From a virus: DNA of 64,000 bases. Position numbers and translations under genes: made by a program. Positions 1 through 64,000 of this stretch are shown here, piece after piece; positions within the stretch are counted from its first letter, which is position 1; each line of letters starts with the position of its first letter. The stretch is taken from IMG/VR virus record IMGVR_UViG_3300049001_000029, positions 1-64,000 of that record. One strand, given 5' to 3'. The notes under the pieces were generated by a model. The model searched no databases. It was not told the DNA's origin and worked only from the letters and a program-made list of their open reading frames with translations.

Positions 1-67
1 GCCGCAGGCCGTCACCGTGGACTCGCCGCAGGCCCTCACCGTGGACTTGCCGTAGGCCGTCACCGTG
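1..67. repeat. 24-bp tandem repeat
   Basis: Three copies, the last partial, at 1-24, 25-48 and 49-67. They differ at only a few bases and each encodes one 8-residue repeat of the overlapping gene. The array probably continues left of the window. Confidence 0.9.
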
Positions 68-171
68 ATCCAAACGCCTCGGTCAGAGCGAATCTCGATC
101 CACCGGACCCGATCGGCGATAGCCTGATCCAGTTCGTCCTGGGTGCTAACAACACGCTCGAAAGTGCTCAT
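1..171 (-). CDS. Repeat protein, 3' end outside window
   Basis: 57 codons are visible and the frame runs off the left edge, so the C-terminus is missing. The start is an ATG at 171 with AGAGGTGG four bases upstream. The N-terminal ~35 residues are an ordinary acidic stretch (MSTFERVVSTQDELDQAI). From there the protein becomes an 8-residue repeat, (I/S)TVTAYG, KSTVRACG, ESTVTACG. Alternating small, Val and Gly residues of this kind occur in short beta-solenoid repeats of phage and secreted actinobacterial proteins. Function unknown; the solenoid fold is inference. Confidence 0.7.
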   Translation of the reverse strand, partial: MSTFERVVSTQDELDQAIADRVRWIEIRSDRGVWITVTAYGKSTVRACGESTVTACG

Positions 172-220
172 CAGGCCACCTCTTTTTGTGGGCAGAGCAT
201 GCCTAGCCTTACCTTGGCCA

Positions 221-568
221 TTACCGTTCACCTGTTCCCGGGTGCGCGGCGTACTTGGCTTGCACCCGGGCCCACTTGTCGGCCAGCGCGGCGTCTAGGT
301 CAACGCCTTCGGTGTGGGCGATCGCCATGACGGAGAGCACCACATCGGCTAGTTCGTCGCGTAGCCGCGCGTCCCAGCCCTCCGGTGGTGGTGGGCGTCG
401 GTCGGCGCGTTTACCGATTGCGTCGCATACCTCGCCGGCCTCGGAGGCGAGTTTGAGTCCTTGGGCGAGGACGTCGCGGTGGGGGCCGTAGGTGTGTTCC
501 AGCCATGCGCCGACCGCGACTGGGGTGGGCACGGTCTGGCACTGGTCCAATTTAGTTGCGTGATACAC
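221..568 (-). CDS. MazG-like NTP pyrophosphohydrolase
   Basis: The 115-residue product carries the all-alpha NTP-PPase signature: EAGEVCDAIGK followed by LRDELADVVLSVMAIA, i.e. the EExx(E/D) and ExxD metal-binding helices. MazG-like enzymes hydrolyse (d)NTPs to NMP and PPi; in phages they adjust nucleotide or alarmone pools. I chose the GTG at 568 because GAGAGG lies six bases upstream; an in-frame GTG at 622 would add 18 residues without a clear ribosome site. It follows a 37-residue micro-ORF whose TGA sits just before this ribosome site. Confidence 0.8.
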   Translation of the reverse strand: MYHATKLDQCQTVPTPVAVGAWLEHTYGPHRDVLAQGLKLASEAGEVCDAIGKRADRRPPPPEGWDARLRDELADVVLSVMAIAHTEGVDLDAALADKWARVQAKYAAHPGTGER

Positions 569-578
569 GTAAAACCTC

Positions 579-692
579 TCAAGATCGCGTTTTGCGGGCC
601 GACCAAGATTGTCCGGCCGCACTCACGCACGTCCACGTCTTGGCCGCCGTTCCGATCAGGGCGACAGCGAAGACGATCTCAATCGTTCGCAC
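579..692 (-). CDS. 37-aa small protein with hydrophobic N-terminus
   Basis: GTG start at 692 preceded by GGGAG at a five-base gap; the stop lies immediately before the ribosome site of the MazG-like gene. The product begins MRTIEIVFAVALIGTAAKTW, a possible signal or membrane helix. No family recognised. Support is the ribosome site and its exact fit between neighbours. Confidence 0.4.
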   Translation of the reverse strand: MRTIEIVFAVALIGTAAKTWTCVSAAGQSWSARKTRS

Positions 693-709
693 AGCAACTC
701 CCGTCCTTG

Positions 710-955
710 TCACACATCGGGTACCTCGTTAGGTACGTGCCATTGACGGCGCAGATACGCGGTGAACGCCGGGATTCGCTCGTCTCGGTAGAACGGGTCC
801 AGATCGGTGCCGCGCACCTGGTCGAGCGTGAGCCGGTCCAGATCGCACGCCACGTTGAACAGAGTTTGACCTTCACGCCACTCCGGGTATGAGAGACGTG
901 CATCCTCGACGAGTGTGTGAAACCGATCCCACCTCCGGTTACCGGGCGAGGTCAT
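710..955 (-). CDS. Small phage protein, unknown function
   Basis: 81 residues, no membrane segment. The segment QVRGTDLDPFYRDERIPAF resembles a small conserved protein I associate with actinobacteriophages, but I know no function for it. Its start lies seven bases from the stop of the upstream gene, so the two are probably co-transcribed. Confidence 0.65.
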   Translation of the reverse strand: MTSPGNRRWDRFHTLVEDARLSYPEWREGQTLFNVACDLDRLTLDQVRGTDLDPFYRDERIPAFTAYLRRQWHVPNEVPDV

Positions 956-961
956 CCCGCA

Positions 962-1171
962 TCACCTCACGCCTGTTTGCACGGCGGGGAATTCGTCCAC
1001 GTCCCGCGCGGGCACTATGAACTCGCGCGCAACAACTTGATCCTTGATGGCTACACGAATCTGTACGTGAATCTTCGGATTATCGCCCACATAGACGCCG
1101 GACAAGGCGGTTCCGAAGTAGACGACTCCACGTGGATTGGTGTACACGATCTGGTCGTTAGGGACAATCAC
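962..1171 (-). CDS. Hypothetical protein
   Basis: 69 residues, soluble, rich in beta-favouring residues (VVYFGTALSGVYVGDNPKI). It overlaps the upstream membrane-protein gene by 14 bases and is followed after six bases by the next gene, as expected inside a compact minus-strand operon. No family recognised. Confidence 0.6.
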   Translation of the reverse strand: MIVPNDQIVYTNPRGVVYFGTALSGVYVGDNPKIHVQIRVAIKDQVVAREFIVPARDVDEFPAVQTGVR

Positions 1172-1295
1172 AACGCTCCCCCGTTTCCTCGAACACGTCA
1201 GTCGCCTGGTCCAGGAACTCGCACATTTCCTTTGCCAACAGGACGGCCGCCATCACGGCAAGTACTAACACGCCGAATACAGCCGCGAGGATCAT
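1158..1295 (-). CDS. 45-aa single-pass membrane protein
   Basis: Begins MILAAVFGVLVLAVMAAVLL, one clear transmembrane helix, then an acidic tail ending ERCDCP. ATG at 1295 has GAGGA eight bases upstream and overlaps the stop of the preceding micro-ORF as ATGA. A longer open frame exists upstream but its sequence looks non-coding. Function unknown; an inner-membrane accessory is likely. Confidence 0.6.
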   Translation of the reverse strand: MILAAVFGVLVLAVMAAVLLAKEMCEFLDQATDVFEETGERCDCP

Positions 1296-1396
1296 CGGAT
1301 TTTCCTCGAAAGCATCCGAACTATCTCGGCGAACGGCTCCGTTAAAATGCCCAGCACGTACCAACAGGCACACAACAGCACAACCCACATGACCAT
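1292..1396 (-). CDS. 34-aa membrane micro-ORF
   Basis: Reads MVMWVVLLCACWYVLGILTE and then a basic tail (MLSRKIR): one membrane helix with a positive cytoplasmic end. It overlaps the upstream gene as TGATG and the downstream 45-aa gene as ATGA, so translation can pass through all three. Two adjacent tiny membrane proteins suggest a pair acting together; that is inference. Confidence 0.55.
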   Translation of the reverse strand: MVMWVVLLCACWYVLGILTEPFAEIVRMLSRKIR

Positions 1397-1692
1397 CACG
1401 CCGCCTCCTCAGGTACGGCGGCGATGGCCTGTGCCACCATCGGTGGCACCGGTGCCACGCAAGGGTCCGCAAGGACCACTGCGGCCTCGGCCAACAGTCT
1501 CGGGTCAACCGTTTTCTGGCGCCATGCTTTGGTGATTGCCTGCTGTGTCAACAAACGTTCGCGGTTGATGCGGGTCGCTACTATGTTTGTCAGGTCCACC
1601 AGTATGTGTGCGGGTGCGTAGTGCAAGGTGTCCTGCAATAGGTTCATGATCGCAATAGACGTTTTCCGTTCAGTTACCTCGTTCGCGCTCAT
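1396..1692 (-). CDS. Hypothetical protein (98 aa)
   Basis: Predicted soluble and mostly helical, with a proline-rich C-terminus (PCVAPVPPMVAQAI). I chose the ATG at 1692 (MSANEVTERK) because sequence upstream of it in this frame is arginine-rich and overlaps the next gene. No strong ribosome site is visible. Stop overlaps the 34-aa micro-ORF by one base. Function not recognised. Confidence 0.55.
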   Translation of the reverse strand: MSANEVTERKTSIAIMNLLQDTLHYAPAHILVDLTNIVATRINRERLLTQQAITKAWRQKTVDPRLLAEAAVVLADPCVAPVPPMVAQAIAAVPEEAA

Positions 1693-1703
1693 ACCATGAA
1701 ACA

Positions 1704-1919
1704 TCAGGCACCCCAACAGATAGGACACAACGGGACGGTAAGATCGTTTGAATAACGTCGCACAAATCCCATATGTATCTGGTCCACAATCCCGCAACCA
1801 GTTACGTAGTCCAGATGGCCACCGTGGAAATGCACCGACGTGGTGATCTTGTGGGAGCCGACGATCCACACTGGCGGGGCGAACCACGACTTGTCGCCGA
1901 TGCGCTTCGGGGCGGTCAC
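1704..1919 (-). CDS. Hypothetical protein with C-terminal CPIC
   Basis: 71 residues. GTG at 1919 overlaps the upstream stop as GTGA; a second in-frame GTG lies three codons earlier. The chain has scattered His and Cys (HFHGGH, TGCG) and ends LCPICWGA, so a bound metal is possible but unproven. Confidence 0.6.
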   Translation of the reverse strand: MTAPKRIGDKSWFAPPVWIVGSHKITTSVHFHGGHLDYVTGCGIVDQIHMGFVRRYSNDLTVPLCPICWGA

Positions 1920-2122
1920 CGCGCACACTCCGCAGCGAGCCGCGTCCTGATCTCGCGCAGACTCACCGTGCCGGGCACGCCGGCACGGTGGAAGCCCTGA
2001 GGGCGTGCACGCGCCACAGCCAGCGGGGGGCTGGTCACGCGCGTGGTCTTCAGGGAGGCGTGGTCAGGTACAACAGATGTTCCTGGATCGTCGGGGAGAC
2101 CTGTAGACTTCGGGGTGGTCAT
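1916..2122 (-). CDS. Hypothetical protein (68 aa)
   Basis: ATG at 2122 has the near-perfect ribosome site AGGAGGT six bases upstream, the best in this operon. The product starts MTTPKSTGLPDDPG and ends TRLAAECAR; it is basic and disordered-looking. Coupled by GTGA to the following gene. No family recognised. Confidence 0.6.
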   Translation of the reverse strand: MTTPKSTGLPDDPGTSVVPDHASLKTTRVTSPPLAVARARPQGFHRAGVPGTVSLREIRTRLAAECAR

Positions 2123-2166
2123 CGGCGTTACCTCCTGTAGGTGTGCGTCGTTGGTCGGGTCGAGGC

Positions 2167-2199
2167 GGCGCGCCGGTTTCCTTGCCGGGAAGGCGCGCC
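2167..2199. terminator. Hairpin between two minus-strand genes
   Basis: GGCGCGCC repeated as an inverted pair (2167-2174 and 2192-2199) around a 17-base loop. No T-run follows, so it may be an attenuator or processing site rather than a strong terminator. Confidence 0.4.
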
Positions 2200-2210
2200 C
2201 CTCAGAACTT

Positions 2211-2468
2211 CTATTTCTGGTTTCTCCTCCGCCGTGCCACCGCCGACTTGCGGGCCAGCGATGCGAAGTGGGCCTTGCGGAGGGAATCAGCTCTGGTACT
2301 CCGCTCCTGTGGAGTGAGCTTGTGGTCGGGGTCAACCTGGTCTTCAAACTTGCGCATGAAGGCGTCCCGGGCCGGCGCGGTGGCAGCTGTCCGGTCGCCC
2401 TCGAACGCCCACCGCGTGTGAACCGCCGCGATGCACTGCAGCCGGCGCTCGCTGGGGGTGGCGTTCAT
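2211..2468 (-). CDS. Basic hypothetical protein (85 aa)
   Basis: Starts MNATPSERRLQCIAAVHTRW and ends with an Arg/Lys-rich tail (RRRRNQK) that could bind nucleic acid. ATG at 2468 overlaps the stop of the upstream XRE gene as ATGA, so it is the second gene of that operon. No family recognised. Confidence 0.6.
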   Translation of the reverse strand: MNATPSERRLQCIAAVHTRWAFEGDRTAATAPARDAFMRKFEDQVDPDHKLTPQERSTRADSLRKAHFASLARKSAVARRRRNQK

Positions 2469-2692
2469 GCGGCGCTCCGCTCGTTGGACATGGTGCTGAA
2501 CGCGTTGATGTCGATGTTGAGTGCCTGGGCTAGGGCGTATGCCTTGACCCCCGAGGGTTGGCGCCCCTCCAGCTCGATGTACTTGATCCATGACAGGGAC
2601 ACTCCGGAGAGTCGCGCCAGTTCGGGGCGCTGCAGCCCCTGCCGCTCCCGGATGTCCCTGAGGACTTTCCCGTCTATGTGGCGTCCCTGCAT
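2465..2692 (-). CDS. XRE-family transcriptional regulator
   Basis: 75 residues from the ATG at 2692; an upstream ATG at 2746 would add 18 residues but would put the operator-like repeat at 2703-2722 inside the gene. The helix-turn-helix is RPELARLSGVSLSWIKYIEL. It diverges from another XRE gene at 2861. The pair, close to the integrase, resembles a phage immunity switch in layout. It heads the leftward small-gene operon and probably controls it. Confidence 0.75.
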   Translation of the reverse strand: MQGRHIDGKVLRDIRERQGLQRPELARLSGVSLSWIKYIELEGRQPSGVKAYALAQALNIDINAFSTMSNERSAA

Positions 2693-2702
2693 TGGCTCAT
2701 CA

Positions 2703-2722
2703 TGTCCGTTTGTGGCCGGACA
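2703..2722. promoter_or_regulatory. Inverted repeat, likely XRE operator
   Basis: TGTCCG and CGGACA separated by eight bases, just upstream of the chosen start of the leftward XRE gene. A further TGTCCG half-site lies at 2821-2826 and a GGACA at 2728-2732, all in the spacer between the two divergent XRE genes. Confidence 0.55.
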
Positions 2723-2860
2723 GTCAAGGACATTGTGGGGCATCACTGGTCAAACCGTACGCCAGCAGGCACGATGAGGTCAGGGTGGCTAGCGGGGGAC
2801 GCGGTGACACGACGTAAAAATGTCCGAAGATGGCCTGTAGTGGCTCTACACTTAGGGACT

Positions 2861-3175
2861 ATGACTAGCGGAAAAGATCTTCGCCGCGCTCGCCAGGCGC
2901 GGCGGATGTCCCAAAGCGAGCTAGCGGCGATCTTGAAAGTCAGCGCTAAGACCGTCATGCGGTGGGAGCACAGCGACCAACTCCCCGACGCGGTGGTCCC
3001 CGTGGTCGAAGACTTCCTGAGCGTTCATGCGCTAGACAGTGGGCCTGCCCTGAGAGAGGCTACTGATATACAGCTCGCGGTGGAGCTGCTCAATCGTTTG
3101 CAGGACGCGGGTGACAGAAAGCCGTGGCTCGACGATGATCGAGACGGTGGCGTAGGTATCGATAGCCTCGACTAG
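2861..3175 (+). CDS. XRE-family transcriptional regulator
   Basis: 104 residues. HTH at residues ~7-40 (RARQARRMSQSELAAILKVS, then KTVMRWEHSDQLP). The rest is a helical, acidic tail without a protease-like domain. ATG at 2861 was chosen because the upstream in-frame extension crosses the divergent regulatory region; no ribosome site is obvious, so leaderless initiation is possible. Likely partner or antagonist of the regulator at 2465. Confidence 0.75.
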   Translation: MTSGKDLRRARQARRMSQSELAAILKVSAKTVMRWEHSDQLPDAVVPVVEDFLSVHALDSGPALREATDIQLAVELLNRLQDAGDRKPWLDDDRDGGVGIDSLD

Positions 3176-3357
3176 TAAAGAGCGCCTAAGTCAGACACGA
3201 CTGAGACTCGCTCATATCATCTATCGACGCGTAATCGTTGAGTGTTTCCTGGAAGTTTAATGTTCACTCATATGGCGTACCCGGCGGGGGCTGAGTGGGT
3301 GTCTAATTGTGCATCTGCAATTGCGCCAGTCACCCATCGTCACACAACGGAGTCTCC

Positions 3358-3579
3358 GTGGCCACAGAGGTGTCACACGAACGGCGGTTGCGCGACCTCG
3401 TCACGCGCATCACCGGGTATCAGACGAAGCTCAGCAGCGGATTACTGACACCCGTGTACGTAAATTACTGGGATCGAATCATAGAGATCGATCCAGACAG
3501 AGACCTGACGAAACTTGGCGATCTTTTGTTGATCGCGGTCGCCTGCGTCATCGACCCAACATTCACCTATCATAACTAA
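3358..3579 (+). CDS. Hypothetical protein (73 aa)
   Basis: GTG at 3358 with GGAG eight bases upstream. Soluble and helical, YWDRIIEIDPDRDLTKLGDL followed by a hydrophobic helix. It faces the integrase gene, whose stop is ~50 bases away. The 180 bases before it hold no gene I can support. No family recognised. Confidence 0.5.
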   Translation: MATEVSHERRLRDLVTRITGYQTKLSSGLLTPVYVNYWDRIIEIDPDRDLTKLGDLLLIAVACVIDPTFTYHN

Positions 3580-3627
3580 AAACGGTGCCCCAGTTTTGTC
3601 CGTCTAGGCGCTCCAGTCCCCGGCGTA

Positions 3628-4530
3628 CTAGAACTCCCCAAGCCCCAACTGGCGTGACTCCACCGCCGCTCTTTCCGACGCTGTCGCCGCTGTATACCGG
3701 TCCATCATCGATCGGGTGCTCCACCCCGCAACTGTCATCAGCCCCCCCTCCGAACCACCGGCCGCAAGCCAGCGCTGCGCTGACGTGTGCCGGGTCAGAT
3801 GCGGGTGGAAGTCCTTCACCCCCGCCTGCTCGGCGCGGCGTTTCAACGAGCAGTACAGCCCCGGATACCCGAACCCTTTCGAATCGGTTCCGAGCCACAA
3901 GGCACCTGACGACTCGGACAAGACGTGCTTGCGGCGCATCCGGATGTACCGGTCAAGCGCTTGACCGCACTGCGCGCTGAACGGCACCACGCGCCCCTTG
4001 CCGCCTTTGGAGCGGCGCACGGTGACGACACCTTCCCGAAGGTTCACATCCGAGAGTTTGATGTTGACCACGTCGGATGCCCGCAACGCCGACTCCAGCA
4101 TCAATCTCAAGATCGCGTTGTCCCGTACGTTCCGGAACGATCTTGACTTGCACGAATCCAGCAGGCGGCGACACTCCTCATCGGACAGACGCGCCACCAC
4201 CTTTTTGTCCAGCCGCACCGGTTTCAAACCCAACAGCTCGTCGTGGGGAATCTCCTGCTCCTCGGCCAGCCACGCCGAGAACAGGCACAGAGACTGCTGC
4301 CGCGTCAAGGCGGTCTTGGCCTGCCTACCACTGTCCAGCAGCTCCGCCACCCATCTGTTCACCGTGTCCCGGTTCAGCCGGGGCTCCACGTCGTTGGCGG
4401 CGCACCATGCCAAAAACTGTCTAAGCCCCGTGGTATACGACTTGAGCGTCTCCAGCGAGCGCCGGCTGGCCCGTAGGTGCAGCGACCAGGATTCGCCGAG
4501 GACAGCTAAGTCGGGATGGGGCACAGACAC
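3628..4530 (-). CDS. Tyrosine recombinase / phage integrase
   Basis: 300 residues, the size of XerC/D-type recombinases. N-terminal SAM-like core-binding domain (~1-105), then the catalytic domain: Arg150 (ESALRAS), Lys175/178 in the beta-hairpin RRSKGGKGR, His244-x-x-Arg247 (HLTRH), Trp270 in place of the second His (AGWSTRS), nucleophile Tyr279 (MDRYT). All expected residues are present, so it should be active. It would integrate and excise the element at att sites; I could not identify attP. It is transcribed away from the 400-base regulatory spacer at 4531-4930. Confidence 0.9.
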   Translation of the reverse strand: MSVPHPDLAVLGESWSLHLRASRRSLETLKSYTTGLRQFLAWCAANDVEPRLNRDTVNRWVAELLDSGRQAKTALTRQQSLCLFSAWLAEEQEIPHDELLGLKPVRLDKKVVARLSDEECRRLLDSCKSRSFRNVRDNAILRLMLESALRASDVVNIKLSDVNLREGVVTVRRSKGGKGRVVPFSAQCGQALDRYIRMRRKHVLSESSGALWLGTDSKGFGYPGLYCSLKRRAEQAGVKDFHPHLTRHTSAQRWLAAGGSEGGLMTVAGWSTRSMMDRYTAATASERAAVESRQLGLGEF

Positions 4531-4728
4531 TCCCTGTCGAAGATCAACGCTTAGTAGTCGCTATCTTAGCAAGGTAGCGCTGTAGAGCCACGGTTGGAGG
4601 ACCAGTACGGCTATAACCGCAGGTCAGAGCCCTAATCCCTTAGCGGCGGGTGCGTAGGTAGTCGGCCACCACTTCCCTGGCCAGGCTGTGCGTCACACTG
4701 ATTTGAGCAGGTCGGCATGGAGCGCTGA

Positions 4729-4767
4729 AGGCTGAACTATCCTGTGCACTCGGCAGGACTTCAGCCT
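4729..4767. terminator. Inverted repeat
   Basis: AGGCTGAA and TTCAGCCT as outer arms with an inner CCTG/CAGG pair. No poly-T; it may be a recombinase arm site or a structured RNA element rather than a terminator. Confidence 0.35.
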
Positions 4768-4889
4768 CGCGGTTCGCTCAGGCGTGGCTAGTCGCGCAGC
4801 GCGACGCACTCACGCTGGTAGTTACGCAGGTACTCGCGGCGCTCGCTACTTGGTGTTGGCATAGCCCTTCCGGCTATCGGTTCCGTTTC

Positions 4890-4913
4890 ATCTCAAGCAT
4901 GAGATAGCATCTC
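4890..4913. promoter_or_regulatory. Overlapping inverted repeats before transfer operon
   Basis: ATCTCA-AGCA-TGAGAT (4890-4905) overlaps GAGAT-AGC-ATCTC (4901-4913), giving three alternating half-sites just 18 bases before the first gene of the rightward block. This is the layout of an operator for a dimeric repressor such as the Kor-type regulators of actinomycete conjugative elements; the identity of the regulator is unknown. Confidence 0.5.
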
Positions 4914-4930
4914 CCATATGATGCCTGCTC

Positions 4931-5164
4931 ATGGCGAACGGCGACCTCTCGGAGGTTCCTACGGACGAGCTTGTTCGCCTCGCCAGATCAGCCACCGAGT
5001 CCCGGCGCAGGCAAGACGAGAAGGCCGACGAAGCGGCGCGACGCCAGGGTTCGGTAATCGCGGAACTGGTACGTCGGCCTGGCTGGACCTACGCGCGCGT
5101 CGCGGAGACGCTCGGCATGGACGACTCAACTGCGCACAGGCTAGCCAGGCGCGCTCAGGAGTAG
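4931..5164 (+). CDS. Small helix-turn-helix protein
   Basis: 77 residues. The N-terminal half is a charged helix (SATESRRRQDEKADEAARRQ) and the C-terminal half a sigma/Hin-like HTH, WTYARVAETLGMDDSTAHRL. First gene of the AICE-like block, 16 bases before the DUF2637 gene. Such small HTH proteins often head transfer operons of actinomycete elements and may regulate them through the repeats just upstream. Confidence 0.65.
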   Translation: MANGDLSEVPTDELVRLARSATESRRRQDEKADEAARRQGSVIAELVRRPGWTYARVAETLGMDDSTAHRLARRAQE

Positions 5165-5180
5165 CTCTCGGGGGTGCGCA

Positions 5181-5807
5181 GTGAAGCGCCCTGACCTGTT
5201 CCTCGCGCCGTCCGCCGTGTTCATCTTCGGTTTCGGAGCGTCGCTGGCGGCCAACCTGCTGTGGACATGGTCGGGCGGCCCGGTGCGGGTTCTGGGCGGT
5301 GCGTTCGCTTCGATCGCACTACCAGCGGCTATCCACCTGTGGCCGAGGGTCTATGCACCCGAGCGGCTGGTCCGGGGCCTGCGGAACCTGGTGATGGCCA
5401 CGATCGCCGTCTTGGCCGCGACTACGACGTTCTGGCACGCGTCCTCACTGCTGGTTGCGCACGGCGAGGAGGTCTGGCTCGCGCGGGCCTACCCGATCAT
5501 GACCGAGCTACTGGTGGTTTTCGCCGTACTGGCCAATCGGACACCGCGCAAGGTTGTCACGCCGGCCGCGCGGCGTGCGCCAAGCCAGGTTGCACCGAAG
5601 CCCACACCCGCCAAGACAAACCCCGGTTTGCTTGCACCCCCCACGCCACCGAGCGAGATCACCGCCCACCGTGGCGACCGTGATGACCGGGTTGCGTGGC
5701 TACGCGGCCAGCCGGAGATGTCCTGGACGGATCAGGTGCGTGCGGTAGAGCAGCAGTTCGGGGTTAGTCGGTCCACAGCTAAGCGCGTTGTCTCGGAGGT
5801 GGCGTGA
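5181..5807 (+). CDS. DUF2637-like (Spd-type) membrane protein
   Basis: 208 residues with four membrane helices in ~1-125, including the motif TTFWHASSLLVAHGEEVW, then a Pro/Thr-rich linker (~125-160) and a C-terminal HTH (QQFGVSRSTAKRVV). This membrane domain plus HTH is typical of DUF2637 proteins that precede the FtsK/TraB gene in actinomycete integrative elements, where they are linked to intramycelial plasmid spread. Stop overlaps the next start (ATGATG). Confidence 0.7.
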   Translation: MKRPDLFLAPSAVFIFGFGASLAANLLWTWSGGPVRVLGGAFASIALPAAIHLWPRVYAPERLVRGLRNLVMATIAVLAATTTFWHASSLLVAHGEEVWLARAYPIMTELLVVFAVLANRTPRKVVTPAARRAPSQVAPKPTPAKTNPGLLAPPTPPSEITAHRGDRDDRVAWLRGQPEMSWTDQVRAVEQQFGVSRSTAKRVVSEVA

Positions 5808-6079
5808 TGGGTTTCCTTGGCTGCTACTGGGGCGAGAAGAACAACCCCGCCAATCAAACTAATGATGCCGACTGGGAGCTGACCACTGTGCGGGTGTCGG
5901 CTCTGCGCTATGGCCACTCCCCGGACAAGCGCGGGGAACGCACCGACAAGTGGGGCAAGGCTCCAATCCATGTCAAGCAGGGTTGGTCGGGCCTGGTGGT
6001 GCACAACGGAAACGATCGGCTCTACTACGCCAAACAGCGCGGCGACACCCACATCCAGGCTTGGGTAAAGAGGAACTGA
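5804..6079 (+). CDS. Hypothetical protein between DUF2637 and FtsK
   Basis: 91 residues (or 90 from the second ATG), soluble, Trp/Tyr-rich (MGFLGCYWGEKNNPANQTND). Translationally coupled to the DUF2637 gene and ends three bases before the FtsK start. Not a family I recognise; its position suggests a role in DNA transfer. Confidence 0.55.
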   Translation: MMGFLGCYWGEKNNPANQTNDADWELTTVRVSALRYGHSPDKRGERTDKWGKAPIHVKQGWSGLVVHNGNDRLYYAKQRGDTHIQAWVKRN

Positions 6080-6081
6080 CG

Positions 6082-8082
6082 GTGACGATTCTGTCTTTCC
6101 CCAGCCGCGACTCTGAGCCAGACGACCAGCCGGCCGGTGCCGAGCTGGTGACTGCCCCGCGTACCGCTCCGCAATCCGGGGCGGTACGCGGCTGGTTGGA
6201 GCGGCAGCCTGGGCTCCCGGACCGGCAGCGGCTGGCGGCCTCGGCGCGCTGGTGGACGCGCGAGGGGGCTAAGAAGCTGTTCACGCTGGCGTTGTGCGCG
6301 CCGTGGCTGGCGTTGCGCGAACTCCGCCCAATCACCCGTGGACTCGGCCGATGCTTCTCGATATGGGCGAAATGGTGCGCGGTTGCTGATGTGCGGGACC
6401 TGCTGTCGGATGGGGAAGGCAACCCGAAGCTCGCAGCGGGATTGAAGCGCGAGGCGCGGCGCTCCGGGCGACGACGGATGTCGCTCGCGTTGGCGGTACT
6501 CCTGGCCGGTGTCGGGGTGTGGGCCTATTGCGTCTTCCCGGCGTACCTCGCGGCGGCTGGGTTCGTTCTGGTCGGTGTTTTCGACCTGGTGGGGCGGCGT
6601 GGCACCGAGAAGGTCGCCACCCCGTTGCCGGCGCCGGCACGGACCGTGTTGCGTGAGGGGGTGCCGTTGAACCAGATCACCGCGACCATTGTCGACACGG
6701 CCGCGCGGGAAGGGCTGGAGATCGGGATCGCCTCCCCGATGCGTTATGACTCCGCGCGCCGCGAGTACCGAGTGCAAATCTCGTGCCTAGACCTGATCGA
6801 GCCCAAGCATCTGCGGGCATTTGAACGGGGTATCGGCGCGGAAGACCACGCTGTTCGCAGCCTTGCTACCGACATGGCCACTACGAGGGAGTTGGTAATC
6901 CGCGACGGTGACCCGCTGGCCGAGGTGCCGGCCGCACCCTGGATCGACACGGGCAGCATTTCGCTGCAGGATGACCTGCTTGACCTGGGCGTGTCCATGA
7001 CCGAGGTTGATTTCGCATTGAGCTTCGCCGGGCAGCACGTCAAGGTAATTATGGGTACCGGTGGCGGGAAATCGACGTGGTTCCTGCGTAACTGTATTGA
7101 TCGTCTCTCGGCGTGTCGGGATGTGGTGATCTGGGGTATCGACCTCACCAACGGACCTGAGCTGCCGTTGTGGCGTGGCGTGATTCAGAAGCGGGCTTTC
7201 ACGCCGGATGATGCCGAGGTGTTGCTGGGCGCCGCATTGGCTGAGATCGGACGACGAGCGAAAATCCTTGCAGGCTTCGCCGAAGATGATGACCCATCCA
7301 ATGACGACATTATTGAGTGGTGCAGTAAGCTCGGCCCGTGGCTAGACATCGTCATCGACGAGTTTTCCACCCTCGCCGAGTACAACGGGAAACCTCAAGG
7401 TGAGCTAGATTTACTGGGTCAGTGCAAGGAGATCATCCGCACTGGGCGCAAGCATGGTGTCTCGCTGGTGATGCTCGCACAGCGTACCGGGAACGAGGAT
7501 TTCGGCTCAACGGTCATGACCAGTCAGGCGGGGGTAACCATTGCTGGGCCGTGTGCCCCTGACGATTCAGTGCGCGCGTTCGGGAAGGACAAACGTGACG
7601 ACGGATGGACGCCGCACATTCTCAAGCCGGGTACGAAGGACAGCCCAAACGACGCCGGAAAGTGTTTCGTCGAATCGCCGCGTCACCGCACTCCCGACAT
7701 TTACCGTTGCTACGCCCCGATGTCAGCGGGTGAGGTGAAGCGCCGCGCCCGCCAGCGGATCGCCGATGGTCTCCCGAGCCTGCAGCAGGCCGGCAGCCAC
7801 GGCGACCTACTCGACGAGGTTGAAGGCGCCATCGTGCCGCCGGTACTGGCCGCCGTCGAGCAGGCTTTCGCCGAGGCGGGCAATCCCGAGTGGATGGCCA
7901 CGGCCGACCTGCTGTCCCTCGTGCAGGCGGCCGGCTTCCCGGAACTGACCGAGACGACTCTGGCTGCCGGCATCCCGGTGGACAAGAACGAGCCGGGGTC
8001 ACGCCGCCGCCGGACCGGGGAGAAGAACCCCACACGCGGCTACCTGTTGTCCTCCATCCGATCCGCGATGGAGCAGCTATGA
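6082..8082 (+). CDS. FtsK/SpoIIIE-type DNA translocase (TraB-like)
   Basis: 666 residues from a GTG at 6082 with AGAGGA upstream; an earlier ATG would read through the previous gene. Two membrane helices lie at ~135-175 (SLALAVLLAGVGVWAYCVFP). The C-terminal motor has Walker A GTGGGKST (~325-332) and Walker B LDIVIDEF (~421-428), plus an R-rich distal part with a winged-helix-like tail. Actinomycete TraB-type FtsK proteins form hexamers in the septal membrane and move double-stranded plasmid DNA between mycelial cells. In a phage genome this points to conjugation-like transfer or plasmid partition. Confidence 0.9.
   Translation: MTILSFPSRDSEPDDQPAGAELVTAPRTAPQSGAVRGWLERQPGLPDRQRLAASARWWTREGAKKLFTLALCAPWLALRELRPITRGLGRCFSIWAKWCAVADVRDLLSDGEGNPKLAAGLKREARRSGRRRMSLALAVLLAGVGVWAYCVFPAYLAAAGFVLVGVFDLVGRRGTEKVATPLPAPARTVLREGVPLNQITATIVDTAAREGLEIGIASPMRYDSARREYRVQISCLDLIEPKHLRAFERGIGAEDHAVRSLATDMATTRELVIRDGDPLAEVPAAPWIDTGSISLQDDLLDLGVSMTEVDFALSFAGQHVKVIMGTGGGKSTWFLRNCIDRLSACRDVVIWGIDLTNGPELPLWRGVIQKRAFTPDDAEVLLGAALAEIGRRAKILAGFAEDDDPSNDDIIEWCSKLGPWLDIVIDEFSTLAEYNGKPQGELDLLGQCKEIIRTGRKHGVSLVMLAQRTGNEDFGSTVMTSQAGVTIAGPCAPDDSVRAFGKDKRDDGWTPHILKPGTKDSPNDAGKCFVESPRHRTPDIYRCYAPMSAGEVKRRARQRIADGLPSLQQAGSHGDLLDEVEGAIVPPVLAAVEQAFAEAGNPEWMATADLLSLVQAAGFPELTETTLAAGIPVDKNEPGSRRRRTGEKNPTRGYLLSSIRSAMEQL
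8052..8074 (+). repeat. 23-bp direct repeat, copy 1 (ftsK 3' end)
   Basis: Sequence encoding the last residues of the FtsK-like protein. An exact 23-base copy lies at 12028-12050 and the similarity continues loosely into the following ribosome site and ATGGGA start. See copy 2. Confidence 0.85.
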
Positions 8083-8094
8083 GAGGAGATCGAG

Positions 8095-8250
8095 ATGGGA
8101 CTCAGGCAAAGGCTCGACTGGCATCGGGCGGAGTTGACCCCCAATGACCAGAAGCGGCAGCAGCGACGGGACGAGTACGACACCAAGTACGACATGTGCC
8201 ACCACGGCACCCACCGCAAGGACGCCTGCCTCGGCGGCGAGGGGCGCTGA
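8095..8250 (+). CDS. 51-aa small Cys/His protein
   Basis: ATG at 8095 with AGGAGA upstream. Reads MGLRQRLDWHRAELTPNDQK, then a charged stretch, then CHHGTHRKDACLGGEGR. The CHH...C cluster could bind zinc. Sits between the FtsK-like gene and a second small Cys protein, as small accessory genes often do in AICE operons. Confidence 0.6.
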   Translation: MGLRQRLDWHRAELTPNDQKRQQRRDEYDTKYDMCHHGTHRKDACLGGEGR

Positions 8251-8255
8251 CGGCG

Positions 8256-8438
8256 ATGGACTGCTCACGCTGTCACAAAGGGATCGACCCAACGGAAGCC
8301 CACATTGTCTACAACCGTCACATAGAGCAACTGACCCGTCGCCGTTACTGGTGGCAGCGACGGGTGATCGTGGTGCTGGATGCCGTGGATATGGATCACC
8401 GCCACGTCGAGTGCGATCCGCGAATGTCCGTCTTCTGA
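8256..8438 (+). CDS. 60-aa zinc-ribbon-like protein
   Basis: Starts MDCSRCHKGIDPTEAH: an N-terminal CxxC followed by His, and later HRHVEC near the C-terminus, enough for one zinc site. ATG at 8256 lies five bases after the previous stop. Function unknown. Confidence 0.6.
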   Translation: MDCSRCHKGIDPTEAHIVYNRHIEQLTRRRYWWQRRVIVVLDAVDMDHRHVECDPRMSVF

Positions 8439-8532
8439 CGGCACGCCCCGGCACATTGCAGGTGACGCGGTCCGGCACACCGGTGGCACTCCACCGATCT
8501 GTGCCGGCACATGTACCGGGGGTGTGCCGGCC
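8439..8532. promoter_or_regulatory. Repeat-rich spacer with CCGGCACA motifs
   Basis: The octamer CCGGCACA occurs three times on the plus strand and once inverted. The last two form a perfect 9-bp hairpin, GCCGGCACA (8503-8511) with TGTGCCGGC (8523-8531), directly before the next start codon. Could be a repressor site or translational control hairpin. Confidence 0.5.
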
Positions 8533-9285
8533 ATGATGGGGCGCTCTCACAGCATGTGCGGGCTCACGGTCGGGGTCTGCGCCGCCGGCCTGCTCGATCA
8601 CGCTCCGTGGCCAGTGCGGCTGCTGCTCATCCCGGTGATGGGCGGCGCCGCACTACTCCCGGACATCGACCATCCCTCGTCGCGGGTCGCCCGGTCGCTG
8701 GGGTTCGTCACCAAGTTCATCGCGGTCGGGGTGGCGGCGTTGAGCCTCGCCGTCTACCACGCAACGCGCACCGAGGCCGACGTGGCGAACCGGCACTCGG
8801 GTCACCGAACCCTCACGCACACGGTGCCAGGGTCACTGTTCTTCGGTCTCATCGCCGGGGTCACCGTGTTGGCTCATCCGATAGCCGGCGCGGTGTTCCT
8901 GGCCCTACTGATCGGTCTCATGGCCCGAGGGTTCAAGACAGTTGGTACTGGGTTCACCCTCGCCGGTGGCGGTCTCGCCTGGTTCACCCTGACCCACTAT
9001 CCGGGCTGGTGGTGGTTGTGGCCCTCCGTTGTGACCCTAGGTTCACTGACCCACATCGCCGGGGACTGGGTCACGAACTCCGGTGTGCCGATCTACTGGC
9101 CGCTGCTGCGTGATGACCGTCGCTGGTCCCTGCACCACGCGCCCATGACCTTCGCCACCGGCAAGGACTTTGAGACCGAGGTAGTGACCCCCGTGCTCGC
9201 GGTGAGCCTGACCCTGGCGGGTGGGTTCGCGGCGGGTCTGCCGCAGCTGGTCCTGCACTCGTGGGCGGTGGCTCATGGCCACTAG
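8533..9285 (+). CDS. YdjM/DUF457-like membrane metal-dependent hydrolase
   Basis: 250 residues with about six membrane helices. Motifs of the YdjM family are present: PDIDHPSS near residue 40, GHRTLTH near 95, and HIAGDW near 175, which supply the His/Asp metal ligands. Family members are inner-membrane proteins of uncertain substrate, often on mobile elements. Starts at the ATGATG at 8533; overlaps the next gene by 11 bases. Confidence 0.75.
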   Translation: MMGRSHSMCGLTVGVCAAGLLDHAPWPVRLLLIPVMGGAALLPDIDHPSSRVARSLGFVTKFIAVGVAALSLAVYHATRTEADVANRHSGHRTLTHTVPGSLFFGLIAGVTVLAHPIAGAVFLALLIGLMARGFKTVGTGFTLAGGGLAWFTLTHYPGWWWLWPSVVTLGSLTHIAGDWVTNSGVPIYWPLLRDDRRWSLHHAPMTFATGKDFETEVVTPVLAVSLTLAGGFAAGLPQLVLHSWAVAHGH

Positions 9286-9811
9286 ACGGCGCCGCACGAA
9301 GCTGTTCAGGGGCCGTTCGCGCTCACGCCGGCACGCGCAGATGTCCGGGCTCTCGGGTATCTGGTTCGCCGTGGCGGCAGTGTGCGGTGTCCTGACAGTG
9401 TTCCTGGAGTCGATCACGCTGTGTGTGGTTTGCCTGGTCGCGCTGACCGCCGCCGTGATCTCGATGTTCTCCCCGGAGGCCGGTCAGATCGCCTCGCGTG
9501 CCGCCGTGCCGGCCAAAGCGGGGAACACCAAATCCGGGCCTACCCCCGGGGGTAGGCGTCCGGCGAGCAAGTCAGCCGCGAAGCCCGGCACAGTTGGCCG
9601 AAAGCCGCCGTGCGGGGCGCGCTGCCGGAGATCAACAAAGGACAAGAAGACCTGCGACTGCATATGTCGAGGATCCGCTCACGGCTCCGAGGTGGGCCGT
9701 ACCTACACCGGGTCACGCGCCGAGCTGCAATCGAAACAGCTGAAAGCCCAGGAACGAGCGCACGTCAAGGAGCATGAGCCGTGGAACACGCGAAGCCGAC
9801 GCTCGTCCTAG
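9275..9811 (+). CDS. Membrane protein with Cys-rich C-terminus
   Basis: 178 residues. A very basic start (MATRRRRTKLFRGRSRSRR), two membrane helices at ~28-68, a Pro/Lys-rich linker, then CGARC and CDCIC motifs that could bind metal. Overlaps both neighbours. Typical small accessory gene of an AICE transfer operon; function unknown. Confidence 0.65.
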   Translation: MATRRRRTKLFRGRSRSRRHAQMSGLSGIWFAVAAVCGVLTVFLESITLCVVCLVALTAAVISMFSPEAGQIASRAAVPAKAGNTKSGPTPGGRRPASKSAAKPGTVGRKPPCGARCRRSTKDKKTCDCICRGSAHGSEVGRTYTGSRAELQSKQLKAQERAHVKEHEPWNTRSRRSS

Positions 9812-10023
9812 CGGCGCTGGGTGGTGTCGCCGGGGTGTCGAGCTTCCACCCGTCGATGGACCAGGCTATCTGCGCGTTCCTGCTCAGCGGCGTGGCCGCG
9901 TTGGTGCTGTTCGGGCTCGGCCGCTGGGTGCTGTGGGAGTACCTCGAACGGCGGGAATGCAGACGGCCGGTCCACCTGGCGTACCCGCACAAGCCGATCG
10001 AGAAGGAGCCGATCGGTGACTAA
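9781..10023 (+). CDS. Small membrane protein (80 aa)
   Basis: GTG start at 9781 inside the end of the previous gene. Two hydrophobic helices (TLVLAALGGVAGVSS and ICAFLLSGVAALVLFGLG), then a basic tail. Likely a spread-associated membrane protein by context only. Confidence 0.6.
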   Translation: MEHAKPTLVLAALGGVAGVSSFHPSMDQAICAFLLSGVAALVLFGLGRWVLWEYLERRECRRPVHLAYPHKPIEKEPIGD

Positions 10024-10225
10024 CGCGGTGATCCTGCTCGTTATCGGTTTGGTGGTGTGGCTTGCGCACTCGTGGCGGTATCCCTGGAAGCCCTGCAGCT
10101 GGTGCTCGGGTAATCCCACGAACAGGTCGCGTGGCGCGTTCAACGTCCGGTGCTGGTGGTGCGGCTCGACCGGGCGGCGCCGACGCTGGGGGGCTCGGCT
10201 GGTCGGACGGGGTTACGGAAGTTGA
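10016..10225 (+). CDS. Membrane-anchored zinc-ribbon protein (69 aa)
   Basis: GTG at 10016, overlapping the previous stop by eight bases. One N-terminal helix (AVILLVIGLVVWLAH) is followed by CSWC and CWWC about 20 residues apart, a textbook zinc ribbon, and an Arg-rich tail. Small proteins of this design recur in actinomycete integrative elements. Function unknown. Confidence 0.65.
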   Translation: MTNAVILLVIGLVVWLAHSWRYPWKPCSWCSGNPTNRSRGAFNVRCWWCGSTGRRRRWGARLVGRGYGS

Positions 10226-10250
10226 TGGGGTTGGAAGCATTGGGGTCGTG

Positions 10251-10424
10251 GTGACTGACCGGGAGCGTTTGGCTGTTGCGGCTCAGGACGCAACGCGGGA
10301 GTTGGCGGCCGTACGGGATGTGCTTGTGGGCGATCCGGTGTTGGGTCCGGAGCTGCAGCGCGCGGTCGTGTTGATGGCGTCGGTGGCGTTGTGGCTCAGT
10401 TGCGAGGAAGCGTTCCCGGGCTAG
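10251..10424 (+). CDS. 57-aa helical protein
   Basis: GTG start at 10251. Predicted alpha-helical (RLAVAAQDATRELAAVRDV), with a hydrophobic C-terminal stretch ending EEAFPG. Last gene of the rightward transfer operon before the convergent gene at 10421. No family recognised. Confidence 0.5.
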   Translation: MTDRERLAVAAQDATRELAAVRDVLVGDPVLGPELQRAVVLMASVALWLSCEEAFPG

Positions 10425-10645
10425 TCCGGGGTGGACGGAGTGTCGTCTAACTTCCGAGCCCGGTCTGCTGGGATGTTCTCGGGTCGTCTAGGTGCCGCGC
10501 CTCGGCGGATGTACCAGCGGATGAGGTCACGGATGACGGCGGATGCCCCCCCGTGGCCGGTGGCTTGTTTGAAGTCGTTCCAGTCTTGTTGCCAGCGTGT
10601 CCCGGGTTCTCCTCGGAAGCTGTGGTGGGGTTCGCCTCGGTCCAT
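10421..10645 (-). CDS. Ribbon-helix-helix-like DNA-binding protein
   Basis: 74 residues from the ATG at 10645. The core RWQQDWNDFKQATGHGGASA followed by VIRDLIRWYIRR reads like the strand-helix-helix of an RHH (CopG/ParG-like) repressor. TATACT ends six bases before the ATG, so the mRNA would start at or next to the start codon (leaderless). It diverges from the canonical promoter at 10700-10728 and is a good candidate for its repressor. Confidence 0.6.
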   Translation of the reverse strand: MDRGEPHHSFRGEPGTRWQQDWNDFKQATGHGGASAVIRDLIRWYIRRGAAPRRPENIPADRARKLDDTPSTPD

Positions 10646-10699
10646 GATTTTAGTATAGCGGTGTTGGTACGCATCGTCTAGGTGAGCTGGTGTTGACCC

Positions 10700-10734
10700 T
10701 TGACTGTGTATGTACACACGGCTATACTTGAGGC
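10700..10734 (+). promoter_or_regulatory. Sigma70-type promoter with internal operator
   Basis: -35 TTGACT (10700-10705), 17-bp spacer, -10 TATACT (10723-10728), six bases, then ATG at 10735. The spacer contains GTGTA-TG-TACAC, an inverted repeat that a repressor could occupy. It would give a leaderless transcript of the small-gene cluster to the right. Confidence 0.7.
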
Positions 10735-10788
10735 ATGCAGAAGATGGGTGAGTGCGAGGATGAGGACGACTGGATTACGGAGGGCTGA
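10735..10788 (+). CDS. 17-aa acidic leader peptide
   Basis: ATG six bases after the -10 box; the product is MQKMGECEDEDDWITEG. Its TGA is followed by CATG, so the next reading frame begins one base later. Probably a leader that loads ribosomes for the downstream genes. Confidence 0.45.
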   Translation: MQKMGECEDEDDWITEG

Positions 10789-10789
10789 C

Positions 10790-10900
10790 ATGACCGAGAC
10801 CGTCACCGAGACAGGGCCCGATCATCGACAGGGATGCGCACGCCGGCCTACCGGTGGGGTTGCTTCCGCTTCGTGTTCGCCAGGTACTTGCCGCCCTTGA
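10790..10900 (+). CDS. 36-aa ORF, possibly frameshifted
   Basis: Starts MTETVTETGPDHRQGCARRP one base after the leader peptide. Its C-terminus looks unlike protein. The +2-shifted frame reads PIIDRDAHAGLPVGLLPLRV and ends with the same TGACATG junction used by the neighbours, so the original gene may have lost or gained a base near 10815. Call is weak. Confidence 0.3.
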   Translation: MTETVTETGPDHRQGCARRPTGGVASASCSPGTCRP

Positions 10901-10917
10901 GGGAAAGGCACTCTGAC

Positions 10918-11295
10918 ATGGACAAGGAACGGTTCGACGCGGCAACGGACGTGATCTACCTGGCCTACTGTGATGCCGACAATGATTTGGACCATGCATA
11001 TTCCGTCGCATGCAACACGCTGCGCGCCGCCGCCGCGTTCCAGATCGAGCAGTACCAGGAACAGCTCGATGGGACTAAGAGGCTTATGCAAAACTCCCCA
11101 GCGGCCAGGCCCCACGCACCATCGATGCAGCTCAGCGGGCTCCGGGCTGGCAAGCACCTGGCTTCTGCATAAACCTCTAAGCCTGGTGCACGTTTCCAGA
11201 TTCTGGAACTTCGTACCCGTATCGACACGCTGCGCAAGTTCGCGGGATTGCCGGCACCGAAATCGAGCAGTACGACCGTAGACGAGGAGAACTGA
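10918..11295 (+). pseudogene. Small gene interrupted by a MITE-like insertion
   Basis: The frame starts at ATG 10918 (MDKERFDAATDVIYLAYCDA) and now stops at 11172 inside an inserted element. Removing the insertion (11080-11176) and one 5-bp target copy (102 bases, 34 codons) restores one frame that runs on as PGARFQILELRTRIDTLRKF to a TGA at 11293-11295, a 91-residue protein. That stop again forms TGACATG with the next gene. The current product is an 84-residue truncated chimera. Original function unknown. Confidence 0.75.
11080..11176. mobile_element. 97-bp MITE-like insertion
   Basis: Terminal inverted repeats AGGCTTATGCA (11080-11090) and TGCATAAACCT (11166-11176), matching at 10 of 11 positions, flanked by the direct repeat CTAAG (11075-11079 and 11177-11181) as a 5-bp target duplication. 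It is too short to encode a transposase and must have been moved in trans. Confidence 0.8.
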
Positions 11296-11296
11296 C

Positions 11297-11644
11297 ATGT
11301 TCGCCATAGGCAGGCACTACATTACGATTTGGCACAGTAGCGATGGCCACACCACGGGGTATAGTTGCCAAGACTGCGCGATGACCGAGTCGGGTCCGTA
11401 CTGGAATGACCACATAGCGGAAAATGCAGCGCGGACAAATCATCATTCTGTGAACGTGTCTGTGTTGAAGGATGGGCAGCCTTCCATCGCCGAAAGCGAG
11501 CAACGTCTCTATGCCGCGCTGGATCGTCTCCCTGACTCTGACGCCGTGACCGTGGACAAGACCGATTTGCGGGCTGTGCTATCCGAGCACAAGCGACTGA
11601 AGGATTTCGTAGCGCAGGTTCGCTCCCTGACTCTGACGCTGTGA
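11297..11644 (+). CDS. Hypothetical protein (115 aa)
   Basis: ATG one base after the preceding TGA, with GAGGAGA just upstream. Soluble; has a CQDC motif near residue 24 and a helical C-terminal half (YAALDRLPDSDAVTVDKTDL). The last residues, RSLTLTL, are read from a 25-bp repeat of the stretch that encodes RLPDSDAVT in another frame, so the C-terminus may have been altered by recombination. No family recognised. Confidence 0.6.
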   Translation: MFAIGRHYITIWHSSDGHTTGYSCQDCAMTESGPYWNDHIAENAARTNHHSVNVSVLKDGQPSIAESEQRLYAALDRLPDSDAVTVDKTDLRAVLSEHKRLKDFVAQVRSLTLTL

Positions 11645-11647
11645 CCG
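11528..11647 (+). repeat. 25-bp direct repeat pair
   Basis: 11528-11552 and 11623-11647 match at 24 of 25 bases. The two copies lie in different reading frames of the same gene and the second contains its stop codon. Confidence 0.75.
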
Positions 11648-11694
11648 CACAGTGACCCGTAATGAGTGGACGACCGGAGACAAGAAGGACTGAC

Positions 11695-11901
11695 ATGCGC
11701 AAGAAAGCGGAGAATGTACCGGTCGGGTCTACCATCCTTACCGGCAGGGGGAAAGCCGCCCGGGTGACCAAGCCATCGACCGTCACTCAGAATGATTTCA
11801 CGGTACTGGGTCGTCGTTATCAGGGCCAGACGGTCACGGTGCATACCAACAAGGGCGACATCCTGACCACCTTGCCGTGCGATGTGGAAGTAGTGGACTG
11901 A
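11695..11901 (+). CDS. Small beta-rich protein (68 aa)
   Basis: MRKKAENVPVGSTILTGRGK and then short strands separated by Gly, ending LPCDVEVVD; this looks like a small beta-barrel domain. Begins at a TGACATG junction with AAGAAGGA upstream. Function unknown. Confidence 0.6.
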   Translation: MRKKAENVPVGSTILTGRGKAARVTKPSTVTQNDFTVLGRRYQGQTVTVHTNKGDILTTLPCDVEVVD

Positions 11902-11914
11902 CCATGCCTCTGAC

Positions 11915-12019
11915 ATGGACGAGTGCGAGATCGAGATTGATAGTTTTGCCCCGGAGGAGCAGCCTTTAGTCGCGGAGACTACGGGAACGGGAAGTGAGGC
12001 CAGGAAGGTCATGCGGTGA
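11915..12019 (+). CDS. 34-aa acidic small protein
   Basis: Starts MDECEIEIDSFAPEEQPLVA at the fifth TGACATG junction of this cluster. Acidic like the 17-aa leader upstream. No family recognised. Confidence 0.4.
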   Translation: MDECEIEIDSFAPEEQPLVAETTGTGSEARKVMR

Positions 12020-12027
12020 ATCCCTTT

Positions 12028-12050
12028 CTCCATCCGATCCGCGATGGAGC
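12028..12050 (+). repeat. 23-bp direct repeat, copy 2 (orphan ftsK end)
   Basis: Exact copy of 8052-8074, here outside any ftsK gene and directly before the next gene's ribosome site. The following bases (agaggaga...atggga) also resemble the region after ftsK, so the upstream region of the next gene seems to derive from a second, now lost, ftsK-like locus. Confidence 0.8.
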
Positions 12051-12071
12051 TACGAGAAGAGGAGACCAGGA

Positions 12072-12281
12072 ATGGGAAAGATCAGCAAAAGTGATGCCGC
12101 CGCGAGTGCCGCCCATCACCGAGCGTGGGAGAGGAAACATGCCGGCGATGCCAATCAAGCTCTCAGAGATGGCGACGGCGAGAGCGTCACGCTGCATCTC
12201 GAACGGGCAAACACTCAGGGTGGCCGTGCCGCTCTTGAAGAGGCTTACGCACGAGGAGAAATCGACGACTACAACCTCTAA
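12072..12281 (+). CDS. Hypothetical protein (69 aa)
   Basis: Begins MGKISKSDAAASAAHHRAWE; charged, helical and acidic at the end (GEIDDYNL). AGGAGA lies upstream, inside the ftsK-derived repeat context. No family recognised. Followed by the large hairpin at 12294. Confidence 0.6.
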   Translation: MGKISKSDAAASAAHHRAWERKHAGDANQALRDGDGESVTLHLERANTQGGRAALEEAYARGEIDDYNL

Positions 12282-12293
12282 CAGCGCGGTGGA

Positions 12294-12349
12294 GTGAGCC
12301 CAGCGGGGATAGGCAGGTCTAGCCCTCGTCTATCCCCGCTACGGCTCAC
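12294..12349 (+). terminator. Long hairpin terminator
   Basis: Arms of about 19 bases, GTGAGCC...AGCGGGGATAG and its inverse, with a one-base bulge and a 17-base loop. It closes the TGACATG gene cluster before the zinc-ribbon gene. Confidence 0.6.
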
Positions 12350-12395
12350 TGAGCTGCACAAACCCGATTCCTAGCGTCTAAGGAGGCATCCCGCG

Positions 12396-12695
12396 TTGGA
12401 CGTACTAGCCCTGGTCGGGGCCGTCTGGGTGGTCGGATACGTGATCACCTGCGCGGTGTGGCCCTACCGGCGGTGCGGGCGCTGCGAGGGCACCGGGAAG
12501 CGCCGTAGCCCGTCCGGGAAGGCGTGGCGGCCGTGCCGGCGGTGCGAGGAGAACGGCTCGACAGCGACACTCAGCGGCCGAGACCCGGCCGGCGCATCGA
12601 CGTGCCCGGGTCTCGGCGGTAGCATCGGGAGACCTCTTCGCGGAGGACAACGCCCCCGGTCGACGGACCGGGGGTTCCGCGCGGGGGTGGGATGA
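12396..12695 (+). CDS. Membrane-anchored zinc-ribbon protein
   Basis: TTG start at 12396 with AAGGAGG nine bases upstream. One membrane helix (LVGAVWVVGYVITCAVW), then CGRCEGTGKRRSPSGKAW and CRRC, a DnaJ-like CxxCxGxG zinc ribbon common in Streptomyces integrative elements. After CRRC the sequence turns Gly/Pro-rich; the frame shifted by one base reads RGERLDSDTQRPRPGRRID, closer to the usual tail, so a frameshift near 12543 is possible. Confidence 0.6.
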   Translation: MDVLALVGAVWVVGYVITCAVWPYRRCGRCEGTGKRRSPSGKAWRPCRRCEENGSTATLSGRDPAGASTCPGLGGSIGRPLRGGQRPRSTDRGFRAGVG

Positions 12696-12717
12696 ATCCG
12701 CGAAGGTTGGTGTCGGC

Positions 12718-13938
12718 ATGGCCGATGATCTCGCCGGGTTGCCGATCGGCACCCGCATCCAGAGAATCCGTGAGCGCACCGGGAAAACTCGGCCTGTGTT
12801 GGGGGGTCTGGTCGGGAAGTCAGAAGCGTGGCTCAAAAACATCGAGTCCGGGCGGCGGCGGCCTCCTTCCACCGAGATGCTGATCAGGCTCGCGGAGGTG
12901 CTCGGCTTGTCGAGTCTGCGCGACCTGATCGGAGACGACACCGAGCTGAACCTTGACCGGCGGCCCATGCTCAACGTAGTGCCCCCTATCCGTGAGGCCA
13001 TCGAACACCACATACTCGCGTTTCGCACCGAGCCAGCGCCCGATATGGCCGCTCTGCACGAGCGTGTCGCGCACGCCTGGCGGACCTGGCACGCCTCGAT
13101 CCGGCCCCGCACTGACGCCGGGACGCTGTTACCAGCGCTGATCCGCGATACCCGGCGCGCCGCCCGGGTTCTCGACGGCGACCCCCGGCGCCAGGCGAAC
13201 ATCGCACTAGCCGGCGTTTACGCACTGTGTGAGCAGGTGTTGGCGTGGGTTGCTGAGGCGCCGCTGCTGTGGTTGGCCGCTGACCGGTGCATGGACGCCG
13301 CAACCCAGGCTGACGACCCGGAAACGCTCGCCGCCGCCGCGTGGGTGTTGGGCAACGTGTGGCGCTCGACCGGTCGGGAGGACGACGCGTGGAACCTGAC
13401 GCAGGATGCGTGCCGGCTGCTTGAGCCCCGCCTTGAGGCTGACGATCCGAGTGCGCGCGCGCTGTGGGGCTCCAACCAGCTGCATAGTGCTATCACGGCG
13501 GCCAGGTTGGGGCGTGAGGGTGACGCGTTGCGTTGCCTAGACCTGGCCGGTGGGATGGTCGAGCGGTTGCCCCGCGCCTACATGCATCCGTGGACGCTGT
13601 TCGGTGCGCCCAACGCGGCGTTGACCGCTGTGTCGGTGCAGGTGGACCTGCGCAAGTCTCGTGGCGCGTTGGACGCTGCCAGGCAGGTGGACCCTGACCA
13701 GTTGCACAGTATCGACCGCCGGGCGCGTCTCTGGCTGGAAACCGCGCGGGCCTACGCCGGCGCTCGGGACTACACCGGCGCCTTGCACGTCCTTGAGCGG
13801 GCGACGTCGGTGTCTGAGGAGTCGATGCGCTGCCATCCCCTGGCGCGGGGTTTGGCCAGCGAGCTCGTCACCTCGGGTGGTCCCTTGGTCGACCGTGAGT
13901 CTCGGGCTTTGGCTTCCCGTCTCGGGTTAGCGGTATAA
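12718..13938 (+). CDS. XRE regulator with TPR-like domain
   Basis: 406 residues. N-terminal HTH at ~10-60 (GKSEAWLKNIESGRRRPPST), then ~330 residues of helical repeats rich in Ala and Arg (NIALAGVYALCEQVLAWVAE, TAAAWVLGNVWRSTGRED-like units). This is the design of large XRE regulators on actinomycete conjugative elements, where the TPR part may sense a ligand or protein. Probably regulates this block; two strong palindromes lie at its stop codon. Confidence 0.8.
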   Translation: MADDLAGLPIGTRIQRIRERTGKTRPVLGGLVGKSEAWLKNIESGRRRPPSTEMLIRLAEVLGLSSLRDLIGDDTELNLDRRPMLNVVPPIREAIEHHILAFRTEPAPDMAALHERVAHAWRTWHASIRPRTDAGTLLPALIRDTRRAARVLDGDPRRQANIALAGVYALCEQVLAWVAEAPLLWLAADRCMDAATQADDPETLAAAAWVLGNVWRSTGREDDAWNLTQDACRLLEPRLEADDPSARALWGSNQLHSAITAARLGREGDALRCLDLAGGMVERLPRAYMHPWTLFGAPNAALTAVSVQVDLRKSRGALDAARQVDPDQLHSIDRRARLWLETARAYAGARDYTGALHVLERATSVSEESMRCHPLARGLASELVTSGGPLVDRESRALASRLGLAV

Positions 13939-13984
13939 GGGTGCCACTGTGGCACCCTTATGAAGTGGTGCCACAGTGGCACCA
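13935..13984. promoter_or_regulatory. Two tandem palindromes
   Basis: A perfect 27-bp palindrome (13935-13961) that includes the stop of the XRE gene and a 19-bp palindrome (13966-13984). Both share the core GGTGCCAC-N-GTGGCACC, with T or A at the centre; the centres are 27 bp apart. The shared core suggests two operator sites for one protein; the first could also act as a terminator hairpin. Confidence 0.65.
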
Positions 13985-14018
13985 GTGGCGACCGTCACGT
14001 AGGCCAGGGTTTCCTCCC

Positions 14019-14261
14019 ATGATCCGCATGCCAAGGTCGTCCTGTGGTCCACTCGCGCGGAACCTGCGCGATTCACCGGACTTGGCCAAGCTCTTCATCA
14101 GAGAGCACGTGCGCGACGGCAAGGGCAACTGCGCGGCGTGCGCCGACTTCACAACCATCGCCTACCCCTGCCCCCTCGCCCAGATGGCCCTCAAGTCACT
14201 GAGCCCCATCGCCCGGTCACTGGCGGTCGGTTCCTTGAGTCGGTGGATGCACCGTGGCTGA
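14019..14261 (+). CDS. Small Cys protein of AICE type
   Basis: 80 residues from the ATG at 14019; an open frame extends upstream through the palindromes but is unlikely to be translated. Contains CAACADF and later CPLAQMA, a possible zinc site, inside a mostly helical chain. Overlaps the next gene's GTG by eight bases. Confidence 0.55.
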   Translation: MIRMPRSSCGPLARNLRDSPDLAKLFIREHVRDGKGNCAACADFTTIAYPCPLAQMALKSLSPIARSLAVGSLSRWMHRG

Positions 14262-14970
14262 CCGCTGCGAGTGCGGGTTACCGCTCGACCCGCCTGAGGA
14301 CCAGGACTACTGGTGGCCCACCATCGACGAGCCTGACCGCGACGTGCACACCGTGACCCGCTACGGCGAGCACCCGACCTACCGGCGTGTGATTCGGGAA
14401 GAGCTCGGCTGGCGCGAGCGCGGGTGCTCCGTCGATGGCACCGGCACGCCGGGGCTGATCCAGTGGGAGCGGGTCGGTAGGTGCTGGGTGGGGCAGTCTC
14501 ACCCGGTTGTCGCGGTGAAGGAAGGCTATCCCCCTCGTCGCCACCACGAGCCTGTAACGGCACGTACGGCTATGCCGATATCTGAGTGTTCAGCCCCCCG
14601 AGTAGAGGGACCCCCGGCCATGCGTGTCTACCGCCGTACCGTCCGGGGTGGTTTCTCCTACCGCGTCGGCCTGGTCTCGCTGGTGTTACTGTTGGCGGTC
14701 GGACTGCCGGGGGCGCTGGACAGCGACGCGGGCGCCGGGTTCCTGCTGTTCCTGGTACTGATCGCAGCCCCGGTCGCCGTGTTCCTGGCAGTGCGCCGTG
14801 TCGACCACCGCCTACACGCCGAGTTGGACCGAAAATGCTTGTGGTGCCGGGAAGCCGCGAAACAGTCCTACCGGCGCGAACTGCGGGACCAGCAACGCAA
14901 GGTCCGGGGGGTGTCGTGGGAGGATGCGTGTGCCGTCCACCAGGCGCGCGAGGCCCGAAAGGCTGCCTAA
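14254..14970 (+). CDS. Membrane protein with N-terminal Cys domain
   Basis: 238 residues. The N-terminal part (~1-100) has CECGLPLDPPE and a Trp-rich segment; two membrane helices follow at ~135-180 (LVSLVLLLAVGLPGAL), then a charged C-terminus with CLWC. It may be two former genes fused, since an internal ATG (MRVYRRTVRG) precedes the membrane half. Last gene of the rightward block. Confidence 0.55.
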   Translation: MADRCECGLPLDPPEDQDYWWPTIDEPDRDVHTVTRYGEHPTYRRVIREELGWRERGCSVDGTGTPGLIQWERVGRCWVGQSHPVVAVKEGYPPRRHHEPVTARTAMPISECSAPRVEGPPAMRVYRRTVRGGFSYRVGLVSLVLLLAVGLPGALDSDAGAGFLLFLVLIAAPVAVFLAVRRVDHRLHAELDRKCLWCREAAKQSYRRELRDQQRKVRGVSWEDACAVHQAREARKAA

Positions 14971-14979
14971 GACGCGACG

Positions 14980-15028
14980 AAAAAAGCCCCCCGCTCTACC
15001 TGCTGCTGGGCAGGGGGCAGGGGGGCTT
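14980..15028 (-). terminator. Rho-independent terminator for leftward late genes
   Basis: Stem AAGCCCCCC (14984-14992) with GGGGGGCTT (15020-15028); on the minus strand it is followed by six T. First of three hairpins in the gene-free stretch 14971-15356 where the two transcription units converge. Confidence 0.75.
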
Positions 15029-15179
15029 CTGGTACGTGATATGGTGTCCGAAGCATCACCTCAGATGCGACCAGATAGACAGAGTCAGGCTGGTAACCGA
15101 ACTCAAGACCTTCGTGGTAGCCGAGATGCGGTCGCTCCAGCAAGCGGACGCACCCCGGCTCCAAAAACAAGGTTTGACA

Positions 15180-15218
15180 TGCCACAAGGCCCCAACCAGA
15201 GGTCGAGGCCTTGTGGCA
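15180..15218. terminator. Hairpin, 12-bp perfect stem
   Basis: TGCCACAAGGCC (15180-15191) and GGCCTTGTGGCA (15207-15218), 15-base loop. Second hairpin of the convergent region; can act on either strand. Confidence 0.65.
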
Positions 15219-15279
15219 CCAGCTAGGACGTCAGGATCGCCGCGAGCTCACCAACTTGACAGCGACCTGCCGCACGCAC

Positions 15280-15320
15280 GACACGAGGCCCGCGACGAAG
15301 ATTGTCGCGGGCCTCGTGTC
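15280..15320. terminator. Hairpin, 17-bp perfect stem
   Basis: GACACGAGGCCCGCGAC (15280-15296) and its exact inverse (15304-15320) around a 7-base loop; the strongest hairpin in the window. Third structure between the converging operons. Confidence 0.75.
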
Positions 15321-15356
15321 TGCCCACGTCCCCCACAAAAAGAGGGTTGTAGCTCG

Positions 15357-15614
15357 CTACCGGTAGATACAGAACTGTTCGTGTAGGTCCCGTTTCTGGT
15401 TGGCCTCGCGTAGTTGCCACCACCGGAATCTGATCAGCCAGCCACAGCCGGCGTGCCGTTTGCGGCACAGCAGGAACTCGCTGCTCGTCGAGTCGAGCTT
15501 CGGCAGTCCCCGGCACACGCCACGGTGGCGGTCCCGTTCGATCGCCGCACCCCTGCGGCTGAACGCATGCGAGGTCCAGCCACCGTCACATTCCAACCGG
15601 CGGACCAGGATCAC
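15357..15614 (-). CDS. Small basic protein, last of late operon
   Basis: 85 residues, GTG start at 15614 overlapping the upstream stop as GTGA. Basic, with three Cys and many Trp (LLCRKRHAGCGWLIRFRWWQ). No family recognised. Transcription ends at the hairpins that follow. Confidence 0.5.
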   Translation of the reverse strand: MILVRRLECDGGWTSHAFSRRGAAIERDRHRGVCRGLPKLDSTSSEFLLCRKRHAGCGWLIRFRWWQLREANQKRDLHEQFCIYR

Positions 15615-15922
15615 GAGGTGAAGTAGGGGGCGTATTGAGAGTTAATACCACCGTTCATCTGCGCGGGGGTGTACTGCTCCCACACGCCAGCATTGAAGCC
15701 GAGCCAGTTGTTGGGCGCCACGGAGACCACCTGCTGATTGTCGTTGATGATCACCTGAGCATTGCTGGTGAAACCAGTGTTCGGGTCAGCCTGTGTCTGT
15801 ATGGTCACGCTAGCGCCAGCAAATGCGCCCTGCAACGCGGTGTTGAACGCAGACACGGTACCGCTGAACTGCACGAAGTTCTTGACCTTGGCTAGCTCGG
15901 AGGTGGGCAGAAACGCGGTCAT
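15611..15922 (-). CDS. Hypothetical structural protein
   Basis: 103 residues, soluble, beta-rich, no Cys (FAGASVTIQTQADPNTGFTS). Between the repeat tail protein and a small gene at the distal end of the late operon, so a small virion or host-range protein is likely. Not recognised. Confidence 0.6.
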   Translation of the reverse strand: MTAFLPTSELAKVKNFVQFSGTVSAFNTALQGAFAGASVTIQTQADPNTGFTSNAQVIINDNQQVVSVAPNNWLGFNAGVWEQYTPAQMNGGINSQYAPYFTS

Positions 15923-15930
15923 GGTGACTC

Positions 15931-18321
15931 CTATCCGATGGCGACGGTCGACGTGGCGGTGGACGCCTCGGTGGTGATGACGGGTGGTTGGGCATAGATG
16001 GCAGTGTTTTTGACGGGGTTGCGGGTGTGGGCGGCGACCAGCAGCGTGGGCAGCGCCGCGTAGGGAACAGATAGCAGCCTTGGTGTGCCGGCGTGCGCAG
16101 CCACGGTGACGACTGGGATTCCCGCCGTGAGCGGTTTGGTGTAGACGAGTAGGAACCGCAGGCGGGAATACGCGGTGAGGTAGACCACACCGCCGAGGTG
16201 GAACTCGGCGTCGGACACCAGCAGGCCGACCGACACCATGTTCACGGCGGCGTCGATGACGATGATCGGTGTGACCGTCAACGTGCTCGACGCGCTCATA
16301 GCGGCCACGTCGCCGGTCACCGTGACCAGCGCGTTGTCTATGAGCTCGGACTGAGCCGACATGAGCGTCGCGCCGAACAGGATGCGCTGTGCGAGCACGG
16401 CCAGGCTCGCCGTAGCGAACATGGGCGCCAGGGCTGACGTTGTGGCGAAGGCGTTGCTCGACAGGGCGGAACTCGCCGCCATGGCTACCGCGCCCACCGC
16501 TGTGTACAGCCCCTCGGCGGCCAACGAGCTCGTCGCGCTCATCGCTACCAGGCCGACCGCGTCGTAGCGTGCCGACGTGGACAGTGCTGATTGGGCGGCC
16601 AGCGATACAGCGCCGAACACACCACTAGCCGTGCTGGCCAGCAACGTGGACACGGCGCTCATAGCCACGCTGGCCACGCCGGTATAGATCGCGGAGCTGC
16701 CCAGCGACGTGCTCGCGGTCATGCTGACCGAGCTGACCGCAACGTAGGTGCCGGCCACGGTAAGACTCAAGGTCGCGCTGAGCACTGAGGCGGCGATGCC
16801 TGTGTAGCGGCCCTGAGCGGTCAAGCTCGCGGTCGCGCTCATAGCCACCGCCGCCGCACCTGTGTACAGCGCGGCCGAAATGAGCGAACTGCTCCCGGAC
16901 ATGGACACGGTGCCGGCCGTGTTGCCGGCGGTCATGGCCAGCAGGTTGGACAGGGCGGCCATGGTGCATGCCGCCACGCCGGTGTACAGCGCGCTCAAGG
17001 ACATGCTTGAGCTGCCGGCCATGGTCACAACACCCTGCGCGTCGTACCGAGCAGTGCTGGTCAACGAGCTGGCCGAGGCCATGGTGACTGCCGCGAACTG
17101 GATGCGGATGCCGGCCGAGACAAGGGCGGTAGCCGCGCTCATCGTGGCTGCCGCAACGCCCGTGTACACCACGCCGGACACCAGGGAGCTGGACGCGGAC
17201 ATAGTGCTGGCCGCGAACTGAGTCCACACAGCAGCCGTGGTTAGGGTGCTGGCGCCCGCCATCAGCACGGTCCCGAATTGGGTACGAACGCCAGCGCAGA
17301 CCAGGCTACTGGCACCGGACATGGCGACCGTTGCTAGTCCGGCGTACAGGGCTGTGCTGGTCAGACTGGCAACGGTTGTCATGTTCACGGCAGCCACGCC
17401 CGTGTGGAGTGCCGTGCTGGTGAGGCTGCTGGCCGAGCTCATGGACACCGCGCCGACACCGACGTAGATAGCTCCGCTGACCAACGTGCTGACCGAGGCC
17501 ATGGCGACCGCGCCCGTGACTAGTGCGCCCGCGCTCGCGGTCAAGGTCGCGCTCGCGGCCAGCGACACAGCACCGAACTGGGTCCACACCGCCGTGCTGA
17601 CCAGCGAACTTGCGCCCGACATGGCCACCGCGCCCACCCCGACGTACAGGGCACCGGCCGTGAGGTCGGCAGACGCGCTCAAGGAAGCCGCTGAGATGCC
17701 CGTGTACAGCGCGGTGCTGGTCAGGCTGCTCGATGCGCTCATGCTGGCCGAGGCCACGCCCGTGTACGTGGGCGCCACGCTGAGCCCACTGGCCGCCGCC
17801 ATGGTCACCGCGCCGAACTGGGTACGGGTACCGGCACTGGTCAAAGTGCTGGCCGAGGACATGACGACCGCGCCGGACTCGGTCTGGACGGCGCTGGTAG
17901 TGATGCCTGAACTCACGTCCATGGACACCACGCCGGGCTGCGTGCGGGTCGCGCCAGCGGTCAGACCTGAACTGGCGCCCATGGTCACGGCGCCGGACTG
18001 GGTCTGTACCGCCGACGTGGTCAAGCTCGACGCCGCGCTCATGCTCAAGGCCGCGACCGCCGTGTACAGGTCACCGGCCGCGAGCGTGGTGCCGGCCGCG
18101 AGCGTGACCTGTCCTTGAGCTGCGTACGTTGCGCCGGCAGTGATGGTGCTGGTCGCCGTGAGGGCTACCGCGCCGATGGTGGTGACGAACTCCGCGCCAC
18201 TGGTGGTGAACGTGGTGACGCTGTCCGACATAGTGACAGCGCCGGACTGGGTGGCAGTACTTGACGCGACTGGTGGGCGTAGCTGAGCGTGGTTCGGTTG
18301 ACTTCTGCCGAGACGAGCCAC
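15931..18321 (-). CDS. Minor tail protein of tandem 20-aa repeats
   Basis: 796 residues, GTG start with AGGGAG upstream. From ~residue 25 to ~700 it consists of about 33 imperfect 20-residue repeats of the form GAVTMSAASSLTS-A-YTQ; at DNA level the unit is 60 bp. Low in charge, rich in Ala, Ser, Thr and Val, with each unit likely adding a beta-strand pair to a fibre. The last ~90 residues (VVYLTAYSRLRFLLVYTKPL) form a distinct C-terminal domain. Repeat-built minor tail proteins are known in actinobacteriophages. Probably a tail fibre touching the host. Confidence 0.75.
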   Translation of the reverse strand: MARLGRSQPNHAQLRPPVASSTATQSGAVTMSDSVTTFTTSGAEFVTTIGAVALTATSTITAGATYAAQGQVTLAAGTTLAAGDLYTAVAALSMSAASSLTTSAVQTQSGAVTMGASSGLTAGATRTQPGVVSMDVSSGITTSAVQTESGAVVMSSASTLTSAGTRTQFGAVTMAAASGLSVAPTYTGVASASMSASSSLTSTALYTGISAASLSASADLTAGALYVGVGAVAMSGASSLVSTAVWTQFGAVSLAASATLTASAGALVTGAVAMASVSTLVSGAIYVGVGAVSMSSASSLTSTALHTGVAAVNMTTVASLTSTALYAGLATVAMSGASSLVCAGVRTQFGTVLMAGASTLTTAAVWTQFAASTMSASSSLVSGVVYTGVAAATMSAATALVSAGIRIQFAAVTMASASSLTSTARYDAQGVVTMAGSSSMSLSALYTGVAACTMAALSNLLAMTAGNTAGTVSMSGSSSLISAALYTGAAAVAMSATASLTAQGRYTGIAASVLSATLSLTVAGTYVAVSSVSMTASTSLGSSAIYTGVASVAMSAVSTLLASTASGVFGAVSLAAQSALSTSARYDAVGLVAMSATSSLAAEGLYTAVGAVAMAASSALSSNAFATTSALAPMFATASLAVLAQRILFGATLMSAQSELIDNALVTVTGDVAAMSASSTLTVTPIIVIDAAVNMVSVGLLVSDAEFHLGGVVYLTAYSRLRFLLVYTKPLTAGIPVVTVAAHAGTPRLLSVPYAALPTLLVAAHTRNPVKNTAIYAQPPVITTEASTATSTVAIG
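15990..18250 (-). repeat. ~33 copies of a 60-bp coding repeat
   Basis: Units such as GTGTACAGCGCGGTGCTGGT recur every 60 bases with scattered changes. Copy number could vary by recombination, changing fibre length. Confidence 0.8.
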
Positions 18322-18332
18322 GAATTAGCTCC

Positions 18333-18797
18333 CTACTCAGTCCAGCGAATTCCGAACGTCACGTTAACAGCTGCCGCTGCTGTACATCTAATTCGCCAGA
18401 ACGCGGACGCGCCTACAGTCCATTCCATACCTAAGGATTCCTGGAATATCAGCCCCGACGTGGGGGGCACCCTATGGATTTCCACATCTGATGCGGTACC
18501 GGCACCCTCACTGGAACAGTTGTTCCCAACGGTGCACTGTGAGGCCAAGCTGTTGTCGCCATAGTTGGTTTTTGATGGAGTGAACGCGGATATAGTAGTG
18601 ACCGCCGCTGAGAATCGACCTACCTCTATTTTGACTGGAGTCGAGGAAGAGGTTGTGCCGTCGAACTCTACCCACCACACGAGGGGAACGATGCCTGTGG
18701 TGGACGGAGTCTTTATTTCAGCGATAGTCTTTGCGGTTGCGGCGACCAGGGCGATAGCGTCCACGGACATGGCATAAATCGGCCTAGGTGCGGGCAC
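18333..18797 (-). CDS. Phage structural protein (154 aa)
   Basis: MPAPRPIYAMSVDAIALVAA followed by a beta-rich domain with conserved-looking TPVKIEVGRFSAA and a jelly-roll-like end (NVTFGIRWTE). Similar single-domain proteins occur beside minor tail genes in actinobacteriophages. Likely a tail or decoration subunit; exact role unknown. Confidence 0.6.
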   Translation of the reverse strand: MPAPRPIYAMSVDAIALVAATAKTIAEIKTPSTTGIVPLVWWVEFDGTTSSSTPVKIEVGRFSAAVTTISAFTPSKTNYGDNSLASQCTVGNNCSSEGAGTASDVEIHRVPPTSGLIFQESLGMEWTVGASAFWRIRCTAAAAVNVTFGIRWTE

Positions 18798-18806
18798 CGG
18801 GCCTCC

Positions 18807-19517
18807 TTAATAGTTAAAGGACCGCATCCGAGGTGAGATACTCGGGCTGATAGGAGGGTAAAACCCATCAATCCACCAGGAATCCACCACCATCCATGCC
18901 GACGCGGCGGAGGCGGTGGCGCCAACGGCTGACACGGAACTAGGTTGCGTGGAAATGCAGATTCCGGTACAGAACGCACTTGTGGAAGTTGAGTTGATGA
19001 ACTTTTGTTGATTTACCCAGGGCGCGGCCGGTCCGGTCAAGGTGGCATTGGCCGCTGATGAGTTCGTTGACATTATGTAGACACGCACGGCCAACCCGTT
19101 AGTTCGGATGGCGGGACTGAGCGTTCCACCCGAAGTGGGAGAAGTAGTCGATGTAGACGACGATACCGCGCCTATAGTCGCCGCCAGCGACGTGCTAGAC
19201 GCGCACCGCAGCGACACCGACGAACCCACCATGTGCCCGGAAGGGCCGGTCACCGTCACCGTGCTGGATTCGGCACCCGAGGAATACTTGTAGTACACAG
19301 CGGCGACCACGTCAGAGAGAATCGCGGTGCTAGCCTTTAATACCGTCCACCCGGTAGGCGTAGTCCAACTGCCCGATGACGCGTCCGACGCCACCGCCAG
19401 GATAATCGGCTGGCCAACGGCGGTACCGGTAAAAAGCGGGACGGCGACCGTGGTCGTGGCGGCGGCCGTGTCCACCGCGCTGGTGATGCCACCGCCCACA
19501 TATTCGACGGTCGCCAC
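18807..19517 (-). CDS. Minor tail protein, Ig-like
   Basis: 236 residues from a GTG at 19517 with GAGGGGAG upstream. Thr/Ser-rich beta protein containing GWTVLKASTAILSDVVAAVY and SSTVTVTGPSGHMVGSSVSL, the pattern of an Ig/Fn3-like carbohydrate-contacting domain of tail proteins. Function inferred from fold pattern and position. Confidence 0.6.
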   Translation of the reverse strand: MATVEYVGGGITSAVDTAAATTTVAVPLFTGTAVGQPIILAVASDASSGSWTTPTGWTVLKASTAILSDVVAAVYYKYSSGAESSTVTVTGPSGHMVGSSVSLRCASSTSLAATIGAVSSSTSTTSPTSGGTLSPAIRTNGLAVRVYIMSTNSSAANATLTGPAAPWVNQQKFINSTSTSAFCTGICISTQPSSVSAVGATASAASAWMVVDSWWIDGFYPPISPSISPRMRSFNY

Positions 19518-19643
19518 TGGCCATCTCCCCTCGCTCAATCAACTACTGATGACTGGGCATGGCGGCTAGGTAGTGATTTCCACCGGCCTGCACGTCATGA
19601 GAACCACACGACTGGCGAACCAGAACGTTGTACCAACGTGATG

Positions 19644-20081
19644 TCATGAGAGCGACGGCGAAATCGAGGACGCAGGAAAGGTAATCGTGTCACCTGCTCC
19701 TAGAGTCTTAGACGCAATCAATGAGCCAAACCACTTACGCACCGGGGTCCCTGTGTTGTCCCAAATCTCAATACCGTAGACCGAAATAGCCGGCATGCCA
19801 GTAAAGGTCGCCACCCCCCCGCTGTTAGTTAGCGACCCAGTGGACGGCGTGCCAGTCGGCCAGAACGCACCCGAAGCCGGGATGCTAAACTGGGCGTAAC
19901 TGCCGCCGGTGACCTCAGTACCGGCCGTGGTCGCGGTGCTGTTCGACGTGTTCGTGCCACTGGTGCCACTGATCAGCTTTAAGTGGCCAAGTCCACCGGT
20001 GGTATTGAAGGCAGTATAGGTGGAAACACCCAGCGACGCACCAATAATGTTGCCCGCTTCAACCGAAACGAGGTTAGCCAT
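19644..20081 (-). CDS. Phage tail-associated protein
   Basis: 145 residues from the ATG at 20081 (MANLVSVEAGNIIGASLGVS), GGGAG upstream. Contains TTGGLGHLKLISGTSGT and a beta-rich C-terminus, resembling small tail or fibre proteins of actinobacteriophages. The spacer downstream has the palindrome ACGTTG-TAC-CAACGT at 19625-19639. Confidence 0.6.
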   Translation of the reverse strand: MANLVSVEAGNIIGASLGVSTYTAFNTTGGLGHLKLISGTSGTNTSNSTATTAGTEVTGGSYAQFSIPASGAFWPTGTPSTGSLTNSGGVATFTGMPAISVYGIEIWDNTGTPVRKWFGSLIASKTLGAGDTITFPASSISPSLS

Positions 20082-20302
20082 CAGGCATTCTCCCAATCAC
20101 GAGTGAGGTGCGCGCGCAAGTCGTTGCCCTTGGCGCCATCGGCGTGCTCAAGCGCTTCGGTGCAGTGCTCGCAGCCCTTGACAATCTTGCAGCAGTCAAA
20201 ATGGTAAGTAACGTCGTTGCCATCGGGCAGCGCAATGACATGTCTGGGGTGGTCATCGGTCTGGCCGCACGCCAGGCAGGTCCGTACAGGGTTGGTCATC
20301 AT
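20081..20302 (-). CDS. Small zinc-finger protein
   Basis: 73 residues with CLACGQTDDHPRH, then CC and CEHC: enough Cys/His for one or two zinc sites. Between tail genes, an unusual place for a zinc-finger protein, but small ones are common in phage late operons. Function unknown. Confidence 0.6.
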   Translation of the reverse strand: MMTNPVRTCLACGQTDDHPRHVIALPDGNDVTYHFDCCKIVKGCEHCTEALEHADGAKGNDLRAHLTRDWENA

Positions 20303-20306
20303 TCTC

Positions 20307-20651
20307 CTATCGGGTTACTTCAGAACTGACCCGGACAGCGCCTTCGGCGATGCGGGTTGGCGTCGAGTCAGGGTCATACAGATACAAGTCGTAGTAGCCG
20401 TTATTCCAGGTCCACGAGGCCGAATCAGCCGCTGGCAGCTGTAGGGTGACACTGGTGCCTGATACAACAATGTTGTTGTTGTCGGCCGACCACTCATAGA
20501 ACACGGGAACAGAGTGGGGGTAGCGGCGTATCTGGGCCTTTGCCGTCCAGCCGTCTACGGTGAGCGGATCACCGGAGCCGTCGAACACCGGAAACGTGAA
20601 GCTACACGTCTCACCCTGATTAATCGGTAGGTCATATTGGAGCGCGGCCAT
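20307..20651 (-). CDS. Minor tail / baseplate-like protein (114 aa)
   Basis: MAALQYDLPINQGETCSFTF, then PLTVDGWTAKAQIR and a C-terminal YYDLYLYDPDSTPTRIAEG. This beta-sandwich pattern (gain of function word 'QG-T...G..A.AQIR') recurs in phage proteins near lysis genes and tail tips. Likely a virion subunit. Confidence 0.6.
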   Translation of the reverse strand: MAALQYDLPINQGETCSFTFPVFDGSGDPLTVDGWTAKAQIRRYPHSVPVFYEWSADNNNIVVSGTSVTLQLPAADSASWTWNNGYYDLYLYDPDSTPTRIAEGAVRVSSEVTR

Positions 20652-20692
20652 CTAGTACCAGCGCCCGCCGACAAGGAGCACAGCCCCGATGG

Positions 20693-21004
20693 TCACAGCC
20701 GCTCCCCTTCCGCGTGGACTTCGTGGCGGCCGTCGCCGTACACAGCCATCGGGGCAGTCGCCGGCCCAGGGGGGGACCGCTGCGCAGCAGCCGCGATCGG
20801 GGGCGCCATCGGCACGTTGGGGAGCCCGGCCAGTGAGGTGAGCACAGACATCGCGGCAGCCCCCAGTGCAACCGTCAGGACGGACTGCCAGTTCGCGGCG
20901 ATCACGTTGAACGACTGCGCCCCCCACACCGCGATCAACGTCTGCGCCGCCGTCTTCGCGGCTCTCTCGCCCAACGCGATCCAAAACGCCTTGCTGGTGA
21001 TCAT
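20693..21004 (-). CDS. Holin (r1t-like)
   Basis: 103 residues from the ATG at 21004. MITSKAFWIALGERAAKTAA then two membrane helices (IAVWGAQSFNVIAANW, LTVALGAAAMSVLTSLAG) and a hydrophilic tail: the layout of r1t-type holins, which begin with FW..A.ERA.KT. Forms membrane lesions that release the endolysin. Start overlaps the upstream stop as ATGA. Confidence 0.75.
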   Translation of the reverse strand: MITSKAFWIALGERAAKTAAQTLIAVWGAQSFNVIAANWQSVLTVALGAAAMSVLTSLAGLPNVPMAPPIAAAAQRSPPGPATAPMAVYGDGRHEVHAEGERL

Positions 21005-21240
21005 GGGGTCTCCTGCTTGATGGGGAGTTCCTTGAGGACGTACAGGTGCCAAGAAAGTGCGGCGCCGGCCACCGCGAACACCCACGGCCCGTTTCTGCCG
21101 AGCGGTTTCGTCCACGCCTGTAGTTCACGGGACAGCGTTGGGTGGCAGCGGTGTTTGTAGCCACGCAGTTCCAGGTAGCTGAACACCAGGGCTGATGACG
21201 CGAGCCAACACAACCAGGCATGTCGACATCGGCGGTTCAC
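21001..21240 (-). CDS. Second small lysis membrane protein
   Basis: 79 residues, GTG at 21240 overlapping the endolysin stop as GTGA and coupled by ATGA to the holin. Two helices: AWLCWLASSALVFSYLELRG and PWVFAVAGAALSWHLYVL. Small two-helix proteins between endolysin and holin are common in actinobacteriophages and may act as holin partner. Confidence 0.65.
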   Translation of the reverse strand: MNRRCRHAWLCWLASSALVFSYLELRGYKHRCHPTLSRELQAWTKPLGRNGPWVFAVAGAALSWHLYVLKELPIKQETP

Positions 21241-22085
21241 TGAAACTTCGCGGACAGCTGCCGGATCACTTCGGTGGCGATACGGGAGACATCCGCATCG
21301 GAGATGGCGCCGAAGTCCCCAGCCTCGCCAACGGAGAACGAATCCAACTTCTGCAGAGACTGGTGGATTTCGACATTGTTCCGCAGTAGATACTGAAACA
21401 TGTTGTAGGGGGTGTCCTGGTCGTCGGTCACTCCCCCACCCCAGGCCGGGAGCGGGCTGCACAGCTGGGCGTGCACATCCGACAGCATCTGAGACTCTTC
21501 CGGGGTCATATCGCCCGCTCCTAGCGGTTTCAGCATCCAATTCACGTCACACGAGATACCGCCAACGGTGACAGTTCCCGACGGCCGGTTGTCTTGCCAC
21601 AGTTGCGTGGCCGATCCCAGCACTGGTTGATGTCCGCACTGCCACCAGGCGACGCCCCGTCCGGATGCGGTGCAGGCGTCGATGATTTCTATGAACCCGT
21701 ACACGCCGGTTCGGGCATTGCCGAGTACGTGAATGAACCCGTCAATGTATTCGAGGGCAGTGGGGAGCTGGCCATCTGCGAGGTGGGTATCGACGGAGGC
21801 AAATACAATTCCGTCGTAACCGACCCACTGAGCTCCGGCGAGAGCACGGGTGGCGTACTCGACACCGGACAGGAAGCCGCCGGTGAAGTCGTTCGTGCCG
21901 ATCTCGAAAACTAGGTAGACATCCACACCGGCACTGCGGAGCGCCAGGTATTCGCCGGGGTCCACGTGCTTGGTGCCGAACTGTTCATTAGGGTCATCCA
22001 CATAGCGGATGACAAACGTGTATCCATCAGCCAGGATCGTTGCGGTACCCGGTACGCCAGCTGAGTAGTCCAGTCCCCTATCCAC
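21237..22085 (-). CDS. Endolysin, DUF1906 glycoside-hydrolase-like
   Basis: 282 residues. Residues ~1-190 are a DUF1906 (Rv2525c-like) TIM-barrel domain: MDRGLDYSAGVPGTATILAD, FVIRYVDDP, VDVYLVFEIGTNDF, WQCGHQPVLG, and acidic residues at strand ends. The remaining ~90 residues are helical (MTPEESQMLSDVHAQLCSPL) and could bind the wall or the holin. Position directly before the two holin-type genes supports the lysin role. Domain assignment is from memory of the family. Confidence 0.75.
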   Translation of the reverse strand: MDRGLDYSAGVPGTATILADGYTFVIRYVDDPNEQFGTKHVDPGEYLALRSAGVDVYLVFEIGTNDFTGGFLSGVEYATRALAGAQWVGYDGIVFASVDTHLADGQLPTALEYIDGFIHVLGNARTGVYGFIEIIDACTASGRGVAWWQCGHQPVLGSATQLWQDNRPSGTVTVGGISCDVNWMLKPLGAGDMTPEESQMLSDVHAQLCSPLPAWGGGVTDDQDTPYNMFQYLLRNNVEIHQSLQKLDSFSVGEAGDFGAISDADVSRIATEVIRQLSAKFQ

Positions 22086-22110
22086 CGAGCCTCCTGTTTA
22101 CGGGAAGGGG

Positions 22111-22160
22111 CCGAGCCGCCCCTGGAAGGCAACAGGAGGAAACCTCCAGGGACGGCTCGG
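22111..22160 (-). terminator. Stem-loop upstream of the endolysin
   Basis: CCGAGCCGCCCCTGGA and TCCAGGGACGGCTCGG with one mismatch. It lies between a coiled-coil gene and the endolysin, so it likely reduces or separates lysis-gene expression. Confidence 0.55.
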
Positions 22161-22172
22161 TGTATCGGGGCG

Positions 22173-22553
22173 TTACTTCCGGCGCTTGCCGGAATCCGGG
22201 CCGGGAGCCGGGGCCGGCGGGACCAGCGCGGCGGCCGAGTCCACAGCGGTCTTCATGCTGTCGACCTGCGCCTGAAGACCGGAGATGTCCAGGGCCGGGT
22301 TCTGGTTCTGAAGAGCGGTGATCTCCGCCTGGATACCAGTAACCGCGCTGTTCAGGTCCGAGTTCTCATCGGACAGCGTCTGAGCGAGAGCGTCAAGGTC
22401 GGCCTGCTGTACAGCCACTTTTTCTCCTAATATGTTGATTGACTCTTCCTGGTCCAAAATGTAGGACCAGATTTCATCCAGGTTCCGGCGCAGCTCTGAG
22501 CGCGTGACCAGTTCCCAGTCTTCGGGGTTGAACGGTCTTTCGGGTTGAGCCAT
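22173..22553 (-). CDS. Coiled-coil phage protein with internal start
   Basis: 126 residues. The N-terminal part (FNPEDWELVTRSELRRNLDE) is helical; residues 46-126 match a separate small actinophage protein type (AVQQADLDALAQTLSDENSD) with coiled coil and a Pro-rich tail. AGGAG lies five bases before a GTG at 22418, codon 46, so an 81-residue short form is probably also made. Either a fusion of two genes or a dual-start gene. Confidence 0.65.
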   Translation of the reverse strand: MAQPERPFNPEDWELVTRSELRRNLDEIWSYILDQEESINILGEKVAVQQADLDALAQTLSDENSDLNSAVTGIQAEITALQNQNPALDISGLQAQVDSMKTAVDSAAALVPPAPAPGPDSGKRRK

Positions 22554-22561
22554 GGGCTCTC

Positions 22562-23218
22562 CTAGTTCGTGTTACTACTGCCGACCAGGTCAGAGACGAC
22601 CATGATTTGGTTGAGATAGTTGTGGTGTGCGGCGTCTAGGGTTCCGCCGCAGGTCACGAGCGTCAGTCGTGGTGTCGGAAAATCGCCCCACACCGTTGAC
22701 GCCGGGAACGCGGTTTTCTTCGGCGCCAACGTTTCGGTCACCTTGAAAACCTGCGTAATGTTGTCGGCTAGGTCGACGTCGATTTCGTCGCCGACTTTCA
22801 CGTTGAAATGCACATCGCCGGTGCCGCTGACTTTGGCCAATGAATAGAAGCCGCCCCGGTGGCCGCCACCGTTGACATGACTGACGATGACGGAGCCGCC
22901 CGGTTGACCCGGTGAGGGCTGCCCACACTTGGGTAGACCGTTGGGGCAGTACCACCCATACCTGGCCGGAGATTTGACGTCAGGCACCTGCATGGTGCCG
23001 TCGGACGCCAACCCCAACGGCTCAAACGGTTCGTTCGACAGTTTTTTCGAGTCGAGACCGATCGACGGTATCCGCAGCCCCGTTGGGGCTGGTGTCGCCG
23101 AAGCCGGTTTCGGTGCCAGCCCCGGCCGCAGGGTGGCCGGGTTCGACACCCCGGCCGGCCCGCAGCCGCCCAGACAAGCCACGACAGCGGCAACCGCTAT
23201 CGCAACCCGGAATGTCAC
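22562..23218 (-). CDS. Class F-like sortase, lipoprotein
   Basis: 218 residues, GTG overlapping the upstream stop as GTGA. Signal peptide with lipobox LGGC (Cys19), Pro/Ala linker, then a sortase barrel: GLRIPSIGLDS start, catalytic His114 in IVSHVNGGGHRG, Cys190 in TLVTCGG. The third catalytic residue, an Arg that normally follows the Tyr after TLVTC in class E/F enzymes, seems replaced: the sequence reads HHNYLNQIMVV. Sortases attach proteins to the wall; here it follows two secreted proteins in one operon. Confidence 0.7.
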   Translation of the reverse strand: MTFRVAIAVAAVVACLGGCGPAGVSNPATLRPGLAPKPASATPAPTGLRIPSIGLDSKKLSNEPFEPLGLASDGTMQVPDVKSPARYGWYCPNGLPKCGQPSPGQPGGSVIVSHVNGGGHRGGFYSLAKVSGTGDVHFNVKVGDEIDVDLADNITQVFKVTETLAPKKTAFPASTVWGDFPTPRLTLVTCGGTLDAAHHNYLNQIMVVSDLVGSSNTN

Positions 23219-24084
23219 CACTGTTCGAGCGGCACACTGCCGTCTCCGGTGTCGATGCCCTTGGACACGTTTGGCACCGGTGCGGGGTTGACATACACCG
23301 GTGCCGGGGCCTGCTCGGTGACCGTCGCCGGTGTCGAGTTCGGGACTGGCGCCGTCAACGCGGACGGGGCGGCGCAGCCGCAGGCGGCAGGCGCCTCCTG
23401 CACGGTGATGTTGTTGATTGTGGTTGGGGTTGAACAGGTGGTGTTGCTGGTTGTGCGCACGTTGTTGCCCCGCAGGTACACGTCCCGCCAATGGTCACGG
23501 TCCGCCTGCAGGGAACGCAGCTGACCGATCTGCACCGTGTTCAGCACTCGGAGGCCCCGGTACTGGGTGGCCAGCGAGTTCCACCGGTTAACCCGATCCG
23601 TGTAGTTCTGGTAGGCGGTGGTCACGGTGGTGCAGTTACCGTCGACCGTAGTGTTCGTGGTCGTGTTGCACGCCTGGTGCAGCTGGACGAACCGGGCTTG
23701 CGGGTTGGGACCGAACACAGTGCCGAACCGGTCCCGGTACACCTGGTTGCGCAGCACGAAGGTGCTGTAGTCCGGAGAGCTACACACATCGAGCTGCGGG
23801 CCGCCGTCCAGAATCACTACGTGACCGTTGAACCGATCGTTGAAGTGATTTCCTACGGGGAATCCGGGGCGGGCAGGCAGCGGGTCGCTACATGACGTCT
23901 CGGTGCCTGTGATAGTGCACGGCGGCAGCGTGCGACCCGGCAGCGTGGGGGTGCACGTAGTGGACCCGGCGGCTGGGGTACACGACGGCGGGGTTGGGTC
24001 GTGATGCCCGGCCGCGCCGGCTACACCCCCGAACCCGAAGACGCTCAGGCCGCTTATGGCCAGGGTGATGATGGTCTTACGCAT
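23215..24084 (-). CDS. Secreted protein, partner of the sortase
   Basis: 289 residues from the ATG at 24084 with GGAGG upstream. Signal peptide (MRKTIITLAISGLSVFGFGG), a Pro/Thr/Cys-rich segment, a central domain (NHFNDRFNGHVVILDGGPQL ... VYRDRFGTVF), a helical segment with Arg/Trp, and a Pro/Val-rich tail ending SVPLEQW. No LPxTG-like sorting signal is visible. Overlaps the next gene (sortase) as GTGA. Likely a surface or wall protein made in the lysogen or virion. Confidence 0.6.
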   Translation of the reverse strand: MRKTIITLAISGLSVFGFGGVAGAAGHHDPTPPSCTPAAGSTTCTPTLPGRTLPPCTITGTETSCSDPLPARPGFPVGNHFNDRFNGHVVILDGGPQLDVCSSPDYSTFVLRNQVYRDRFGTVFGPNPQARFVQLHQACNTTTNTTVDGNCTTVTTAYQNYTDRVNRWNSLATQYRGLRVLNTVQIGQLRSLQADRDHWRDVYLRGNNVRTTSNTTCSTPTTINNITVQEAPAACGCAAPSALTAPVPNSTPATVTEQAPAPVYVNPAPVPNVSKGIDTGDGSVPLEQW

Positions 24085-24337
24085 GGTGGTGTCCTCCGTG
24101 GAACGGCGCGTGCGGCGCCGGGTGGTGGAAGTGGCTGAAAACGCTGTGCAGCCACACGCCGGGGTGAAACCAACTGTCCGGATGAATCGGTGCGTCGATG
24201 ACGCAGTGGTGGCCGTCCCAGTGGTGATGGGGTCCGCAACCTGGGTGCGGCACATCGGCCAGCGCGGTTCCGCTGGACAGCGCCACGCCACCCGCCACCA
24301 ACGCGGCAGCACAGATTGACACAACTAGACGTCGCAT
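24077..24337 (-). CDS. Secreted histidine-rich protein
   Basis: 86 residues, AGGAGAGG upstream. Signal peptide (MRRLVVSICAAALVAGGVAL, cleavage near ALA-DV), then a mature part with about 20 His in 60 residues (GCGPHHHWDGHHCV, FSHFHHPAPHAPFHGGHHHA). Likely binds metal outside the cell. First of the three-gene secreted/sortase operon. Confidence 0.65.
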   Translation of the reverse strand: MRRLVVSICAAALVAGGVALSSGTALADVPHPGCGPHHHWDGHHCVIDAPIHPDSWFHPGVWLHSVFSHFHHPAPHAPFHGGHHHA

Positions 24338-24368
24338 TGTTTCCTCTCCTGTTCTTTCGTTTCCCGGT

Positions 24369-25418
24369 TTAGCTGCCCATGCCGGCGATGATCGCCCAGC
24401 AGGTTATGGCGCTATTCACCGTCGTCCAGTAGCCGTACTTGCGGTATATGGCGGCTGCCTGCTTGTCCTCGGCTCGCACATTCGGCCCATTCATTTGCGG
24501 GTCTGACGCGTTGCGCACCGACAGCCACGGCGGGGGTGCTTCCATCGAGGAGCACACCAACCCGAGCGCGGCATCATCCATCTCCACCGCTCGCGCGGTG
24601 GGTTCATAGGCGCGTAGTCCGTAGTGGTCGGCGGCATCGTCGAACGCGAAAAAGTCAGTGGTGATGGTCTCGACGTCGGTGTCGATTGAGTCGATCACCA
24701 GGGGGGTCCGGATGGCTGTAGGGAGTTTCGCGGCGTTGGCTTTGAGCAGGGACTTCTCGCACACGCCGAGGTACCGCTGGACATCGAAGTCGCTGAGTAG
24801 CCGCTGGCCACCGTCGGAGGTGTGGGTCGCTTGCGCCCACTTCTGAGACTTGAACTTGGTGGTGCAGTCCCACCGCAGCTTCGACGTCACAATCACATCG
24901 CCGAGCAGCGTGTCAGCACCCACCCCGCCAGCGGTGCCGGTGGTGAGTACTAGCCTCGGCCGCACCTGTTCGATCATTTGCGCCCACAGGCCGGCCATCG
25001 GCAGTCGCGGGCCGTCCGTGGACGGGTGGAAGTTGGATTTCACCAGGACCACGGTCGTGTTGCCGATCTCCGTGCTCTGGTCACCGATTTGGCAGAGCGC
25101 CCACCGAGCGGCACATCCCTCCCGCAGCGCCGGTGCCCCCTTCCCGAGCATCGGCTTCAGATTGGCCCAGTTGTTCTTGTAGGCCGTCCAGTCGGCGGCG
25201 GCATGGCCCGGGGTCAGGACGTCGGCCAACGCTTCACCCTCAGCGACCGTGTAGGTCACCACCAGTACATCGGCGACCGGCAACGCGTCCTGAGGCTGCG
25301 GCGCCGGCTCAAGTGGCAACCACTTAGGTGCGCCGGGATCGGCCGGCCACGGGATGGGGTCCGGTCTCAACCCGGGTACATCGTCTTTCGGGTTGTACTC
25401 GATGTTAACGGAAGTCAT
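24369..25418 (-). CDS. Nucleoside phosphorylase-superfamily protein
   Basis: 349 residues. The ~60-residue Pro-rich start is followed by a PNP/MTAN-like Rossmann-type fold: VADVLVVTYTVAEGEALADV, RLVLTTGTAGGVGADTLLGD, VIVTSKLRWDC, FFAFDD, ARAVEMDDAALGLVCSS, PWLSVRNASDPQ. The ME(M)D and final SD residues resemble the nucleoside-binding signature. Such enzymes cleave N-glycosidic bonds; stand-alone versions also occur in defence systems. In a late operon it is an unexpected cargo gene. Confidence 0.7.
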   Translation of the reverse strand: MTSVNIEYNPKDDVPGLRPDPIPWPADPGAPKWLPLEPAPQPQDALPVADVLVVTYTVAEGEALADVLTPGHAAADWTAYKNNWANLKPMLGKGAPALREGCAARWALCQIGDQSTEIGNTTVVLVKSNFHPSTDGPRLPMAGLWAQMIEQVRPRLVLTTGTAGGVGADTLLGDVIVTSKLRWDCTTKFKSQKWAQATHTSDGGQRLLSDFDVQRYLGVCEKSLLKANAAKLPTAIRTPLVIDSIDTDVETITTDFFAFDDAADHYGLRAYEPTARAVEMDDAALGLVCSSMEAPPPWLSVRNASDPQMNGPNVRAEDKQAAAIYRKYGYWTTVNSAITCWAIIAGMGS

Positions 25419-25740
25419 CTATTCCCTCTTCGCCTAGGCGGCGCCGTAAACGAACATCGGCGAACGAGTTGAGTTGCCACATGATCTGTATTCCGGAGAA
25501 GAGTATTAATGTGGCCGCCGGAAACGACCGGTGCCATGTCAACATCGCCAAACCCAACAGCACATACAGCGTGGCCCCGGCGACACGGCACCTCGCCGTT
25601 CGCAGCAACCCGCGATGCACCATTTTCTTTTGCGGGTCTGTGGGTGGCGATCCGAGACGCCGCCAGCCGGACACCTGCACGACAAGACTGAACAGTGACA
25701 CCCCGACCAGGACTTCCGCCAACACCCGTTGGGCTATCAC
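25405..25740 (-). CDS. Membrane protein (111 aa)
   Basis: GTG at 25740 overlaps the upstream stop as GTGA. Three hydrophobic stretches (EVLVGVSLFSLVVQV, VAGATLYVLLGLAML,TLILFSGIQIMWQL) and a basic end. Second of three consecutive small membrane genes; role unknown. Confidence 0.6.
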   Translation of the reverse strand: MIAQRVLAEVLVGVSLFSLVVQVSGWRRLGSPPTDPQKKMVHRGLLRTARCRVAGATLYVLLGLAMLTWHRSFPAATLILFSGIQIMWQLNSFADVRLRRRLGEEGIDDFR

Positions 25741-26084
25741 CGTGGCGGTTCTGGTGTCTGGTACCTGGGTTGTAGCTGGGAGGACAGAAACAACACTGTC
25801 CGCTCTAGCTCGCCTATGCGCTCCCGCGCTTGGTTCATCTCCCGCGCATGCTCGTCCTTCATGACCGCGATCTTCTTTTTGAACTCGTCTTCCACACCGG
25901 TCAGTTCCGCCCTCAACTGGTCGCGTTCCTTCTGCAACACAGTGGTGATGCCCTGCCACGACACGAGTTCGGTGGACGCGTTGTCCTGTTTCGTCTGGCG
26001 CCACCGCAGAAGCAAGGGGACCATCACAGGGGACAATGCGGTGACGATGACCGCGAACACCGATGTGATCTCTACGGGGGTCAC
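25737..26084 (-). CDS. Membrane-anchored coiled-coil protein
   Basis: 115 residues: N-terminal helix (ITSVFAVIVTALSPVMVPLL) then a long charged coiled coil (ERDQLRAELTGVEDEFKKKI ... ARERIGELERTVLF). The design resembles phage membrane proteins that span the periplasm or wall zone (spanin-like), but these are not established for actinophages. Coupled by ATGA and GTGA to its neighbours. Confidence 0.6.
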   Translation of the reverse strand: MTPVEITSVFAVIVTALSPVMVPLLLRWRQTKQDNASTELVSWQGITTVLQKERDQLRAELTGVEDEFKKKIAVMKDEHAREMNQARERIGELERTVLFLSSQLQPRYQTPEPPR

Positions 26085-26512
26085 GGTGCGACTGGCAGCG
26101 TCGGCCGGTGCCCGTCGTCGATATCGACAGCGGACCTAACTAACAGAGCCAGATAAACCCCCCAAGATGCAACGTTGACGATGGTCGTACCGGAATCTGT
26201 CAGGTAGCGGATGACGAATGCACCCAGCCACACAGTGGTCAGAGCGATGGCGAACGTGTGCGCGACGATCAACAGTGTCCGTCTGCGTCTTCGCCACAAA
26301 GACAACCCCAACGTGGCGGCGGCCAGTAGGTACACGATTCCCCATATCTTTTGGTCGAGCATGTCGAGCAGCAGTCCGTAAGACGGGGTGGCGTCGTATC
26401 TCTCCGGCTGCAGTATCAGTGTCACGCCGATCGCCGCGTAGGAGATGATGACGATTACCGTGCTGACCCACCACGCGTACGGCGGGGCGAGCCGATGCCG
26501 GTGGCTAGACAC
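26081..26512 (-). CDS. Four-helix membrane protein
   Basis: 143 residues with about four membrane helices (WWVSTVIVIISYAAIGVTLI, WGIVYLLAAATLGLSLW, ILIVAHTFAIALTTVWLGAF, VASWGVYLALLVRSAV) and Arg-rich loops. Third of the small membrane genes between tail and secreted-protein genes. Function unknown. Confidence 0.6.
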   Translation of the reverse strand: MSSHRHRLAPPYAWWVSTVIVIISYAAIGVTLILQPERYDATPSYGLLLDMLDQKIWGIVYLLAAATLGLSLWRRRRRTLLIVAHTFAIALTTVWLGAFVIRYLTDSGTTIVNVASWGVYLALLVRSAVDIDDGHRPTLPVAP

Positions 26513-26816
26513 TGAAGGACTCGAACGGTGAAATGTGCTGTCCCATGATCACAATGTCGCCGTTTTGGGGTATGTGCACCCAACATGTATGCCCCGGCTG
26601 GGGAAGATGCGCCGGGGAATACGCTTGGATGTAGGAGACGGTGGGGATTTCCACGAGTGATCCCGCGAGGGTGAGGCTGCACGTTTTCGATCCGTGGTCC
26701 GCGTAGGAAATCGTCCCCTGGGTTGACATGACCGGGAACTGGCGGGGAACGCGGACCTGCATGTCACGGCGCGCCAAGATACGAGCCAGCTCGTCGATGG
26801 TGGGATCACGACGCAC
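26505..26816 (-). CDS. Tail tip / baseplate OB-fold-like protein
   Basis: 103 residues, GTG at 26816 with AAAGGAGG seven bases upstream. The second half reads as a small beta-barrel (TQGTISYADHGSKTCSLTLA ... HIPQNGDIVIMGQH), as in short phage proteins next to the minor tail genes. Probably a small tail-tip subunit. Confidence 0.6.
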   Translation of the reverse strand: MRRDPTIDELARILARRDMQVRVPRQFPVMSTQGTISYADHGSKTCSLTLAGSLVEIPTVSYIQAYSPAHLPQPGHTCWVHIPQNGDIVIMGQHISPFESFSV

Positions 26817-26829
26817 AGCAGCACCTCCT

Positions 26830-28884
26830 TTAGCTTGTTGATTGCCGGTACACGGTGGACTGCTGCGCCTCGGCCCCCGACAGTGGCGTCGTGATGGCGT
26901 TGAGGAGGTAGTTGCCAGATGCTTTCGCTTCGGTGATGTTGACGGACACGATGTCGCCGGGTTCCAGCGCGGCCATCGGGACATTCGTCAACACGGTGGT
27001 GTCACACGCCCCCAATACTTGCCGTAGCAGCGCATCAGCCGCTGCCTGGGCCTGCGTGGTTGTGGTGATCGCTGCCGATTGGAAGTAGTACGACTTGACC
27101 CCGTACGAACCGTGGATATAGGTGGGAGAGTTGGGGTCGTCGTCGTAGGCGACAGCTGAGACGGGAACGCTGTTTGATGTGGATACTCCGGTGACAACTA
27201 CATAGTTATAGGTTGTTTGGTCGTTCAGGGTGCGTTGCACCGATACGACGGTGGGTTTCATGCCGTCGTTGAACTCCCACACCGGTGTGCCTTTGGACGG
27301 GTCCGGGGCTGGTCGGAACGTGACCACCCCGTTGGCATCAAAGAACACTTCGTAACCGATCGCTGCGGCTAGGTCCATCGCATCTTGCCAAGGATCGTTT
27401 CCCTGAGCTGTCCCAAAGACTAGCTGTGTAGTTGTCTCGACTGTGGACGCGAAATTGTAAGTGAGTCCGGGGAATCGGTTGTCGATGATTTCCCGGATGG
27501 CGTCGGCGCGGTTTGTGTTGTAAGGAATGAAGAACACATCATTCCAGGCGTTACGTGCGACCCCAAGGGATAGGTCGGTACCGGTAATGCTGATGGAGAG
27601 ACCGCCGCCGGTGTTTCCGCCTCCGGTTCCGGTGACGCCGTCCCCGCCGCCCGATGATCCTCCTGAGCCACCTGTGGTTCCTCCTGTCACGGTAATGTCG
27701 ACTTCATCGATCAGGAACACACCGAGGCTGACTAGCTCGTCGTTGTATGAGTCGAACGACATGTCGGCTTTCAGCCACGCCACTTGTGGGGTCGGGTCAG
27801 TGACAGCCGCCCGCACCGCAATCACTTTCGTCAGTACGGTTTTCGCGGTCGTGTTCCCCGGCAGCAAGTTCGGGATCGCGCCGCCGTTGGTGCAGCGCTG
27901 GAAGGTGGCGCCGTTGTTGATGCTGGTGTGCACAAACACGTCCGACCCAGCCGCATAGGTAGTGGCGCTCCACGACACCTTCGACGCCGTCACCGGCAAC
28001 CCGGGCAGCAGGATCGGCTGCGACAAGCTGTCCCCGTAGAGGGGGGTGAACACCGGGAACGCCAGGTCAACCTCGGGTGTTGCGGCATTCAGGAACGACG
28101 TGACCAAGGACTGGTTCGCCGCTGTAACCGCGTTCGCCGTGTCAACCTCGGCCGTAGCCACCGTGAGCGCGGTGGATACGTCGGGGGTAGCACCGAAGAA
28201 TAAAGTGCAACCCGCCAGTGTCGTCGGGTTAGCTGCTTTACTTGTCGGAGCTGTTGTTCCGCTTCCCGTCGGGAAGGAGATTCCCGCCAGTAACGCGCCC
28301 GCATCGGTCGATAGGTTGCTGTAATTTGCCCCTGAGTTTCCTGAATCAAAAATGGGGGTGTAGCCAGTGGGGGTGACGAGTCCCTGGGCTGCGGCGAACC
28401 CGGCGTAGATAGCGGTGCCAACAGCCGGGACTGTCATGCTACTGATGGGTGCTGTTGTATCGCCAGCTTCGTCCGCGTTGAACCCAGCGTGGAAGTTGGT
28501 ACCTGAGAAACTGGCGTTGTGCTTTCTTACAGTGAAAAATATACTACCCCAGTTACTCAGCGTGTTTGTGCCAAGTGTAATAAATTCACTGAAGTCAGCT
28601 GACGTTTGGGTAAGCGGTAGCGAGATCGCCCAAATACCTATAGCATAATTATTACCGGCTGGGGTGTATACAAAAGATCCGTTGATGGTCCACGGTCCGA
28701 ATGACGCGCCAATAGTGGTAGCGTTACCAGGAGTGTCGGCCGTGAACATGGCATAAATGACACCCACACGCAGGTCACCTGGCGTAAAGTTCCCACCTAC
28801 GGTTAATGGGTATCCGACGTTATTTTCAATTGAAGTGGAAATTTCGACATCGTAAAACTCTAGGGGATACGAGTAAGTGGTCAT
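26830..28884 (-). CDS. Minor tail protein, C-terminal DUF5047-like hub
   Basis: 684 residues in three parts: an N-terminal ~230-residue beta domain; a middle domain (~235-370, LPVTASKVSWSATTYAAGSD); and from ~375 a tail-hub part that begins ELVSLGVFLIDEVDITV, passes a Gly-rich linker and continues ARNAWNDVFFIPYNTNRADA with DPWQDAMDLAAAIGYEVFFD. That last part is how DUF5047-type minor tail proteins normally continue after the N-terminal domain, which here is a separate gene at 29342. So the canonical protein appears split and decorated. Confidence 0.65.
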   Translation of the reverse strand: MTTYSYPLEFYDVEISTSIENNVGYPLTVGGNFTPGDLRVGVIYAMFTADTPGNATTIGASFGPWTINGSFVYTPAGNNYAIGIWAISLPLTQTSADFSEFITLGTNTLSNWGSIFFTVRKHNASFSGTNFHAGFNADEAGDTTAPISSMTVPAVGTAIYAGFAAAQGLVTPTGYTPIFDSGNSGANYSNLSTDAGALLAGISFPTGSGTTAPTSKAANPTTLAGCTLFFGATPDVSTALTVATAEVDTANAVTAANQSLVTSFLNAATPEVDLAFPVFTPLYGDSLSQPILLPGLPVTASKVSWSATTYAAGSDVFVHTSINNGATFQRCTNGGAIPNLLPGNTTAKTVLTKVIAVRAAVTDPTPQVAWLKADMSFDSYNDELVSLGVFLIDEVDITVTGGTTGGSGGSSGGGDGVTGTGGGNTGGGLSISITGTDLSLGVARNAWNDVFFIPYNTNRADAIREIIDNRFPGLTYNFASTVETTTQLVFGTAQGNDPWQDAMDLAAAIGYEVFFDANGVVTFRPAPDPSKGTPVWEFNDGMKPTVVSVQRTLNDQTTYNYVVVTGVSTSNSVPVSAVAYDDDPNSPTYIHGSYGVKSYYFQSAAITTTTQAQAAADALLRQVLGACDTTVLTNVPMAALEPGDIVSVNITEAKASGNYLLNAITTPLSGAEAQQSTVYRQSTS

Positions 28885-28885
28885 A

Positions 28886-29341
28886 TCAGGTCGCCGGTGC
28901 CAGACCGCCTGACGGCAGCGTAACCAGATAATCGGTGCCCTGCGTGGGGGTCGTGAGGTCGCAATGGATAAGCGGCAGGATTCCGCTGTCCAGGGTTGAC
29001 GACGTGGGCTTGTAGCAGACGAGGAATTTCGTCATGGTGTTGTTCAATGTTCCGCCTGCCGCTGACCAGGTGGGGTTACCGAATGCCAAGGTCTGGGAGA
29101 ACGTCGTCGTCGAGGTCGTGATCGTGATACCTGTGGTTACTGTCTTGCGCGCGTAGTTGGTAAAGGTAGCCTCGGTGTAGAGGGACAGGATTGCGGCAAG
29201 CGTCGGCTGGTTTCGCAGGGTGTTGTCGACGACTGTCGTGGTGTTGTTCAGCAGTACCAGCAGCAACGCATCTGTGCCGATCGGCAACATGGCCTTTTCG
29301 ATGAAACGGCCCTTGGCGCTCGTGAATACCTGAGTTGCCAC
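28886..29341 (-). CDS. Tail-associated protein between DUF5047 halves
   Basis: 151 residues, MATQVFTSAKGRFIEKAMLP, beta-rich with Thr runs, ends SGGLAPAT. Lies exactly between the N-terminal (29342) and C-terminal (26830) parts of the split minor tail protein with spacers of one base or less, so it was probably inserted as a unit. Exact role unknown. Confidence 0.6.
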   Translation of the reverse strand: MATQVFTSAKGRFIEKAMLPIGTDALLLVLLNNTTTVVDNTLRNQPTLAAILSLYTEATFTNYARKTVTTGITITTSTTTFSQTLAFGNPTWSAAGGTLNNTMTKFLVCYKPTSSTLDSGILPLIHCDLTTPTQGTDYLVTLPSGGLAPAT

Positions 29342-29722
29342 TTAACTTACTCCGTAGGCTAGAACAAGATTCCCGGTGGCCGGATCAACCGTCATGCCCT
29401 GATTCGTGCGCTGCGCCCACGTGGCCGGACTGTTGTCGTAGTCCTCAACAAGCTGCACACCGGGGATGCGCACACCCAGGAACAACTGCAGCTGGGTCCC
29501 GAACAGCAGGCTGGTTGCGTCTTCCGGGGTGTATTTCCCTGTGGGGTCGGCGATGCTGATGGTGCATTGCCTCAGGTTCGCCGCTGTCCGGTCGGCTGTG
29601 ACCTCTCCATCGAAAACGGGGAGTATCGCCACGACTTTCCCGTCTTTAATGACATTGACCAGCGCGACGGACTGGTGAGAGGTTTGGACAGCTGTCTGAT
29701 AAGCATCAGAGGTGGGGAGCAT
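29342..29722 (-). CDS. DUF5047-like N-terminal minor tail protein
   Basis: 126 residues. MLPTSDAYQTAVQTSHQSVA, ... VKDGKVVAILPVFDGEVTAD-type start and TISIADPTGKYTPEDATSLL match the opening of DUF5047 minor tail proteins, which are normally several hundred residues long; this one stops after a short TWAQRTNQGMTVDPATGNLV segment. See 26830 for the rest. Confidence 0.65.
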   Translation of the reverse strand: MLPTSDAYQTAVQTSHQSVALVNVIKDGKVVAILPVFDGEVTADRTAANLRQCTISIADPTGKYTPEDATSLLFGTQLQLFLGVRIPGVQLVEDYDNSPATWAQRTNQGMTVDPATGNLVLAYGVS

Positions 29723-29731
29723 TCATTCCTC

Positions 29732-31345
29732 CTATGATGTGACAGGCGGAGGGTCCACCTCGGTATAAGAGATTGTCATCTTCCGATATTTCGGCTTGGA
29801 TGCGTTGAAGTCCATTTCCCACGTGTACGACTCGTCCGAGCCCACCGCGCCCGGCCCAAATAGCAGGTAGTGGTACTCTCCCGTTGGGTATTTCAGCAGC
29901 AGAACGTGCCCGGAGCCGTCCAACGCGAGAAACGCGGCGTAGTAGTCGGCTGGCTGGTTCTTGTGGAAAATCACCGTGAACGTGCCCTCAAGCCCATACT
30001 GCGGGCCGTTCACAACGATCTTGTTAACGAACAGCTCACCGGAGATCGGTTCGTATGTGCCCTGCACCCTGCGGCGCGTTACCGCGTCCCCCTGATACGT
30101 GATGGGGAAAACAGTGGTGAGCAGCGGGTTCAACGGGTCTATCAGGATGAAATCACCAGTGCCGGTCGGTGTCGCCGACAACACCGACGAATACGCGGAC
30201 GCCGCGAAATACAGAGACCCGGTCATCCCGTAGGCCAACACCCGGTACTGCGACACCAACCCGATTGGGGCTTCCAGGTCATACACGGTCTGCACACCAC
30301 CGGTGGCCGTCAGGAACAGGCCACCGCGAACAGGACACCACGTTTGCGCCAAATCCCGTGACACCTGTACCGCATACGCCGCCGTGACCGGAGAGGAGCC
30401 GCCGGGCTGGAAGTCGAGCTTCACCCAATGGTTCGTCGGGTCGTAGTTGGCATCCAACAAGGTAGCTACGGGAGCTCCGGCGATGGACTGGGTCCATGAG
30501 CCGGATGCGACACCAGACGGGAACGTGGTGGCACCGCCCCAGGACTGCTGTACCTGCACATAGGCGTACCAGGTGCCGTTGACGATGTCGGAGGCCAACG
30601 TCCACAGCTGCGCCTCGCCGAGAATCCAGCCACCAGTGGACTGTTCTGGAGTCGATACGAACGGCACGAACCCGACAGCCACTACTTGGGCGGCCGTGTA
30701 GACAGCCACCTGGTAGGCGGACTGCGGATTCGAGTCGGGACTCGCATAGGTCCACTGCACTGTGGGGCGACACGTCGTTGTAATAGTGCCTGTGGGCGCG
30801 GTGACAGTGACCGTGGACTGCTGGTCATACACCACATCCAAATAGACTTCGGACACCCGCAGCGGGGTACCCGTCTGGTCTATCTTCCCGAACTCGTAGT
30901 AGAGGGTGGCGAACGACGCGAGTGTCCACGCATTCCCGTTGGGGTCGGTTGTGGTCGCCGGCAGGTCTTCCTCAACCCACTGGGTGATGGGTTGAACTGG
31001 GCACCACGATCCGAAGAAAAACCGGATGATCGCAAAGATGATCGCGGTGATGGCCGCCAGCGGTCCGTTGCAGCGGAACCAGTGGCAGCATTGGACATGG
31101 AAGCCCACCACCGTTTGGATCCGGCGACGCACACCCACTGAATAGATTTGCGCTCCGGATGGGATGGACGGTGTCCCGAACGACACCGCCATCACATCGA
31201 CCGGCAGCCGGCAGGTGGGGACCGCCTGCACGTAGGAGGCGTCGGAGTTGTCCGACAACGCCTGCCACGCGCTCGCGGCCCCCACCACCGACCACACGCC
31301 AGCCTGACCAGTCGCGGTGGGACGCATGGTAATAGTTGTGGTCAT
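29732..31345 (-). CDS. Minor / distal tail protein
   Basis: 537 residues, start ATG 31345 overlapping the tape-measure stop as ATGA. First gene after the tape measure, the place of distal tail proteins. Beta-rich with an Fn3-like stretch near residue 175 (TVTVTAPTGTITTTCRPTVQ) and a C-terminal beta domain (MTISYTEVDPPPVTS). An odd hydrophobic segment at ~100 (AITAIIFAIIRFFFGSW) interrupts a Cys-containing loop. Confidence 0.65.
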   Translation of the reverse strand: MTTTITMRPTATGQAGVWSVVGAASAWQALSDNSDASYVQAVPTCRLPVDVMAVSFGTPSIPSGAQIYSVGVRRRIQTVVGFHVQCCHWFRCNGPLAAITAIIFAIIRFFFGSWCPVQPITQWVEEDLPATTTDPNGNAWTLASFATLYYEFGKIDQTGTPLRVSEVYLDVVYDQQSTVTVTAPTGTITTTCRPTVQWTYASPDSNPQSAYQVAVYTAAQVVAVGFVPFVSTPEQSTGGWILGEAQLWTLASDIVNGTWYAYVQVQQSWGGATTFPSGVASGSWTQSIAGAPVATLLDANYDPTNHWVKLDFQPGGSSPVTAAYAVQVSRDLAQTWCPVRGGLFLTATGGVQTVYDLEAPIGLVSQYRVLAYGMTGSLYFAASAYSSVLSATPTGTGDFILIDPLNPLLTTVFPITYQGDAVTRRRVQGTYEPISGELFVNKIVVNGPQYGLEGTFTVIFHKNQPADYYAAFLALDGSGHVLLLKYPTGEYHYLLFGPGAVGSDESYTWEMDFNASKPKYRKMTISYTEVDPPPVTS

Positions 31346-34300
31346 CGCCGCTGCGCCCCCACCGCTCTCACCAACTCTCGACGGTCCTGCTTGATTTCCT
31401 TGCGGATGTACTTCGTGATCTCGCTGCCATCCACGTAGAAATGGCACTCCACGCTCGGCTGCTGAGCTTGCGCACCACCCGTGCCCGCTATGGACACCCC
31501 CGCGCCACCGGTCCCGATCATTGATGCACCGGACCCGGCAATACCCAGCATCCCCATGCGGCCTAGCTCGGCTTGGGCTTGGGCTGTTGCGGCTTGGGCT
31601 AGTGACTGGGCCGCGCCCTGCACAGAGCCAAGAGATTTGAGCATGCCGTTGGCGAGGTTCTCGCCGAACTCGTAGCCGGCCTGCTGCGCATCCCAGCTCT
31701 GCGTCTGCTTGAAGTCCTCAGCGAGGCGCTGCTCTTTCAGCCACGCACGGATGGCGTCCCACTGTTCCCGGAGCTCCTTGTAGTACGCCTGCCCGTACTG
31801 CTGGGCGTCCTGAGTGCCGGAATCGCTGGAGGAGGTGTCGCCGGAGGAGTCCCCGCTGGAAGAGTCCCCGCCGCTGCTGTCACCGCCGGAGGAATCCCCG
31901 CCGGAGGAATCCCCACCGGAGGAGTCACCCCCCGACGAGTCGCCACCAGAAGAGCCACCACCGCTGGAGTCGCCACCACTGCTGTCACCGCCGGAGGAAT
32001 CACCGCCTCCTCCGCCACCTCCTCCGCCCTGCTGGCCGCCGCCGACACCGGCTTGCTGCTCCAACTCGATGATCTTCTTCAGATCTTCGATGATCTTCTG
32101 AAGTGCCTGGTCCAACTTCTGTACCGACTGCAGCGGTTTCTGCATCCCGGAATCGACAGCATCCCCCGCGTCCTTACCGTCCTTGCTGATGTTCTTCAGA
32201 TCGCCATCAACAGTCGCCAGGGCCTTGTCCAGCTTGTTCGCATCGTCCGTCGATTTCTTCAGCTCGTCATCGAAAGTACCCAAATCCTTATCGACGTCCT
32301 TCAGGTCCTTCCCGAACTGCTCGAAGTTCTGGACGAACTGTTCCCACTGCTTATCGGCCTGCTGCAGTGACTGCGCAAACGTCGTCCAATCCTTGACGAA
32401 CGACTGCCACGACTGGTTTGTCTGTTGCAGACTCTTCGTGAAATTCTGCCAGCTCGTGACAAACTTCGACCAGTTACCGGCCGCCTGCTGCAGCGCTTTC
32501 GTGTAGTTAGACCACTGTTTGACGAAGTTCGTCCAGTTCTGGGTGGCCTGCTGCAGCGTCTTCGTGAAACTGGTCCAAGCGGTATTGAACTTCGTGAAAT
32601 TAGCGGTGGCCTGCTGCAGCGTCTTAGTGAAAGCAGTCCACTGCTTCACAAAATTGGTGAAAACCGGACCCAACTGCTGTGTTGCCTTCGTGAACGACTG
32701 AAACTGTGGGTTCAACTTCTGCATTGACGTCGAAGCCGACGTCAAAGACGGATTCAACTTCTGGAACGGCGCTTGAACGTTCTGCACGTTCTTAGCCATC
32801 GGCTGCAGCTGCTGGTTGGTGCCCTGCCCCTGCTTCGCCAAATCCTGAAGTTCCTTCGGGATCGGCCGGATACCCTGACCGAACCCAGCGACCGGTGCAA
32901 GTCCTTTCTGGAACGACTGGTTCACGCCGTCCTGCGTGGTCTGAATCTGATCCTGCTGAGTCTTCAGCTCGGCTTCGCGCTGCTTGAGCTCGTTCAACTG
33001 CTGGGTGTAGGGGTTCAACACCTGCGCTGCCTGCTTCTGTGCACCAGTCAGCCCCTGCGTGGACTGGGTGTACTGGCTTTGTGCTGCTTGGACCTGTTTC
33101 ATCTGATCTTCAAGACCCTTTTGCTCAGCCTTGAGTTTGTTCAGTTCGACGCGGTTCCCCTCGAATGCCTGACTGTTTTCCTCGACCGCCGGGGACTGGT
33201 TTTTCACAGCGTTCGTGCTGTCGTCGATCGGGGCCTGCAACGCCTGCATCGACGAACCGTAATTATTAGCCTGGGGGGCCGCCTTCTCCAGCGACTCCCC
33301 CTGCTTGTCAATACTTACGGTGCCCTTCTGCAGGTCGTCCCCCAGAGCCTTGTTTGAATTACCCAACGCTGTGGTGGCCTGGTTCAAGTCCTGTGAAGAT
33401 TTCGCTGCCGTCTCAGCGTGGTTACTAAACGGGTTCAGGTGGCCGGCTACCCATTCGATGGCGTGCCCGGCAACCGAGAAAACGTTCGCAATCTGTTTCA
33501 CCGTGTCGATCAGCGCGGAGAGACCCTGTGCGAGCATCGCCGCCGCCCGGAAGCAGTTCGCCATGAACGTGATGATGTCGGCGATGACCCGACTAATATC
33601 CGGACCGGCAGCCTTGACAGCACCAGCGGCGCGCGTGAATGCCCCCGACACTCCCTCAGAGCCAAGAGCGTTGAACGCGGCCTGCCCCAATGTGGAGACA
33701 ACTGAAATAATGTCCTTGACTTCGCTGCTGATCTTCTGCGACGCCGACGACAAGGCGTTCGACATGCCGGCGATCGCCGAGTCGCTTTTCTTCATCGCCG
33801 ACTCGATCGCCAGCGTCAGGTTCGTGAACGCAGCCATCGCCGCGCTGATCGCATTGCGCAGACCGGCGACCATCCGGTTCGCACCGTCCACGATCTGATC
33901 AAGTTCGTGAACGAACTCGACGATCTTCTCCCCGCCGACCATAATGAGGGTCGCCCCGAAGTCGCCGACCTTCTTCGTCAGCGTTTCGATGGCCTGCAAC
34001 GCCTGCGTACCGACCTGGCGGGCCATCGTGGCGAACGCGTTAGTCATCTTGTCCAGCGCGGAGATGCCGGCCTGCACGAGCGCGGGCATCTGCTTGAAAA
34101 ACTGTGTGAATGCAGGAGCCATCGTCGTGGTGATCTTGTTGAAGCCCTGCGCCAGCTCCGTCAACGCGGTGATCGCCGGCTGAATACCAGTCTTCGCGGC
34201 GGCCGCGATTGTCTGAAACGCCTGCTTCAACGGGGCCGCGATCTGCGGCTCCGCCTTAATAGCCGTATGGATAAACTGGTTGATCACATTGGCAAACGGC

Positions 34301-35820
34301 TGCGCCATATCAGAGAAATCGCCCTTGATCTTATCGACCAAGTCCTTGAAGCCCGCCTGAATCTGCTTGTTGCCCGACTCGGCCTTAATGACCATCCCGG
34401 TGAGAACCGCGCCGAACCCCAGTGCCGCAGCGCCCATGCCACCGAAAGCACCCACAGACACCACACCGAGAGCACCCACAGCGGTACCCAGTGCGCCAGC
34501 GGCCAGGGTGCTGATTCCCACGATGCTACCGAACTGGCCCAAAATACCTGTAGCCGTACTGGCTCCGCTACTTAACTGGTCCATGCCCTTAGCGGCAGCA
34601 TTCCCCGAGTTCGTTAGGAAATCGGCGTCCCCAGCGGCATCATCGAGCGCTTTACCGCCAGCATCAACAGTGTTTGACATGCCATCGGCGGCACCACTAG
34701 CCGCGTCCATCGCCTTACCGGCGGCATCGACACCATTCGACATGCCATCGGCGTCCCCTGCGGCACTGTCTAGTGTACGACCAGTGGCGTCTATACCGCT
34801 GGACAATGTGCCGGCCGAACGGGAGCCCGTGTCCATAGCGTCATTTAGGGCACGCTGCATAGCGTCAGCCTGAGATCCGTTGCTATACATTTCACCCATG
34901 CCGGTCGAGGTACGACCCAACGCACCCGACATCGCGCCCATCGTGCCAGTGGCAGTCTTCGCGTCGCTGTCGAGACTCTTGACATTATCATCAGCATGTT
35001 TTGTATCATCGGACAGATTGCGGGCGCCTTGACCCGCCTCGCGCATACTCGAATCGAGCTTTCCAGCGTCCTGTGCGACCTTGTCCATGTCGGCTACCAG
35101 GGCTTTAGCGGCGGCATCAGCGGTGTTGATGTCCGATGAGTCGACCTTGATTTTTACTTGCTTACCGTCGAGAGCGTCGGCCGCTGCTTTCAGCTCCGCC
35201 AACTTAGCGATAGCTTCGTCGACACCCTCCAGCACCACTCTGATGTTGATGGTCTTTCCATCGAGTTCATTGGCGTCCTCGCGGAGCTTCTCTAAATCCT
35301 CTTTTGCCTTGTCGACCCCTTCGTCCTCAACGCGGAGGTCAACGTTTTTGCCGTCAAGCTCGTCGGCATCGCGTTTCAGCTCATCAAGGTCTTCCTTAGC
35401 CTTATCAACACCTTCGTCGTCGACGTGTAGATCGATGTTCTTGTTGTCCAACTCGTCGGCATCACGCTTCAGCTCGTCAAGCTCAGCCTTGGCCTTCTCG
35501 ATCTCAGCGTCCTCGACATGCAAGTCAATGTGCTTGTTGTCAAGCTCATCGGCGTCGCGTTTCAGCTCGTCTAGTTCAGCCTTAGCCTTCTCAATCTCCG
35601 CATCATCGAACCGGAGGTCAATGTTCTTGCCGTCCAACTCGTCGGCATCAGCCTTGAGCTCGTCGAGTTCCTTCTTGGCTTCCTCGGCGTTCTCGACATC
35701 GACGCGGATACGAACTTCGCCGTCTTTCAGTTCATCAAGGGTGCGTTGCAGTTTTTTGATCTCTTCGATGGCTTGTTCGGTTTCGGCGTCAAACTTGATC
35801 GTCAGACTCGAATCCGCCAT
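31342..35820 (-). CDS. Tape measure protein
   Basis: 1492 residues, ATG at 35820 with GAGGAGGG upstream. N-terminus: six ~34-residue coiled-coil repeats (AELDELKRDADELDNKHIDL type). Middle: membrane-like helices (ISTLAAGALGTAVGALGVVS). Later: six ~22-residue repeats with WTxFTKxLQQA, then a run of GGDSS repeats (~31820-32010) and a C-terminal helix plus the end domain. Tape measure proteins set tail length and help DNA entry. At ~0.15 nm per residue this predicts a tail of about 220 nm, an estimate only. Confidence 0.85.
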   Translation of the reverse strand: MADSSLTIKFDAETEQAIEEIKKLQRTLDELKDGEVRIRVDVENAEEAKKELDELKADADELDGKNIDLRFDDAEIEKAKAELDELKRDADELDNKHIDLHVEDAEIEKAKAELDELKRDADELDNKNIDLHVDDEGVDKAKEDLDELKRDADELDGKNVDLRVEDEGVDKAKEDLEKLREDANELDGKTINIRVVLEGVDEAIAKLAELKAAADALDGKQVKIKVDSSDINTADAAAKALVADMDKVAQDAGKLDSSMREAGQGARNLSDDTKHADDNVKSLDSDAKTATGTMGAMSGALGRTSTGMGEMYSNGSQADAMQRALNDAMDTGSRSAGTLSSGIDATGRTLDSAAGDADGMSNGVDAAGKAMDAASGAADGMSNTVDAGGKALDDAAGDADFLTNSGNAAAKGMDQLSSGASTATGILGQFGSIVGISTLAAGALGTAVGALGVVSVGAFGGMGAAALGFGAVLTGMVIKAESGNKQIQAGFKDLVDKIKGDFSDMAQPFANVINQFIHTAIKAEPQIAAPLKQAFQTIAAAAKTGIQPAITALTELAQGFNKITTTMAPAFTQFFKQMPALVQAGISALDKMTNAFATMARQVGTQALQAIETLTKKVGDFGATLIMVGGEKIVEFVHELDQIVDGANRMVAGLRNAISAAMAAFTNLTLAIESAMKKSDSAIAGMSNALSSASQKISSEVKDIISVVSTLGQAAFNALGSEGVSGAFTRAAGAVKAAGPDISRVIADIITFMANCFRAAAMLAQGLSALIDTVKQIANVFSVAGHAIEWVAGHLNPFSNHAETAAKSSQDLNQATTALGNSNKALGDDLQKGTVSIDKQGESLEKAAPQANNYGSSMQALQAPIDDSTNAVKNQSPAVEENSQAFEGNRVELNKLKAEQKGLEDQMKQVQAAQSQYTQSTQGLTGAQKQAAQVLNPYTQQLNELKQREAELKTQQDQIQTTQDGVNQSFQKGLAPVAGFGQGIRPIPKELQDLAKQGQGTNQQLQPMAKNVQNVQAPFQKLNPSLTSASTSMQKLNPQFQSFTKATQQLGPVFTNFVKQWTAFTKTLQQATANFTKFNTAWTSFTKTLQQATQNWTNFVKQWSNYTKALQQAAGNWSKFVTSWQNFTKSLQQTNQSWQSFVKDWTTFAQSLQQADKQWEQFVQNFEQFGKDLKDVDKDLGTFDDELKKSTDDANKLDKALATVDGDLKNISKDGKDAGDAVDSGMQKPLQSVQKLDQALQKIIEDLKKIIELEQQAGVGGGQQGGGGGGGGGDSSGGDSSGGDSSGGGSSGGDSSGGDSSGGDSSGGDSSGGDSSGGDSSSGDSSGDTSSSDSGTQDAQQYGQAYYKELREQWDAIRAWLKEQRLAEDFKQTQSWDAQQAGYEFGENLANGMLKSLGSVQGAAQSLAQAATAQAQAELGRMGMLGIAGSGASMIGTGGAGVSIAGTGGAQAQQPSVECHFYVDGSEITKYIRKEIKQDRRELVRAVGAQRR
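31820..32010 (-). repeat. GGDSS codon repeat in the tape measure gene
   Basis: About twelve 15-bp units (variants of GGAGGAATCCCCGCC on the plus strand) encoding Gly-Gly-Asp-Ser-Ser. Likely a flexible linker; copy number may vary. Confidence 0.7.
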
Positions 35821-36513
35821 CGTCCGCCCCCTCCTCGTCTTCGTCGTCGGTGTCTTGTTCCGCATCGAACGCGTACGGCGGCATAAACCGCGCCAACTTC
35901 AACTCGGAGCCCTGCTTGCGGAATGGCGCGGTCACATGCATTGCTAGCCACGCGATGTTCATGTCGTCCCTCAACTGCCCTACAGGGCCGTTGAGGCGTT
36001 CCCACACTTCCCATTCGGACAGTTCAGAAGACGAGGTACGGTGAAGCAGCTCCGAGACGGTTACTCCGAGATGTCCGGCGAGTCGGAAGTAGAATCGTCG
36101 ATCGTCTCGGAATCGGAGTTTCCCTCCATCTCCTTCTTCGCCGCGTCGTCCTGCTTGTTCAGCCTGTTCGCGGCCTCAGCAACGATCGTGGCGCCAGCGG
36201 CGGGCAGCCTTTCCAGGTGAGCCAGACCCTTGGCCATGTTGGGGAACACCCGGTTCCCGTTACCGTCCACCATGGACATGACGCAGGTCCGTAGATCCTG
36301 CTTCTCTAGGGTCAGCCGCAGCCCCGACCCATCACGAGTGAAGTTCCCGCGTTTGAGTTCGTCCTGCTGCGCGCCGGTCAGTTCCTGCACCAGCGCGGCG
36401 ATACCCCACGGCGGCACCTCTACCCGTTCTCGACGCAACTCGATAGTCGGAGGCAATTGCGTCCATGATGTAAGGAGCGGAAGCTCCTCTTCAATCTTCT
36501 TACGTGCAGGCAT
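35789..36513 (-). CDS. Tail assembly chaperone fusion via -1 frameshift
   Basis: The G-type frame (36513-36061) shifts -1 at the heptamer 36118-36124 and continues to the stop at 35789. The fused product is ~241 residues: 132 from the first frame and 109 from the second, which reads FRLAGHLGVTVSELLHRTSS ... ELSEWEVWERLNGPVG, typical of lambda gpT-type extensions in actinophages, and ends with acidic DEDEEGADDGG. It overlaps the tape measure start by 32 bases. Chaperones of this pair coat the tape measure during tail assembly. Confidence 0.85.
36061..36513 (-). CDS. Tail assembly chaperone, gpG-type
   Basis: 150 residues, MPARKKIEEELPLLTSWTQL, helical core and an acidic tail (ETIDDSTSDSPDISE) that replaces the extension when no frameshift occurs. 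Position between major tail and tape measure genes is the standard one. Confidence 0.85.
   Translation of the reverse strand: MPARKKIEEELPLLTSWTQLPPTIELRRERVEVPPWGIAALVQELTGAQQDELKRGNFTRDGSGLRLTLEKQDLRTCVMSMVDGNGNRVFPNMAKGLAHLERLPAAGATIVAEAANRLNKQDDAAKKEMEGNSDSETIDDSTSDSPDISE
36118..36124 (-). promoter_or_regulatory. Slippery heptamer for -1 frameshift
   Basis: Minus strand GGGAAAC, in frame as G GGA AAC, the canonical X XXY YYZ form. After a -1 slip the next codons are CTC CGA TTC, leading straight into the conserved gpT-like frame. Confidence 0.85.
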
Positions 36514-36540
36514 TCTATTTCTCCTGTTTGATAGTACGAA

Positions 36541-37056
36541 CTAACTAGCCGTTGATCTCTTGTTGAACTCTTGCTTCACAACCTCAACGGCGGGTGTTTT
36601 ACCGACCTCGAAGCCGTACCGCATGTACTCCACGGCGGGGATCGTGACTTCTTCCACTTCGACCCAACGCCCGAAATAGCCGAGAAACTTCATCGTCGGG
36701 GTGTAGTCGACATGGCTGAGAACATCCGGAAGCGACTTTGCGTGTAGTGTCGCTCCAGACTCCTGGGTCTCCGCGTACACATGCGCGGGGGTGCCACGAT
36801 CGTTTTCTTCATCATTCACATATGGGCTGATGATCCACGACAGCGGTCCGACCCGTGCCCGGTCAATCGAGTCACGCAGGGCACCTGAGCGGACATGGTC
36901 GTTCAAACCTTCGCGGGCATAATTCACGAACATTTGAGCGCCCTTATCCATGATCGGGGACAGTTCTTCGGGCTCCAAAGCACGTTCAATCTTGGCGATC
37001 TTGTCTTTGACGTTTTGGAGCCCGTCGAACTCCCACGAAACGCGGGCGTCAGCCAT
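36541..37056 (-). CDS. HK97 gp10-like head-tail protein
   Basis: 171 residues from the ATG at 37056 (MADARVSWEFDGLQNVKDKI). The motif KGAQMFVNYAREGLNDHVRS followed by GALRDSIDRARV is the HK97_gp10 pattern of head-tail connectors. Here it follows the major tail gene instead of preceding it. No strong ribosome site seen. Confidence 0.65.
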   Translation of the reverse strand: MADARVSWEFDGLQNVKDKIAKIERALEPEELSPIMDKGAQMFVNYAREGLNDHVRSGALRDSIDRARVGPLSWIISPYVNDEENDRGTPAHVYAETQESGATLHAKSLPDVLSHVDYTPTMKFLGYFGRWVEVEEVTIPAVEYMRYGFEVGKTPAVEVVKQEFNKRSTAS

Positions 37057-37060
37057 TGGG

Positions 37061-37831
37061 TTACGCGTAGACGGTGTTACGCGAGAACCCCAGCAGAGCC
37101 CCCACAATGCCGCCCGTGCCGGTCACCGTGGCCTGCGCCCTGATCTGCTGCGGGATCGAATTACCTACACCCAGGATCAGACGCTGCTTACCGGGCGCTG
37201 ACAGCGTCGAGAACGTCATCCCCGTCAAGTTCGTCCACGTAGTGCCATCCGGAGACCCCTGAATAACCACGGCTAGCGTGGTTGCGGCGGTCATGGTGAA
37301 CACGTGCAGCTGCGCCGCGCACCCGGCCGTGGTTGCCCCGGTGGTCAGGGTCTGGTCCAGAATCCCAGAGTTGATCGCCGAACCGGTCGTTAGGAAGACG
37401 GTCGGAGAGAACAGCTGGTAACCGTCGTCGACAGCGCCACGGGCCATCGCGTTGATATCAACATCGACGGCGCCCTTGAGCTTGGTGTCGGCGTCATACT
37501 TGGTGATCACGGAGGGCTGCATGGTGAGGTCGTTCATCAGACCCCAGCCCTGCGGCGCGACCGCCAGCAGAACATCCGAGTCCTGACCGAACTTGCGGTT
37601 GATCACCTGGTTGTAGCCGACGTCACCGGGGCCGTAGAAGCCCTTGTACTCGATGCTGGCCTTCTGAATGCCCGCCAGGTCGTAGGAGAAGCGGTCACCG
37701 AACACAGTCGCGTCGATGACAGCGGCATCCCGCTTCGACTTGTACTCCATGTTCTGGCCGGTGATGTCGTACTCGTCGATGGCCATCGCCGCTTCTCTAC
37801 CAACAAGCGGCTTCTGTGCGAGAACAGGCAT
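37061..37831 (-). CDS. Major tail protein
   Basis: 256 residues (MPVLAQKPLVGREAAMAIDE). N-terminal tail-tube part with EYDITGQNMEYKSKRDAAVI and FSYDLAGIQKASIEYKGFYG; C-terminal Ig-like domain (VIQGSPDGTTWTNLTGMTFS). Size, two-domain layout and position between connectors and chaperones fit the tube protein. Start overlaps the previous stop by one base. Confidence 0.8.
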   Translation of the reverse strand: MPVLAQKPLVGREAAMAIDEYDITGQNMEYKSKRDAAVIDATVFGDRFSYDLAGIQKASIEYKGFYGPGDVGYNQVINRKFGQDSDVLLAVAPQGWGLMNDLTMQPSVITKYDADTKLKGAVDVDINAMARGAVDDGYQLFSPTVFLTTGSAINSGILDQTLTTGATTAGCAAQLHVFTMTAATTLAVVIQGSPDGTTWTNLTGMTFSTLSAPGKQRLILGVGNSIPQQIRAQATVTGTGGIVGALLGFSRNTVYA

Positions 37832-38061
37832 TACGCCGACTCCTCATCTTTCTTTGTGCCAGGGTTGTTAGACCCGGCGGAAGGGGCCGGGACGCGTTTG
37901 ATCAGCGGGTGAGGCTCCCAGCTCAGATACGCCTCGATGCGGTCGCCGGTGTATGGCTGGTTGACCTCGAACTTGGGCTTGTCCTTGCCGTTCTTCGGGT
38001 CCACCTCCCAAAACGGGATATTCACCACATAGCTGTCTTTGTCTTCTTGTTTCTGGGCCAC
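37831..38061 (-). CDS. Small late protein (76 aa)
   Basis: MAQKQEDKDSYVVNIPFWEV, acidic/basic mixed, with a Gly-Thr-Lys-Lys acidic tail. Between the tail terminator and major tail protein; probably a small virion or assembly factor. Not recognised. Confidence 0.6.
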   Translation of the reverse strand: MAQKQEDKDSYVVNIPFWEVDPKNGKDKPKFEVNQPYTGDRIEAYLSWEPHPLIKRVPAPSAGSNNPGTKKDEESA

Positions 38062-38069
38062 TGGTTCTC

Positions 38070-38489
38070 CTAAACCATGACAGTGAATTGAACTTGCACA
38101 CCGAAATACGAAGTGCCGCCAACCCGCTGCGATCCGTAACGCGCAGCGGTCACCGTGCTCAATTCCACATACGAGATGAGCTGCGACAACGTGTCATCGA
38201 CCGTGGTGTCCAGAAGATTCGAGATCACCTGCCCGGCCGGATCGATAAATTCATCAATCTGATCCTGGGCCGATTCCTCGTCGATTCGGTTGGTGAGATA
38301 GGTCAACACGAAATGCAGCTCCGAGCGGCCCATCTGAAACACCTGCGTGTAATCAATGAACGGCCGATCCGGGCCAACGAAAAAACACGGCACGTTCACC
38401 CCGTCCGGCACAAACGCGTACGCCGTCGTATCCGGTATCGGTCCGATACGGGCCACCAGGGCACGACGAATCGCCCCGATATTTGCCAC
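38070..38489 (-). CDS. Tail terminator-like protein
   Basis: 139 residues, MANIGAIRRALVARIGPIPD, with a beta-alpha pattern (FVLTYLTNRIDEESAQDQID, ... YFGVQVQFTVMV) of gpU-type tail terminators. Position just before the tail tube gene supports this. Confidence 0.65.
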   Translation of the reverse strand: MANIGAIRRALVARIGPIPDTTAYAFVPDGVNVPCFFVGPDRPFIDYTQVFQMGRSELHFVLTYLTNRIDEESAQDQIDEFIDPAGQVISNLLDTTVDDTLSQLISYVELSTVTAARYGSQRVGGTSYFGVQVQFTVMV

Positions 38490-38515
38490 AGTTCACGGCC
38501 TTTCGGGGAATAGGT

Positions 38516-39241
38516 TTACGCCAACACAGGATCCTTCAAATGACACAACAGCTTGACGGCCATCGGGTTAAACGGTGCCTGGACCACCATCACGGTCTTT
38601 TGGCCACCGAAACCGCCCGTAGCCAGGCCGGAGATACCGGCCGACCCGTTGGTGAAGTCCTTCGACTTGTAGTGGTCGATCGCCAAAATCTGGCACGCCT
38701 GTGACACCTCAATCGGCACGGCGGCCCAGCCCCACTGCGCGGTGACCTGAACACGGGCAGTACGCCTAGCGCCGTAACCCGCGCCGTAGTCCCAGTCGCA
38801 GTATCCGTAGGCGCTGTCGTAGTAGTCACCACACCCGAACGGGCGACGATGCGAACGACGTTTAGGCGCCGGGAAGAAGAGACTCCCCACGGCCTCAATC
38901 TGATCAAACGGATACCCGAACATGGGACTCGTCGGCGCGGCCTCCCACGCCGACGAGTCCCATGTGGTTTCAAAGACACCGTCGCCGTCCATGTCGGTCG
39001 CCACGACAAGGCCGTCAGTAGTGGCGAACACCCCCGGCTTGAGATGTGTAATCGTCTCCGCACGCAAGACGCGAGGCGACGGGACACCCGAAGTCCAGAA
39101 CTGGTCGCCATACCAGTTGTCGATCTGCCGAGACGACGCGGTCACCGCCATCTGCAACTCGTCATCAGACGACTCGTTGGTGATCCGCAGAGCGCCCTTG
39201 AGCTGGTCGACGATGATGTAGTCACTGCTCGTTGCCGGCAC
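38516..39241 (-). CDS. Head-tail adaptor (gp6-like)
   Basis: 241 residues, GTG start at 39241. The N-terminal helical module ELQMAVTASSRQIDNWYGDQ and C-terminal QACQILAIDHYKSKDFTNGS fit gp6-type connectors, but a ~60-residue Tyr/Cys/Arg-rich insert (PKRRSHRRPFGCGDYYDSAY) sits between them. Confidence 0.65.
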   Translation of the reverse strand: MPATSSDYIIVDQLKGALRITNESSDDELQMAVTASSRQIDNWYGDQFWTSGVPSPRVLRAETITHLKPGVFATTDGLVVATDMDGDGVFETTWDSSAWEAAPTSPMFGYPFDQIEAVGSLFFPAPKRRSHRRPFGCGDYYDSAYGYCDWDYGAGYGARRTARVQVTAQWGWAAVPIEVSQACQILAIDHYKSKDFTNGSAGISGLATGGFGGQKTVMVVQAPFNPMAVKLLCHLKDPVLA

Positions 39242-39250
39242 GACGACCTC

Positions 39251-39448
39251 CTAGCCCCTACGGGGACGACGCAGCTCCGAACGTTGCTGACCGCGCTCAG
39301 GGGTCTGCACGCGTTCCTCGGTGACGAGCTCGCCCCGGATACCGTCAGCCCATTTCTGGGCCTCTTCAGGGCTCATCTGGACCTCGTCGCCGGGGCGCCA
39401 CTCAAAGTTCGCCCCGGCGGCTCCGGTCAGCATTCGCACAAGCGGCAC
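39251..39448 (-). CDS. Small protein (65 aa) near connectors
   Basis: MPLVRMLTGAAGANFEWRPG then an acidic-basic helix (SPEEAQKWADGIRGELVTEE). Such short proteins, with EWRPGDEV-type starts, sit between capsid and adaptor genes in actinophages. Role unknown. Confidence 0.65.
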   Translation of the reverse strand: MPLVRMLTGAAGANFEWRPGDEVQMSPEEAQKWADGIRGELVTEERVQTPERGQQRSELRRPRRG

Positions 39449-39450
39449 GA

Positions 39451-39819
39451 CTAGTCCGCGAACGAATGCTTGTTGATGCGGCGCAGCTCGTTGGCCTCGG
39501 TCTGAACGCGCTCCTGCTCGTCCTTCGCTTCCTGCTCTCGGTCACGCGGCTTCGGTTCCTTGAAGTTCGCGGCACCCAGCGCCTCGCCGGCCTTGTTCCA
39601 GGCGGCGTTCTTCTCTTCGTCGGAAGCATCCTCGTCGACAAGAACAACAAAGTTCGTCGACTCAGCCGGGTCACCGTTGTGGTCGCGCGACACCATCGCC
39701 ACATGGCTCGCCCGAGCCTGCGCGGAACCCTTCTCGGCGGCGTCCCGCGCGTCCGCTGACGCATGCTCCGGCTTGGGGCGCTGCGCCTCAGCCTTCGGCT
39801 GGCCAGTTGAAACAGCCAT
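39451..39819 (-). CDS. Helical late protein (122 aa)
   Basis: MAVSTGQPKAEAQRPKPEHA; charged, Ala-rich, coiled-coil-like at the end (EQEAKDEQERVQTEANELRR). AAGGAG precedes the ATG. Directly downstream of the capsid gene. Not recognised. Confidence 0.6.
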   Translation of the reverse strand: MAVSTGQPKAEAQRPKPEHASADARDAAEKGSAQARASHVAMVSRDHNGDPAESTNFVVLVDEDASDEEKNAAWNKAGEALGAANFKEPKPRDREQEAKDEQERVQTEANELRRINKHSFAD

Positions 39820-39842
39820 TACAACTCCTTAAAACGAGGAAT

Positions 39843-39879
39843 GCGGGAACCCCCGCCGGGGAGCAACGGGGGTGCCCGC
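39843..39879 (-). terminator. Hairpin after the capsid gene
   Basis: GCGGG-aa-CCCCCG paired with CGGGGG-tg-CCCGC. Lies just past the capsid stop; with the hairpin at 41196 it brackets the capsid gene, a common way to raise its transcript level. Confidence 0.6.
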
Positions 39880-39902
39880 GACCTACTGGGATAGAAGAAG
39901 GA

Positions 39903-41162
39903 TCAGGTGGCACTGTTCTTGTACGCAGCGACAGCGCTCGGGTCATCCGGGCGCCCATCGAGACGGGAATAACCGAAGAAACCGACCTGCATGAAATCGG
40001 CGTACCGCTCGTTCAGGCGGACAAGCTGCACGTCGTGAACCTGGCGGACGATGTAGCCGGCGTGGAAGTCGCCGAACAGAATCGACACCGCGTTCGCCGC
40101 CATCGAAGGCATGCCCTGGTCGATGGTGTAGGGAATGCCGTTGATGGTGGCCGCCATGCCCACGGTCGGGACCGGAACCCACAGGGGGCGACCCTGGGTG
40201 TCCTTCAACTTGCGCAGCGTGCGCAGCGTCGAATCGTTCATGACGTAGCGGACGTTCCCGGTGCGGTATGCCGGGTCGATGGAATGTTCGAGGTCCACGA
40301 GGTCGTCATAGATGACGGTGGCGACCTGACCGGTCAAGCCGGTCTTGCCGATGGTGATGCCCTGCGTGATACCAGTGGGCTGAGACGAGCCACTTCCCGC
40401 GATCAGGTGCGCCGCGACAGCTCGCCCGATTCGCTCGCCCAGCTTTCCTGGCAACCAGCTGGCCAGGTTGAACGCCGAGTCGTTCAACAGCTCCCACGAG
40501 ATCAGGACGAGACCCGAGGTGTACTTCCAGGCGTTCATGGTCCGCGTACCGAACGTGACGTCCAGTGACGTGACCTGTGTATTTTCCGAGAGGATTGAGC
40601 CCACATTGCCGGTGTCGTTGTTCGTCGGCCACTGCAGCGGATTGCCCGTGTCGGTGCTGATGACGTTGCACACGTTCAGCAGGCCGCCGTAAGCCTTCAG
40701 GGTCTCCACCATGACGTTGCGGAAACCCGGGGGCACCGTGTAGCCACCAGCGGTGTTCGTCGACTCACCCAGCGCGCGGGTCTCGTCAGTGCTCCAGCCA
40801 GAGGCCAGCACACGGCGCTGCTCGACATCCATCTCACTGACGCCGCGCACCAGGTAGTCGCTGAACGCGCGTTCGTAAGTCTCGGTGTGTTTTGCGGCGC
40901 GCTGTTCCGAGGTCTCCTCCGGGTTCTCCGCACCGGTCGCCTGGATTGCGCCCTGGTAGGCCGGGGCGTCGCGCTTGGCCTGACGCTCAAGACGGTCGAT
41001 GTCAGCGGACACCACGTCGATGTCCGCGTTGGCCTTGTCCCAGTTGGCGCGCTCCTCAGCGGTCCAATCCCGGTCTTCCTCTTCAGCGGCGCGCTGAATC
41101 TCCTGCATCCGATTGAAGAGCCTGTTCTGCTCGTCAATCTTCCGCTTCAAAAAATCTGACAT
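39903..41162 (-). CDS. Major capsid protein, HK97 fold
   Basis: 419 residues from the ATG at 41162 with AAAGGA upstream. Residues ~1-110 are a coiled-coil delta/scaffold domain (SDFLKRKIDEQNRLFNRMQE), removed by the prohead protease in HK97-type phages. The rest is the HK97 fold: GGYTVPPGFRNVMVETLKAY, WELLNDSAFNLASWLPGKLG, MNDSTLRTLRKLKDTQGRPL, and the final GRPDDPSAVAAYKNSAT. Confidence 0.9.
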   Translation of the reverse strand: MSDFLKRKIDEQNRLFNRMQEIQRAAEEEDRDWTAEERANWDKANADIDVVSADIDRLERQAKRDAPAYQGAIQATGAENPEETSEQRAAKHTETYERAFSDYLVRGVSEMDVEQRRVLASGWSTDETRALGESTNTAGGYTVPPGFRNVMVETLKAYGGLLNVCNVISTDTGNPLQWPTNNDTGNVGSILSENTQVTSLDVTFGTRTMNAWKYTSGLVLISWELLNDSAFNLASWLPGKLGERIGRAVAAHLIAGSGSSQPTGITQGITIGKTGLTGQVATVIYDDLVDLEHSIDPAYRTGNVRYVMNDSTLRTLRKLKDTQGRPLWVPVPTVGMAATINGIPYTIDQGMPSMAANAVSILFGDFHAGYIVRQVHDVQLVRLNERYADFMQVGFFGYSRLDGRPDDPSAVAAYKNSAT

Positions 41163-41195
41163 GTCGAGGCCGCGTCCTTTCTGGGGCACGCAAAA

Positions 41196-41225
41196 CAACC
41201 CCACACGCAGAAGCGCGGGGGGTTG
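41196..41225 (-). terminator. Hairpin between protease and capsid genes
   Basis: CAACCCC with GGGGTTG, 16-base loop. Possible attenuator upstream of the capsid ribosome site. Confidence 0.5.
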
Positions 41226-41243
41226 CGGTGGTTGGTTTAGGTG

Positions 41244-42185
41244 TTACGCGGCTACAGGCTGTCGACGCAGCTTCTCCAGCTGCCTCAGACGTGCCTGAGC
41301 CAGTTCACGCTCCGATGGGGCGTTCCGAGTGGACGCGGCCGGCTCGGGTGTCTCATCGCTGTCGGGGCCGCGAGTGGTCTCACCCGGCTCGCTGGCCGAC
41401 TCGTTCTTCCCGAGGCGTTCCTCGGAAGGCTCCATCGTGTTGCCCTTGGCGGTGATGGGCGTGTCAGTGCCAAGCACCTCACCCGAACCCAAGTCGACGA
41501 CGCTGCGCGCAAGCTCAGGGTCATACCCCAGTAGCGGCGCGAGCTCCGGGCGGTAACGCGCGGCCCGAGCGATCGCCGCCTGATCGCCTCGTCGCAAGAG
41601 TGCTGGCACAAGAGAATGCCGCAGCCCGGCAGTCGTCTCTTCATAGGCCGGGAAAGTAACGGCGCTCACTTCAATCAGCTTCACTTCTCTGATGATGCGA
41701 ACCTCGACCTCAACGCTGTTCCCATCGGAGGTACTGACCTCTTCAGTTGCCCAATCGTCCTTGGTGACCTGGAAACCGAAACTCATACCGGTAATGTTTC
41801 GTATCTGGAGGTTCGTTTTCAGGTCATTCACATAGGAAAGGCCGGTGTTCAGTGTTGAATCGGTGAGCAAACCACGTTGATCCTGCGACAGATACAGAGT
41901 ACCAGCGGAAACCCGGGATACCACGTAGTAGCTATCGTGGTCAATTAACATCCTGGCGTCACCCTCTGAGAGGGTCTTAGTGAATGAGCCTTCCGCAACT
42001 TCCTCGTAGAAGCCCCAGGTCAACGGATTCCCGATGGCAGTTCGCACGTTGAACACAGACGCATACCCAGAGAACCTCTGGGTTCCGCCTTCGGCATCCC
42101 GAATGTTAATGGAGGCGTCGGACAAGGTGAGGTCCCGGCGCTCTTCACCCGTCGGCAGACTAAGCATCGCCGATCCCTTCATCAT
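41244..42185 (-). CDS. Prohead protease, HK97 family
   Basis: 313 residues. Catalytic His in MLIDHDSYYV and Ser in ITGMSFGFQV with the usual spacing of ~50-60 residues; the fold core is QRFSGYASVFNVRTAIGNPL and VKLIEVSAVTFPAYEET. The last ~100 residues are an acidic, Ser/Glu/Arg-rich tail. Starts within the portal stop (ATGATG). It cleaves the capsid delta domain. Confidence 0.85.
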   Translation of the reverse strand: MMKGSAMLSLPTGEERRDLTLSDASINIRDAEGGTQRFSGYASVFNVRTAIGNPLTWGFYEEVAEGSFTKTLSEGDARMLIDHDSYYVVSRVSAGTLYLSQDQRGLLTDSTLNTGLSYVNDLKTNLQIRNITGMSFGFQVTKDDWATEEVSTSDGNSVEVEVRIIREVKLIEVSAVTFPAYEETTAGLRHSLVPALLRRGDQAAIARAARYRPELAPLLGYDPELARSVVDLGSGEVLGTDTPITAKGNTMEPSEERLGKNESASEPGETTRGPDSDETPEPAASTRNAPSERELAQARLRQLEKLRRQPVAA

Positions 42186-43423
42186 TCACCCGTTCCTAAT
42201 TGGTAGCCACCCAAAACCGGGTCGCTACCCATTGGGGCCTGCACGGTCGGTTGGATGTAGATGTCGCCGCCCTGGCCCTCCGGGATGGGCGGCATGTCCT
42301 CGGCGTACCGGATGTCGTTTGCCGACAGCACCCCGGCCTCACGCAGCACCGCGTAGTACTGCGCTCTAGCCACCGAGTCACCGCGCAGCAGCACATCCAT
42401 GTCGTACTTCGCTTCGAGGCCGTCCGGGAGCAGTTCCTTCGTGATCCGCTGCTCTGTCGGGCCTAGCCAGGACGGGTGCAAGTCGAACTGATTGAAGCCC
42501 CTGGCCTGCTGTTCGAGACCTGAACCCCACGAGGTGGTTTTGTCGGTCTGGTACATCAGGTACGGGGGGATGCCCCAAAACCGGGCCATCTCCGTGATCT
42601 GGAAGTCGCGGGACTCCAACAGCTGTGCGTCGTCGTTCGGCATCGTCAACGACTGGAACTTCGCCCCAGCATCCAACACCGCAACGCGGTGGGCGCCGTC
42701 GTTGCCGGAGAACCGTTCCGCCCACGCCGCCTGCAACTTCTCGGCCTGCTCCTGGTTGAGCTTGCTGTCGGTCTGCAACAGCCCGGACAGCAGGTTTCCC
42801 CGGCCGAACAGGTTCGCCCCGTACTTCTCCGCACCCAACGACAACCCGATTGCCTGCGCGGCCAGACGCACCGGGGAGAACCCGACAATGCCGTCATAGC
42901 CGAGGCCCGGAAGGTGAAAGATTTCAAACGGCGTCATCGGGGGCTGCATATGCCCCTTATCGTCTACGATCTTGAAGATTTTCCCGGTCGGGTTCAGTTC
43001 TGTTGGCGACGCCCTCAGCACCTGCACCTTGCTCGGGTGCACCACGTTCAACCAGGCGATGCGGCCTGACTGGGCGCGCATCTTCTGAGCGTAAAAGTTC
43101 CCCCACAAACAGCGGTGCACATACGACAGCCGCCAAAACTCCAGCCGCGTCATGTCCGGATGCGGAACGTTCAGCAGACTGTTGTTGCGCTGCTCCTTCG
43201 TGCCCGCCTTAAACACGTTGATCGGGAGCGCACCGCCAAGGCCCGAGACTAGCGATGTTGCCCGGTACACAGCGGACATACGCATCGCGGTCGTCTCAGT
43301 GATCGACACCCCCGCGTCGGTGGGGGCGTACATCCCCAAGTACGCGCCGACATTCGGCGCCGACAACGGCACCAGGGGGCTCTCGATGTTTGCTCTACGC
43401 TCGAACAGCCCGAACAAGCTCAC
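42182..43423 (-). CDS. Portal protein, HK97 family
   Basis: 413 residues. Typical motifs: MRMSAVYRATSLVSGLGGAL near the start, FWRLSYVHRCLWGNFYAQKM, EIFHLPGLGYDGIVGFSPVR, and FWGIPPYLMYQTDKTTSWGS. Forms the dodecameric DNA entry ring. Coupled by ATGA to the upstream small membrane gene and downstream protease. Confidence 0.9.
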   Translation of the reverse strand: MSLFGLFERRANIESPLVPLSAPNVGAYLGMYAPTDAGVSITETTAMRMSAVYRATSLVSGLGGALPINVFKAGTKEQRNNSLLNVPHPDMTRLEFWRLSYVHRCLWGNFYAQKMRAQSGRIAWLNVVHPSKVQVLRASPTELNPTGKIFKIVDDKGHMQPPMTPFEIFHLPGLGYDGIVGFSPVRLAAQAIGLSLGAEKYGANLFGRGNLLSGLLQTDSKLNQEQAEKLQAAWAERFSGNDGAHRVAVLDAGAKFQSLTMPNDDAQLLESRDFQITEMARFWGIPPYLMYQTDKTTSWGSGLEQQARGFNQFDLHPSWLGPTEQRITKELLPDGLEAKYDMDVLLRGDSVARAQYYAVLREAGVLSANDIRYAEDMPPIPEGQGGDIYIQPTVQAPMGSDPVLGGYQLGTGE

Positions 43424-43572
43424 GGTCGCCTCGCTAACGCGGGGCTTTCACACACCACAAACATGATCACACCAGCGATGATGAACCCAGCCGGCACATA
43501 GATCAGGACAACGCCTGTAACCACGGAGACGACGCACAGCAGCTGGACGACAAGCAGGAGCCACGGAGGCAT
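43420..43572 (-). CDS. 50-aa membrane protein before portal
   Basis: From the ATG at 43572 with AAGGAG: MPPWLLLVVQLLCVVSVVTG, then a second hydrophobic stretch (AGFIIAGVIMFVV) and basic end. ATGA overlap with the portal gene. A tiny membrane protein in this place is frequent in actinophages; role unknown. Confidence 0.6.
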   Translation of the reverse strand: MPPWLLLVVQLLCVVSVVTGVVLIYVPAGFIIAGVIMFVVCESPALARRP

Positions 43573-43622
43573 CCAAGGCTCCTTTCTAAAGATGTAGAAT
43601 GCGGGCCGCAGGGTGTACAATA

Positions 43623-43635
43623 GTAGAAAATCTAC
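43623..43635. promoter_or_regulatory. Operator-like inverted repeat
   Basis: GTAGA-AAA-TCTAC between two divergently read genes, with TACAAT (43616-43621) as a possible plus-strand -10 box. It likely controls the small plus-strand gene that follows. Confidence 0.4.
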
Positions 43636-43653
43636 AACTGCGGGGCGAAGCTA

Positions 43654-43854
43654 ATGGACTCCAATGGGCTTTTGAATCGTAATGAACACTCTGCTGCTCG
43701 GAGCTGGACAGTAAGCGTGCAGCTGCGAGTTTGGTTCAGTGCGACTGTTGACGCTGACTCCGAGGATCAGGCCGTCGCGGCTGTCGAGGATGCCGCTCGT
43801 ACCGAGTACGGCGATGACATCTTCGTGTATCCGGGCGGAGTGGAGATCGCGTAG
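43654..43854 (+). CDS. Moron-like small protein, opposite strand
   Basis: 66 residues; the second half (SATVDADSEDQAVAAVEDAA, ... DDIFVYPGGVEIA) has the acidic, regular codon pattern of a real small protein. It is the only plus-strand gene within the late block between portal and large terminase, with its own upstream inverted repeat, as expected for a moron expressed independently in the lysogen. Function unknown. Confidence 0.55.
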   Translation: MDSNGLLNRNEHSAARSWTVSVQLRVWFSATVDADSEDQAVAAVEDAARTEYGDDIFVYPGGVEIA

Positions 43855-44127
43855 TTCTGATCGAGAAGTCGGCCGCCAAGATTCAGAACTGTCCCGCGAC
43901 GCAGCGACCGCTGCCAAGTCAGCCGAGCTGAGCTTGGTAAAGCGACTTGGGTGCGATCGCCCAGACAAGATCGGCTCGGCGTAGCCGAGCATGATCAGCA
44001 CATCTCCCCCAGGTTCGATTGATGTACGCGGTACATTAGGTGCGTTGTCAATGCCTGACTCTCTCCCAAAACGGAAGGTCTCGGTGAAGCACGGTGCGGG
44101 AGTCTAATATATGGGGCTATGACCGAG
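43855..44127. other. Gene-free spacer with palindrome
   Basis: No gene I can support. It holds the palindrome ATGTAC-GCG-GTACAT at 44022-44036 next to a TTGACA on the minus strand, possibly a repressed leftward promoter. Confidence 0.4.
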
Positions 44128-44425
44128 TTATCCATCGGCCTCTAGGGATTTGAGTATCGGCTTATAGATCTGCCCCTGAGGCACCAAGTAGGTTATCCGC
44201 TCTCTGTGGACCCACTTTACCTCGGCATTTTCGGCTGTGTCGATGTTGCTGGCCTCACCTGTTACGTGTGCACAGAGCAGGTACTCGCAGAGCACATAGG
44301 CCGGGCTTCACAATTCCGGCGGGAAACTGCCACCGCGTAGCCTCCGAGTCCTCGTGGCGAGGGCTCACCATGAGCACCTCGGCACCCTTCCGGACGAGCT
44401 CAGAAGGCGTAGAGCTTCTACGCGG
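44128..44425 (-). pseudogene. Degraded NUDIX hydrolase lacking the NUDIX box
   Basis: One minus-strand frame reads ELVRKGAEVLMVSPRHEDSE ... ATRWQFPAGIVKPG, the start of an actinobacterial NUDIX enzyme. Immediately after, another frame reads YVLCEYLLCAHVTGEASNID ... AENAEVKWVHRERITYLVPQ and ends LKSLEADG, its normal C-terminus. The ~35 residues between (NUDIX box GX5EX7REUXEEXGU) are absent, and the junction shifts frame. No start codon remains. A deletion destroyed the catalytic centre. Confidence 0.8.
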
Positions 44426-44512
44426 CTAGAGCAGCGGGAAGTCCCGTGGTGTCGCGCCGTCCTAGGCAACGGCAGACCAGCGCCGGTTCGAGCCCGGCCA
44501 CCCTGCGCTTTT
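44426..44512. other. Spacer after the large terminase gene
   Basis: Contains GCCGG-TTCGAGC-CCGGC (44482-44498), which looks like a tRNA T-arm, but no acceptor or D-arm partner fits; see rejected items. Otherwise no feature. Confidence 0.3.
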
Positions 44513-46120
44513 TCACCAAACGCTAGGGATAAGTTCCTCTGCTAGATGACCGTGCTCGATGGCCCAACCCCGGGCCTCATACGCCAGCAGCGCCGCTATG
44601 AACGCCGAGATCGACTGAGCCCACGACTTCTTCACCACACGCTGATAGTTCTCCGGCCGCCCCGGCTCCCGCTCCTCAGCCGACGGGCGGCGTTTCCCGT
44701 CCGCCAAGGCGGCACCAGACGCATGCTTGGTGAGCACCTCAGACCCGTCGTGCACGATCTCATCGCCCCGGTGCGCGGTCATGAACCGCTCAACCAGCTG
44801 GTCCATGCGCATCTCACTGTTGAGCCAGATTTCCAGAACTTTTGACTCGCCGTTGGAGTCGTACTCGCCGGCCCACTCGTCGACCTGGTCCTGCCAGCCG
44901 TGCGGGCTGGCCATTATCACCACGACGTCGTAGGCGTTGAACGCGTCCGACACGGCCTCACGGACCTCGGCTCGGGGGATGCGCCACTCCTGACCGGCCT
45001 CGAACGACTTGTCCCACGTGCGGAGGTGGAACAGCAACCCATCGGACAGCCTTGACGCACACAGCGACGTGGCGTCCTTGGACTGGGTGCCGTGGAACCC
45101 GAGTGCGACACGCTCCCCCGGTACCAGCACAGCCGTCGAATCGGCTTGCCCCGCCCACTTCAACATGTCCACCGCGTCCCTAGAGCCCACAGTGATCTCA
45201 TTGAGGTAGTAGCGCCGCACTTCACCTTCGGAATGCGCGGGGTTCTGGATTTCCTTCTTAATTCGGGATAAACGGACCCATCCGCCGCGTTCTACCGCCG
45301 AATCCCCGTAAATATAGGCTAATTCAGCCGTTAATTCAGGATCATTGTGCAAATCTATACGAGAACGTGGCGGTCGGTAATCCACGTACACGTGGGCGTC
45401 TTTTGCTTCAAATGTCTGCTGCGCCACCGAGCGCTCCGCCGGGTCCCACGCATTGCTGATCTCAATCCAACGGCCATCCATGCCACCCAAGTTCCGCTTC
45501 AACGTCCGCGCCAACCTGAGCCCACCGCTAGTTTCGGTCATCAATTGCGACTCGGTGAGCGAAACCATCGTGACCCGGGCGCCCTGACGGGCACGGCTCG
45601 AAGACGTCACAGGCTCGATACGGCCGCCACCCGGCAGATTAATTCGAGTCTCCCCCGGATCAACCCCAGGCGTCGATGCTAGAGGGCCTTCCCGCAACAT
45701 CGTGAGCAGCGGCCGGAACGTGTTACCGGTCTGCTCCTCCGCGTTGCCGGCACACTGAATCCACGGGGTAGCCCACGGCCTACCGACGGGATCACCCTTG
45801 GCGTTCCAGCCCGCGAACCTGACTGGGCCGAGAGCTTCCGCGCAAATCAACGCCGCCGCGAACGGGTCCTTCCCCCACTTCTGGGGCCTGACCAGCAACG
45901 CACCGTTGAACTGAAACGCATCCGAGCCTTCGCCGTCGCGGGCGTTCGGCACCAACCGATAGGTGTGCAGCAGGTGCATGTACTGCTCATCGGTCAGGAT
46001 GTACGGCTCACCCATCCGCTCGCCATCAGGGATGATCACGTTGTCCATGATCCAGGCGGCTACCTCGTGACCCAGCGTCGGGAACATATCCCCATCAGGG
46101 TCAGGACCACGCCACGGCAC
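44513..46120 (-). CDS. Terminase large subunit
   Basis: 535 residues. ATPase: Walker A-like RPQKWGKD in LLVRPQKWGKDPFAAALICA, a Walker B-like VTMVSLTES with catalytic Glu, and the nuclease part with ALGFHGTQSKDATSLCASRL (first Asp-type ligand region) and VVIMASPHGWQDQVDEWAGE. Cuts and pumps DNA through the portal. GTG start; the upstream gene's stop shares base 46120. Confidence 0.9.
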   Translation of the reverse strand: MPWRGPDPDGDMFPTLGHEVAAWIMDNVIIPDGERMGEPYILTDEQYMHLLHTYRLVPNARDGEGSDAFQFNGALLVRPQKWGKDPFAAALICAEALGPVRFAGWNAKGDPVGRPWATPWIQCAGNAEEQTGNTFRPLLTMLREGPLASTPGVDPGETRINLPGGGRIEPVTSSSRARQGARVTMVSLTESQLMTETSGGLRLARTLKRNLGGMDGRWIEISNAWDPAERSVAQQTFEAKDAHVYVDYRPPRSRIDLHNDPELTAELAYIYGDSAVERGGWVRLSRIKKEIQNPAHSEGEVRRYYLNEITVGSRDAVDMLKWAGQADSTAVLVPGERVALGFHGTQSKDATSLCASRLSDGLLFHLRTWDKSFEAGQEWRIPRAEVREAVSDAFNAYDVVVIMASPHGWQDQVDEWAGEYDSNGESKVLEIWLNSEMRMDQLVERFMTAHRGDEIVHDGSEVLTKHASGAALADGKRRPSAEEREPGRPENYQRVVKKSWAQSISAFIAALLAYEARGWAIEHGHLAEELIPSVW

Positions 46121-46491
46121 TACGACACCGGGAAGGGAAGCGGCTTGCCCGGCTTGCCCTCTAGTTGAACAGTGTAGACACGGTATCGGGCGTCTTTACT
46201 TCCCGAAGGATTGCCTTCATCATCCTTGTCCACGTAAACGAAACTGCGACTCTCTTCATTATCCAGATCGTCACCTTCCCAGTCGAATAATAGGACTGAC
46301 ACGGTGTTACGGCGAACATCCCGCGCTGCCCAACCCTTAAATGGGACCTGATACAGAGGCACTCCGTGGATCTTCATCCACTCTTCCCAGGCTTTGTACT
46401 CTTCGGTGCCACACTTCACTTCGTACTCACGATACGAACAAGAAAGAGATTGGCAGTCGGTATTGATTCGCCTATCGGTTTCGACGGGCAT
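46120..46491 (-). CDS. Hypothetical protein with duplicated start region
   Basis: 123 residues from the ATG at 46491 (MPVETDRRINTDCQSLSCSY), AAGGTGG upstream. The middle (WEEWMKIHGVPLYQVPFKGW and VYTVQLEGKPGKPLPFP) resembles the neighbouring gene at 46560, so the two look like diverged paralogues. An open frame extends upstream only because the 52-bp duplication can be read in two frames. Confidence 0.6.
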   Translation of the reverse strand: MPVETDRRINTDCQSLSCSYREYEVKCGTEEYKAWEEWMKIHGVPLYQVPFKGWAARDVRRNTVSVLLFDWEGDDLDNEESRSFVYVDKDDEGNPSGSKDARYRVYTVQLEGKPGKPLPFPVS

Positions 46492-46557
46492 AGATTCCAC
46501 CTTTTCAGTCGGTATTGATTCGCCTATCGGTTTCGACGGGCATAGATTCCACCTTTT
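46454..46557. repeat. 52-bp tandem duplication
   Basis: Two identical copies, 46454-46505 and 46506-46557, each containing AAGGTGG, an ATG and the first codons of the gene. Because 52 is not a multiple of 3, the upstream copy encodes a 12-codon ORF (MPVETDRRINTD, stop) just before the real start. Confidence 0.9.
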
Positions 46558-46559
46558 CA

Positions 46560-46862
46560 TCACGGCACTGGGAAGGGCTTCGGAGGCGCCAGCAGGCTCA
46601 TCTCACGATGCACCGTGATCTCCTCCCCATCCCGCACACCCGACTCCAGCCACGCGATCTGATACTGCTTCAGGCCGCGCCGCTGGTCCACGTTGTCACG
46701 TCGCTCAACCCAGTGCGTGAGCAGGACCTCAGACGGGTCGATGCCATGCTCGCGGAACCAGTCCTGCCAGAGCGCCACGTGCTCCGGGCTCTCATGCTGG
46801 ATGTCATCGCGGAACCACTCACGCACTGGACGCGGAGGCGGCCTAAGACGCATCGGGATCAA
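46560..46862 (-). CDS. Hypothetical protein, paralogue of neighbour
   Basis: 100 residues: WQDWFREHGIDPSEVLLTHW ... then VHREMSLLAPPKPFPVP, aligning by eye with WEEWMKIHGVPLYQVPFKGW ... GKPLPFP of the next gene. Both lie between small and large terminase genes. Not recognised. Confidence 0.6.
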   Translation of the reverse strand: MIPMRLRPPPRPVREWFRDDIQHESPEHVALWQDWFREHGIDPSEVLLTHWVERRDNVDQRRGLKQYQIAWLESGVRDGEEITVHREMSLLAPPKPFPVP

Positions 46863-46888
46863 CTCCCTCGGTGTGTAACAATCTGGGC

Positions 46889-47097
46889 ATGGCGCACACG
46901 ATCCTCACTACCGAACAAGTTGCAGTTCAGCTCAACCGCTCCCCCGCCACGGTCAGTACTGGCGGAAGAACGGCGACGGCCCTCGTTCGTTCCGCATGGG
47001 CAAGCGGGTGGCCTACCTACAGCAGGACGTTGACGCGTTCGTTGAAGCCATGCGTGAGAAGGACACCCAGGTCAGCGGGGGCGGCGACGCGGCATGA
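46889..47097 (+). pseudogene. Frameshifted excisionase-like HTH gene
   Basis: Starts MAHTILTTEQVAVQLNRSPA (a MerR/AlpA-type HTH_17 opening) and would continue TV-QYWRKNGDGPRSFRMGKR then VAYLQQDVDAFVEAMREKDT to TGA at 47095-47097. One base is missing near 46953, so the present frame becomes STGGRTATALVRSAW. Without the deletion it would be a ~69-residue excisionase-family DNA-binding protein, the usual partner of an integrase. Confidence 0.7.
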
Positions 47098-47477
47098 ACG
47101 CCCCTAGACGCCAAAACCCCCCGACGGGGGGGCCGGGGGGAGTCGGGGCATTACTACTTACACAGCAGAGCAGTCCCGATTCTAGCCGTCCATCGTCCGA
47201 GGTCAAGGTCTACGCGAGCGAGGCGCTCCCTCCCGCGCCAGGCCGCCGATTCTGGGCGTACGTGGTGTCTTGCCCCCAAGGCCATCAGCACATCCACCGG
47301 GGCGGACCACCCCGCCCGGCCGGGTACTTGCGCACCTCACGGTGCAGGTCTGCGGGGCTGTTTCACGGCCGCTGTGCTTCTCGGCGCCAACCCCCGGTCG
47401 ACCCGTCACCTTGGGTAACTTCTCATAGGGCTTATCCCCGCTCGTATGTGCGCCGCGCCGCTCAGCCCGCGCCCTAG
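47094..47477 (+). CDS. Possible small metal-binding protein
   Basis: ATG overlaps the excisionase stop (ATGA). The central part RRFWAYVVSCPQGHQHIHRG ... PAGYLRTSRC resembles small actinophage proteins with C-x2-G-H...C ligands. But a GC hairpin (47117-47132) sits near the start, and both ends look non-coding, so the true gene may be shorter or decayed. Confidence 0.4.
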   Translation: MNAPRRQNPPTGGPGGVGALLLTQQSSPDSSRPSSEVKVYASEALPPAPGRRFWAYVVSCPQGHQHIHRGGPPRPAGYLRTSRCRSAGLFHGRCASRRQPPVDPSPWVTSHRAYPRSYVRRAAQPAP

Positions 47478-47479
47478 AG

Positions 47480-47932
47480 CTAGCCGACATCAGGATCAAC
47501 AGCCTTCAGCCGAGGACGCGCAGGAGACACCTGCCGCTGTTCCTCAACCTCGTTCGCCACGATCACCCAATCCAGGCGCTTCAACGCAGCCGGCGAGAGA
47601 CCGAGTTCCTTCTCCAGCGCTGTCACCGTATTCAACGTTTGTGCAGTCGCCACATTATTACGCATCTCAACTTCCACGATAAGTGACAACCGGCAATAAC
47701 GTGCAATCACCGTATCAATATGCATCCGCACCCACGCGGCGGCCTGCGCGGTACGCCACAACGTTTCCCACCGGTGCAACTCAAGCTCCGACGCCTCCAG
47801 CAAGGGCCACTCCGGGACAGGCCCGTCATAACCCTCCATCGGCAACTCAATGAGCTTGTGCGTCCGCGCGCGCGGTGTCGCGTTCTGACTCGACAACGGA
47901 CCACGACTACCAGTCAATTCGGACACCTCCAT
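47480..47932 (-). CDS. Terminase small subunit, P27-like
   Basis: 150 residues from the ATG at 47932; a TTG at 47917 with GGAGGT upstream is an alternative. Contains HRWETLWRTAQAAAWVRMHI and SLIVEVEMRNNVATAQTLNT, the helix pattern of phage P27-type small terminases. It recognises the packaging site. Separated from the large subunit by three small genes and a pseudogene. Confidence 0.75.
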   Translation of the reverse strand: MEVSELTGSRGPLSSQNATPRARTHKLIELPMEGYDGPVPEWPLLEASELELHRWETLWRTAQAAAWVRMHIDTVIARYCRLSLIVEVEMRNNVATAQTLNTVTALEKELGLSPAALKRLDWVIVANEVEEQRQVSPARPRLKAVDPDVG

Positions 47933-48107
47933 GATCAAGACTCTGGGAAACTTGCACGTTTTGCGAAACACCGGGGCGGCTGTCCTGGGTCCTTCGTCGG
48001 CAGCCTTTTGCCGCAGTAGCCGCGTGTCGCGGCGCGTGACCTGCGACGATAGCGCCGCATCGTGTCGTCGTTGTCATCTGTGGTTGCCCGGTCGTACTGA
48101 GCCCGGT

Positions 48108-48220
48108 GACCGGTCTTAAGAGACCATGCGACCGGTCTTAAGAGACCGGTGACCATGCGATCAGCGACCATGCGACCTGAGCTCAGTGACCGGTCATCAG
48201 TGATCAGTGACCTGTCGATC
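48108..48220. repeat. Iteron-like repeat cluster
   Basis: GACCGGTCTTAAGAGACC occurs at 48108 and 48130 (22-bp period), the second part of an inverted repeat ACCGGTCT-TAAG-AGACCGGT. GACCATGCGA occurs at 48122, 48151 and 48166. CAGTGA-type repeats follow (48184, 48197, 48204). It lies in the spacer between the leftward late genes and the rightward early region: candidate regulatory, partition or secondary origin site. Confidence 0.6.
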
Positions 48221-48231
48221 AGTGGATGGTG

Positions 48232-48267
48232 TAGACACCTTCAGATAGAAGGTGTACTGTCATACAC
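48232..48267 (+). promoter_or_regulatory. Leaderless promoter P1
   Basis: -35 TAGACA (48232-48237), 17 bp, -10 TACTGT (48255-48260), seven bases, ATG at 48268. The spacer holds ACACCTTC-AGATA-GAAGGTGT, a perfect inverted repeat. Member of the five-promoter family. Confidence 0.8.
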
Positions 48268-48474
48268 ATGACATCAAAGCGCCTCCCTGAGGTCACCAAG
48301 GCCATGTGCAACACTCGATCGACTCGTAACCAGTGGGCTGTCATGCGGGCGTGCGAGCGTTCAGCACGGGTCGCCAAGGACTGCGGCAACACTGAGTTCG
48401 CTGCCATGCAGGAAGACAACGCTGACCGGGCAGCGCGTGAGCTAAACATTCTACTCAAAGGTCGCAAGCACTGA
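48268..48474 (+). CDS. Small early protein, leaderless
   Basis: 68 residues, MTSKRLPEVTKAMCNTRSTR, helical and basic; no family recognised. ATG is seven bases after the P1 -10 box, so translation would start at the 5' end of the mRNA. First gene after the late/early boundary. Confidence 0.65.
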   Translation: MTSKRLPEVTKAMCNTRSTRNQWAVMRACERSARVAKDCGNTEFAAMQEDNADRAARELNILLKGRKH

Positions 48475-48489
48475 CCCAACAGCCACCAT

Positions 48490-48520
48490 GTGCCGGCTAC
48501 TCCATCCGAGTAGTCGGCAC
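48490..48520 (+). terminator. Hairpin between P1 and P2 genes
   Basis: GTGCCGGCTACTC paired with GAGTAGTCGGCAC around CATCC, one G-T mismatch. A nearly identical CTACTC-N5-GAGTAG-TCGGCACA unit lies before P3 (49275-49300), so the hairpin is part of a repeated cassette. Confidence 0.65.
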
Positions 48521-48529
48521 AGTTACGTG

Positions 48530-48565
48530 TGGACACCTTCACTACTGAGGTGTACTGTCATACAC
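48530..48565 (+). promoter_or_regulatory. Leaderless promoter P2
   Basis: -35 TGGACA (48530-48535), 17 bp, -10 TACTGT (48553-48558), seven bases, ATG at 48566. Same sequence CATACAC between -10 and ATG as P1. Confidence 0.8.
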
Positions 48566-48838
48566 ATGCCTCAGTCACCCGAGATGGATCAACTACTGGA
48601 GGAACTGAGCGCGATCGGCGTAGCGCTCGCCGACGCGGATGCGCTCAAGGAACGTCGTGGAGAGATCGTGCGCGCCTTGTTCAACCCAGCGGTCTCGGGC
48701 GTTCGTGCCCCGGTCACCGCGATGTGTGAGGCCCTCGGAGTGACCCGCGAGGCAATCTACAAGATCAGGGACGGTAAGTTGCTGGCACGTAAGCGCCAGC
48801 GCGACGCACGCGAGAAGCTACGCCGTCGAGGGGAATAG
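48566..48838 (+). CDS. HTH early protein (paralogue A)
   Basis: 90 residues from the leaderless ATG at 48566. Two helices, then a helix-turn-helix, VTAMCEALGVTREAIYKIRD, and a basic tail. The same plan occurs in the gene at 52572. It may regulate the promoter family it belongs to. Confidence 0.65.
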   Translation: MPQSPEMDQLLEELSAIGVALADADALKERRGEIVRALFNPAVSGVRAPVTAMCEALGVTREAIYKIRDGKLLARKRQRDAREKLRRRGE

Positions 48839-48860
48839 CTGCGTTTCTGTCAGCTTCGAG

Positions 48861-48904
48861 ACAACCGGTCCGGCGGCGACTCGCCTCGTTGCCGGACCGG
48901 TTGT
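48861..48904 (+). terminator. Hairpin terminator, 14-bp stem
   Basis: ACAACCGGTCCGGC (48861-48874) and its exact inverse (48891-48904). Ends the HTH gene transcript. Confidence 0.7.
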
Positions 48905-48926
48905 GCCCCGCGACATCCTGGCCTCG

Positions 48927-49070
48927 CTAACCTCGACCCAGTGACTGCGGTGACGCACCGTTCTGCCACCGCTCGGGGTGAAACCCTTCGTCGACCAGCC
49001 ACGCCTGCAACTGGGGAGCCAGCACCAAGTCTGGGTCGCCACTCTGCGGAGGCGGCGGGTAGGCCGGTGC
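48927..49070 (-). pseudogene. Remnant of a peptidase C-terminal domain
   Basis: Minus-strand frame without a start reads PAYPPPPQSGDPDLVLAPQL then QAWLVDEGFHPERWQNGASP to TAG. It resembles the tail of the papain-like gene at 52840 (PPVPPVPPGPDIDTDDAKLA, then ALQMWLTAKGFTASN). Probably what is left of a second copy. The rest of 48905-49300 shows no gene. Confidence 0.5.
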
Positions 49071-49307
49071 TCAGTGACCATGTAAGGCCGTGCGTGGTGT
49101 GCGTGCGTGTGCTCGCCGTGTGCGTGTGCATGCACCTGACGGCCTCGTGTGTACATATGGGTCGTGCGGAACAGCGTGAGGCAGCGTGAGAGCGCTCCCG
49201 TGCTGGCCTCTGAGAGCTCGTGTGAGCGCATGCGATTGCTTGGTGGGTGAGTTGTTGTGCCGTGCGTGTATGAGCTACTCCATTAGAGTAGTCGGCACAA
49301 TCATGTG

Positions 49308-49343
49308 TAGACACCTTCACCTAGGAGGTGTAGTGTCCTTCAC
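49308..49343 (+). promoter_or_regulatory. Leaderless promoter P3
   Basis: -35 TAGACA (49308-49313), 17 bp, -10 TAGTGT (49331-49336), seven bases, ATG at 49344. Preceded by the CTACTC/GAGTAG hairpin unit. Confidence 0.8.
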
Positions 49344-49394
49344 ATGACATCGGTGTTGGTCACACGGACCAGGAACTCAGGGAGCACACGATGA
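49344..49394 (+). CDS. 16-aa leader peptide
   Basis: Leaderless ATG of P3 reads MTSVLVTRTRNSGSTR; its TGA overlaps the next ATG as ATGA (CGATGACG). Translation of the leader probably drives the two coupled genes behind it. Confidence 0.55.
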   Translation: MTSVLVTRTRNSGSTR

Positions 49395-49594
49395 CGATCC
49401 TCTACACACCGAAGTGGGAAGACACCACTGAGTTGGTCGATGGCGACCTGTGCGACATCACCTTGTGTACTCGTGATGGTCGTAAGCGGTACTGCGGTCA
49501 GACAGCAGTGCGTGCAGCTGTCGATGTGGACGGCATTAGCACCCGCATCCTCTGCCAGAACCACGCCGACCTGTACTTCCCCAACCACCGATGA
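49391..49594 (+). CDS. Small Cys-rich protein before RuvB-like gene
   Basis: 67 residues with CDITLC, YCGQ and CQNH, a possible zinc ribbon. Coupled at both ends (ATGA). Not recognised; its tie to the RuvB-like ATPase suggests a partner protein. Confidence 0.6.
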   Translation: MTILYTPKWEDTTELVDGDLCDITLCTRDGRKRYCGQTAVRAAVDVDGISTRILCQNHADLYFPNHR

Positions 49595-50802
49595 CTCTGT
49601 ACCTGGACAGTGGCGATGACTGCCGCTACCGGATCGCTGATAGCGGCGGTCAGGTCACTGTCACTCCGCTCAACACCGCGTCACTGCACCGCTACAACCG
49701 AGAGGGACTGTCCACGATGACCGAGCTTGCCGACATCGCTAAGAAGTTGGGCATGCGTGTGAGTGCTACTGCGAAACCGAAACCTGCGGAGCAGGCGCCG
49801 GCGGTGAAGTCGAAGGCGATCCGCCCTGAGGACATCACGGAGATGGTGGGTCAGGACAAGGTGCGGGTGCAGATGATGCTCGAAGCACAGGCAGCGATGA
49901 CGGAGCGCGAGGAGGGCAGCGAGACCGCGATGCCGCCTCACACGTTGCTGTCCGGTCCGCGTGGTACCGGTAAGACGACGCTAGCCAAGATCACAGCGTC
50001 GCTGATCGGTGGCCGGCTGGTTGAGACCACCGCATCGGCTGTGTCCGAGGTGAAGGTGTTGGCCCGCAAGCTGGGCACGCTTGAGGACAACGACGTCCTG
50101 TTCATCGACGAAATCCACGGTCTGCCACGGACAGCCCAGGAGCTGCTGTACACGGCGATGGAAGACGGCGTGATCTCGGTCAAGGCCGGTGAGGGTGCCG
50201 ACGTCAAGACCATCAACGTCCAGTTGAAGCGGTTCGTACTGGTCGGTGCAACCACGATCCTTGGTAAGCTGGAAGGTCCGATGGTGTCCCGGTTCGGCCT
50301 GGTCGGGAAACTCACCTACTACCGCGACGACGAGCTGCTGACCATCATCACGCGAGCCGCTGAAAAGCGCCGTACCAAGATCGACGACGACGCTGCTAGC
50401 GCACTGGCGGTCAGGTCGAAAGGTACGCCCAGAATCGCTCTGAGCCTGCTGGCCAAGTGCCGTGCGTACGTCATCGGGATGAACCGCACCAGCGACGTAC
50501 CGATCACGCTGCCCGATGTGGACTCGACGCTAGCGCTGCACGGTGTCGACGAGCTCGGCCTGGAATCCGATGAGCGCGCCGTACTCGATGCGTTGTGTTC
50601 GCCTGTGAATGCTGGCCGGCCGATGGGTGTGAAGAACGTCGCGGCGGTGACCGGGATGGATGAGTCGACGGTGGAGCAGATCGAGCCGCTGTTGCTGCGG
50701 CTTGCGCTGATGGTTCGCACGAGTCGTGGTCGCAAGGCGACGAAGAGCGGCTACGTGCACATGAAGCTGGAGCCGCCGGTGGATGCTGGTATCGAGATGT
50801 AA
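49591..50802 (+). CDS. RuvB-like Holliday-junction ATPase
   Basis: 403 residues (or 361 from ATG 49717, which also has AGAGGGA upstream). Clear AAA+ RuvB pattern: EMVGQDKVRVQMMLEAQAAM, Walker A GPRGTGKT (122-129), Walker B VLFIDEIHGL (~169-178), sensor 1 GATT (219-222), Arg finger in VSRFGLVG (R234), sensor 2 GTPRIA (278-283), then the RuvB winged-helix end. The ~40-residue N-terminal extension is unusual. RuvB pumps branch migration with RuvA; no RuvA or RuvC gene is visible here. Rare in phages. Confidence 0.85.
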   Translation: MTLYLDSGDDCRYRIADSGGQVTVTPLNTASLHRYNREGLSTMTELADIAKKLGMRVSATAKPKPAEQAPAVKSKAIRPEDITEMVGQDKVRVQMMLEAQAAMTEREEGSETAMPPHTLLSGPRGTGKTTLAKITASLIGGRLVETTASAVSEVKVLARKLGTLEDNDVLFIDEIHGLPRTAQELLYTAMEDGVISVKAGEGADVKTINVQLKRFVLVGATTILGKLEGPMVSRFGLVGKLTYYRDDELLTIITRAAEKRRTKIDDDAASALAVRSKGTPRIALSLLAKCRAYVIGMNRTSDVPITLPDVDSTLALHGVDELGLESDERAVLDALCSPVNAGRPMGVKNVAAVTGMDESTVEQIEPLLLRLALMVRTSRGRKATKSGYVHMKLEPPVDAGIEM

Positions 50803-50805
50803 GCG

Positions 50806-50844
50806 AGAACCCGCCCAGTGCCAAACTGGGCGGGTTCTTCTCTT
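50806..50844 (+). terminator. Rho-independent terminator
   Basis: AGAACCCGCCCAGT-gccaa-ACTGGGCGGGTTCT, 14-bp perfect stem, then TCTCTT. Ends the RuvB-like operon. Confidence 0.85.
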
Positions 50845-50853
50845 GTCAGGGTG

Positions 50854-50889
50854 TAGACGTCTTCGCTACTGGGGTGTATCGTCCTTCAT
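50854..50889 (+). promoter_or_regulatory. Leaderless promoter P4
   Basis: -35 TAGACG (50854-50859), 17 bp, -10 TATCGT (50877-50882), seven bases, ATG at 50890. Most diverged member; its inverted repeat is weak. Confidence 0.75.
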
Positions 50890-51111
50890 ATGACGAAGAA
50901 TGAGATCGCAGCCGAGTTCATCACTATGGTTAACGATACACTCTTCATTACTCACGACTGGGAGATCAGCGTAGAGACTCACTTCGGTGAATGGATGGTC
51001 GCGGACCGTGGCAAAAACGTGACACTGTTCAGCGATCTAGACGAAGCTCTCCTCTGGGCGATCAAGTTCCACAACGGTGAAGCGCGAGTCCGCAACGGTC
51101 GTCCCTGCTGA
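50890..51111 (+). CDS. Small early protein, leaderless
   Basis: 73 residues, MTKNEIAAEFITMVNDTLFI, mixed alpha/beta with LFSDLDEALLWAIKFHNGEA. Not recognised. Seven bases after P4's -10 box. Confidence 0.65.
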   Translation: MTKNEIAAEFITMVNDTLFITHDWEISVETHFGEWMVADRGKNVTLFSDLDEALLWAIKFHNGEARVRNGRPC

Positions 51112-51125
51112 AGCGACTACAAGGC

Positions 51126-51158
51126 AACAACCCCCGACATGGTGTATCGGGGGTTGTT
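51126..51158 (+). terminator. Rho-independent terminator
   Basis: AACAACCCCCGA paired with TCGGGGGTTGTT around a 9-base loop, between two convergent genes; serves both. Confidence 0.75.
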
Positions 51159-51482
51159 CTATGTCTTGGCGCCCTTCTTCTGGTTGCACGGTAGGCACAG
51201 GATCGTCAGGTTGCTGGGTTCGTGCATGAGGTGCGGCGCAACCGAACGCGGCACGATGTGATCGAGGCTGAGCCGTCCTGGTTCGACGGCGTGTGCGTCT
51301 CGTTGGTAGCCGGGACACCACCAGCCGTGCTGTGCAACCCAGGTGTCGATGAGTGTGCGGCGTAGTCGGTCGTGTGTGCGGTCGAGGCCGCGTTTGTGCC
51401 GGCTGGGCTGTTGTGGTGCGCATGCTCGGCAGCGGGTTTGGGTCGTAGGCTGGCCGCATTTTAGGCAGGGTTTGTTTGCCAT
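51159..51482 (-). CDS. HNH endonuclease
   Basis: 107 residues from the ATG at 51482 (MANKPCLKCGQPTTQTRCRA). N-terminal CxxC...CxxC zinc site, then the HNH core LSLDHIVPRSVA ... EPSNLTILCLPCNQKKG. Small phage HNH enzymes often assist packaging or act as homing nucleases. It diverges from P5, whose -35 is only six bases from this start. Confidence 0.8.
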   Translation of the reverse strand: MANKPCLKCGQPTTQTRCRACAPQQPSRHKRGLDRTHDRLRRTLIDTWVAQHGWWCPGYQRDAHAVEPGRLSLDHIVPRSVAPHLMHEPSNLTILCLPCNQKKGAKT

Positions 51483-51487
51483 GGGTG

Positions 51488-51523
51488 TAGACACCTTCAC
51501 ATGACTGGTGTAGTGTCCTTCAC
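51488..51523 (+). promoter_or_regulatory. Leaderless promoter P5
   Basis: -35 TAGACA (51488-51493), 17 bp, -10 TAGTGT (51511-51516), seven bases, ATG at 51524. Confidence 0.8.
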
Positions 51524-51676
51524 ATGACATACGGACTGTGCGAGATCGGAATGGAACGCTACTGTGAAATCTGGGGCGAGAAGGCCATCAACCCCTACAT
51601 CGCGGAGATCGACGGTGAAGAGGTCGAGCAAGTTATCTGCTCACGCTGCTACGACGAACTGTGCAACGACATCTGA
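51524..51676 (+). CDS. 50-aa Cys-rich protein, leaderless
   Basis: Starts MTYGLCEIGMERYCEIWGEK and ends with ICSRCYDELCND: five or six Cys in two groups, probably zinc-binding, acidic overall. Identified by the P5 start context. No family recognised; it resembles the 49391 protein in style. Confidence 0.65.
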   Translation: MTYGLCEIGMERYCEIWGEKAINPYIAEIDGEEVEQVICSRCYDELCNDI

Positions 51677-51759
51677 CCGAGCGTTCTGCATCGCACATCT
51701 CTACTTCGACCTGAGGTGTGCGGTGCAATCCACTCGATCACCCGCCAAGGAGAAACGTC

Positions 51760-52554
51760 ATGCTCAATGCCACATGGACCGGCACGATCAGTTTCGGCCT
51801 GGTGTCAATCCCCGTCAAACTGTTCGCCGCCACCGAAGATCACGGCGTTGAGCTGCACCGTAGCCACGAGACATGCATGGTCGGTGAATACGGCGACGCT
51901 GCTCACCGCGTGAGCCAGCGCATGGTGTGCAAGGACTGCGAAGAGGTTGTACCGTACAGCGACCTGGGCAGTGTGTTCGAGGACAGCGACGGAACCACCG
52001 TGCCCCTGACCAAGGCCGAGCTCGACGGCCTGCCGAACACCAAGACCAAGACCATCGACCTGTGCGAGTTCGTTGACCCTGACGAGATCAATCCGCTCCG
52101 GTTGGGCAAGCCCTACTACGTGCGACCCAACCTCGGAACATTCAAGTCGCCGAAGGCGAACCCCTCGTACGAGCTGTTCGTGCGCACCCTACAGCAGACC
52201 GGTAAGGCTGCGATCGGCTCGCTGGTGATGCGGTCACGAGAGAACCTGGTGGCCATCACCGTGCATGACGGCATGCTGGTGGCCCGTGTGGTCTTGTGGG
52301 CCGACGAGCTCCGTGTGCCGGAGTTCAGTGAGCCCACCGTGCCGGCGACAAGCGTGACCGAGGCTGAGGTGGCGATGGCGGTGAACCTGGTCGACGCGAT
52401 GACCGTCAAATGGGATGTGACGGCGCATGTGGACCGCCGGGACGTGGCGTTGCGGGACCTGATCACCTCGAAGCAGGCACCGGTGGTGGCGTCGCGGCCT
52501 GACGCCCAGATCATCGACCTGTTTGCGCGGGTCAACGCGTCTGTAGCGGGGTGA
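51760..52554 (+). CDS. ku: Ku protein (NHEJ)
   Basis: 264 residues from the ATG at 51760 with AAGGAGAAA upstream. Starts LNATWTGTISFGLVSIPVKL, the hallmark opening of bacterial Ku, and continues with KDCEEVVPYSDLGSVFEDSD, VDPDEINPLRLGKPYYVRPN and MAVNLVDAMTVKWDVTAHVD. Ku rings thread on DNA ends and recruit LigD. Mycobacteriophages Omega and Corndog also encode Ku, which with host LigD closes their short cohesive ends. No ligase gene is visible here, so host LigD is probably used. Confidence 0.9.
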   Translation: MLNATWTGTISFGLVSIPVKLFAATEDHGVELHRSHETCMVGEYGDAAHRVSQRMVCKDCEEVVPYSDLGSVFEDSDGTTVPLTKAELDGLPNTKTKTIDLCEFVDPDEINPLRLGKPYYVRPNLGTFKSPKANPSYELFVRTLQQTGKAAIGSLVMRSRENLVAITVHDGMLVARVVLWADELRVPEFSEPTVPATSVTEAEVAMAVNLVDAMTVKWDVTAHVDRRDVALRDLITSKQAPVVASRPDAQIIDLFARVNASVAG

Positions 52555-52571
52555 GGTATATGCTACTTCAC

Positions 52572-52835
52572 ATGCCACGCCACCAGGATGACGCTGAGCG
52601 CCGTGACGCCCTGATCGCCGCACTAAACGCCGCGCAAGGCGAAGTCATTACCACGAGAAACGCACTCGCAAAGGCGATGACTGAACGGAAAACGATCGTG
52701 CAAGAGTTGTTCAGACTCTACGATCCGGCGCCGATCAGAGCGATGGAAGAGGCCACCCAGATGGACAAGGGCCGGTTGTATCAGATCCGGGATAACCGGC
52801 ACGGCAACGAAGGTAGCCGTCGCCGTGCCGGTTGA
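52572..52835 (+). CDS. HTH early protein (paralogue B)
   Basis: 87 residues, MPRHQDDAERRDALIAALNA, then TRNALAKAMTERKTIVQELF and an HTH-like end (RAMEEATQMDKGRLYQIRDN). Same helix plan and ending as the 48566 protein. TATGCT seven bases before the ATG (52559-52564) repeats the leaderless spacing, though the -35 is not convincing. Confidence 0.65.
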   Translation: MPRHQDDAERRDALIAALNAAQGEVITTRNALAKAMTERKTIVQELFRLYDPAPIRAMEEATQMDKGRLYQIRDNRHGNEGSRRRAG

Positions 52836-52839
52836 ACCC

Positions 52840-53805
52840 CTAGTGACCGTGTACGTGCGGTGGTGTGTTGCTCGCGGTGAAGCCTTTCGCGGTCAGCCAC
52901 ATCTGTAGCGCGGCCGCGAGCTTGGCATCGTCGGTGTCGATGTCCGGTCCAGGCGGCACCGGGGGTACCGGGGGCGTGACGGTCGGGAACGGCGCGGAGG
53001 TTGACCCGGTCAGCGACTGAAAGTCAGCGTTGGCGGTCGCGGTGTCCAGCCCGGATGGTGTCTTGCCGGCCGCTTCCATCAGCTGAGGCAGGATCACCAC
53101 CCAGGATTCATCGAAGTACTTGGCGAACGCGGCGTAGGTGACCTTCTGCACGGCGCCCCAGGTGAGCACATAGATGTAGGTGGCGTCGTAGCCGATCAGC
53201 GGGATCGCGTGACCGCCCACGATCTGCCGACCCGATCGCCCGGTCGGGACATTCCACGGCTGGCCAGCATCGAACTGCGTTTCAAACGCGGCCGGCACTT
53301 CGAGCGCGGCGTAGACGGCACCGAAGTAGCTGATGCTGGTCTTGACCAGGTCCAGGTTGGCGATGTCGATCTGCGCGTACGCGGCCGGCTTGTACCCGGC
53401 CAACCCGTTCTTGACCCACCACTGCAGTACCTGCCGCAGCTCGCATCCGGTGTCGTTTGCGCCGGTGGTGGGGTTGTAACCGGTGATCGCCTCATACGCG
53501 GCGAGGGTTTGCTTTGACGTGACCGGGGCGGGTGCGTTGAGTGCGTACCAAGCGACCTGGTCGACCATGTGCGCCGCGCTGGCAACGGTGCAGTCGCCGC
53601 AGCCTTCGTAGCCGGGTGCGATGGAGTTGTCGGGGCCGTTGGCTAGCATCCCCCAACTGGCGGCGGGAACCTGCGAGTACCAGTCCACTGCCACAGGCGG
53701 CGACAGAGCGGCACCCGACGCGCGCAGGTGCACACGCGGCTTTGAGGTGTCCTGCGGCAGCCGGCCGTAGCGCTTGGTGGGGGTTGGGCTAGCAAACAGC
53801 GCCAT
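52840..53805 (-). CDS. Papain/C39-like cysteine peptidase
   Basis: 321 residues. Catalytic-looking Cys72 in GYEGCGDCTVASAAHMVDQV (the GDC motif followed by an Ala helix) and His199 in RQIVGGHAIPLIGYD, with TWG (~216) in place of the usual NSWG. Pro-rich linker (~280) and a C-terminal ~45-residue module (KLAAALQMWLTAKGFTASNT). Similar actinophage genes sit near lysis or accessory loci. It could process a protein or cleave cell-wall peptides. Confidence 0.65.
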   Translation of the reverse strand: MALFASPTPTKRYGRLPQDTSKPRVHLRASGAALSPPVAVDWYSQVPAASWGMLANGPDNSIAPGYEGCGDCTVASAAHMVDQVAWYALNAPAPVTSKQTLAAYEAITGYNPTTGANDTGCELRQVLQWWVKNGLAGYKPAAYAQIDIANLDLVKTSISYFGAVYAALEVPAAFETQFDAGQPWNVPTGRSGRQIVGGHAIPLIGYDATYIYVLTWGAVQKVTYAAFAKYFDESWVVILPQLMEAAGKTPSGLDTATANADFQSLTGSTSAPFPTVTPPVPPVPPGPDIDTDDAKLAAALQMWLTAKGFTASNTPPHVHGH

Positions 53806-54040
53806 CGAGTGTTCCTCCCGTTTCCGCGACTAGCATGAGCCACGCTCTGCGGTCTAAAAGTCGGTCAATGTCTATGCGGTAGCTAGCCACGTAGTCGACG
53901 TGGCTACCGGTGGGGATCGCGGCTATGCGTTTCGACAGCATGCGGATCACCGCGTCAACGGACTCCAGGCTGTCGACCGCGTAGTACTCGTTGCCGAGGT
54001 TGCATTTCATGGCGAACTGGGGGTCGGTGGTTCTGGACAC
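53789..54040 (-). CDS. Hypothetical protein (83 aa)
   Basis: MSRTTDPQFAMKCNLGNEYY followed by YAVDSLESVDAVIRMLSKRI and helical end. Overlaps the peptidase start by 17 bases, so co-transcribed. Not recognised. Confidence 0.6.
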   Translation of the reverse strand: MSRTTDPQFAMKCNLGNEYYAVDSLESVDAVIRMLSKRIAAIPTGSHVDYVASYRIDIDRLLDRRAWLMLVAETGGTLDGAVC

Positions 54041-54053
54041 GCACGACCTCCGC

Positions 54054-54707
54054 TCAGATGCGACAGCCGTTCGAGCCGGTCAGCGGCCCAACCGTCACAG
54101 GCTCACCGGCAGGCGGATTCAGAATGACAGTCGCTTTACCCGTGTAGGAGTTCATGCATTTGTCGGAGGAGGATTTGGAGAATCCTTGTCCCCCCACCCA
54201 CAAGTCGAAATGCTTCCCGGACATCTTTGTGGCGCCGGAATCCTCCACAATGAAGTAGCGCTTCACCTTGGCCACATAGATGCGTGTACCTTTTGCCGTC
54301 TCCATTCCGGAGCCGGAGTGGCCGGGTACCGCTGTGGTGATCGGGTCGGCGTACGTGCCTTGGCCGCCCGCGACCTTGTGGAGCACGCTGCAACACACAG
54401 TAGCGGATGATGGCGGTGTGTTGTCTTGGAAGGAGAAGCCCGTTATATCAGCCGTGATGGTTTGCGCTGTACCAGTGGGGATGGTTCCGCCGGTGACGGG
54501 TGCTCCCGCGTCCCCGGCGTCTGTGCTATCACCACTCGCAGCTCCGTTGGCATCTGTCGACGTCTCGGAGGATTGGGATGAACTTGAGCCGTGGTGGTGA
54601 TGTCTGTGGTGCGACGAGGCGAGCGCCGGTGAGGCGGCTACGAGCCCGGCACAGGCGATGACGCCGACGAATGCGAGGACTTTGCGGGGGGATGGCAGGC
54701 ACAGCAT
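54054..54707 (-). CDS. Secreted double-psi beta-barrel-like protein
   Basis: 217 residues. Signal peptide (VLAFVGVIACAGLVAASPAL), a His/Ser-rich spacer (SSHHRHHHHGSSSSQSS), then a DPBB-like domain: ITGFSFQDNTPPSSATVCCS, GQGTYADPITTAVPGHSGSG, GTRIYVAKVKRYFIVEDSGA, HFDLWVGGQG, ending CMNSYTGKATVILNPPAGEP. Domains of this kind occur in secreted actinobacterial and fungal proteins. Unusual cargo for a phage. Confidence 0.65.
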   Translation of the reverse strand: MLCLPSPRKVLAFVGVIACAGLVAASPALASSHHRHHHHGSSSSQSSETSTDANGAASGDSTDAGDAGAPVTGGTIPTGTAQTITADITGFSFQDNTPPSSATVCCSVLHKVAGGQGTYADPITTAVPGHSGSGMETAKGTRIYVAKVKRYFIVEDSGATKMSGKHFDLWVGGQGFSKSSSDKCMNSYTGKATVILNPPAGEPVTVGPLTGSNGCRI

Positions 54708-54739
54708 GGTGCACCGTCCAAAGAATCATGGTCTAGGGC

Positions 54740-54776
54740 TTGAGAAGTCAGACAAAGTGCTGGTAGAGTACTTCTT
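54740..54776 (+). promoter_or_regulatory. Related leaderless promoter
   Basis: -35 TTGAGA (54740-54745), 18 bp, -10 TAGAGT (54764-54769), seven bases, ATG at 54777. Same -10 to ATG distance as P1-P5 but without their operator. Confidence 0.55.
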
Positions 54777-54974
54777 ATGACGCAGACGACGCAGAGCGAA
54801 ACCGCCGCCCCGACATACACGATTACCCGCGAGCGTGTTACCTGGATTCGTGACGGAAAACTTGGCAGGTCGCGTATCACGCACCCTGTTGTGTGGCTTG
54901 TTGCCGAAAATGGCAAGGACATCAAATACTTCGACACAAAGGGTGACGCACAGGAGTGGATTAAGGCCCAGTAG
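54777..54974 (+). CDS. Small protein (65 aa), leaderless
   Basis: MTQTTQSETAAPTYTITRER then beta-rich (ITHPVVWLVAENGKDIKYFD). No family recognised. Start seven bases after a -10 box. Confidence 0.6.
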   Translation: MTQTTQSETAAPTYTITRERVTWIRDGKLGRSRITHPVVWLVAENGKDIKYFDTKGDAQEWIKAQ

Positions 54975-55017
54975 TCATGACCATAGTCACTGGCCTGCCA
55001 CACAATAGGGAGGTAGC

Positions 55018-55203
55018 GTGACAGAGCAACGGACATGCGCCAGGGTGGGATGCGAGAAACCGCTCCCACCCGGCTCGGCTGTGCAACGCAAGTACTGCAC
55101 CGGCCGGTGTCAACGAGCCGCTCACCGTGCTCTACACGAGCACTACGACACGACAGACACCAGCACCGAAATGGAAACCGGCCGCTGGAGGGACGAGGGC
55201 TAA
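55018..55203 (+). CDS. Small zinc-ribbon protein
   Basis: 61 residues, GTG at 55018 with GGGAGG. TCARVGCEKPLPPGSAVQRK, then YCTGRCQRAAHRALHEHYD: a C-x4-C ... C-x3-C layout of short zinc-finger proteins common in actinomycetes. Function unknown. Confidence 0.6.
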   Translation: MTEQRTCARVGCEKPLPPGSAVQRKYCTGRCQRAAHRALHEHYDTTDTSTEMETGRWRDEG

Positions 55204-55219
55204 TGTCGGTTCACCTGAG

Positions 55220-55429
55220 CTAGGCGGCTGGCCACCACAGTTCAACGTCGGGCGCGCCGCCGACACCGAACCCGGTTGCCCGCCAGAACCGGTGGAAACA
55301 CACGGTGCACTGGCACCACACATCACCGATGTCGTAGCCGATCATGTAGGCGCCGTGCGGGTCGTTGATGCCGCACTGCGGGCAGCTCGTCCACACCCGG
55401 CAACCAGGCTGCGCCGCGCTGTCCCTCAT
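55220..55429 (-). CDS. Zinc-ribbon protein (69 aa)
   Basis: CPQCGINDPHGAY and CQCTVC form a classic zinc ribbon in a short chain. Overlaps the upstream stop as ATGA. Not recognised further. Confidence 0.6.
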   Translation of the reverse strand: MRDSAAQPGCRVWTSCPQCGINDPHGAYMIGYDIGDVWCQCTVCFHRFWRATGFGVGGAPDVELWWPAA

Positions 55430-55638
55430 GACGCCAGGCTGAGTGGGGGAATTACTCCCGTGGCCTGCAACATGGCCAGCGTTGCGGACTGCTCAGCGTC
55501 CAGCTGCGAGTAGAGAAGCCTGGTGGCTGCCTGCTCCCCCGCGAGAAGCTCCAACGGGTCATACAGGCCATCACACGCGTTAAGGACAGCGGCGAGCCGG
55601 GTCTGTTCGTGTGGGCCTAGGTCGAGCACGAACTCCAT
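55426..55638 (-). CDS. Hypothetical protein (70 aa)
   Basis: MEFVLDLGPHEQTRLAAVLN, acidic and helical throughout. Coupled by ATGA to the zinc-ribbon gene. Last gene of a short operon after the Lsr2 terminator. Confidence 0.6.
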   Translation of the reverse strand: MEFVLDLGPHEQTRLAAVLNACDGLYDPLELLAGEQAATRLLYSQLDAEQSATLAMLQATGVIPPLSLAS

Positions 55639-55676
55639 GTCCGCTCCCGGGAAGTTGGAAGGCGGCAGCGAATGGA

Positions 55677-55706
55677 AACGGCCCTGGTCGTGAGAACAGG
55701 GCCGTT
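55677..55706 (-). terminator. Terminator of the Lsr2 gene
   Basis: AACGGCCCTG and CAGGGCCGTT, 10-bp perfect stem, 16 bases after the Lsr2 stop. Confidence 0.7.
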
Positions 55707-55722
55707 CACGCGTCGACCGGAG

Positions 55723-56055
55723 TCAGCTGGCCTGCTGGAATGCCTGCCACACATTCGCGGGGACACGGCCCCGGTCGGCGACCTGGAGTCCGTGGGCCTT
55801 GGCCCATTCGCGGACCGCCTGGACGCGTTCCGGATCGTTGCGGTTGGTGGCCTTCACCAACGCAGTTTTGCTGCGACTGCCGGCGCGTCGGCCAGCGGTG
55901 ATGTAGTCCTCAAGATTTTCCCGCAGCGCGAGAGCATGCTTGTCGGTCAGATCGATCTCGTACTCTTTGCCGTCCAGGCCGAACCAGACGGTTTCCTGAG
56001 CTGGACTCTCACCGTCGAGGTCGTCAATGAGTTCGACCTGTACCTTCTGCGCCAT
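55723..56055 (-). CDS. lsr2: Lsr2-like nucleoid protein
   Basis: 110 residues, the size of mycobacterial Lsr2. N-terminal dimerisation beta-hairpin (QVELIDDLDGESPAQETVWF), linker, and C-terminal AT-groove-binding helix pair with the RGR motif (VREWAKAHGLQVADRGRVPA). Lsr2 silences AT-rich DNA; phage copies may protect the incoming genome or alter host silencing. CAGGAGA upstream. Standard length and motif. Confidence 0.85.
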   Translation of the reverse strand: MAQKVQVELIDDLDGESPAQETVWFGLDGKEYEIDLTDKHALALRENLEDYITAGRRAGSRSKTALVKATNRNDPERVQAVREWAKAHGLQVADRGRVPANVWQAFQQAS

Positions 56056-56134
56056 TCTGATCTCCTGTTTGGTAAGGCGGGGGGCCTAGGAGACCAGAAT
56101 AGCACTAAAGGAAAGGCCCCCGTTGTGGCTTGCA

Positions 56135-56170
56135 CACCTAGGGCGGCGCGATCCTGCCCCGCCCTAGGTG
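56135..56170 (-). terminator. Hairpin, 12-bp perfect stem
   Basis: CACCTAGGGCGG (56135-56146) and its inverse (56159-56170), between Lsr2 and the gene at 56262. Insulates Lsr2 from the upstream operon. Confidence 0.65.
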
Positions 56171-56261
56171 GCGCTCCCCATGCTCATGAACCGCAGTCAC
56201 CGAAGGGGGACAGAAAGTCCAGGCTGACACAAGGTAGCGCGCAGACTCGCCAGTGCGCAAC

Positions 56262-57074
56262 TCACCCTTCCTCGGTCGGCATCTCAAACAGAATCGTCAA
56301 TACGTCACCAACCGAGTACACAGGGTCACGAGGTCGGTGCGGCAATGGCGGATACGCGGTGAGCTTCCCGTGCCGCGCCCATCCGCGCACCGTGCCGGCG
56401 GTGAGCGGTTTCTGTAACAAACCGGGCAACGCCCGCGACATCTCGGTTGCCGTCAACATCTGGCCTTCCACCTGATCAAGCAGCCATTTGCGGCGTTGCT
56501 GCACGTTGTACGGCTCGCACTCACAGTTGCGGCAGGCCACCGTGTCGGCCCTGGGATGCGCGTACAGGTCCGCACCGCACTCATCGCAGGGACCGACATA
56601 CTGCAGCTGCATTGGCTTGTCCACGGCCCGCTGAGCCTGGATGACGGCGTACCCGATCTCGTCGGCTAGGTCGCCAGCTCCCTCGTCACGTTGGATTTGA
56701 CGCAGGCAGTCAAGAAGAAACTCAGCGTAGTGATACGCGGTTGTGTCATCGCTTCGCCACCACGCCGGTTCGCCCCGCTGGTTGGTGATGTGCCGCGCCC
56801 ATGTCCTCAGCGTTTGGTACAGGTCGCGTTTGGCTTCCATCGGCCCGAGCTTCAACGGCAGCGGGTGATCATCCGTTTTCCGCCCGCTGTGATCGAAGAG
56901 CCGGTCCTGTTTGGAGATGGTGATGTCGAGGTCTTGCAGCAGGTCGGGAACTGCTTCGAGGTCACGCTGAAGTGTGACGACGCAGGTGGTGCACAAGTAG
57001 CCGTTGGGCGACGGGTGGTTGCACCGTGGCGCACAACAGATCGGGGTTGTCGTCAACGCTACCTCCGTGGTCAT
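56262..57074 (-). CDS. Zinc-finger/HTH DNA-binding protein
   Basis: 270 residues from the ATG at 57074. N-terminal CCAPRCNHPSPNGYLCTTC, middle helical part (LRTWARHITNQRGEPAWWRS), second zinc site CDECGADLYAHPRADTVACR, then a MerR-type HTH (TATEMSRALPGLLQKPLTAG). Conserved early protein type of actinophages; likely a transcription or replication factor. Confidence 0.7.
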   Translation of the reverse strand: MTTEVALTTTPICCAPRCNHPSPNGYLCTTCVVTLQRDLEAVPDLLQDLDITISKQDRLFDHSGRKTDDHPLPLKLGPMEAKRDLYQTLRTWARHITNQRGEPAWWRSDDTTAYHYAEFLLDCLRQIQRDEGAGDLADEIGYAVIQAQRAVDKPMQLQYVGPCDECGADLYAHPRADTVACRNCECEPYNVQQRRKWLLDQVEGQMLTATEMSRALPGLLQKPLTAGTVRGWARHGKLTAYPPLPHRPRDPVYSVGDVLTILFEMPTEEG

Positions 57075-57126
57075 TACAGTCCGTAGTGACCGGAGGTTTC
57101 CCCGAGGCTTCCCGGTTGGTGGGTGG

Positions 57127-57162
57127 GCCGTCCCGCGCTCCCGGCTTAGGTGCCGGGACGGC
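57127..57162 (-). terminator. Hairpin in the spacer
   Basis: GCCGTCCCG with CGGGACGGC, 18-base loop, between the genes at 57169 and 56262. Confidence 0.55.
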
Positions 57163-57168
57163 ACACGA

Positions 57169-57453
57169 TCAGTCCCCTCGGTACTTCTTCAGAGCTTCCT
57201 TCACAGCGTCCTCGCCGGAGTCACGCGAGTCCCACCACTCGACGGCTTTCCAAACATCGGCGAGGCGTTTCACCCGAACCTCTACGCGCACCTGGAACTG
57301 GCGAAGCAACAGGATTAGCTCTTCCGTCTCGGCGGCGGCGTCCCGCGCGTAGCCAAGACCCGCGAGCCGGTCAGCCATGTTGCGCAGCTCGGGGTTGTGA
57401 AGCAGATCGTCAATGTCTTTTGCGAACAGGTACTCGTAGCTCCCGCCGCTCAT
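57169..57453 (-). CDS. Actinophage hypothetical protein (94 aa)
   Basis: MSGGSYEYLFAKDIDDLLHN, then charged helices (ETEELILLLRQFQVRVEVRV, DAVKEALKKYRGD). MSGGSY-type small proteins recur in actinophages; function unknown. ATGA overlap upstream. Confidence 0.6.
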   Translation of the reverse strand: MSGGSYEYLFAKDIDDLLHNPELRNMADRLAGLGYARDAAAETEELILLLRQFQVRVEVRVKRLADVWKAVEWWDSRDSGEDAVKEALKKYRGD

Positions 57454-57716
57454 GCGTTCCTCTTCTCCGTGCGCAGCATCCGGTCGTGGGCTCGCTCGGC
57501 AGGTTCAATCGCCCGGGTCGGCCACGCCCACCACCTCGCCCGGAACGCGCGCCGTAGATGCTTCCGCTCGGCGCCCTCATCCCCGCGCACCCTGGCGTTG
57601 ACCGCCGCTGTGCGCTTCGACCAGTACGTGTACAGCAACATGTATTGGATTGCGGCCAGAAGTGCGAGTACAAAAATGACTAGTGCAACAATGAACAGTA
57701 AGTCAACCACACTCAT
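57450..57716 (-). CDS. Membrane protein with basic tail (88 aa)
   Basis: One long hydrophobic N-terminus (VVDLLFIVALVIFVLALLAA) then a strongly basic, Trp/Arg-rich tail (ARRWAWPTRAIEPAERAHDR type). Coupled by ATGA on both sides. Function unknown. Confidence 0.6.
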   Translation of the reverse strand: MSVVDLLFIVALVIFVLALLAAIQYMLLYTYWSKRTAAVNARVRGDEGAERKHLRRAFRARWWAWPTRAIEPAERAHDRMLRTEKRNA

Positions 57717-58153
57717 GCGTTCTCTTCCTCCATGTTCCGTCGGGTGTGCGCGTACTCCAGCTTGGCTACACGCCGGCCAAGCTCGTGGATCGCCCTATAC
57801 GCACTAGCCTCATGCGCAAGCGCAATCTCACGCACCCGTTCCTCGGTCAAGGGCGCGTCGGACTCCACGCCGTCGAGCCGCTCAATGGCTTTTAGTCGGG
57901 CCAATTCAGCACCCCGCCGGTCGTCCTCGGTCGGTGAAGGTCCATAGAGCATATCCAGCACCACGTGGGAGACCAAGCGCAACAAGTCCACACCGTCTAG
58001 CCAGATCGGCCCTTGATTTCCGATACGGACGGCCACCTCGTAGTTGTGACTCGGCTCGACCTTGAACTTGCGGCCGTCGTCGTACCGTCCCGGCAGCGTG
58101 CAGTCCGCGAATGGGTCGTCAAACGTCACAGCGTCTCCTTCGTCGTTGCTCAC
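57713..58153 (-). CDS. Hypothetical protein (146 aa)
   Basis: GTG at 58153 overlaps the upstream stop (GTGA). VSNDEGDAVTFDDPFADCTL, central VAVRIGNQGPIWLDGVDLLR, then long charged helices. Last of the fully overlapping chain that starts at 58854. Not recognised. Confidence 0.6.
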   Translation of the reverse strand: MSNDEGDAVTFDDPFADCTLPGRYDDGRKFKVEPSHNYEVAVRIGNQGPIWLDGVDLLRLVSHVVLDMLYGPSPTEDDRRGAELARLKAIERLDGVESDAPLTEERVREIALAHEASAYRAIHELGRRVAKLEYAHTRRNMEEENA

Positions 58154-58383
58154 CACACACGCTCCGTGTCGCATTGAAACTCGCGGTGCAACGCCTCCGC
58201 CGCGCGCAACTGCGACGGATGCATGTACGGGGTGGTGCCACCACAGTCCTCGCACCGGAACCACAAGCCCGGTTTCGGCTGGGTCAACGGGTGGTCGATT
58301 TGTAGGTACCGGTGACGCAGCCACAAGATCGTTGAGGCGGTACCGGTGAGTACACCGATGCCGGCCCAGAACGCGCGCTTCAC
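58150..58383 (-). CDS. Small membrane/zinc protein (77 aa)
   Basis: GTG at 58383 (VKRAFWAGIGVLTGTASTIL): one membrane helix, then FRCEDCGGTTPYMHPSQLRA and a final Cys. GTGA overlaps with both neighbours fix this start. Confidence 0.6.
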   Translation of the reverse strand: MKRAFWAGIGVLTGTASTILWLRHRYLQIDHPLTQPKPGLWFRCEDCGGTTPYMHPSQLRAAEALHREFQCDTERVW

Positions 58384-58466
58384 CTGCACACCCACAAGGA
58401 CACGATGATAACCGCTGTAACGCATAGGGCGGGGACTATCCCCGTGACTGCCTCTGGCCGACTCAT
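58380..58466 (-). CDS. 28-aa membrane micro-ORF
   Basis: MSRPEAVTGIVPALCVTAVI then ISLWVCR-like end; GAGAGGAAATC directly before the ATG. Overlaps both neighbours (ATGA, GTGA). A short single-helix membrane peptide. Confidence 0.5.
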   Translation of the reverse strand: MSRPEAVTGIVPALCVTAVIIVSLWVCR

Positions 58467-58516
58467 GATTTCCTCTCTTCAGCTAATTGCAGTACAGCTG
58501 AGGTCAATAGAAACAT
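58463..58516 (-). CDS. 17-aa micro-ORF
   Basis: MFLLTSAVLQLAEERKS; ATG overlaps the upstream stop as TGATG and its own stop overlaps the next start as ATGA. May be only a coupling relay, not a functional peptide. Confidence 0.4.
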   Translation of the reverse strand: MFLLTSAVLQLAEERKS

Positions 58517-58854
58517 CACGCCGCTCTCCCTGCCCGGTTCGCCCGTTGGCGCTTACGGATACACGCCCGGCACACCGGCCGTTTGGTATCAGGCCGGACA
58601 TACGCGTTGTCAGGTGTCATCGGATGCTGCCCTTGCGGGCACAGCCTGTCTGTGGGTGGCCGGAGCATGTCGTGCGCGATGTAGGCGTGGGTGTTGTCGG
58701 CCAGCCCGAGCATGCCGAGCACCATCGCGGCGTCCAGGCCCGACAGCTGTCCCGTCGCGTATCGGCGTAGGACAGCGCGGGTAGCTCTCGCGGCTTCGTC
58801 GGGGTCGAGGTCCGTGTGGAGCATGTCCACCTCTGGCATGTCCATGATCGTCAA
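58516..58854 (-). CDS. Small zinc-binding protein (112 aa)
   Basis: MTIMDMPEVDMLHTDLDPDE, helical middle, then RLCPQGQHPMTPDNAYVRPD, VCRACIRKRQRANRAGR: a Cys/His zinc knuckle plus basic tail, a small early actinophage type. Heads the overlapping chain. Confidence 0.65.
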   Translation of the reverse strand: MTIMDMPEVDMLHTDLDPDEAARATRAVLRRYATGQLSGLDAAMVLGMLGLADNTHAYIAHDMLRPPTDRLCPQGQHPMTPDNAYVRPDTKRPVCRACIRKRQRANRAGRAA

Positions 58855-58897
58855 AGCTCCTCTGATTGTTGATGTTGGTTGCTGAAACCCCAGAACC

Positions 58898-58940
58898 AGA
58901 ACCCGCTCCAGGCCCTAAAGGGCCTGGAAAGCGGGGTTCT
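58898..58940 (-). terminator. Strong hairpin after the replication gene
   Basis: CCAGGCCC-TAAA-GGGCCTGG core extended outward by AGAACCC/GGGGTTCT. Separates the replication operon from the small-gene chain; one arm also carries the first GGGTTC repeat. Confidence 0.7.
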
Positions 58941-59112
58941 AGGGTTCCATGATCGGGTTCCAGTCGGGTTCTGTCGGGTTCTTGCCGGTCAGAGCGTGGT
59001 TCTCGCAGGGTTTCGCCGGGTTCCGGCTTTGGGTTCTCGATCTTCTAATGATCTTGCTCGTGGGTTCCAGCAGGTCAGAGCGTTATGCTCGTGGGTTCCA
59101 GCAGGTCAGAGC
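58934..59112. repeat. GGGTTC iterons, candidate replication origin
   Basis: Nine GGGTTC copies at 58934, 58942, 58955, 58966, 58976, 59018, 59031, 59062 and 59093; five of them are spaced 8-13 bp. A 27-bp unit is repeated exactly at 59055 and 59086, containing GTCAGAGC, also present at 58988. This region abuts the 3' end of the Prim-Pol/RepA-like gene. Iterons beside a replication gene are the normal mark of a plasmid or phage origin. Confidence 0.7.
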
Positions 59113-59138
59113 TTGATCGACGATCTTGTATTTGATCT

Positions 59139-61262
59139 TCAGCATGGCTGGTCTTCGAGCAAGATTCGAGCCCCGTCCTGGTAGGCGCACCCGGCCTTTT
59201 TGAGTACCGCGATCCCCCGCCTCACTTGCTCCTCGGAGAACTTCTCGCCGGGCGGGGATGCCTGCAGCATCCGTTTGATCTCGGCACCGCTCAGGCCCGT
59301 CTCTTGATCTCCGATCGCAGTGAGCAGCCGCCAGGTCCAGCGAGCACCCTCCCGGCCGGCGCCCTTGCGATCGGACGCCGCCTTGTCGATGGCCTCGCCA
59401 ACCGTCGCTGGAATCTCTGGGCAGTTCTCCACGAGCCACCAGTCGCCAAGCATGGCCAGCGCATCCGCTCCTTCCACCATTCCGATCTTGACTACAGGAA
59501 AGGTCTGGCCTTCGACTGGAAAAAGCCGGATGCCCCACCGGCCAGTGGTATCGGTGTCCTTGAGCTTCGTTACAAACAGCTCGCGTTGGGCGCTAGGAAT
59601 TGCTTCTTCTCCAGGGTAGGTCGCGCTCAGTACGTAATCCGCGTCGTCCCGCTTGGCGGAGGAACCTCGTGGGTTGCCGTTCTTCTGGCCGCCGGTGTGG
59701 TCAATGAACAGGCTTGAACAGTCGTGTTCGTCGCGCAGACCCGCTGCCGTCTCGAAGATCAACCCGAACTCGGTAGCGCTGTTTTCCTCAGTTCCAGGGG
59801 CGGACCGGTGATAGGTATCGATTACTAAGAATCCAATACCGTGTTCAACGACGTACGCGACTAGTTCCTCAACCTGGGCCGGGTCATTGAGGTGGATCGG
59901 GCGCGGGTAGAGCAGCAGTTTGCCGCGTCGAGAGGTACCGGTGTCAGCCTCCCAGGCCCTGACTCGCCCAGCGGCTCCAGCGGCGCCCTCAGCGGCCACA
60001 TAGAGCACTTTGCGTGGCGCGGACACCGCGAACATGGGTCGACCCAGCCACGGACGTCCAGTGGCGATACAGCAAGCCCATGCGGCGGCCAGGAAACTCT
60101 TATAGGCCCCACTGCGCCCTGCCAGGAAACCTACAGCCTGTTCGGGGATCAACGACCCGAGCAGCATCGCCGGCTCCGGAATCGAGTCGAGATCATCCAT
60201 CACACCACCGGCGATGGATGGACGGGTCGCCCGACGCTCTCGGGACAACCGTCGCCGGGCTTCTTCAGTGACGCGAAGGTCGCGCAACTTGCGCTCGACC
60301 TCGGTCTCGAACGCGTCCGACTCATCCTCGCGGGAGTTTTCGGACGCGGACGAGAAAGGAACCGCAGAGTCCACCTTCATGTACGGCTGACTCATACCTT
60401 TACGCAGCCCTGAGCGGATCGTTGGACCGATCTCGCGGGGGTCCAGGCCGAGGCGATCGGCCTCCTCCGCGAGTGCCTCGGTGGCAGACTTCTCAGACCA
60501 GAACTCCGGCACGAAGTGACCTACGACGACGGCCGCCGTGTTTAGTGCGTTGTTTCGACCCCCATCAGTTGCCTTGCGTAATTTATCTAGGGCGTGCTTT
60601 TGTACCCAACCCTCGGCCTGTTCGACGGTGTAGCGCCGATCTGGGTTCGGCTCACCACTGGCGGTGAGCGTGGCTGCGGAGATAGCCGCGTCGTTAGCTT
60701 CGAGTACTTCAAGTAGCCAGTCCGGCAGTGGCGCGGCCTCGGCGTCAGGAGACTCAGCGGTATAGATCAGCCCGGATGCGTGTACTGAGCTCGCCGCCAC
60801 CACGTAGCCCCCGGCGTCCTGTTGGCCACCACGGTTGCCGCGCACATCGAAACCGAACTCGTCCTTGAGGTAAGACCCTTGACCAGCGTTACCGATCTCA
60901 ACTCCGGGCGTGGCGCGGAAGTACCAGTGCCAGCCCTTCGCTGTGCGTACCCGGTAGGTTTTGGGGACTTCCTGGCCGTAGGCGTCGCAGAGGCGCTCCA
61001 TTGCGTCCCCAGTGCCCGTGTCATCGTCTAGGAACACCAGCCCGGACCCACGCGCCGCTATGCCCACATTTACCGGGTCACGGCCAAACCAGAGCCGCAG
61101 CGTGGCGTCGGTGGGCGCTGAGGCTGTCGCGGTACCCCACTTAATCCCCACCGCCGGGCGCTTGCCGGTGTACTCGACGGGGAACGGACGCCAGCCACGC
61201 GCCGCAAAAGTTCGTGCAGCGTCCAGGCTGGACGATTCAGGTTCAGGCATGGCCACGCTCAT
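59139..61262 (-). CDS. Prim-Pol plus RepA-like replication protein
   Basis: 707 residues. N-terminal primase-polymerase (~10-185): LRLWFGRDPVNVGIAARGSG, catalytic VFLDDD (D79-D81), KGWHWYFRAT (His112), FGFDVRGNRG (D139). Middle helical segment (~200-350). RecA-like ATPase: Walker A GRSGAYKS (382-389) and Walker B IGFLVIDTYH (~476-485), then a winged-helix-like end (LSGAEIKRMLQASPP). Such bifunctional proteins both prime and unwind at an origin. ATGA-coupled to the next upstream gene. Confidence 0.85.
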   Translation of the reverse strand: MSVAMPEPESSSLDAARTFAARGWRPFPVEYTGKRPAVGIKWGTATASAPTDATLRLWFGRDPVNVGIAARGSGLVFLDDDTGTGDAMERLCDAYGQEVPKTYRVRTAKGWHWYFRATPGVEIGNAGQGSYLKDEFGFDVRGNRGGQQDAGGYVVAASSVHASGLIYTAESPDAEAAPLPDWLLEVLEANDAAISAATLTASGEPNPDRRYTVEQAEGWVQKHALDKLRKATDGGRNNALNTAAVVVGHFVPEFWSEKSATEALAEEADRLGLDPREIGPTIRSGLRKGMSQPYMKVDSAVPFSSASENSREDESDAFETEVERKLRDLRVTEEARRRLSRERRATRPSIAGGVMDDLDSIPEPAMLLGSLIPEQAVGFLAGRSGAYKSFLAAAWACCIATGRPWLGRPMFAVSAPRKVLYVAAEGAAGAAGRVRAWEADTGTSRRGKLLLYPRPIHLNDPAQVEELVAYVVEHGIGFLVIDTYHRSAPGTEENSATEFGLIFETAAGLRDEHDCSSLFIDHTGGQKNGNPRGSSAKRDDADYVLSATYPGEEAIPSAQRELFVTKLKDTDTTGRWGIRLFPVEGQTFPVVKIGMVEGADALAMLGDWWLVENCPEIPATVGEAIDKAASDRKGAGREGARWTWRLLTAIGDQETGLSGAEIKRMLQASPPGEKFSEEQVRRGIAVLKKAGCAYQDGARILLEDQPC

Positions 61263-61567
61263 TTCGTCTCGCTGGGGAGCGAAGTGGTGCGGCGCTCGAT
61301 GAGTCGGGTGCCCAGTTGCTCGCGGGTCAGTTCCACGGCGTCGCGTTCGGAGACCGGTACGAGCACAGGAATCACGTCGTCGGGGTCGACCATCACCGTG
61401 AACGGTGTGAAGCTGCGGATGGCGTCAACGCGGAACTCGGCGCCATGCGCCCCGATGCCCGTCACATGCCAGAGCTCACCGTTGCGGTCCACGAACACGT
61501 CTGAGGGCATGACGTGCCGCCATCGCAATGGGACCGGCACCCAGGCGTCGGGAGGCAGCATGGTCAT
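61259..61567 (-). CDS. Hypothetical protein (102 aa)
   Basis: MTMLPPDAWVPVPLRWRHVM, beta-rich middle (WHVTGIGAHGAEFRVDAIRS). First gene upstream of the Prim-Pol gene and coupled to it. Not recognised. Confidence 0.6.
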   Translation of the reverse strand: MTMLPPDAWVPVPLRWRHVMPSDVFVDRNGELWHVTGIGAHGAEFRVDAIRSFTPFTVMVDPDDVIPVLVPVSERDAVELTREQLGTRLIERRTTSLPSETK

Positions 61568-61959
61568 GCCGCGCTTCTACGCGGCGCCTCAAGCGCCACC
61601 AGGGCACTGCGCACGTCCGGCGCGGTGACGTAGGCGGTCAACTGTCGAGCGGTGATCTGTTGGGGGGCGAGATCATCGCTGTGCCGAGCTCGCCACGCCA
61701 GGTCGAGTGTCCAGCCCTTGCGCGTGGCCCGACGCATCCACAGCGCCACCAGCGCGCGGCCATCCACGTGCCGCGCACGGACCAACACCGAGTCCACCGC
61801 TTCGATGACGCTGACCCGGTGACGCCTGCCCTCGCCGTTGGTGTCCTCAGACAGTGCGTTGAACTGGCAGTGTCCAGTGGCGTGCCGAACCTGCGTGGAC
61901 CAGCCCTCAAGTTGACGCAGCAGTGATCTGGTGCCTGCTGGGATGTCCGGGTCGGTCAT
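61564..61959 (-). CDS. Hypothetical protein (131 aa)
   Basis: From the ATG at 61959 (ATGA overlap): MTDPDIPAGTRSLLRQLEGW then RVSVIEAVDSVLVRARHVDG and ALVALWMRRATRKGWTLDLA. Fold unclear; not recognised. Replication-operon member. Confidence 0.55.
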   Translation of the reverse strand: MTDPDIPAGTRSLLRQLEGWSTQVRHATGHCQFNALSEDTNGEGRRHRVSVIEAVDSVLVRARHVDGRALVALWMRRATRKGWTLDLAWRARHSDDLAPQQITARQLTAYVTAPDVRSALVALEAPRRSAA

Positions 61960-62450
61960 CCGGTCTCCTTGAGTCGGGCGGCGCGCATCCGCGCCGCCGG
62001 TGGGTTGTCCAGGTAGTCGGCCAGCGCGCGCAGCTGCGTGGCGCTGTAGCGGCCGAGGACGTCCTTGTTGCAAGCCCGGCAGCACATACCCCGCACACAG
62101 GCGCCGCACGACGTTGGGCCGGGGCAGCAGGCGTGGTCGTGGTCGGTGTCTGGCCGTCGGGTGGGTTTGCGTCCGCATGGACATCGCTCGCCCTGGAAGG
62201 CCCATAGCTCGGCCTGTTCTTTGGCGGACAGGCGATAGACTCGGGTTACCCGGACGACGGCCGCGTGCAGCCTCTGAGCGTTACGGTGCGCGCGCTGGTG
62301 CGTCGTGCAACGCCGCGAGCGTGGACCGCCGTGCGGGGCCGGACGCGGCCTGGCCGGGCGAAATTCGGGGCCGTAGAGCACCTCTTCGCCGAGCGATAGC
62401 TCGACCGGACGCTCCGGCAGCGCCAGGCAATCCACGCAGATGTGCGTCAT
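61956..62450 (-). CDS. Recombination endonuclease VII-like
   Basis: 164 residues from the ATG at 62450 (ATGA). The zinc/catalytic core is CPCGRKPTRRPDTDHDHACC ... GMCCRACNKDVLGRYS, the endonuclease VII pattern (zinc Cys, catalytic DHDH, second zinc pair, N). Such enzymes resolve branched DNA before packaging; an additional N-terminal Cys pair is present. Confidence 0.75.
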   Translation of the reverse strand: MTHICVDCLALPERPVELSLGEEVLYGPEFRPARPRPAPHGGPRSRRCTTHQRAHRNAQRLHAAVVRVTRVYRLSAKEQAELWAFQGERCPCGRKPTRRPDTDHDHACCPGPTSCGACVRGMCCRACNKDVLGRYSATQLRALADYLDNPPAARMRAARLKETG

Positions 62451-62827
62451 GCCGCCCACCTGCGTGGATTGCCGACTCGGGAGTCGCCGCCATGTGCCCG
62501 GGGGTCGCCGACTGCCCGAGCGCGCAACCACATGCGCTCGAACGCGGCCCAGGTCATCCCGAGTCGCTCGGCCAGTTCACGGCGGGTTACACCTTGCCCG
62601 CGCAGCTCGACCCACTCGTCCAGAACTTCGTCGCGGGTGTAGGTGGTCCGGCTGTAGTCGATCAAGGTGCCATCGGCGTCGGCCCGATTCCAGCACGGCG
62701 TGCACAGTCCGCGTCCGGCATGGCGGTACACGCCGATTGTTGCCTTAGCCGCGTGCACCCTGTACGAGGTCAGCATGTGATCGCAGCCGTCTGCCACGCA
62801 GATCCAACGCGCTCCGTTGCGGTTCAT
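62447..62827 (-). CDS. Zinc-finger/HTH protein (126 aa)
   Basis: Cys pairs ICVADGC and LCTPCW (zinc site), then an HTH (VTRRELAERLGMTWAAFERM) and a basic end. ATGA overlap with the helicase gene. Probably a small DNA-binding early protein. Confidence 0.6.
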   Translation of the reverse strand: MNRNGARWICVADGCDHMLTSYRVHAAKATIGVYRHAGRGLCTPCWNRADADGTLIDYSRTTYTRDEVLDEWVELRGQGVTRRELAERLGMTWAAFERMWLRARAVGDPRAHGGDSRVGNPRRWAA

Positions 62828-64000
62828 CGGTCCACTACCCGAGAGGCCAGGGCGATCGAGATTTCGTCAGAGAGCCTGCTCTTGTTCATGGCCGCCGGGT
62901 CGGCGATGCCGCAGCGGCGCGCCATGGTGACTTGTGCCTCCGAAGGCGCGCCACCGCGCTTGCGCCAACTGGCCGAGCGCGACGACACGGTCGGGTCGTA
63001 GGCCAGCGCCCAGGACTCGGCCAGTTCACGCGCCGGGCCGAGCGCCATGGGCGAGCTGAGCCACTGTCCGTCGCGCCCGACGTAGAGGCCCTCGCTGTAG
63101 CCGCGCACCGTGCAATGTCCGGCCAGGTACTGCTCGCCCTCAGGCCAGAGCAGCGCCATCCGGTCGCCGGCCGGCAGGAACCGTATGCCACCGTGGGTGA
63201 ACAGCCAGTTCAGCGCCGAGGTGGCGAACATATCGATGTCCGCATATTGAGCGGGACCAATCAGCTTGATTCGGCCGCCGTCGGGGTCGCGCTCGATTCC
63301 GGTGTTCTCGGTCTCGCATATGCACTGGAACGGCGAAGAGTCGGTGAGCGGTTGCCCACGCGGGCAACCGCCGCATTCCGGGCACGGCAGCGCGTCCAGC
63401 TCATCGGTGTTGTACTCGGCGGTCGGGTGTAGGTCCACCAGTGTGACGAGCTTTTGGTGACGGCTGACGCCCACCACGTCGAGCACCAGGCAGTTGGTCT
63501 TACCCGGCGACGGGCGCAGCCCCCGGCCGATTGCCTGGATGTAAACACCAGGTGAGCGAGTGGGTCGGGCCATCAGCACGCAGGAGACGGGGGGCGAATC
63601 CCAGCCTTCGACTAGTACGAACACATTCACCAGGACGCGGGTCGTGCCGGCCGCGAGCCGGGCGTACATCGCCTCGCGTTCCTTGGTCGGCGTGGTCCCG
63701 GTGACCACCTCGGCCGGGACACCTTGAGCAAGGAAGGCATCGCCCAGTTCTTGTGCGCTGGCAACCGTTGGCGCGAACGCGATGGTGATCCGCTCAGAGG
63801 CGTGTGCGATCCACGCCTTGACGATCTCCGGAGCGTCCTGCGCAACCATCTCGCCCAGGTCGCCGTCCTGGTAGTCACCCCGACTGAGCTTGGCGTTTTC
63901 CAGATCCATGTGCTCGGTGACGACGACCCGACCTCGGGGTTTGACCAGTAGGCCCTCGTCGATCCCGAACCGGATGTCACGGGTCAGCGCGACTGTCTGC
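62824..64000 (-). CDS. SF2 DEAD/DEAH-type helicase, 5' end outside window
   Basis: Visible part is ~391 residues of the C-terminal region and the frame is open to the right edge. It has the second RecA domain: SERITIAFAPTVASAQELGD (motif IV), VLVNVFVLVEGWDSPPVSCV (motif V), MARPTRSPGVYIQAIGRGLR (motif VI, QxxGRxxR). A Cys cluster (CPECGGCPRG) and an unusual C-terminal domain follow. XPB/RecG-like helicases of phages open replication or recombination substrates; the N-terminal motor half is not visible. Confidence 0.85.
   Translation of the reverse strand, partial: QTVALTRDIRFGIDEGLLVKPRGRVVVTEHMDLENAKLSRGDYQDGDLGEMVAQDAPEIVKAWIAHASERITIAFAPTVASAQELGDAFLAQGVPAEVVTGTTPTKEREAMYARLAAGTTRVLVNVFVLVEGWDSPPVSCVLMARPTRSPGVYIQAIGRGLRPSPGKTNCLVLDVVGVSRHQKLVTLVDLHPTAEYNTDELDALPCPECGGCPRGQPLTDSSPFQCICETENTGIERDPDGGRIKLIGPAQYADIDMFATSALNWLFTHGGIRFLPAGDRMALLWPEGEQYLAGHCTVRGYSEGLYVGRDGQWLSSPMALGPARELAESWALAYDPTVSSRSASWRKRGGAPSEAQVTMARRCGIADPAAMNKSRLSDEISIALASRVVDR

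Follow-up and report, generated by a model that had tools for sequence, protein, structure and literature searches.

Repeated promoter-like elements at a fixed distance from the start codons of small genes in a virus of soil actinobacteria

Near-identical sequences directly precede the ATG codons of five small open reading frames in the window (a 64,000-nucleotide stretch of IMG/VR record IMGVR_UViG_3300049001_000029), which raises the question of what begins there and whether the mRNAs of these frames would have a leader at all. The window virus and its relatives are viruses of soil actinobacteria. Judging from sequence, we consider it highly probable that these elements (P1 to P5) are copies of a single phage promoter which SigA reads, with RNA beginning at the A of the ATG, and that the genes behind them form leaderless, hairpin-bounded and exchangeable units. 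Their reader would be the host housekeeping RNA polymerase of the SigA type (TTGACA-like -35, 16-18 bp, -10 TANNNT). An mRNA whose first base is the A of the ATG has no leader and would be translated by 70S ribosomes that bind a 5'-terminal AUG. Promoter and gene together would make a small transcription unit at whose bounds strong hairpins probably stop transcription, and the units would serve as cartridges in which the gene is replaced and the promoter stays, presumably early and under the control of a phage DNA-binding protein.

Five elements of one geometry

The first-pass annotation had described five promoters consisting of a -35 box, exactly 17 bp, a -10 box, exactly 7 bp and an ATG. 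All five were found where it had placed them, and the common plan (TAGACA-like -35, 17-bp spacer, TANNNT, 7 bp, ATG) holds in 5/5 (window positions 48226-51526, plus strand). P1 (48226-48270; TAGACA at 48232, TACTGT at 48255, ATG at 48268) precedes a gene for a 68-aa protein without a family match (48268-48474), and P2 (48524-48568; TGGACA at 48530, TACTGT at 48553, ATG at 48566) precedes a gene for a 90-aa HTH protein (48566-48838), a paralogue of the protein encoded at 52572-52835. P3 (49302-49346; TAGACA at 49308, TAGTGT at 49331, ATG at 49344) opens a frame of 16 codons (49344-49394) whose TGA shares bases with the start codon of the following gene (ATGA). That gene has a Shine-Dalgarno sequence (SD), encodes a 67-aa protein (49391-49594) and is the first of an operon with the gene for a RuvB-like AAA+ protein of 403 aa (49591-50802; Pfam RuvB_N, 8e-40). 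The most diverged copy, P4 (50848-50892; TAGACG at 50854, TATCGT at 50877, ATG at 50890), is followed by a gene for a 73-aa protein without a family match (50890-51111). P5 (51482-51526; TAGACA at 51488, TAGTGT at 51511, ATG at 51524) is divergent from an HNH endonuclease gene on the minus strand (51159-51482; this start was set by comparison with the related contig L007, and the domain scan ran from an upstream start) and precedes a gene for a 50-aa Cys-rich protein (51524-51676). Further along the plus strand lie a gene with an SD start for a Ku-like DNA end-binding protein (51760-52554; Pfam Ku, 2e-35) and a post-Ku gene of conserved synteny for a small HTH-like protein, a candidate regulator (52572-52835).

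A weight matrix built from P1 to P5 gave its members 61-70 bits, and the best other site in the 69-kb contig scored 9.9 and lay inside these same elements; neither the matrix nor a consensus search found a full element elsewhere in that contig. The 39-nt consensus is matched with at most one mismatch by 4/5 elements (0 matches expected, 100 shuffles). On the plus strand of 48000-55200 there are 7 occurrences of TANNNT-N7-ATG, or 6 when a -35 is required; shuffles averaged 0.29 (maximum 2) and 0.04 (maximum 1), respectively. The -35 boxes of P1 to P5 hold 4-5 of the 6 bases of TTGACA at 17 bp. The -35 boxes in the window are non-consensus, and a generic promoter scan picked up only the site at 54740.

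Two weaker relatives had also been proposed, at 52559 and 54740, and both are indeed TANNNT-N7-ATG sites. However, the former is a right-half relative (52553-52574, plus strand; TATGCT at 52559, ATG at 52572, before the post-Ku HTH gene) without a clear -35, and the latter (54740-54779, plus strand; TTGAGA-N18-TAGAGT-N7-ATG, ATG at 54777, before a gene for a 65-aa protein) is a putative leaderless promoter unrelated to P1 to P5.

Spacing and start-codon context in related viruses

Four lineages of these viruses each carry their own, differing repeated element: GTGTANTGTCNTNCACATG in the lineage of the window and L007, GTAAGCTNCTGTGCATGAC in that of L014 and L071, TTGCGC-N17-TACNGTAGTAGNCATG in that of L056 and TTGAC..GTCTAGNGTTATGNACATG in that of L057. 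The 7-nt distance is found in all four, so that the promoter has turned over with the distance kept. At ORF starts, the early regions of the window virus and of six related contigs gave 23 cases of TANNNT-N(k)-ATG at k=7; no other k in the range 0-20 exceeded 2. When a -35 was required, k=7 yielded 6 cases in the window, 3 each in L007 and L071, 2 in L056 and 4 in L057, and TANNNT-N8-ATG yielded none in any of these. A further relative, the Nocardioides metagenome bin L129, entered the comparison once the rule was already in place; 3/3 of its cases were TANNNT-N7-ATG with a -35 and T at -5.

These starts have no SD. The median SD pairing of 20 of them was -2.4 kcal/mol versus -8.3 for 24 neighbouring starts (P=1.7e-8), and random 13-mers gave -3.5 kcal/mol. 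T stands at -5 in 24/24 sites and C at -1 in 22/24, which places a C|A junction at the ATG. An AGG or GGG in P1 to P4, at a distance of about 15 nt from the ATG, would be a weak SD were the transcript to begin further upstream. The earlier proposal that the promoters are leaderless is strongly supported at the level of sequence by the -10-to-ATG distance kept across lineages with differing promoters, the missing SD and the C|A junction, and RNA very probably starts exactly at the ATG to give messages without a leader.

The first-pass annotation had regarded absence of the spacing in relatives as evidence against its proposal. The distance is kept. Among the RuvB relatives, L055 alone is devoid of such promoters and relies on SD starts; its RuvB-like protein has 64% identity. 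More distant terminase relatives at about 50% identity (G004, G005 and G006) showed no repeated leaderless family. In IMG/VR, the sole match to the strict element was L005. A terminase search across bacterial genomes gave no match; among viral contigs, Ku was found only in the L014 contig and one unrelated contig, and most contigs from a terminase-neighbour search end just short of the P1 region.

Hairpins and exchanged genes

Hairpins lie between the genes on the plus strand: one of 14 bp between the P1 gene and P2 (48489-48521, z -6.5), one of 19 bp 3' of the P2 gene (48861-48904, z -6.5), a partial copy of the pre-P2 hairpin just 5' of P3 (49266-49298, z -2.8), one of 15 bp between the RuvB-like gene and P4 (50805-50839, z -6.2) and one 3' of the P4 gene (51126-51158, z -4.1). 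Units are flanked by hairpins, before or after, in L057 and L014 too. A terminator search for U-tracts fitted 0 of the hairpins; the strong ones between genes are probably terminators.

Different genes stand behind a given promoter in different relatives. A promoter at the place of P5 is also present in L007 (6546), L014 (2899, minus strand), L057 (11761) and L129, and the small gene behind it differs among the window and all four. The post-Ku gene stands behind TANNNT-N7-ATG in L056, L057 and L129 as well. P1 is 39/39 identical in L005/L007, in two copies, and P3 is missing before the corresponding operon in L005. Comparison with L005, where the downstream sequence is the same with a small gene between, suggests that the 16-codon frame behind P3 is the remnant of a deleted cassette gene. 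With hairpins between the genes and different genes behind one promoter in different relatives, each element resembles a cartridge that supplies a small transcription unit with its promoter. Morons are single insertions: each is a small gene that brings a promoter and a hairpin of its own and is exchanged between relatives. The window is alike in its hairpins, with their presumed termination, and in its gene swaps, but it has a row of several units that use copies of one promoter. Early timing is plausible from the neighbourhood, which includes the RuvB-like AAA protein, HNH and Ku, and in L056 a sliding-clamp-like gene.

Alternative readings and known systems

The likeness of P1 to P5 might stem from recent copying by recombination of gene cassettes and not from function. 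In L005 a cassette is indeed duplicated in tandem, its elements identical, and P2 and P3 are alike over 73 nt, including the upstream hairpin (82%). However, the five vary in mid-spacer and agree at promoter positions. Because the unrelated elements of L014, L056 and L057 share the geometry, copying is insufficient as an explanation, and we hold it to be very improbable as the sole source of the likeness; as a route of spread, duplication is compatible with leaderless promoters.

An ACACCT/AGGTGT inverted repeat in the spacer had been taken as the sign of a common repressor. The repeat is present, but P1 alone has it in perfect form (8 bp); it shortens to 6 bp in P2 and P3 and 5 bp in P5, and is not kept in P4. 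Since it decays across the five copies, a shared repressor is unproven. By sequence, candidate regulators are the HTH proteins encoded from 48566 and 52572 and a regulator at 12718-13938. The elements could even be mainly operators, sites at start codons where a phage repressor or activator binds, and transcription could begin elsewhere. Conservation past the hexamers (GTG on the 5' side of both hexamers, CCTTCA 3' of the -35 and T at -5 beyond the -10) would fit such a role, as would the perfect repeat of P1, the direct repeats 23 bp apart that form the halves of each element (GTGTAGACACCTTCA / GTGTAGTGTCCTTCA) and a 16-bp imperfect dyad over the -10 in several lineages. We rejected the dyad as cross-lineage evidence for an operator, its complementarity within sites (3.7/6) being barely above that between families (3.3/6). 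Moreover, it is the -35, spacer, -10 and 7-nt distance that are kept in relatives, while the would-be operator letters change, and an operator alone would leave the fixed ATG distance and the missing SD unaccounted for. That the elements are mainly operators therefore seems unlikely to us; that they are promoter and operator at once is possible.

The first-pass annotation knew of no described regulon with such an architecture in a phage, which was too strong: the ESAS of mycobacteriophage cluster K are repeated SigA-like promoters with an inverted repeat by start codons (PMC3203893, PMC11373665), known from phages TM4, Pixie and Adephagia (PMC3203893, PMC11373665, PMC12699233). This leadered system is the closest described one, and like the window it has several near-identical intergenic elements directly 5' of small genes, with SigA-like -35 and -10 boxes 17-18 bp apart; a repressor has been proposed for it too. 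An ESAS also has an imperfect inverted repeat of 15-17 bp over the promoter, where the window elements have one of 8 bp in P1, 6 bp in P2 and P3 and 5 bp in P5, and none in P4. Actual membership of the window elements in the SAS/ESAS system would be in keeping with the similar plan (a repeated SigA-like promoter of about 40-47 bp, an inverted repeat over -35/-10, and proximity to small-gene starts; PMC11373665) and with the -10 of the Adephagia ESAS, which is TACTGT too. The details differ, however. An ESAS is usually followed by an SAS with AGGAG, giving a leader with SD, whereas the window element ends at the ATG; the SAS GGGATAGGAGCCC had 0 matches in the window at up to 2 mismatches. The inverted-repeat sequence is unlike that of Adephagia, whose elements lie at a greater distance upstream, with an SD after them, and the phage records gave no DNA match for 48-53 kb (distant search) or 40-64 kb (near search). 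We give membership hardly any credence.

Leaderless promoters in this arrangement would differ from other known cases as well. The Streptomyces phage phiC31 repeats a near-identical GGGTTGCCGACTCCCTTAC-like sequence before many early genes, but a leader with SD follows, where the window genes start without one. We take the phiC31 repeats to be its early promoters, controlled by its repressor. Leaderless regulator genes of phages and prophages include lambda cI and dicA, racR and ymfK (PMC4681348), with mRNA from the AUG as proposed here, but these are single genes, with no repeated family shared among many small ones. In S. coelicolor, 264 mRNAs have leaders of <10 nt (PMC4681348); leaderless translation is thus common in this type of host, but its leaderless genes are not set behind copies of one repeated element.

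Leaderless phage messages have so far been known mostly from single regulator genes, and here a whole block of small, putatively early genes in one actinophage group would produce them. Selection is seen on geometry and not on letters, which makes the group a natural experiment on the requirements of a leaderless start, T at -5 included. The pattern could let small phage genes missed by SD-based gene callers be detected and given their right start codons, and compact leaderless promoters for genetic work in actinobacteria could be drawn from it. More speculatively, and with considerable doubt on our part, the fixed 7-nt distance, the invariant T at -5 and the C|A junction might mark a dedicated phage programme, in which the independently transcribed leaderless early genes are meant for a special translation state of the host (under stress, for instance, or soon after entry) and in which geometry is selected and promoter letters are replaced in each lineage. 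The comparison with cluster K suggests that its ESAS may be one version of a wider promoter-cartridge habit. Yasnaya_Polyana, a phage of cluster K4, has the right repeat abutting the start codon in 3/7 cases (PMC12699233) and may hold a leaderless version of the ESAS.

Promoter-like elements and their gene block

The window belongs to an IMG/VR virus contig of 69,151 bases. Five near-identical promoter-like elements (P1 to P5, 48226-51526, + strand) had been proposed in the first-pass annotation, and re-reading their sequences and spacings in the window confirmed both their positions and their geometry. Each consists of a -35 hexamer (TAGACA in P1, P3 and P5, TGGACA in P2, TAGACG in P4), a 17 bp spacer, a -10 hexamer (TACTGT in P1 and P2, TAGTGT in P3 and P5, TATCGT in P4) and 7 bp leading to an ATG. 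A 39-nt consensus search retrieved four of the five elements and no other match (chance expectation, none), and a weight-matrix scan found no sixth full copy in the 69 kb. The two weaker relatives claimed earlier were also recovered: the right half alone matches at 52553, upstream of the HTH gene after Ku, and a promoter at 54740-54779 has the same geometry with different letters. Between 48000 and 55200, TANNNT-N7-ATG was observed seven times versus 0.29 in shuffles.

The elements lie in a + strand block (48.2-52.8 kb) flanked by leftward packaging/structural genes and a second leftward block. It encodes small unknown genes, a RuvB-like AAA+ protein, a Ku-like protein and two small HTH proteins that are paralogues (E 2e-5), with an HNH endonuclease on the opposite strand; the label "early" is based on this gene content. 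Kinship of the proteins is restricted to actinophages and is distant: 37% for Ku with mycobacteriophages and 37% for the terminase with Streptomyces phage Kromp. Lysogeny genes at the contig's far end, a tyrosine integrase (3628-4530, - strand) and a phage-type transcriptional regulator (phrog_5823; 12718-13938, + strand), make it probable that the phage is temperate.

Distance to the start codon in related phages

Related contigs were retrieved by pattern search (L005, equivalent to L007) or by terminase and RuvB searches (L014/L071, L055, L056, L057 and L058). L005/L007 contains two P1 copies, identical to that of the window over 39 nt with different genes behind them, and one P5-like element; P3 is absent. 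A syntenic block is common to L014, L056 and L057 (terminase-side gene, small genes, RuvB-like, HNH, Ku, small HTH), and their repeated start-codon elements differ in sequence from those of the window: GTAAGCTNCTGTGC-ATGAC in L014, TTGCGC-N17-TACNGTAGTAGNC-ATG in L056 and TTGAC-N17/18-TAGNGTTATGNAC-ATG in L057. The TANNNT-to-ATG distance is 7 nt in all three. When distances were pooled, 23 cases fell at 7 nt, many of them within-phage copies, and every other distance from 0 to 20 nt had at most two; the probability that about nine independent elements would all fall at one of 21 distances is ~3e-11. No promoters of this kind were found in L055, a near relative by RuvB, and no such family in phages related by terminase alone (~50%).

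A further relative, L129 (a 69-kb contig from a Nocardioides metagenome bin), was retrieved via a neighbouring gene only once a rule had been fixed, namely TANNNT-N7-ATG plus a T at -5. The pattern occurs three times on its early strand, each time with the T and with a -35 at 17-18 bp, extending to this contig the conserved spacing that the first-pass annotation had asked of relatives. Because L057 and L129 are close kin, this is replication inside one lineage more than an added lineage. A fourth family promoter in L129 (~8005-8065, - strand) ends in ATCACC, not ATG; here the promoter appears to have been retained and the start codon lost.

Start-site signals, proposed mechanism and known systems

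We calculated how strongly positions -16 to -4 pair with the 16S tail. Median energies were -2.4 kcal/mol for 20 leaderless candidates versus -8.3 kcal/mol for 24 neighbouring genes (P 1.7e-8), with random 13-mers at -3.5 kcal/mol. C directly precedes the A of ATG in 22 of 24 sites; a C at this place is a usual junction in bacterial initiation. Strong hairpins lie upstream of P2, P3 and P4 and downstream of the P2 and P4 genes, and hairpins also precede promoters in L057 and L014. These hairpins have no U-tract, as is often the case for actinobacterial terminators. Separately, T(-5), the third base past TANNNT, is invariant at all 24 sites across the lineages while neighbouring bases vary, and we know of no promoter rule that accounts for it.

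Judging from sequence, host SigA polymerase would most likely initiate at the A of ATG, the leaderless message would then be translated by 70S ribosomes, and every unit would terminate at its hairpin. Regulation by a phage protein is possible, because letters beyond the hexamers are conserved and, in the window phage and several related phages, the gene after Ku encodes a small HTH protein. A common repressor acting via an ACACCT/AGGTGT repeat had been suggested; the repeat exists, but not every one of the five copies retains it, and dyad symmetry compared between lineages gives a weak signal.

Cluster K mycobacteriophages carry ~7 extended start-associated sequences (ESAS) per genome, each 46-47 bp with SigA-like hexamers 17-18 bp apart and an inverted repeat, for which an unknown regulator was suggested (PMC3203893; PMC11373665). 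There a start-associated sequence (SAS) with AGGAG comes after the ESAS, so the transcripts are leadered, whereas the window elements end at ATG; no SAS was found in the window. Of the 7 cases in one K4 phage, 3 have the right repeat abutting the start codon (PMC12699233). phiC31 likewise repeats an early element, but its copies have a Shine-Dalgarno (SD) sequence downstream. Leaderless phage regulators are known as single genes, and in S. coelicolor this class of mRNA is common, with 264 members (PMC4681348). Relative to the open-access literature, a repeated family of predicted leaderless promoters that drives many small genes is new, as is the retention of geometry while promoter sequence turns over.

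Cassettes and adjoining features

Which gene stands at a promoter position changes from relative to relative; at the P5 position its product has 50 aa in the window, 26 aa in L007, 86 aa in L014, 133 aa in L057 and 73 aa in L129. The P3 ATG opens 16 codons, and the TGA of that frame overlaps the next ATG. L005 shares the sequence downstream of P3, but a small gene and hairpin intervene at that point, so P3 looks like a cassette that has lost its gene. In L007 (4070-4640), a tandem duplication covers an entire cassette, from the promoter through small gene and hairpin to the SD stretch, the identical frames enclosing two different genes.

A repeat array (GACCGGTCTTAAGAGACC, ATCAGTGACCGGTCATCAGTGATCAGTG) directly precedes the first early promoter in the window (48108-48225), L057 (8410-8510) and L129 (8900-9020, - strand), and lies upstream of both P1 copies in L007; phages with this array are only ~41% alike in the RuvB-like protein. 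It may be an origin, an operator array or a packaging region. Most of the related contigs L078-L087 stop 66-641 bp short of the terminase-side gene adjoining P1, as if the end of a linear genome (cos) fell between this gene and P1. By eye, the early region of L056 (8993-12830) holds, between leaderless units, putative genes for a cation-efflux-like protein and a DnaN-like sliding clamp; in L057 (11150-11300), two putative tRNA-like genes separate the RuvB-like gene from HNH.
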